Below, in pieces: positions 1 to 20,011 of a DNA stretch of 20,011 nucleotides (the stretch's first letter is position 1; each line of letters opens with the position of its first letter). Origin of the DNA: a virus; the IMG/VR virus record IMGVR_UViG_3300013137_001346, positions 1-20,011 of that record, one strand, 5' to 3'. A program made the position numbers and the translations under genes. The notes beneath the pieces are model-generated. The model searched no databases. It worked only from the letters and a program-made list of their open reading frames with translations, and was not told the origin of the DNA.

Positions 1-1
1 A

Positions 2-1465
2 AAAGGTGTGTTTATTCGTGAACAAAGAAGTGGGAAAAGTAAGGTTATAAATTCAAAGGATATAATTTCTTCCATCGTTCCTGTTTCAGCATCGAATGGT
101 ATTTTTTCAAATTTAACTTGCTGTACATTTTCTGAATTATGGAAGATGAAGGATGAAAAGTTTTTTACAGAACTTTCATCTTCTGCACGTTCTACCCCCA
201 ATGCTCTTACCCTTATAGATTCTACGGTTGCTCCTAAAGGGCATATTCTCCGAAGAATGTTTGATACTTACACTGAGAAAAAAGACCCCCTTCTATTTTT
301 TCAGCATTATGAGGATACTTATTTTAATCCATATACCACCGAGGCACAGTTAAATTCTTTTAAGACAAGATTTTTGCCATCTGATTTTAATAAATTTTTT
401 AGGAATAGGTGGGAAGATGCAGGTACAGGGACTTTTACTGAAAAGCAAATAGTGGCAATGTCTATTCTTGGTTTTGATGACCAATTTCAAAAACCAGAAG
501 AAATTATGGCTTCAGTAAATGAACAATTTAAAGTTTATTCTGATATTACTACTTCTGAACGGGCAAGGTTGGGGGTTGCCAGATTTTCAGTCCCCCATAA
601 ACTTTCTATTAATTCCGTGTATTCTCTTCAGGGTGGTGTTGAAGAATTAAATAAACTTCAACGGATAACTGGAATTAAAGAGTGGATTCTTACAATGGGC
701 CTTGATAGAGCACAACCGGGAAGTGTCGAAGCAAATAGAACTTTTGTATCGACAATTTTAAAAGGTAAAATTCCGAATGAACCCGATGAAAAAAAAGCAT
801 GGATGTATTTTTTATTCCGTCTGTTATGGGTTCCTTCAAGTGATATTCGTGAGATTTTAGGTGAAATAGAATTTGTTTGTGAGCATTTGGGTGTTCCAGA
901 TAATGTTGCACTTGAAAGTTATCTGGCTGCTGATGTCAAGGTTATTTTGGATGAAAAAGAAATACCGAATGAATTGGTTCATCCAAATTACAATCATCAA
1001 CTTGAAGCATTTACAATGGCCTATCAGGTTTTTGAAGGGGGGTATTTTAAAACTCCTATAGTTCCATATTACCGCAATTATGGAACTGATGATCTCATAA
1101 ATCATATCCCTCCTGATGGGGTTAATGATGTTTTTCGTGAAGAAGTATTAATCTTTGAACATGACTTTGAAGCTCGTGCTTTTGGTTCCCCATATAAATT
1201 GAAACGTAAATTGAAAAAATCAAATTTTGAAAATGACGAAGCAACATCATCGTATGTTGACAGGGTTTTGGATGATACTGTTTTTGGTGTTTCTTGGGGG
1301 GTGTGGGCAGGAAGATTTTTATGGCAGGGAAGTGAACGATTTGGGATTTCAGATGAATCATTTGGTCAGTTGTACCGTTTGGATTTACTTACAAATAACT
1401 TCGGGTTGGTTCGTGGGAATCAACCACAACAGGAAGTAAATATGTGGGCTAGTTCAGGGAGATAG
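2..1465 (+). CDS. terL: Terminase large subunit (TerL), 5'-truncated by window edge
   Basis: This is the ATP-driven DNA-packaging motor with a C-terminal RNase H-like nuclease that cuts concatemers at the portal. The frame is open to the window start, so the true start lies upstream. Numbering from the GTG at base 8, VSAS-NG (27-31) followed by CTFSELW (39-45) fits the TerL Walker B region, with SE in place of the usual DE. LIDST (69-73) fits the ATPase coupling motif. The nuclease domain shows GLDRAQP (231-237, first catalytic Asp D233), a FEGGYF segment (342-347) and DDTVFGVSWG (422-431), which resembles the last acidic motif. The GKS at residues 9-11 is too close to Walker B to be the P-loop, so Walker A is probably off the window. 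Portal follows 11 bases after the stop, as expected. Identity rests on motifs plus synteny. Confidence 0.85.
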   Translation, partial: KGVFIREQRSGKSKVINSKDIISSIVPVSASNGIFSNLTCCTFSELWKMKDEKFFTELSSSARSTPNALTLIDSTVAPKGHILRRMFDTYTEKKDPLLFFQHYEDTYFNPYTTEAQLNSFKTRFLPSDFNKFFRNRWEDAGTGTFTEKQIVAMSILGFDDQFQKPEEIMASVNEQFKVYSDITTSERARLGVARFSVPHKLSINSVYSLQGGVEELNKLQRITGIKEWILTMGLDRAQPGSVEANRTFVSTILKGKIPNEPDEKKAWMYFLFRLLWVPSSDIREILGEIEFVCEHLGVPDNVALESYLAADVKVILDEKEIPNELVHPNYNHQLEAFTMAYQVFEGGYFKTPIVPYYRNYGTDDLINHIPPDGVNDVFREEVLIFEHDFEARAFGSPYKLKRKLKKSNFENDEATSSYVDRVLDDTVFGVSWGVWAGRFLWQGSERFGISDESFGQLYRLDLLTNNFGLVRGNQPQQEVNMWASSGR

Positions 1466-1476
1466 AAGAGGTTATT

Positions 1477-3252
1477 ATGTCACTTCAACTTAAAAAAGAA
1501 ATAATACAGGAAACATCTGATACGATGTTTATAAAATTTGAGGATATGGAAGCAAATGAACCTGCAATCGAAAGTTTTCTTGAAAAAGGGGGAAGGGTTA
1601 TTGTCCGTGAAGCTGCTACTGGAAGTTCTACATGGCAGAATCAAACGGGCTTGATAACCCCACTTCCTGTCCCACTTCGTATAGTTCAATCAATGGCGGG
1701 GGAATCGGATAAGACAGAATCTTCTTTTGACCGTACAACCATAAATGATGAAGCATGGAAAAAGTATTGTGAAGATGCTTTTGTAGGGTCAGCAATTGAC
1801 CGTTTAGCCGGTAGAGTTATGGGAAGGGGATTTAATATTTCTTCTCACATATACAATATTCAGGAATATATTGATGAATTGGTGGATAGCCCCATAAATG
1901 AATTGTATTCATCTTATCTTGGAATGGGAATTCGCAAGATGACTGAGTATGAGTTATTCTTGCGGTGTTCTATTCACAATGATGGGTTTATTGAATTTGA
2001 TGTTGTTGAGCCAAATGACATTGCTGGTTCTGGTAATTTAAAACATGGTATTCTTCCTCATAAAACTAAAGCAACTTTGCCACTTTGGTACAGGGTAAAA
2101 AAACATCAAAATTTAGCATTAACAACAGTGTCGAATGCTGAATATGAGTTGATTCCCTCAATCTACCATGTGTACATGCCTGAGTTGGCAAATACATATA
2201 CTGATGCTGAATTAAAGGGTTTTGCAGCAACACCAATATCGAAAGACCCTGCTTTGGAAAAAAGGTCTAAAGGTAGTGTTTTGTATCGGCAGTATATTTT
2301 ATCATGGCGGCATGGGGTAAAAGAGATTTTACGGAATGTATCAAAGCTTCGTACTATCTTTGAACCTCTTGAGGATTTCAAGCAGAATAAAAGATGGAGA
2401 AGTGATTATATGAAAGCACTTACTTCATATTTTATTTTTTATGAATTTACCGATAAAATGTCGTGGTATCGTTGGCAATCACTCACCCCTGAGAAAAAGC
2501 GTGAAACAGGACTGCTTCAGACACTTCGCCCCGGTGATAGACTCCTATTGCCCCCCGGCATAAAAGGTACAATCCAAAATCCAAATCTCCCCAAGTTGTC
2601 TGGGGATGATGAAGATTTACTGAAATGGATGGCAACTGCGGCGAATACCCCTTACGATATTTTTGCTTCTGATTCCAAAGGCCCGACCTATGCCTCTACA
2701 AAATCATCTCGTCCATTTTATATGGATTATATAAATGATTGGCAGGGTTTTACTGAAACTTTTTTTATTATGGATTTTTTCAGGTTTGCTTTTTGGGTAA
2801 AGAGCAAGTTGGATAAACGGTTTAAATATCTTTACCCAATTGAAGTTTGTACTGGTTGGAATAATCGGGAAGCAAAATTTGAAACAAAGAAAATTCCGGC
2901 TTATAAGTTAATTTCTTGCAACTTTCCTGCTTCTCAAGAAATAAATCTTGGTGATGTTGCTAATGGTGTCCTTGGTAGTAAGCGTGGTGATCTTACTTGG
3001 CATTTGGGAATTTCCAAGGAAGCTCAGGCTGAAAAGCTTGGTATTCAGAATTATAAGAAGCAACTCATGAAACGTGCAGAAGAAGAAAAAATGTACCCGA
3101 AGGAACTGGTATCGAATGTCGGTAATAGTGATATGGTTGATTCAGCGAGTAATTCTAATTTGGATTCTAAAAAAAATCCTACTAAGAAATTAAAGAAAAA
3201 GGTTGATGGTTCAAAACAACAAGACCCCGATGATTCCGACGATGGGGAATAA
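1477..3252 (+). CDS. Portal protein
   Basis: 591 aa protein, read as the dodecameric ring at the capsid vertex through which DNA enters and to which the terminase and neck bind. ATG is preceded by AGAAGAGG at good spacing. The clearest family-like stretch is residues 352-412: PGDRLLLPPG, then DDEDLLKWMATAANTPYDIF, then GPTYASTKSSR. This resembles the conserved portal region where a 'P-x-x-x-(F/L)' segment is followed by an N/S-x-S-x-x-R element. The C-terminus is low complexity: a Lys-rich run (about 563-576) followed by an acidic tail. Length fits larger portal families. It lies directly between TerL and, after the cargo block, the S49 capsid protease, the usual head-gene order. The neighbour evidence is stronger than the sequence motifs. 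Confidence 0.85.
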   Translation: MSLQLKKEIIQETSDTMFIKFEDMEANEPAIESFLEKGGRVIVREAATGSSTWQNQTGLITPLPVPLRIVQSMAGESDKTESSFDRTTINDEAWKKYCEDAFVGSAIDRLAGRVMGRGFNISSHIYNIQEYIDELVDSPINELYSSYLGMGIRKMTEYELFLRCSIHNDGFIEFDVVEPNDIAGSGNLKHGILPHKTKATLPLWYRVKKHQNLALTTVSNAEYELIPSIYHVYMPELANTYTDAELKGFAATPISKDPALEKRSKGSVLYRQYILSWRHGVKEILRNVSKLRTIFEPLEDFKQNKRWRSDYMKALTSYFIFYEFTDKMSWYRWQSLTPEKKRETGLLQTLRPGDRLLLPPGIKGTIQNPNLPKLSGDDEDLLKWMATAANTPYDIFASDSKGPTYASTKSSRPFYMDYINDWQGFTETFFIMDFFRFAFWVKSKLDKRFKYLYPIEVCTGWNNREAKFETKKIPAYKLISCNFPASQEINLGDVANGVLGSKRGDLTWHLGISKEAQAEKLGIQNYKKQLMKRAEEEKMYPKELVSNVGNSDMVDSASNSNLDSKKNPTKKLKKKVDGSKQQDPDDSDDGE

Positions 3253-3270
3253 TTCAATGGGAGAACGACA

Positions 3271-4614
3271 ATGGATAGATTATGGCTTGCAAGTAATATG
3301 CAGGATGAAGTTGCCAATATTAAACCAATTTGGGATATTTTCAAGGATATAGTTGATGGTTGGTTGGTTGTCGATTCGGGTTCAACTGATGGAACTCAAG
3401 ATATTTTGAATGAGTTAGTTGGGGATAGATTAAAACTTGTTCAGTCTGACATGATTAAAGTTAATGGGTATGGGTTTTCTCGAACCAAACTTGTGGAATT
3501 GTCTGATGCTGAATGGGTTTTGATTTTTGATGGCGATGAAAGAATGTTGGAAGAGGATGTTGATAAAATACATCCTCTTATCAACAAATTTAATTATTGT
3601 GACATGATTTGGTTGCCCCGTTGTCATTACCAAAATTGGGAAATGACTAAGGTGGAATACGGTAGTATGGACAAAGTTGGTTCTGATTGGAAAGAAGCAA
3701 TCCGCATTAATCCTGATTTTCAGCCAAGGTTAATTCATCGTAAAATGGTTGATGGTAAGAGTAAGGTTCAGTTCTTTCGTAGGGTGCATGAAAGGATAGA
3801 GGGCATTACCCAGGATTATTCTTCCCGTTACAATCCGGTTATTCGTCATTTTGGATGGATGAAAACTGATGAAAGGAAAAAGCAGATAGCATCTTTGTGT
3901 GATGTACTCTATCATATGGATTTGGATAAAAAAGAATATGTTGATACCTATGAATTGGAAAATGTTGCTGGTACGGCAAATGTTTTAAATCCTGAGTATC
4001 TTAGGGTTATGCAAGAAGTAGGAATACAGAATTTTTGTGAACGTGCTGAATTTTGGGGGAAGAATCATTCGGCAGTTCAGCAAGGGGATAGTATTCCTTG
4101 TCCGTTTGAAAAGTATATTGATTATTTTTATGGTAAGAAAGTCCTTGAAATTGGGCCGGGGGAAGCAAGGCAGTATAAATTTGTGAAAGATATTTGTTAT
4201 GAATATTCTATTGCTGATATTTCTCAGGAAGTTTTAGATCATCCTATTTATTCATCTGGTGGCAGGTTTTCAAAATGTGAAGGTAGATATTTATTAAAAG
4301 ATTATTCTGAATTTTATTCACGATTTGAGGTTATTCATTTCTGGTATGTGCTTCATCATATTCTTCCTTCAGAACTTCCTCAGTTTGTCGAATTTCTGAA
4401 TAATAATCTTGCTGAAGGTGGGCATATTCTTTTTAACACTCCGTATCTTGGTTATGATTCCGGCAATTATAAAGAGAATGGAATTATGACTACTCCTTAT
4501 ACTATTGATTTTGTTCGGGAAGTATTTTCAAAGTATTTCACGTTTGATGTTGAGGATTATTCACAGAATCGAAATAGCAATGGCTATGTGGTTATTGCTT
4601 CGAGAAAGGAGTAA
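3271..4614 (+). CDS. GT2 glycosyltransferase fused to class I SAM methyltransferase
   Basis: 447 aa, two domains. The N-terminal half (about 1-250) is a GT-A family 2 glycosyltransferase, which moves a sugar from a nucleotide-sugar donor: VVDSGSTDGT (33-42), the metal-binding FDGDE (86-90) and a later RVHERIEG (171-178), all typical of GT2 enzymes. The C-terminal part (about 275-447) has the SAM-binding glycine motif VLEIGPGEA (291-299), an acidic SIADIS (313-318) as motif II and the hydrophobic HFWYVLHHIL (356-365) as motif IV. GGGAG lies 7 bases before the ATG. It is the first of four cargo genes between portal and protease; the next gene starts 2 bases after its stop. The acceptor and sugar cannot be inferred. 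A role in glycosylating virion proteins or host surface polymers is hypothesis. Domain calls are firm; the joint function is not. Confidence 0.86.
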   Translation: MDRLWLASNMQDEVANIKPIWDIFKDIVDGWLVVDSGSTDGTQDILNELVGDRLKLVQSDMIKVNGYGFSRTKLVELSDAEWVLIFDGDERMLEEDVDKIHPLINKFNYCDMIWLPRCHYQNWEMTKVEYGSMDKVGSDWKEAIRINPDFQPRLIHRKMVDGKSKVQFFRRVHERIEGITQDYSSRYNPVIRHFGWMKTDERKKQIASLCDVLYHMDLDKKEYVDTYELENVAGTANVLNPEYLRVMQEVGIQNFCERAEFWGKNHSAVQQGDSIPCPFEKYIDYFYGKKVLEIGPGEARQYKFVKDICYEYSIADISQEVLDHPIYSSGGRFSKCEGRYLLKDYSEFYSRFEVIHFWYVLHHILPSELPQFVEFLNNNLAEGGHILFNTPYLGYDSGNYKENGIMTTPYTIDFVREVFSKYFTFDVEDYSQNRNSNGYVVIASRKE

Positions 4615-4616
4615 TT

Positions 4617-5201
4617 ATGGGACTTCTTTCTTTTTTTGATATTGAGGCAAATATAAAACATTATAGCTTAAAAGTATTTTGTGAGTCTGGAACGGGTGAG
4701 GGTGTTTCTTTATCTCATGCTTTGAATTTTCCTTTTGAAGAATTTTATAGTGTGGAAATATGCCCCGATTTGTTTAAGTTGGTTTGTAATAAATTTTGGA
4801 ATAAAGAAAATGTTCATATTTATACTGGAAACAGTTTTGATTTTTTATCTTCTTTTTGTCCAAAGGTTCATGTTCCCATAATGTTTTGGCTTGATGCTCA
4901 TTTGCCGGGGGTTGATTATGGTTATTCCCTGCAAAAGCACACCCCTGATGTTGTTATGCCTTTGGAAAAAGAACTTGAAGCAATTGCAAAATTCAGACCA
5001 GAAGGTAAAGATGTAATTCTTATTGATGATCTTCGTTTTTATTCTACTGAAAATTTTGAAAGTGGAATTTTGTCTGAGGAATGGAGATTACCAAATTATG
5101 ATTTTGTTTATGATTATTTTGATAATACCCACAATATAAAAAAATATCTCAACAATGAAGGATATTTGAAACTCACGCCAAAGGAGAAATACAATGGATA
5201 A
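4617..5201 (+). CDS. TylF-like (macrocin O-methyltransferase-like) SAM methyltransferase
   Basis: 194 aa single-domain Rossmann protein. FCESGTGEG (21-29) matches a SAM-binding loop, SVEI (45-48) the acidic strand-2 end, TGNSFDFL (70-77) the motif III area, FWLDAH (90-95) motif IV and VILIDDLR (133-140) a late acidic pair. The D-A-H plus D-D arrangement resembles the metal-dependent sugar O-methyltransferases of the TylF/macrocin type, so methylation of a sugar hydroxyl is a reasonable guess, not shown. AAAGGAG overlaps the previous stop region, and the gene overlaps the start of the radical SAM gene by 8 bases, so translation of the cargo genes is probably coupled. Strongly AT-rich codon use, like the other cargo genes. 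An FkbM-like or other class I methyltransferase is the alternative. Confidence 0.72.
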   Translation: MGLLSFFDIEANIKHYSLKVFCESGTGEGVSLSHALNFPFEEFYSVEICPDLFKLVCNKFWNKENVHIYTGNSFDFLSSFCPKVHVPIMFWLDAHLPGVDYGYSLQKHTPDVVMPLEKELEAIAKFRPEGKDVILIDDLRFYSTENFESGILSEEWRLPNYDFVYDYFDNTHNIKKYLNNEGYLKLTPKEKYNG

Positions 5202-6135
5202 GGTGAACACTTTTACATCAACAGGTATAAAATTTCTAAGGCAAGCTTTGTTTGATAGCGATATTATTTTTTTTCCAAAGCCCCTTTCTTTACAGGTTGC
5301 TTTGACTGAAAGATGTAATTTAAGATGTTCGTTTTGTTCTGTTGTAAATCGTAAAAGAAAGTATGAGTGGGACATTAATGAATTAATATCAGCCACAACT
5401 AAATTTAAAAAATTAGGCATTAAGACAGTAGAAATAACAGGAGGTGGGGAACCTACGGTTTATCCTGATTTTGAATGGTACGTTGAATTTTGTCATGATC
5501 TTGGTTTAGAAGTTGGGTTAATTACCAATGGACTTTTGCTTCATAAAATATCCAGTGATGTTTTAAATCGTTTACGTTGGTTGCGTATTTCGATGAATTG
5601 TCTGGATTATGTAAATAACATTGAGATTCCAAAAATACGGGGCACTTTGGGGTTCTCGTATGTATTCGGGCCAGATTCAAGTTTTAAAAATCTTTTGCTA
5701 GTAAAGAGTTTAGCAATAGAACATAAAGCCGCTTACGTGCGGGTAGTTCCAAATTGTCTTTCTACCGAAGAGGAATTAAAGGAACAACACAAAAAACTTT
5801 CTGATTTTGTAGAACAATTGGGACATCCTGTTTTTTACCAGCAAAAAGAATACGGGAAATCTAAAATTTGTAGATGGTGTCTATATAAGCCATTTCTATA
5901 TTGTGATGAATTGGTATATCCTTGTTCTTCAATAGCTATTAATCCCGATGCAGATAAAGCATTTGAATCAAGTTATGCAATTTGTCATTGGAAAGATGTT
6001 GAAGAAAAAATGTATAAGGCAGACCCAGATACTTTAATTGATACTTCAAAATGTAATCGTTGTGTGTTTCAAGAACAGAATGATTTAATTCAATCCTTGG
6101 TTGAGCCACTTATTCTTCATCCAAATTTTATATAG
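5194..6135 (+). CDS. Radical SAM enzyme with SPASM-like C-terminal cysteines
   Basis: 313 aa. C41-x3-C45-x2-C48 within TERCNLRCSFC is the [4Fe-4S] site that reductively cleaves SAM to a 5'-deoxyadenosyl radical. ITGGGEPTVYP (81-91) is the 'GGE' SAM-binding motif and LITNGLLL (109-116) the following conserved strand. The C-terminal third carries seven more cysteines (C226, C229, C237, C244, C264, C287, C290), a spacing that suggests a SPASM/twitch-type domain holding one or more auxiliary clusters. Such domains occur in enzymes that modify peptides (sactipeptide, anSME-like) and sugars. The substrate is not visible, and no precursor peptide gene is seen beside it. ATG sits inside the end of the previous gene after AAAGGAGAAA. 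The next cargo gene starts 8 bases after its stop. The radical SAM identity is secure, the subclass less so. Confidence 0.86.
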   Translation: MDKVNTFTSTGIKFLRQALFDSDIIFFPKPLSLQVALTERCNLRCSFCSVVNRKRKYEWDINELISATTKFKKLGIKTVEITGGGEPTVYPDFEWYVEFCHDLGLEVGLITNGLLLHKISSDVLNRLRWLRISMNCLDYVNNIEIPKIRGTLGFSYVFGPDSSFKNLLLVKSLAIEHKAAYVRVVPNCLSTEEELKEQHKKLSDFVEQLGHPVFYQQKEYGKSKICRWCLYKPFLYCDELVYPCSSIAINPDADKAFESSYAICHWKDVEEKMYKADPDTLIDTSKCNRCVFQEQNDLIQSLVEPLILHPNFI

Positions 6136-6143
6136 GAGTCAAT

Positions 6144-6812
6144 ATGAAAAACAATAGTGAATTATACAATGAAGATTATTTTGAGCATGGTATTGAAAAG
6201 GGAATTTCTTGTTATTCAAATTACAGGTGGATTCCTGAACTGACTATCCCAATGGCAATGGCAATGATTGATTGGCTTCATTTGAGTCGGGATGCTCAAA
6301 TTCTTGATTATGGTTGTAGTCGTGGGTATCTGGTCAAGGCTTTAAGGTTGCTGCATCGTCAGGCATGGGGGTGTGATATTTCAAAATATGCCATAGATAA
6401 TTGTGATAAAGATGTTGAGCAATTTTGTTTTCAATGTTATTGTGATAAATCAAATAGTGAAATTATATCATTTAATTTTAATTTTGATTGGTGCATATCA
6501 AAAGATGTATTTGAGCATATAAGTGTAGAGGATTTACCTGAAGTTGTAAGTTTAATTGGGCAAAGATGCCGAAAAATGTTTGCTGTAATTCCTTTGGGGG
6601 ATGGAAATACATTTAATGTTCCCGCATATAATAAAGATATTACACATATTACAGCGCAAACTAGCGATTGGTGGGCTGATATTTTTGTAAAAAATGGTTG
6701 GGAAGTTGATAAATTTTATTATTCTATGAAAGGAATAAAGGATAATTGGGCTGATTATGGGTTTGGTAATGGGTTTTTTATTTTACAAAACAATAATGTT
6801 TTGTTTAAATAG
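6144..6812 (+). CDS. Class I SAM-dependent methyltransferase
   Basis: 222 aa. ILDYGCSRGYLVKAL (53-67) is a textbook SAM-binding motif I, GCDISKYAID (76-85) motif II, and KDVFEHI (120-126) motif IV with the usual hydrophobic-acidic pattern. The later DITHIT (165-170) and WWADIFVKNGWEV (176-188) resemble the Methyltransf_11/23-like group often found in sugar and surface-polysaccharide loci. GGAG lies shortly before the ATG. It is the last cargo gene: the DNA after it turns into a very AT-rich non-coding gap. Composition is extreme here (9 G or C among the 60 bases 6421-6480). The target is unknown; in this context a glycan or glycoprotein made by neighbouring enzymes is a candidate, while DNA or small molecules are not excluded. 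Confidence 0.86.
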   Translation: MKNNSELYNEDYFEHGIEKGISCYSNYRWIPELTIPMAMAMIDWLHLSRDAQILDYGCSRGYLVKALRLLHRQAWGCDISKYAIDNCDKDVEQFCFQCYCDKSNSEIISFNFNFDWCISKDVFEHISVEDLPEVVSLIGQRCRKMFAVIPLGDGNTFNVPAYNKDITHITAQTSDWWADIFVKNGWEVDKFYYSMKGIKDNWADYGFGNGFFILQNNNVLFK

Positions 6813-6877
6813 ATATATTTTTTTTATAAATTTTATATTTATGAAGCATAATATAATTATTGTGCAATTAAAATTAC

Positions 6878-6906
6878 TTGACAAAGTTTTAAATTACTTT
6901 AAAAGA
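6878..6906 (+). promoter_or_regulatory. Possible sigma70-like promoter before the head module
   Basis: TTGACA (6878-6883) is a perfect -35 consensus inside the 135-base gap between the cargo block and the protease gene. At a 17-18 base spacer only AAAAGA/AAAGAT is found, a poor -10. A separate TATAAT stands at 6852-6857 without a good -35. The gap is so AT-rich that chance matches are expected, so this is weak support for a promoter that would restart transcription for the head genes. Confidence 0.3.
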
Positions 6907-6947
6907 TAAAGTGTAAGTTATGATTAAATTTAAGGGAGTCTATTAAA

Positions 6948-8378
6948 ATGGAATTAAAAATACAGCAATTGCTTGGAATGGTTCAAGATTCCCTGTGGGC
7001 TATGTATCAACCTAAACTAGAAGAAATTAGTTTATTTTTTGAGAATAAGATAAATGGTGTTGATTTCACGTATGTTAAAAATGCTTCTGAACGAAGTGGT
7101 GGGGGGGCAAATGACTCTTACCAGATTTTAAATTCCGTTGCAATTATCCCCGTTTTCGGTTCGCTACTGAAACGTGCAAATTTGTTTAGTTCAATGTCAG
7201 GTGGGACATCTATGCAAATAATCCAGAGAGATATTGCTAAAGCACTTTCTGATGAAGATGTTGAAGCAATTGTACTGGACGTAGATAGCCCCGGTGGAAC
7301 AGTCGATGGCACGAAAGAATTGGCTGATTTCATCTACAATTGTCGTGGGACAAAACCGATAGTGGCTTATGCCGATGGAATGATGTGTAGTGCAGCTTAC
7401 TGGGTTTCCAGTGCTGCGGATTGCATAATCGCATTTGATACATCATTGATTGGCAGTATCGGTGTTGCAACTGTCCATTTTGATCGTAGCGGTGCTGATG
7501 AAAAGGCGGGGGTTAAACGCACAATCATCACTGCCGGGAAGTTTAAACAAGCTGCAAATGATGCTGCCCCTCTTTCTGACCCTGCCCGTAAGATTATTCA
7601 GGAACAATTGGATGATACTTATGCTTTATTTACGTCTGATGTTGCTCGTAATCTTGGGGTAGAACAGAAACAAGTTCTAAAGGATATGGCTGAAGGTCTT
7701 GTATTTATGGGACAAAAAGCTATGGATGTTGGACTTGTTCATGAGGTTGGTGACATTAATGCAGCAATACTTAAAGCAAAACAATTATCGAAAGGAAAGA
7801 CTATGACTTTTGCTGAGTATCAGAAACAGCATCCTGCCGAAGCACAGGCCGGTATTGATTCTGCACTTGCAACAGAGAAGGCAAGACTTTTGGCAGAGAA
7901 TTCTGCCAAAAACGATCAGCAATCAAATGCTGATGTGCTTGTTCTGCAACAGAAAGTGACGGATTTGACTACCCGACTCGAAGCTTCAGAGCAGAAAAAC
8001 AAGAGTAATGAACTTGCTCTTGTCGCTATGGAAGAGAAGGCACTTCAGACTAAGGCAGAATCAATTCTGTCTAAAAATCTGTCGGGTTCTACTCTTCAAA
8101 CTAAGGCAAAGGACAAGGTTCGGGCTAAATTTACGGATTCCAACGGCAAGATTGCTGTGAATTCGTATATGACTGAACAGGGTTCGCTTGATGAAACTAA
8201 ATTTGGAAAAGCCATTACTGACGAGATTGCTGATTATGAATCTCTGGTGCAGGGCGCACGTTTGCCTCTTGGTCAGGCAAGCGAGTCCACTTCCGACGGT
8301 GGTAAAACACAGGTGGAAGAGGATATTGCTTTTGCACAGGAAATGGTTCATTCCCGATTTGGTAAACAGGATAGGTAG
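6948..8378 (+). CDS. S49-family (SppA/ClpP-fold) capsid maturation protease with C-terminal scaffold
   Basis: 476 aa. The N-terminal two thirds is a serine-lysine protease that trims head proteins inside the procapsid. The crotonase-like fold is visible as AIVLDVDSPGG (107-117, oxyanion-hole glycines), GMMCSAAYW (144-152, nucleophile S148) and SLIGSIGV (166-173). K200 in AGKFKQ aligns with the catalytic Lys of short bacterial SppA proteins. After about residue 280 the sequence changes to an Ala/Gln/Glu/Lys-rich region (about 300-370) with coiled-coil character, typical of scaffold. An internal ATG at residue 286 has its own ribosome site, so a free scaffold is also likely made (next entry). 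AAGGGAGT lies 8 bases before the first ATG. The arrangement matches lambda C/Nu3-type heads and sits directly before decoration and capsid genes. Confidence 0.93.
   Translation: MELKIQQLLGMVQDSLWAMYQPKLEEISLFFENKINGVDFTYVKNASERSGGGANDSYQILNSVAIIPVFGSLLKRANLFSSMSGGTSMQIIQRDIAKALSDEDVEAIVLDVDSPGGTVDGTKELADFIYNCRGTKPIVAYADGMMCSAAYWVSSAADCIIAFDTSLIGSIGVATVHFDRSGADEKAGVKRTIITAGKFKQAANDAAPLSDPARKIIQEQLDDTYALFTSDVARNLGVEQKQVLKDMAEGLVFMGQKAMDVGLVHEVGDINAAILKAKQLSKGKTMTFAEYQKQHPAEAQAGIDSALATEKARLLAENSAKNDQQSNADVLVLQQKVTDLTTRLEASEQKNKSNELALVAMEEKALQTKAESILSKNLSGSTLQTKAKDKVRAKFTDSNGKIAVNSYMTEQGSLDETKFGKAITDEIADYESLVQGARLPLGQASESTSDGGKTQVEEDIAFAQEMVHSRFGKQDR
7803..8378 (+). CDS. Nested scaffolding protein from internal start
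   Basis: In frame within the protease gene, ATG at 7803 (codon 286, MTFAEYQKQHP) is preceded by AAGGA (7792-7796) at 6 bases. The product would be 191 aa, matching the part of the fusion that no longer belongs to the protease fold: a long helical, Gln/Lys/Glu-rich middle and a short C-terminal segment (LVQGARLPLGQ, then HSRFGKQDR) that could bind the capsid protein. Lambda Nu3 and similar scaffolds are made in just this way from the 3' part of the protease gene, and supply many scaffold copies per protease. The start site is seen directly; its use is inference from the family. Confidence 0.7.
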   Translation: MTFAEYQKQHPAEAQAGIDSALATEKARLLAENSAKNDQQSNADVLVLQQKVTDLTTRLEASEQKNKSNELALVAMEEKALQTKAESILSKNLSGSTLQTKAKDKVRAKFTDSNGKIAVNSYMTEQGSLDETKFGKAITDEIADYESLVQGARLPLGQASESTSDGGKTQVEEDIAFAQEMVHSRFGKQDR

Positions 8379-8387
8379 AAAGGGGTG
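8379..8387 (+). promoter_or_regulatory. Strong ribosome binding site that decides the decoration-protein start
   Basis: AAAGGGGTG sits right after the protease stop. A TTG at 8389 is too close to it to be the start, while ATG at 8395 has proper spacing. The same context recurs before the capsid gene at 9070-9078: the 25 bases from stop codon to GGCA differ at only three positions between the two sites. Confidence 0.7.
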
Positions 8388-8394
8388 ATTGCAT

Positions 8395-9069
8395 ATGGCA
8401 AGTAATAAACCCTATAACAGATGTTTTGGGTATCAGGCCGGTCAGCGGGATGATTGCCTTATTGGGGATAACTTTCAAGCTATCCCTGTGGTAATTACCG
8501 GCAGTCGGTTTGGAGAAACGGCCCAAACAATTGCTGGCCCTTCTCTTTGGGTTCGGGAAGATGACAGTGATGATCGTGATGCTGTTCCTCTTAATCTTGG
8601 TGGGGAAGTTTCCTCACTGGCATCTTACGCAGGTGTTTCAAATGGTAAAATTACTTTTCGTACTGCGGGGGATGCTTATCACTTTAAAGTAGGTGATACG
8701 GTAGAGACTTTTGGTTATTCATCCGGTGAGTTTCTTGCTACTGGTGCAGAGGTTATTGCCGTTTCCGGTGAAGCAGGGGCTATTTGTGTGGATACCAATA
8801 TGGCTAATATCGCTGCTTACGATAAAGTTGTGGTCACTACCAATTCTATTGGTGGTGGAAGTGCGGCAAATGCCAGAGCCGTTGTTGTACTGGAAGATGT
8901 TACTATTTCTTCTGGTGAAATACTCGGCACGAAAGCCTATATTAATGGAACCTTCGTGAAGTCAATGATTAAAGGCGCACAATTTACGGCCTATGGTCAG
9001 TCTACTGCGAAGGACATTTTCACTCAGGATGACAATCAGTTGCTTCAACTGGTTGATGTGCAAGCATAG
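8395..9069 (+). CDS. Head decoration (capsid cement) protein, probable
   Basis: 224 aa. Its place between scaffold and major capsid gene is that of lambda gpD-like decoration proteins, which bind the expanded shell from outside. No full family motif is recognised. The middle (about 84-148) is Val/Thr/Gly-rich beta sequence with VGDTVETFG, EVIAVSG and YDKVVVTT, and resembles a module inserted in the capsid protein downstream. The C-terminal LGTKAYINGTFVKSMIKGA (178-196) resembles the decoration-protein core element that precedes an 'amide G-A' ending. ATG 8395 is chosen over TTG 8389 because of ribosome-site spacing. GC content is higher than in the cargo genes, as in other highly expressed virion genes here. 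It could instead be a different capsid accessory protein. Confidence 0.75.
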   Translation: MASNKPYNRCFGYQAGQRDDCLIGDNFQAIPVVITGSRFGETAQTIAGPSLWVREDDSDDRDAVPLNLGGEVSSLASYAGVSNGKITFRTAGDAYHFKVGDTVETFGYSSGEFLATGAEVIAVSGEAGAICVDTNMANIAAYDKVVVTTNSIGGGSAANARAVVVLEDVTISSGEILGTKAYINGTFVKSMIKGAQFTAYGQSTAKDIFTQDDNQLLQLVDVQA

Positions 9070-9085
9070 AAAGGGGTGAATGACT

Positions 9086-10390
9086 ATGGCAGGTGAATTT
9101 TTAGTTGAACTGAGAAAGCTGAAAGTATTCAAGCCTACGGTTATGGATACTATTGTCAATGAATTTGCCCCGGCTGAAGATCAGTTTAAGCTTACCAATG
9201 CTTTTCTTCCCTTCCAGAATGTTGAAAAAGAAGATTTTCTGGATATGGTGAAGTTTGGTGCTTTTGGTAGGACTTATCCTGTTGAACTCGGTGCGGAACA
9301 TCGTAGAATTGACCTCCCCGGTCAACTCTACAAAGAGGGAACCGCAGGGTACTGGCGTGAAGGCATGATTTTCAATGAAGAAGTCCTTCAGAAAGCCATT
9401 AATCCTGCTGCTCCTATGGAACGTGCTGCGGGGATGCTCGTAACTGACGGTCTTAATGTTCTTGATCTTCGTCTGAACAATCTGATTGAGTATCTTACTA
9501 TTCAATCAGTTGTAAATGGCTATTATGTCGAGAACAGAAACGGTGTCAATTACGAGTATGACCCCAATATCCCCCCGTACAATTATATTGATATTGCCCT
9601 TTCCGCAGGAGCACATCAGATACAATGGACAGGTTCGGGTGGCGTTTGGACTACTGCGGCTTCAGCAAAGCCCCTTGTTGATATTAAGGGTGCTGTTGTT
9701 TTTGCCCGTTCAATTGGTCTGAATCCTACTCGGATTTGGGGTAATGACAATCTGTGGTCACTGGCTGAAAATGCCACTGATACTCAATCCCTCATTCAGA
9801 AAGTTCCCGCATTGGTGTCTACGGACATTACCAATGAAAGTGTATTCGGGACTCTTTCTAATGTTAAGGGTTTGTCTCCGGTTGTTGATACTCGTATTTC
9901 CTATGAGGAAGCAAAAGTTGCTGTGGCGGGTGCTGTTGCCGATTCTACAGTGACGGTTGATTCCGCTGCCAATATTAAGGCAGGGGATAAAATTATCATC
10001 AAAAAGTCCGATGGTCGGCAGATGTTTGACACTGTAGCAAGTAAGTCAGGAAATGTTCTGACCCTTACTGACAGTTCAGGACTGAAGTATGCCATTGCTG
10101 TTGGTGATCGTGTTATCCGTTCACGGAAAATGCTTCCTGATAACATTTTCATTCTTGAGAGTCCTCGGAATGAGCGTGTTACACCTAATAGGTGGGTGTC
10201 TACACCTTCTCTGGTTAAAGCTCAGTCGTGGAGTAAGGTACTTCCCGGTAAATACACGTTCACGTACTTTCAGGAAAGGGTTCCGTACTTCCTTGAAATT
10301 GGTGCGGGTGTAAATGGTGGGCCTCGTATTACTAACTCCAATTGGCTTGTTGTGAAGGTCGGGACGAATCATGATATTAGTTGGAAGTAA
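9086..10390 (+). CDS. Major capsid protein, lambda gpE-like family
   Basis: 434 aa shell protein of HK97 fold. Family-like features: FKPTVMDTIVNEF near the start, the P-loop/E-loop region FGAFGRTYPVELGAEHRRIDLPG (58-79), then ADLQxxx-type spine segment ERAAGMLVTDGLNVLDLRLNN replaced here by residues 112-132, GLNPTRIWGNDNLW (211-224, the conserved 'g..p....g...w' patch), PVVDTR (265-270) and KMLPDNIFIL (348-357), close to the gpE-family 'lPdn..vl' strand. Between the last two lies an extra beta-rich module of about 65 residues (280-346). ATG 9086 is preferred to ATG 9080, which abuts the Shine-Dalgarno AAAGGGGTGA; the context copies that of the decoration gene. GC-rich codons (33 G or C among bases 9301-9360) suggest adaptation to high expression. 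A strong terminator follows. Confidence 0.93.
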   Translation: MAGEFLVELRKLKVFKPTVMDTIVNEFAPAEDQFKLTNAFLPFQNVEKEDFLDMVKFGAFGRTYPVELGAEHRRIDLPGQLYKEGTAGYWREGMIFNEEVLQKAINPAAPMERAAGMLVTDGLNVLDLRLNNLIEYLTIQSVVNGYYVENRNGVNYEYDPNIPPYNYIDIALSAGAHQIQWTGSGGVWTTAASAKPLVDIKGAVVFARSIGLNPTRIWGNDNLWSLAENATDTQSLIQKVPALVSTDITNESVFGTLSNVKGLSPVVDTRISYEEAKVAVAGAVADSTVTVDSAANIKAGDKIIIKKSDGRQMFDTVASKSGNVLTLTDSSGLKYAIAVGDRVIRSRKMLPDNIFILESPRNERVTPNRWVSTPSLVKAQSWSKVLPGKYTFTYFQERVPYFLEIGAGVNGGPRITNSNWLVVKVGTNHDISWK

Positions 10391-10413
10391 TTTCTGACAA
10401 TATCAAGTGAGTG

Positions 10414-10450
10414 AAACGGGGATTGTAAAATCTACAATCCCCGTTTTTTT
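10414..10450 (+). terminator. Strong intrinsic terminator after the capsid gene
   Basis: A perfect 14-bp stem, AAACGGGGATTGTA (10414-10427) with TACAATCCCCGTTT (10433-10446), closes a 5-base loop AAATC and runs directly into a T tract to 10450. It lies 24 bases after the capsid stop. Since no clear promoter follows, partial read-through probably sets lower expression of the neck and tail genes. Confidence 0.93.
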
Positions 10451-10463
10451 AAAACCAAATAAA
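10451..10463 (+). repeat. 13-base repeat AAAACCAAATAAA, copy 1
   Basis: Exact match to bases 15920-15932. Both copies come directly after a GC-rich hairpin that closes a highly expressed virion gene (capsid here, tail tube there) and just before the next ribosome site. It may be a shared post-hairpin control element or a chance AT-rich match. Confidence 0.5.
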
Positions 10464-10474
10464 GGATTAAAGTC

Positions 10475-10870
10475 ATGGCAATAAAATTAAAGACAAACGA
10501 AGAACCAAAAAAACCAACTCGAAAATATACTAGGAATACTCCTATTGTTGATGCTCCTATTCCTTCTACTGATGAACTTACAACTATTGATACCCCTGTT
10601 GTTTCTGAGGAAAAATTTCAAGAAAGTGATGGAGTTATAAAAGAGGGCATTGAAGTAAACATTGGTGAACAAGCTGAAATTCAAATTAACCCTACAATTG
10701 AAGAACTGAAACAACCTATTGTTAGGAAAATCCGGTTACTTATTCCGATTTTTGGGGAAAATATTGGGGCTATAATTGAGGAATCTTATAAATATTTTCC
10801 TGAGTATGTAGGGTTTATTGAGAGAAAAGCTACTCGGATGGGGAATCTGTTTGCTGAATATGTGGAGTAA
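10475..10870 (+). CDS. Hypothetical head/neck protein, Lys/Thr/Pro-rich N-terminus
   Basis: 131 aa, not recognised. AAAGGA stands 8 bases before the ATG, so the gene is well supported. The first 40 residues are low complexity and basic (KKPTRKYTRNTP), the next 45 are acidic and rich in Glu, Ile and Thr, and the C-terminal 45 (VRKIRLLIPIFGENIGAIIEE, split by an amphipathic stretch, then FIERKATRMGNLFAEYVE) look like a compact helical domain. It occupies the slot between capsid and connector, where small accessory head genes are common. The disordered N-terminus and short folded end would suit an assembly or connector accessory protein, which is only a positional guess. Four bases separate it from the next gene. 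Confidence 0.85.
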   Translation: MAIKLKTNEEPKKPTRKYTRNTPIVDAPIPSTDELTTIDTPVVSEEKFQESDGVIKEGIEVNIGEQAEIQINPTIEELKQPIVRKIRLLIPIFGENIGAIIEESYKYFPEYVGFIERKATRMGNLFAEYVE

Positions 10871-10873
10871 TTT

Positions 10874-11341
10874 ATGGCAACTATAACTTACGATCAGATG
10901 GTTCAGACCTTACAGGAAAGTCTTAATTCTACAACTGCTTTTTCTGCGGCTGATTATCTTAATGCTTATAATAAAGCAGTTAAAGATACTGGATTTACTC
11001 TTCCAAATTCAGATGATTATCAGCAAATCTGGATTGAAAATCGTATGTGCCGACATTTGTTTTACTTTAAAAAGATTCGTTCTTTGGAATCTTTTGATGT
11101 TCCAAAAGCAAAATTGGAACAGCAGTATCAGCATTATAAAGAAATTGTGGAAGAGATGGATGCAACTTTCCTTGCTGAGAAAACGGACAATCCTGAAAAG
11201 TATGGTTTGGATGGAGCAAGTGCTTTTGGTGAAGTGGCATCATCTGGTTTTCTCCGTGACCCCCTTACTGGAAATGATTTGACTTATACCGATAGCAATG
11301 ATGGGGTTTTGATAAACGGGAAGGACAGTTATGGCGATTAA
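10874..11341 (+). CDS. Probable head-tail connector (adaptor) protein
   Basis: 155 aa. The N-terminal two thirds is helical: TYDQMVQTLQESL (4-16), ADYLNAYNKAV (26-36), QIWIENRMCRHLFYFKKIRSL (50-70) and a long helix KLEQQYQHYKEIVEEMDATFL (79-99). This resembles adaptor proteins of the gp6/gp15 connector type that sit under the portal, but no diagnostic motif is visible. The C-terminal 45 residues are Gly/Ser/Asp-rich and likely flexible, ending in a tail that might insert into the portal. TGGAG precedes the ATG, and its stop overlaps the next ATG by 11 bases. The call is mainly by gene order (capsid, adaptor, stopper, tail completion, tail terminator, tube). Confidence 0.55.
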   Translation: MATITYDQMVQTLQESLNSTTAFSAADYLNAYNKAVKDTGFTLPNSDDYQQIWIENRMCRHLFYFKKIRSLESFDVPKAKLEQQYQHYKEIVEEMDATFLAEKTDNPEKYGLDGASAFGEVASSGFLRDPLTGNDLTYTDSNDGVLINGKDSYGD

Positions 11342-11924
11342 AGACCAATTTGCAAATGTCTTTTCTAAAACCGGAGTCATATTTACTCGGCAATCTGGTA
11401 GTGGGGAAGATTATTTGGATGTTGAGCTTTCGTCAGGGACTACTTGGCGGGGAAGGTTTGTTCGTAAGTGTAGTTTAAAAACAGGTTCTATATTTTCTAA
11501 TGGTGAAGTTCTTGTCAATTCTCAGGATTCACTACGGTATTTGCTGACGAATATTCAGCATGATTTTCTGGTTAATGAAGCAATTTTTCAGCAAGGGGAA
11601 TTGTTTCGATGTAATGTTTCCGGTGAGATTTCTCATTTTGTGAGTGGGGAAAGAACATCTTATAAAAAGACAGGAAGTTTTATTCCTTTGTATAGCGGGG
11701 AATATTTCTGTCTTGTCCCCAATCGGCTTGATTTAGTCGAAAGGGAACCGGCATTAAATTTGGTGGATACAATGTATATGTATTCTCCTGAATCATTAAA
11801 TGTTCAAGTTGACCATCGGGTCACAATATTCAATCCTACAATCCAAAACTATCGTGTTAAGACTGTAGACTGTTTAAGCATGGAAGGAATAAAAATAGTC
11901 GAACTCGAAACAGACAAACGATAG
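11331..11924 (+). CDS. Probable head-tail stopper/neck protein
   Basis: 197 aa, beta-rich: GVIFTRQSG, TWRGRFVRKC, SLRYLLTN, GEYFCLVPNRLDL and VTIFNPTIQNYRVKTVD alternate short hydrophobic strands with turns. This is what one expects of the barrel-like stopper (gp16/gp7 type) that closes the neck after DNA filling, but no family motif is recognised. AAGGA (11321-11325) lies in the end of the previous gene, whose stop is overlapped by the start, indicating coupled translation. It is longer than the usual stopper (about 100-120 aa), so an extra domain or a different neck role is possible. Assignment is by position and fold impression. Confidence 0.5.
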   Translation: MAIKDQFANVFSKTGVIFTRQSGSGEDYLDVELSSGTTWRGRFVRKCSLKTGSIFSNGEVLVNSQDSLRYLLTNIQHDFLVNEAIFQQGELFRCNVSGEISHFVSGERTSYKKTGSFIPLYSGEYFCLVPNRLDLVEREPALNLVDTMYMYSPESLNVQVDHRVTIFNPTIQNYRVKTVDCLSMEGIKIVELETDKR

Positions 11925-11945
11925 AAACAAGAAAGGACAATTCTA

Positions 11946-14006
11946 ATGGCAAAGATTTTATTTTATGGTGACAACCCTCTGAGCAATACTGCAAATGCCT
12001 ACATGAACACGACAATAATTAGAAGTCTTGAAAAAGCAGGACATGAAATTTTGGTTCTTGGTTTTTCTCCAATTGATTTAAGAAATGTTTTTTCTGAAAG
12101 TGGCTTGAAGTCCAAAATAATTCCAATTACATCTGATTATTCTGACCCTTTTGGGGAACGTGAACTTCTTCATTACATTAATGATCTTGATTTTGATTTC
12201 TTAGTCACAAATAATGATTTGTGGCGATTGAATAATTTAGCAAGGAAATTTTCTTTAATCAAAGAACAGAAAAGCATTAAGTGGATTGGGGTGTTTCCGT
12301 GTGATTGTGATACAGTAAAACCTGATTGGGTTTTTATCATGAATCAGATGGATTTGCCCATTGTATATAGTAAACATGGTTTTGATTTGTATTGTCAGAA
12401 GGTTCCAAATCTTAGATATTGGAAACCTATTGTTGATGCAAGTAAATTCAAACCTTTGGAAAATAAGTTTGAGTTAAAAACAAAGATTTTTAATATTCCT
12501 TCTGATTCTTTTCTTATTGGTGTGGTAGCAAAAAATCAATTTAGAAAAGACTTGGTTCGTTCTCTAGAAGTATTCAAGGCTTTTCAAATTGTTCATCCAA
12601 ACAGCTATATTTATTTTCATACTAATGTAAAATCGGATTTGTGCGGGGATATTTCTGCTGTAGTAAAGCAAATGGATATTCCAAATGTGATTTTACGGAA
12701 TCAGAATATAGCTTATCTTACTCAGGAAAGACTCTGTTCTATGTACAATTCTTTTGATTGTCTTTTGGTGACGAGTTTAGGAGAAGGATTGTGTTATCCA
12801 ATTATTGAAGCGCAACTGTGCAATGTTCCTGTGATTGGTGCAGCAAATACAGCGATAACTGAATTGATTGATGAAGGTAAGGGGTTTGTATGTTCTCTAT
12901 CTTTGGATACTGCACCTTTACCTATTACTGTTGATGGAATTCAAGTAACAGAACAGAGAAAACGGGTTGATGTTCAAGATTGCCTTGGCCAACTTGAGAT
13001 TGTTTATAAGGGTTCATTTTTTAGTGAGTCAAATGAAAGCCATTATTGTTGTGAAATGCTAAGAGGCATTAAAGGTAGTGCAAGGGAAAATGCTTTAACC
13101 TACACAAAAAACAGTGATTCTATTTCTAGGTTAATGTCCCGCATTTTTGATAAGGTTCAATCAAAACGATCTGGAAAACCAAAAGAAAGATTATTGTTTT
13201 GCCAGTATGCTTCTGCCGGGGATGTTCTTATCACTACCGGAATTTTAAAAGGCATGAAGGAAAAGTATGGTCTTGATATAGACTATATGACTCAGCCGAT
13301 GTATTTTGATATTCTCCAAGGCAATTCTGATATTGGAAAAATAATTGAATGGGATATGAAGGTTTCCAAATTGTATAAAGCTTATGCTTACCCCCATAAG
13401 GTAATTCGTACCGGTAATTGGGGAACCAATGATATTTCTCTTTATGATGTCTATGCTCAACTTTGTGAAGTAGAGTATGGACAGATGTTTATTGATACTG
13501 TTGAACCAATAGGAAAGAATGGTGAGTATTTTGATTGGGGGGATTATATTACTGTTCATAATAAGGGAGGTCATCATTATAGATATTATCCCTATATGAA
13601 TGGGGTGATTGATATTTTGAGTGTTAAGTACCCAAATTTAAAATTTATGCAGGTAGGGGCTTCTGATGACCCTAGACTTGAAAAAGCCATTGATGTTCGC
13701 GGGGTGAGTTTTAGGGAATCGGCTTATATAATTAAAAATGCCAAAGTGCATATTGGTATAGATAGTTTCCCTGCACATTGTGCTGCTGCTGTAGGTCAGA
13801 AGCAAGTTTGCTTGTATGGTTGTGGGGCAAAACGTGTCATTCAACCTCGTGGCAGAGTAATAAATATTGAACCTGATTATGTAAAAGTATGTCCTATTCT
13901 TGGCCCTTGTTGGGGGAATTATCAAGCTTGTGGGGGAAATTGTATTCGTTCTATTCACCCCGAAAGAGTTGCAAAGGCTGCTATTGACCTAATTGAAAGC
14001 AATTAA
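11946..14006 (+). CDS. Two-domain glycosyltransferase, GT4-like plus GT9-like
   Basis: 686 aa in one uninterrupted frame. Residues 1 to about 400 are a GT-B retaining glycosyltransferase of the GT4 type: a first Rossmann half (KILFYGDNPLSNTANAYM), VVAKNQFRKD (193-202) at the donor-domain start, and SLGEGLCYPIIEA (277-289), the EX7E-type motif with E280 and E288. Residues about 415-686 resemble GT9 heptosyltransferases: GDVLITTGILKGMKEKYG (425-442) and VHIGIDSFPAHCAAAVGQ (601-618), the conserved 'D-S/T..-H-xAA..G' donor motif. The GT9 half is shorter than a full heptosyltransferase (about 330 aa). The end is Cys-rich (C649, C655, C662, C666). AAAGGA precedes the ATG. Lying between stopper and tail-completion genes, it is a cargo insertion. 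Two transfers of different sugars in one chain is the likely role; the acceptor is unknown. Confidence 0.86.
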   Translation: MAKILFYGDNPLSNTANAYMNTTIIRSLEKAGHEILVLGFSPIDLRNVFSESGLKSKIIPITSDYSDPFGERELLHYINDLDFDFLVTNNDLWRLNNLARKFSLIKEQKSIKWIGVFPCDCDTVKPDWVFIMNQMDLPIVYSKHGFDLYCQKVPNLRYWKPIVDASKFKPLENKFELKTKIFNIPSDSFLIGVVAKNQFRKDLVRSLEVFKAFQIVHPNSYIYFHTNVKSDLCGDISAVVKQMDIPNVILRNQNIAYLTQERLCSMYNSFDCLLVTSLGEGLCYPIIEAQLCNVPVIGAANTAITELIDEGKGFVCSLSLDTAPLPITVDGIQVTEQRKRVDVQDCLGQLEIVYKGSFFSESNESHYCCEMLRGIKGSARENALTYTKNSDSISRLMSRIFDKVQSKRSGKPKERLLFCQYASAGDVLITTGILKGMKEKYGLDIDYMTQPMYFDILQGNSDIGKIIEWDMKVSKLYKAYAYPHKVIRTGNWGTNDISLYDVYAQLCEVEYGQMFIDTVEPIGKNGEYFDWGDYITVHNKGGHHYRYYPYMNGVIDILSVKYPNLKFMQVGASDDPRLEKAIDVRGVSFRESAYIIKNAKVHIGIDSFPAHCAAAVGQKQVCLYGCGAKRVIQPRGRVINIEPDYVKVCPILGPCWGNYQACGGNCIRSIHPERVAKAAIDLIESN

Positions 14007-14007
14007 A

Positions 14008-14553
14008 ATGTCGAATACTAATTTTAAATTCAATGCTAAACAGTATAACGCTGTAAAAAAAGCGTTGAGTCAGATTAATATTCAAACCAGAAAGTTACAA
14101 AATGGGGAAACGAGCATACCAAAAGATTTGGCTGAAACATATGTGGCGAATGTGAGAGAGGCAATATTGCGTCAGGATTTTCCTATCAGTTATAGACCTT
14201 TATCAAAAAGATATAGAGCATGGAAAAAATATTATGCTCCTAATTTACCATTGCCTTCATTTTGGAGATTGTCTGGTTCGGTAATGAAAAATTTAAAAGT
14301 AAAAATGATTGGTAAAGGTGTGGTTCTTTCTGGTTTAATGCGAACTCCTAAAAAGTGGAAAACTGAAGATAGGTATTCATCAAAAAATAAAAATCCTTAT
14401 TCTAAAACAGCACAAACTGATTCTACGGGGTATGCTGTAATGGTAAATAATATGCGTCCATTGTTTCGACCTGTTTTTGAAGAGAGATTACCTAGCATGA
14501 TGCGAAGGGTAAATTATCTTTGGTCTACTACTTTGGAGAATATTTGGAGATAA
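14008..14553 (+). CDS. Probable tail completion/neck protein (HK97 gp10-like position)
   Basis: 181 aa from the ATG at 14008; an upstream TTG at 13993 is less likely because GAAAG sits well for 14008. The protein is basic, with helices at the start (KQYNAVKKALSQINIQTRKL) and KRYRAWKKYYAP in the middle. It has the pattern 'xL...y..wK......p.FWRLSGSVMKNLKV', followed by strands and a C-terminal helix (EERLPSMMRRVNYLW). The 'W+LSGs...nL' pattern resembles gp10/Z-like proteins that cap the tail tube at the neck, which often read 'pL..TG.L..sl'. One base separates it from the stop of the glycosyltransferase. Gene order before the tail terminator supports the call. Confidence 0.62.
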   Translation: MSNTNFKFNAKQYNAVKKALSQINIQTRKLQNGETSIPKDLAETYVANVREAILRQDFPISYRPLSKRYRAWKKYYAPNLPLPSFWRLSGSVMKNLKVKMIGKGVVLSGLMRTPKKWKTEDRYSSKNKNPYSKTAQTDSTGYAVMVNNMRPLFRPVFEERLPSMMRRVNYLWSTTLENIWR

Positions 14554-14555
14554 TC

Positions 14556-14987
14556 ATGCACTCAACATTAAAAAGAGAAAATGTAATTTTATCCCTGATT
14601 AAATATTTTACAGATAGTTTAACTTCTGCTCCTGTCATTTTTGATAAGTGGTTTGAAGTGATTGAACAGGATGAATGGTATTCTGTCAATCTAGGGGATA
14701 TTGATTGGGGGAATGTTTCCTCCATGCCTTTAACTATTATTTGTTGCAAAAGAGGTACTTTTGAGAATTATGACTTGGCTAATTTTGTAGATAAAATGAT
14801 GGTTATTTTGGTTCCCGATGCAGATAAGAAATTATCTGTGGATTTATATGACACAACTGTTACCCCTTGGGTTAAAATTGGTGGATTTTCTTTTATATTA
14901 AAGAAACAAGAAACAGATGATGTTTTATCAGATGGTACTAAATATGTTTTGATTGACATATTAGTAAAATGGGGTACAATGTTATAA
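14556..14987 (+). CDS. Probable tail terminator protein
   Basis: 143 aa from ATG 14556, which has GGAG 6 bases upstream; a TTG start at 14520 has no such site. The protein reads as a short alpha/beta fold: helix RENVILSLIKYFTDSL, strands WYSVNLGD, PLTIICCKRG, then helix DLANFVDKMMVILVP and strands SVDLYDTTVTPW, SFILKKQ and KYVLIDILVKWGTML. This order (helix, sheet, helix, sheet ending in a final strand) suits lambda gpU-like tail terminators, which stop tube growth and join the neck. No decisive motif is visible; position after tail completion and before the tube gene is the main support. Confidence 0.6.
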   Translation: MHSTLKRENVILSLIKYFTDSLTSAPVIFDKWFEVIEQDEWYSVNLGDIDWGNVSSMPLTIICCKRGTFENYDLANFVDKMMVILVPDADKKLSVDLYDTTVTPWVKIGGFSFILKKQETDDVLSDGTKYVLIDILVKWGTML

Positions 14988-15004
14988 ACAATAAGGTAAA
15001 TATT

Positions 15005-15271
15005 ATGGAAAATAACAAAAGTGATAAAAAAATCAAAAAAATGCATTCAATTTGGTTGTATTGTGATCAATGTGGTAAGAAGTTGGCAAGACAACTTCCA
15101 AACGGGGTTATAGAATTTGCATACGGACTTAATAAGTGGGACAAAAATAGCGAACCGAAAGTCCAAATCAAGATATGGGGAAGTGTGCAAATTAAATGCC
15201 TCAATAATGAATGCTCGGCACTTGTGACGTTTAGCGTTTTGCCTACAATTACCGAAAAATCTGTAGAATAA
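15005..15271 (+). CDS. Small zinc-ribbon protein, Com-like
   Basis: 88 aa from ATG 15005, with AAGGT 7 bases upstream; an upstream ATG at 14969 lacks a good site. After a Lys-rich start comes WLYCDQCGKKLAR (C20, C23) and, 42 residues later, VQIKCLNNECSAL (C65, C70), a four-cysteine zinc ribbon. The 'C-x2-C-G-K.L......IE....IKC....C' layout resembles phage Mu Com, which binds mRNA to allow translation of the DNA-modification gene mom, and related small phage zinc proteins. There is no mom-like gene in the window. It sits between tail terminator and tube genes, an unusual place for a regulator, so an RNA-binding control of the adjacent tube gene or a structural role are both open. Confidence 0.62.
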   Translation: MENNKSDKKIKKMHSIWLYCDQCGKKLARQLPNGVIEFAYGLNKWDKNSEPKVQIKIWGSVQIKCLNNECSALVTFSVLPTITEKSVE

Positions 15272-15284
15272 GGAGATAACAGAT

Positions 15285-15881
15285 ATGGCTATTACACAGA
15301 CCGGCCCTTTAACGAAAGACCCTGCTTTTTTAGCCATTGGTTTATATCAGGTCAGAGTTGCGGCTTCGGCTACACAAACTGCTGCCCTGATTTCCAGAAC
15401 TGATGGTTGTCTGAGTGGGGAAGCAAGTATGGGGGCTATGGCACAGACCAAGATTGCTCTTGAAAAGGAGTATTTCACGCATGAGTCGGGTTTCCCGCTT
15501 TTGGAAGATTCACAACTTCCTATTCGGGAAAAGGCCATGTTGGAATTTGCCTTTGAAGAGATCGAAGGTCGGAACATGGTTCTCGCATCCGGTGGCGACC
15601 CCGCTGATGGTAGTGGGGAAATTAAGCTTGGGGCAATGGCACAACCTGAGTACATGCGAGTTGAGGCATGGTATACCTATGCGAATAATGCTCGGCGTAT
15701 GATTATTGTGTTCCCTCGTGCTCAAATTGTCTCTAATCTGGAACTTGAAAACCAGAAGGAAGAGGCAGCAAATTCCCCCGTTACTGTTCGTGCTACTCGT
15801 GCAGACAGTGGCATAACTGGTGGTCATGCCAATTGGGACAATATGCCCCTTGGCAGGATTTATTGGGAAGCAGTAACATAA
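15285..15881 (+). CDS. Major tail tube protein, probable
   Basis: 198 aa. AAGGAGAT lies 7 bases before the ATG. Short strands dominate: LAIGLYQVRVAAS (16-28), MAQTKIALEKEYFTHESGFP (52-71, broken by a turn), and RRMIIVFPRAQIVSNLELENQ (136-156), the last resembling the tube-protein pattern in which a strand 'i.fpka.i...l.l' is followed by a helix and final strand. GAMAQ occurs twice (50-54 and 115-119). GC-rich codon use (32 G or C among bases 15541-15600), unlike the cargo, matches an abundant virion protein. A GC-rich hairpin and the chaperone genes follow, the standard order. No sheath gene precedes it, which points to a non-contractile tail. Confidence 0.77.
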   Translation: MAITQTGPLTKDPAFLAIGLYQVRVAASATQTAALISRTDGCLSGEASMGAMAQTKIALEKEYFTHESGFPLLEDSQLPIREKAMLEFAFEEIEGRNMVLASGGDPADGSGEIKLGAMAQPEYMRVEAWYTYANNARRMIIVFPRAQIVSNLELENQKEEAANSPVTVRATRADSGITGGHANWDNMPLGRIYWEAVT

Positions 15882-15888
15882 CAATAAA

Positions 15889-15927
15889 TTGGTATGGGGG
15901 GTGTGAAATATCACCCCCCAAAACCAA
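15889..15927 (+). other. GC-rich hairpin after the tail tube gene (attenuator candidate)
   Basis: GGGGGGTG (15896-15903) pairs with CACCCCCC (15912-15919) around the loop TGAAATAT; TTGG (15889-15892) and CCAA (15924-15927) can add an outer stem across an internal loop. No T tract follows on the + strand, so it is not a classic terminator. It may slow polymerase, protect the abundant tube mRNA 3' end, or reduce downstream expression, as the terminator after the capsid gene would. Confidence 0.7.
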
Positions 15928-15932
15928 ATAAA
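15920..15932 (+). repeat. 13-base repeat AAAACCAAATAAA, copy 2
   Basis: Exact copy of bases 10451-10463. It overlaps the outer 3' side of the hairpin after the tube gene and precedes the chaperone ribosome site. See copy 1 for its meaning. Confidence 0.5.
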
Positions 15933-15954
15933 ATTCAATGGAAAGAATTCAAAA

Positions 15955-16347
15955 ATGGAACTTAAACAAATAGCTCCTGAAACACGGATATTGAAAATTG
16001 GTAAAAAGGTTTTGGAAGATAAAGAAATTCTTCCTTTGTCATTTATTGACCAGAAGAAAATTCTTTTGATGGTGGTAAATGTTTTTGTTAATTTGCTACC
16101 GAAGTGGCAGGAGGGTGCTTCACCAACTGAAGTGGTAGCTGATATTAAGAAAATTCTTGAGGACAATATTGAAATGATAGTTGGTCTTGTCTATGATGGG
16201 GATAAAGATGAATTTCTGTCAAAAATGACTAACACACAATGTATTGACCTCATTGATAATATATGGGAGGTAAATTATCAACTCCCTTTGGGGAAAGGCA
16301 CGATGATATATCAGAAGATTCTTCAAACTCTGAAGATGTCATCGTAG
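15955..16347 (+). CDS. Tail assembly chaperone, short form (gpG-like)
   Basis: 130 aa. Read in the zero frame, this is the lambda gpG-like chaperone that coats the tape measure while the tube grows. The sequence is helical (IDQKKILLMVVNVFVNLLPKW, then VVADIKKILEDNIEMIVGLVY) with no enzyme motif. Lambda-like G proteins are alike only in position and helical content. TGGAAAG precedes the ATG. Near its 3' end lie two slippery heptamers that allow ribosomes to shift into the -1 frame and make the longer product. It sits in the invariant place between tube and tape measure genes. The role is inferred from gene order plus the frameshift architecture, which together are close to diagnostic. Confidence 0.82.
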   Translation: MELKQIAPETRILKIGKKVLEDKEILPLSFIDQKKILLMVVNVFVNLLPKWQEGASPTEVVADIKKILEDNIEMIVGLVYDGDKDEFLSKMTNTQCIDLIDNIWEVNYQLPLGKGTMIYQKILQTLKMSS

Positions 16348-16712
16348 AAACCATAACTGCGATATGTGAGTGGTATGGGTATAACCTTAAAACTATATGT
16401 GGGCATTTTAAAGATGGGGGTTTAACACGAGATCAATTAGCTAGTCTCTACGAAACAGGGATTAAGCGATATTTGCGGGATAAGCAAATCTGGTTTAATC
16501 TCTTAGGGGTTAAAGTTGATTTGGGTGTCTCTCCGAAATCAACTAAGAATTCTGCCAAATCTGCTAAAGGAACTGACAGCATTCTAACCAAGTTCAAACC
16601 GTCTGAACTGAAGTCAATGTCAGACACGGAGAAGGAAACCCTTTCGGAGCAACAATACCAAGAACATAGAAGGTTGATTTCTATGCTTGGGAGTAAGGAT
16701 ATAGGGGTTTAA
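15955..16712 (+). CDS. Tail assembly chaperone, -1 frameshift fusion (gpGT-like)
   Basis: Predicted 252 aa product: codons to GGG at 16291-16293, then a -1 slip reading GAA from 16293 in the second frame to the stop at 16712 (139 residues). The extension begins GERHDDISEDSSNSEDV, an acidic linker, then EWYGYNLKTICGHFKDGGLTRDQ, and a Ser/Lys-rich tail. The second frame has no ribosome site of its own: its only early ATG (16263) lies inside the upstream gene without a Shine-Dalgarno. The stem at 16300-16345 would stimulate the slip. In lambda the T domain of gpGT recruits the tube protein to the tape measure; the same use is inferred here. Fraction of shifting cannot be read from sequence. Confidence 0.8.
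16284..16293 (+). other. Programmed -1 frameshift site, overlapping double heptamer
   Basis: In the zero frame the codons are CTC CCT TTG GGG AAA. Both C CCT TTG (16284-16290) and T TTG GGG (16287-16293) fit X XXY YYZ exactly, so slippage can start on either pair. The -1 frame stays open to 16712. A lambda-type G GGA AAG string is also present but is in the wrong phase. Confidence 0.78.
16300..16345 (+). other. Candidate frameshift-stimulating stem
   Basis: ACGATGA (16300-16306) pairs with TCATCGT (16339-16345), and inside it TCTTCA (16320-16325) pairs with TGAAGA (16331-16336) around AACTC. The outer stem starts 6 bases after the slippery site, in the 5-9 base range typical of stimulators. 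The inner part leaves an asymmetric loop, so strength is uncertain. Confidence 0.55.
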
Positions 16713-16714
16713 CC

Positions 16715-19700
16715 GTGGAACAAAAACAGATGGAACTTGGGGTTGTATTTGCTGCTGAAGTCAGTAAAAATTTACAAACTTCTACAGATAAACTTCTTGC
16801 CAAGCTAAAAAAAATTGAACTCCAATTAAAAAATGGGATTTCTTCTTCTTTTTCTAAATTTAATACCTCTGCAACAGAAGCTACTAAAGGTGTATCTAGG
16901 GCTTTAATTTCTGTTGGAACAGACTTTTCTCGAACTTCAGGGTTGGCGCAGCAGCTTTCCAATAATATGCTGACCCTTGGTACATCTGCCGATACCACTT
17001 CTAAAAAATTAAGATCAGTAACAAATGTTTCCGGTGGTTTAACTACGAAGTTAAAGCAGATGGGGGATGCCGGTAAACATGCAGGTTCAATGTCTGCCGG
17101 TCTTGAAGGCTTTATTGAATTTACCGGTAGGTTTTTTGCTGTATGGAGAATCTATTGGGCAGTTTTAGGGGTATTGAAAGATGTAACAGGTGTAGCAAAG
17201 GAATTTGCTTCTCAAATGGGGCAGGTTCAGGGTGTTACTGCTGCTTCTGCTAGAGAAATGGTTGGATTAAAAGAAGCTGCGGGGGAAATAGGAACTACCA
17301 TGCTCATGTCTCTTGGTGAAGCTGCTAAGGGAATGAGAATTTTGTCTCAGGCAGGATTATCTGCAAAAGAAGTTCAAGAGTCCGTAAATGGTGTTGCAAA
17401 ATTGGCACAGGCTACTGGTGCTTCTTTTGATGAAACTGCGCGACTTTCTACTACAGTAATGAAAGTTTGGAATATTCAAGCATCGGAAATGACACGAATT
17501 TCAGATGTCATGGCAAATGCTGTTCTTGATTCTAAACTTGAATTATCAGACCTTAATACAATATTCAATTATCTAGCCCCTTCTGCAAAGATGGCAGGGT
17601 ATTCTCTTGAACAAACTGCTGCTGCTGTTTCTGTTATGGCAAATGCCGGTATGAAAGCTTCTACTATTGGTACAGGGCTTTCTACTATGCTTTCTGAAAT
17701 TATAAAAGAGTCTGATGGTTTTAGGGAATCATTGAATAAGGTTGGATTAAAGTTTTCTGATTTAAAAGATGCTAGTGGTCAGTTAAAACCAATACCTGTA
17801 ATTATAGATACTTTATCAAAAGCAGGTCTTAAACTTGATACAATTTTTTCTGGTTTACAACTTCGTTCCGCTCGTATGCTGACCACTATGGTCGATCAGG
17901 GTGGTGGGGCATTTGAGCGTATGGAAAGAAGAATGAATATAGCAGGAACAACTGCAAGGATGTTTGCTGCATCTATGAATCCACCTTTGGTAAAGCTTCA
18001 TTTGTTTTACAATCAGATTATAACCCAAGGGGCTTTGGCTTTTGAAAAGTTTTCGGTAAATCTTTTATATGGTATTGATTTAATAAAGGCTTTTGGGGAT
18101 TCTATTGGTTTTTTAAGTGTCATTCTTGTTGCTAAATTGATACCGCCATTAATTGCTTTAGGTACTAATATTATACAGAATGTACTTTATCAGATTACTT
18201 TATTTACAATGGCTTGTAGAACTGCAAGTGCAGCTACAGTAATAATGGGGATTGGAATTGGCACGATAGCGGGTTGGGCTGCTGCTGCTGTAGCAGCTAT
18301 AGCGGGGTTAATCTATGCTTGGAAACGATGGGGACAAACTGCTGATGATACAGGTGCTAAACTTGCAGAACAACAAGGTATAGCAATTCGTGCAGCAAAT
18401 GAAATTGAAGATTTAGCCATAGCATACAAAGCAGGGGTTACTTCTGAAAAAGAATTAGTTAAGAAAACAATTGAAATAAATAAGTTATTGAGGGATTTGA
18501 ATATTAAAGAAAGACTTTCAGTTGAAGATATTAAAACTGATGGGTTTAAGCCTTTATTGGATGCTTTGGATTTAGTGGTTTTAAAAACATCTTTAATTTC
18601 TCCTAAAATGAAAGAAGCAGTATCTACTATATCTGAGAATTTGAAAAAAATTGAAGAACTTAAAAAAACAAAAGAGAAATTAGAAAAGGAACAACTAACA
18701 GTAGGTGCTACTGGTGGGGGTAATCTTGAACCACAAATAAGCAGGATAACTTCTGAGATTGAAAAATTAGAAGAAGGTCTGGGCAAGGCAAAAGCTGAAA
18801 TACAAGATTTTGCTTCCATTGCTTCTTTGTCTGGTTGGGATGCTGATAATTTTGCCCAAAAGCTAGAAAAAATTAATTTAAACTTAGACCCAACAAGTCT
18901 GAATGTTTACGCTCAAGGGTTTAAAGATTTAGCAGCAAGCATGAAAGAAGCTACTGCTGCGTCTAAAGAAGTCTCTTACCCTCCCCCCGCAACAGATTAT
19001 GAAAATAAATTGTACAGACAGGAAATGACGGTTATTCGATTAAAAGAGGGATATGATAAATTAAATAATGCAAAAAATAAAAATATTCCGGCACTTATTC
19101 AACAACAAAAACTTTTAAATGCTGCGGAACAAGAGGTTTTAAAAACTAAAAATAGTAAAAAATTTGATGATGCTAAATTGAATGATAGAGGAAAAATTCT
19201 TTTAGAATCATCGAAAGATTTAATTGAATTGGAAATATCAGGTAAATCAAAAGTTCTTGGTTTAGAAAAAGAACAAGGAGATTACGAAGATCGAATTTCC
19301 AAACTCAAGAAAGAAAATGCTACTCTTACATCTCAAGAGAAATTGGACAGTGAAAGTATTCTTGGTGCTAGGATTGCTCTTGAGGAAAAACTTAGGGATT
19401 TAAGAAAAGGCAATGAGGCAAAGGGCATTGTTGGTATCGAAGATTTAAAACGACAAAGGGATTCCCTGATTGGTAAAACCGATGAAAAGAGTTTGGAGAA
19501 ATATAATGAACTTCAAACTGCTTTAAATGCGGCTTTGCGTGAAGAAAATAAGGAACAGAAAAATCTTTCTGCCCATAATATTCAGTTTAATGAAGCTTCT
19601 ATGCAACGGAAATTAGATTTTAATATCAAGAATCTCGAACTCGCAAAAATGGAAGCAGGAATTACTATTTCTTCACATGACCAGATTATAGCAAAGAAAA

Positions 19701-20011
19701 AGGAATTAATTGTTGCTGAACAAGAATGGAACAATGCTAGAATTACAGCTATTCAACGGGAACAGCAAGGTGCTGATGTAGCTACTCAAGTTTATCGGGA
19801 TAGAGAAAATGAAATTCAAAAATTAAAAACAAAAAACGCCGAACTTACTGGTTCTATTGGTAAATTAAAAACGGAATGGGAACTTGCTGGTCAGCAAATT
19901 GGTTCCTCTATTGGGAACAATGTTGGTTCTGTTTTTAATGATTTAATTGAGGGTTCCAAATCTGTTTCTGAAGCTATTGGGGATATGGCAAAAAGTATTA
20001 TTGCCGATATT
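16715..20011 (+). CDS. Tape measure protein, 3'-truncated by window edge
   Basis: At least 1099 residues, open to the window end. GTG 16715 is preceded by ATAGGGG at 7 bases; ATG 16730 is the alternative. It sets tail length and carries DNA-entry functions. After a helical start (1-130), the region about 165-330 (KEFASQMGQVQGVT, MRILSQAGLSAKEV, GYSLEQTAAAVSVMANAGM, STIGTGLSTMLSE) matches the PhageMin_Tail/TP901 core family. Hydrophobic segments at about 462-482 and 505-537 (GIGIGTIAGWAAAAVAAIAGL) look membrane-active. From about 560 to the end it is Lys/Glu/Gln-rich coiled coil, and the last visible residues (IGDMAKSIIADI) resemble tape measure C-terminal helices. The tail is therefore long, and the missing end should include the C-terminal processing or tip region. 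Confidence 0.94.
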   Translation, partial: MEQKQMELGVVFAAEVSKNLQTSTDKLLAKLKKIELQLKNGISSSFSKFNTSATEATKGVSRALISVGTDFSRTSGLAQQLSNNMLTLGTSADTTSKKLRSVTNVSGGLTTKLKQMGDAGKHAGSMSAGLEGFIEFTGRFFAVWRIYWAVLGVLKDVTGVAKEFASQMGQVQGVTAASAREMVGLKEAAGEIGTTMLMSLGEAAKGMRILSQAGLSAKEVQESVNGVAKLAQATGASFDETARLSTTVMKVWNIQASEMTRISDVMANAVLDSKLELSDLNTIFNYLAPSAKMAGYSLEQTAAAVSVMANAGMKASTIGTGLSTMLSEIIKESDGFRESLNKVGLKFSDLKDASGQLKPIPVIIDTLSKAGLKLDTIFSGLQLRSARMLTTMVDQGGGAFERMERRMNIAGTTARMFAASMNPPLVKLHLFYNQIITQGALAFEKFSVNLLYGIDLIKAFGDSIGFLSVILVAKLIPPLIALGTNIIQNVLYQITLFTMACRTASAATVIMGIGIGTIAGWAAAAVAAIAGLIYAWKRWGQTADDTGAKLAEQQGIAIRAANEIEDLAIAYKAGVTSEKELVKKTIEINKLLRDLNIKERLSVEDIKTDGFKPLLDALDLVVLKTSLISPKMKEAVSTISENLKKIEELKKTKEKLEKEQLTVGATGGGNLEPQISRITSEIEKLEEGLGKAKAEIQDFASIASLSGWDADNFAQKLEKINLNLDPTSLNVYAQGFKDLAASMKEATAASKEVSYPPPATDYENKLYRQEMTVIRLKEGYDKLNNAKNKNIPALIQQQKLLNAAEQEVLKTKNSKKFDDAKLNDRGKILLESSKDLIELEISGKSKVLGLEKEQGDYEDRISKLKKENATLTSQEKLDSESILGARIALEEKLRDLRKGNEAKGIVGIEDLKRQRDSLIGKTDEKSLEKYNELQTALNAALREENKEQKNLSAHNIQFNEASMQRKLDFNIKNLELAKMEAGITISSHDQIIAKKKELIVAEQEWNNARITAIQREQQGADVATQVYRDRENEIQKLKTKNAELTGSIGKLKTEWELAGQQIGSSIGNNVGSVFNDLIEGSKSVSEAIGDMAKSIIADI

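Follow-up and report, generated by a model that had tools for sequence, protein, structure and literature searches.

Does the pair of overlapping slippery heptamers found near the end of a putative tail chaperone gene of an uncultured virus direct a programmed ribosomal frameshift, and, if so, which of the two is used? Bacterial viruses are well known to obtain a tail-building helper protein in two forms by letting some ribosomes slip by −1 at a fixed spot. The DNA analyzed here (the window) is a 20,011-base IMG/VR virus record, in which two overlapping open reading frames, the second in the −1 frame, lie between the major tail protein and tape measure genes. A −1 frameshift in tail chaperone genes, fusing G to GT and accompanied by a 3' stem, is strongly supported by sequence comparison. 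It would be programmed, of the lambda G/GT kind, in an uncultured tailed phage, with C CCT TTG very probably the main slip site and T TTG GGG a minor one. The following features are involved:

15285-15881, plus strand: major tail protein gene, directly upstream of G, assigned by synteny and conservation
15955-16347, plus strand: gene G, tail assembly chaperone of 130 aa in the zero frame, assigned by its match to phrog_1442
16260-16712, plus strand: GT part in the −1 frame, predicted to be made as a G-GT fusion of about 252 aa, assigned by conserved motifs and by the −1 frame that it occupies in every one of the 91 complete overlaps
16265-16270, plus strand: internal Shine-Dalgarno-like GGGAGG, 13 nt before C CCT TTG, with an anti-SD pairing energy of −11.5 kcal/mol
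16284-16290, plus strand: first slippery heptamer, C CCT TTG, the likeliest main site, matched by C CCT TTN at the corresponding codons of six relatives (L002, L097, L062, L161, L084, and L089)
16287-16293, plus strand: second heptamer T TTG GGG, in phase, accessory at best, with T TTG GGN elsewhere only in L062
16300-16345, plus strand: 3' stem of 10 bp with arms ACGATGATAT (16300-16309) and ATGTCATCGT (16336-16345) and an inner 5-bp stem, z −3.1 to −3.4
16715-20011, plus strand: tape measure protein gene, running off the window, assigned by Pfam PF10145 (PhageMin_Tail, E 4.4e-37)

The earlier note on this DNA had placed the site in tail chaperone genes, and this placement is borne out by the phrog_1442 match of G and by the PF10145 tape measure gene downstream of GT. 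The match of the window's G to phrog_1442 (annotated as tail assembly chaperone) has an E-value of 0.0011, which is weak taken by itself; the same family was matched by 10 of 20 tested members of the G family, with a best value of 1.9e-7. For the GT domain no named family was found; it has the motifs GG[LV]T..Q and F.DP..Y, conserved across loci. The major tail protein had no family match above threshold.

The structural block of the window also carries genes of other kinds. Between the portal and S49 protease genes, at 3271-6812, there are a fusion of glycosyltransferase 2 and methyltransferase, a radical SAM protein, and a methyltransferase, and the placing of such glycosyltransferase and radical SAM genes inside a phage structural block is unusual. 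At 11946-14006 the block encodes a 686-aa protein, the first half of which matches glycosyl transferases group 1 and the second half glycosyltransferase family 9.

In the frame of G, the slip region reads CAA CTC CCT TTG GGG AAA GGC ACG, and the 130 codons of the gene contain no XXXYYYZ heptamer besides C CCT TTG and T TTG GGG. They share positions 16287-16290, so that the four-base overlap and common phase described previously hold in the window sequence. The −1 frame opens at 16260 and runs to a stop at 16712, giving an overlap of 29 codons, in which a random codon string would contain an in-frame heptamer with a probability of about 0.19 and an overlapping pair with a probability of about 0.018. 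Another five overlapping heptamer pairs are present in other parts of the window's genes, and the heptamers alone are weak evidence. The longest run of one base at the site is 4 nt or less, which makes transcriptional slippage unlikely there. A lambda-type GGGAAAG at 16291-16297 was also considered and set aside, its phase being wrong for entry into the GT frame.

Positional conservation in relatives is what raises the candidate site above chance. With the major tail protein as anchor, two relatives were found first, and scans with alignments based on these two gave 80 loci each; a profile of G then recovered 96 distinct G genes from IMG/VR. In five of these loci the contig ends within the GT frame, and they were left out of the overlap counts. 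GT lies in the −1 frame in each of the remaining 91 distinct loci with complete G/GT overlap, and 90 of them have an in-phase heptamer at the same place, just after a conserved E.N[YF] motif. The heptamer is A AAA AAN in 82 loci, C CCT TTN in seven (the window included), and G GGA AAA in one, with C CCT TTN sitting two codons upstream of the A AAA AAN position. L062, L084, and L097 have a −1 frame that opens only 3 nt before C CCT TTN. The sole complete overlap devoid of an XXXYYYZ heptamer is that of L196 (3127-3899), where the place reads ACA ATA AAA GTG. The earlier note had named relatives keeping neither heptamer nor stem as the observation that would tell against its reading; the frameshift stands up to this comparison, whereas the second heptamer is missing from most relatives.

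Other searches brought little. A DNA search and tblastn with the G, major tail, and portal proteins gave no usable relative in the phage collection (one insignificant match to G, E 4), where the matches to the tape measure protein were all distant; two scans of bacterial genomes found no relative, and single-protein scans with G and with GT likewise returned none. As for the seven C CCT TTN loci, a quick tree hinted at three independent origins of this heptamer, an idea that was dropped, as a clade joining L062 with L084, L161, and L089 has the higher likelihood (p-AU 0.82). Grouping all seven in a single clade is also compatible with the data (p-AU 0.51), and the seven loci therefore should not be counted as seven independent cases. 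The major tail proteins of the branch of L161, L084, L089, and L062 share a stretch of threonines at their end.

The second conserved element lies 3' of the heptamer. RNAalifold found no consensus structure in the aligned set, and the helix was therefore named and counted instead; Rfam gave no match above gathering. In the A AAA AAN relatives a ten-pair helix starts 7 nt after the heptamer and is formed in 88.5% of cells, a percentage taken over 55 loci; the aligned set had eleven more, most of them lacking the hairpin, and these had been excluded in that knowledge. Changes on both sides were observed at all ten pairs, with 51 double-change cells vs 18.5 in shuffles, and the covariation score was 0.376 vs 0.05-0.16 in slid controls. 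By comparison of the loci, then, the frame relation, the position and conservation of the heptamer, and the covarying 3' helix of the A AAA AAN relatives are demonstrated at the level of sequence.

The stem of the window occupies the place of this covarying hairpin. It begins 6 nt after T TTG GGG, as previously noted together with its nested inner stem, and 9 nt after C CCT TTG; its minimum free energy is −16.0 kcal/mol, and 1.8% of 50-nt stretches across the window fold as well. Its sequence is not shared by L002, L097, or any other close relative, and the nearest relatives, only 56-57% identical to the window in the major tail protein, are too distant for this particular stem to be judged by covariation. 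Three other C CCT TTN loci (L084, L161, and L089) have a helix of their own, 8-12 bp long, which starts 6-7 nt after the heptamer, has its 3' arm about 90 nt further on, and shows one compensatory change; L062 retains the ancestral helix arms GCCTCTTC/GAAGAGGC.

The third element, which the earlier note does not mention, lies upstream. Shine-Dalgarno-like sequences have been reported to stimulate frameshifting when located 6-17 nt before the slippery motif (PMC4066793), a rule narrowed here to six-base matches. Such a match within this range is present in all seven C CCT TTN loci, in two of the 83 other loci, and at 0.5% of the window's codons; under the published four-base rule the counts are 7/7 vs 23/83. 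The anti-SD pairing energies of the seven loci range from −9.0 to −11.5 kcal/mol, and comparison with synonymous recodings, a weak test, gave a combined p of about 0.03. The association with C CCT TTN may reflect one shared ancestry. Nevertheless, the Shine-Dalgarno-like element accompanying C CCT TTN is a more interesting feature than the doubling of the heptamer, within the limit set by common ancestry.

The occurrence of slippage, its efficiency, and the roles of the Shine-Dalgarno-like element and of each heptamer are what we infer from these patterns. Most ribosomes would read G through to its stop at 16345-16347. A minority would slip back by one base on C CCT TTG, aided by the downstream stem and probably also by pairing of GGGAGG with 16S rRNA, and translation would then go on in the −1 frame to yield G-GT. 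T TTG GGG would offer a second chance to slip one codon later, with the same product, and would probably contribute little.

The main alternative concerns the doubling itself. The earlier note proposed that the double heptamer raises or buffers the G:GT ratio, and in its strongest form this means that both heptamers are used about equally, the doubling having been selected to set or steady the ratio by giving two chances to make the same protein. The 6-nt spacing between T TTG GGG and the stem is indeed near the family spacing of 6-7 nt, and overlaps recur in the triple of L062 and in G GGC CCT / C CCT TTC of L161, so that three of the seven C CCT TTN loci have an overlapping neighbor vs 6 of the 68 heptamers that lie in frame in genes of the window (p 0.03, a post hoc value from related sequences). 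Against this, T TTG GGN occurs in only two of the seven loci (the window and L062), whereas the first heptamer is kept in all of them; over all slip sites overlapping heptamers number 6 of 90, which is no enrichment over the background of 6 of 68; and in E. coli GGN codons in the A site are on average poor shifters, slipping less readily than UUN and AAN (PMC4066793). The doubled heptamer is thus truly there in the window, yet most relatives do not conserve it, its proposed effect on the G:GT ratio is unsupported, and we consider equal use unlikely. A minor role for the overlapping second heptamer is possible.

A broader version would be that the site was rebuilt as a unit in the C CCT TTN branch, with the slip site moved two codons upstream of the ancestral A AAA AAN together with a Shine-Dalgarno-like element, a new 3' helix in part of the lineages, and consecutive chances to slip on overlapping heptamers (two in the window, three in L062, CCCTTTGGGAAAG), all jointly setting the G:GT ratio; we put this forward as a doubtful, speculative idea. 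The triple of L062 (3489-3501) consists of C CCT TTG, T TTG GGA, and G GGA AAG in phase, and the last of them, identical to the heptamer of lambda, is placed where sister loci carry A AAA AAN.

It is less probable still that slippage takes place mainly on T TTG GGG and that C CCT TTG is incidental. The distance of T TTG GGG from the stem is the canonical 6 nt, and its GGG codon would re-pair cognately in the A site; moreover, frameshifting in E. coli favors UUY in the A site and UUG does not rank with the better codons there, which counts against C CCT TTG (PMC4066793). What the sister loci L002, L097, L084, and L089 keep, however, is C CCT TTN rather than T TTN GGN. Some share of slippage on T TTG GGG is possible because the spacing to the stem is better there. 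The junction peptide is a poor arbiter between the heptamers. The earlier note assigned LPLGER to a slip on the second one, but tandem slippage on either would give this sequence, so that its detection by mass spectrometry would show the frameshift and not which heptamer was used; an LPFGER junction would come only from P-site slippage on C CCT TTG, and the product without a shift would read LPLGK.

Finally, it is highly improbable that there is no frameshift and that GT is translated alone, beginning at the ATG of 16263 or at some other internal codon: this ATG does stand at the head of the window's −1 frame with GGGAGG near, but the latter overlaps the ATG rather than preceding it, and 79 of the 90 loci, including L062, L084, L089, L097, and L161, have no ATG, GTG, or TTG in that frame either ahead of the heptamer or close to it.

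Slippage mainly on C CCT TTG, with the stem and the Shine-Dalgarno-like element as likely stimulators, can be compared with several known systems. What is new is that about 90 uncultured phages form a family with a clear predicted G/GT frameshift and a covarying stimulator. The family offers a natural comparison, in which the heptamer, the Shine-Dalgarno-like element, and the stem change while the product stays. The −1 programmed frameshift of the G/GT tail assembly chaperone of phage lambda has been described (PMC5009743); the order of genes (major tail protein, G, GT, tape measure), the −1 frame, and a heptamer near the end of G are common to lambda and the window. They differ in the heptamer itself (G GGA AAG in lambda, C CCT TTG here), in the upstream Shine-Dalgarno-like element and the downstream 10-bp stem of the window, and in that the tested major tail and G proteins of the family have no match in the phage collection. 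The E. coli dnaX and IS911 sites share with the window the arrangement of a 5' Shine-Dalgarno-like element in the 6-17 nt range (PMC4066793), a heptamer, and a 3' stem, but in other genes and on another heptamer. A CCC-UUU slip sequence is also present in the G/T chaperone pair of coliphage 9g, the frameshift there being placed at CCCUUUUUUU (PMC4276943); it was reported as a −2 shift, whereas GT of the window lies in the −1 frame.
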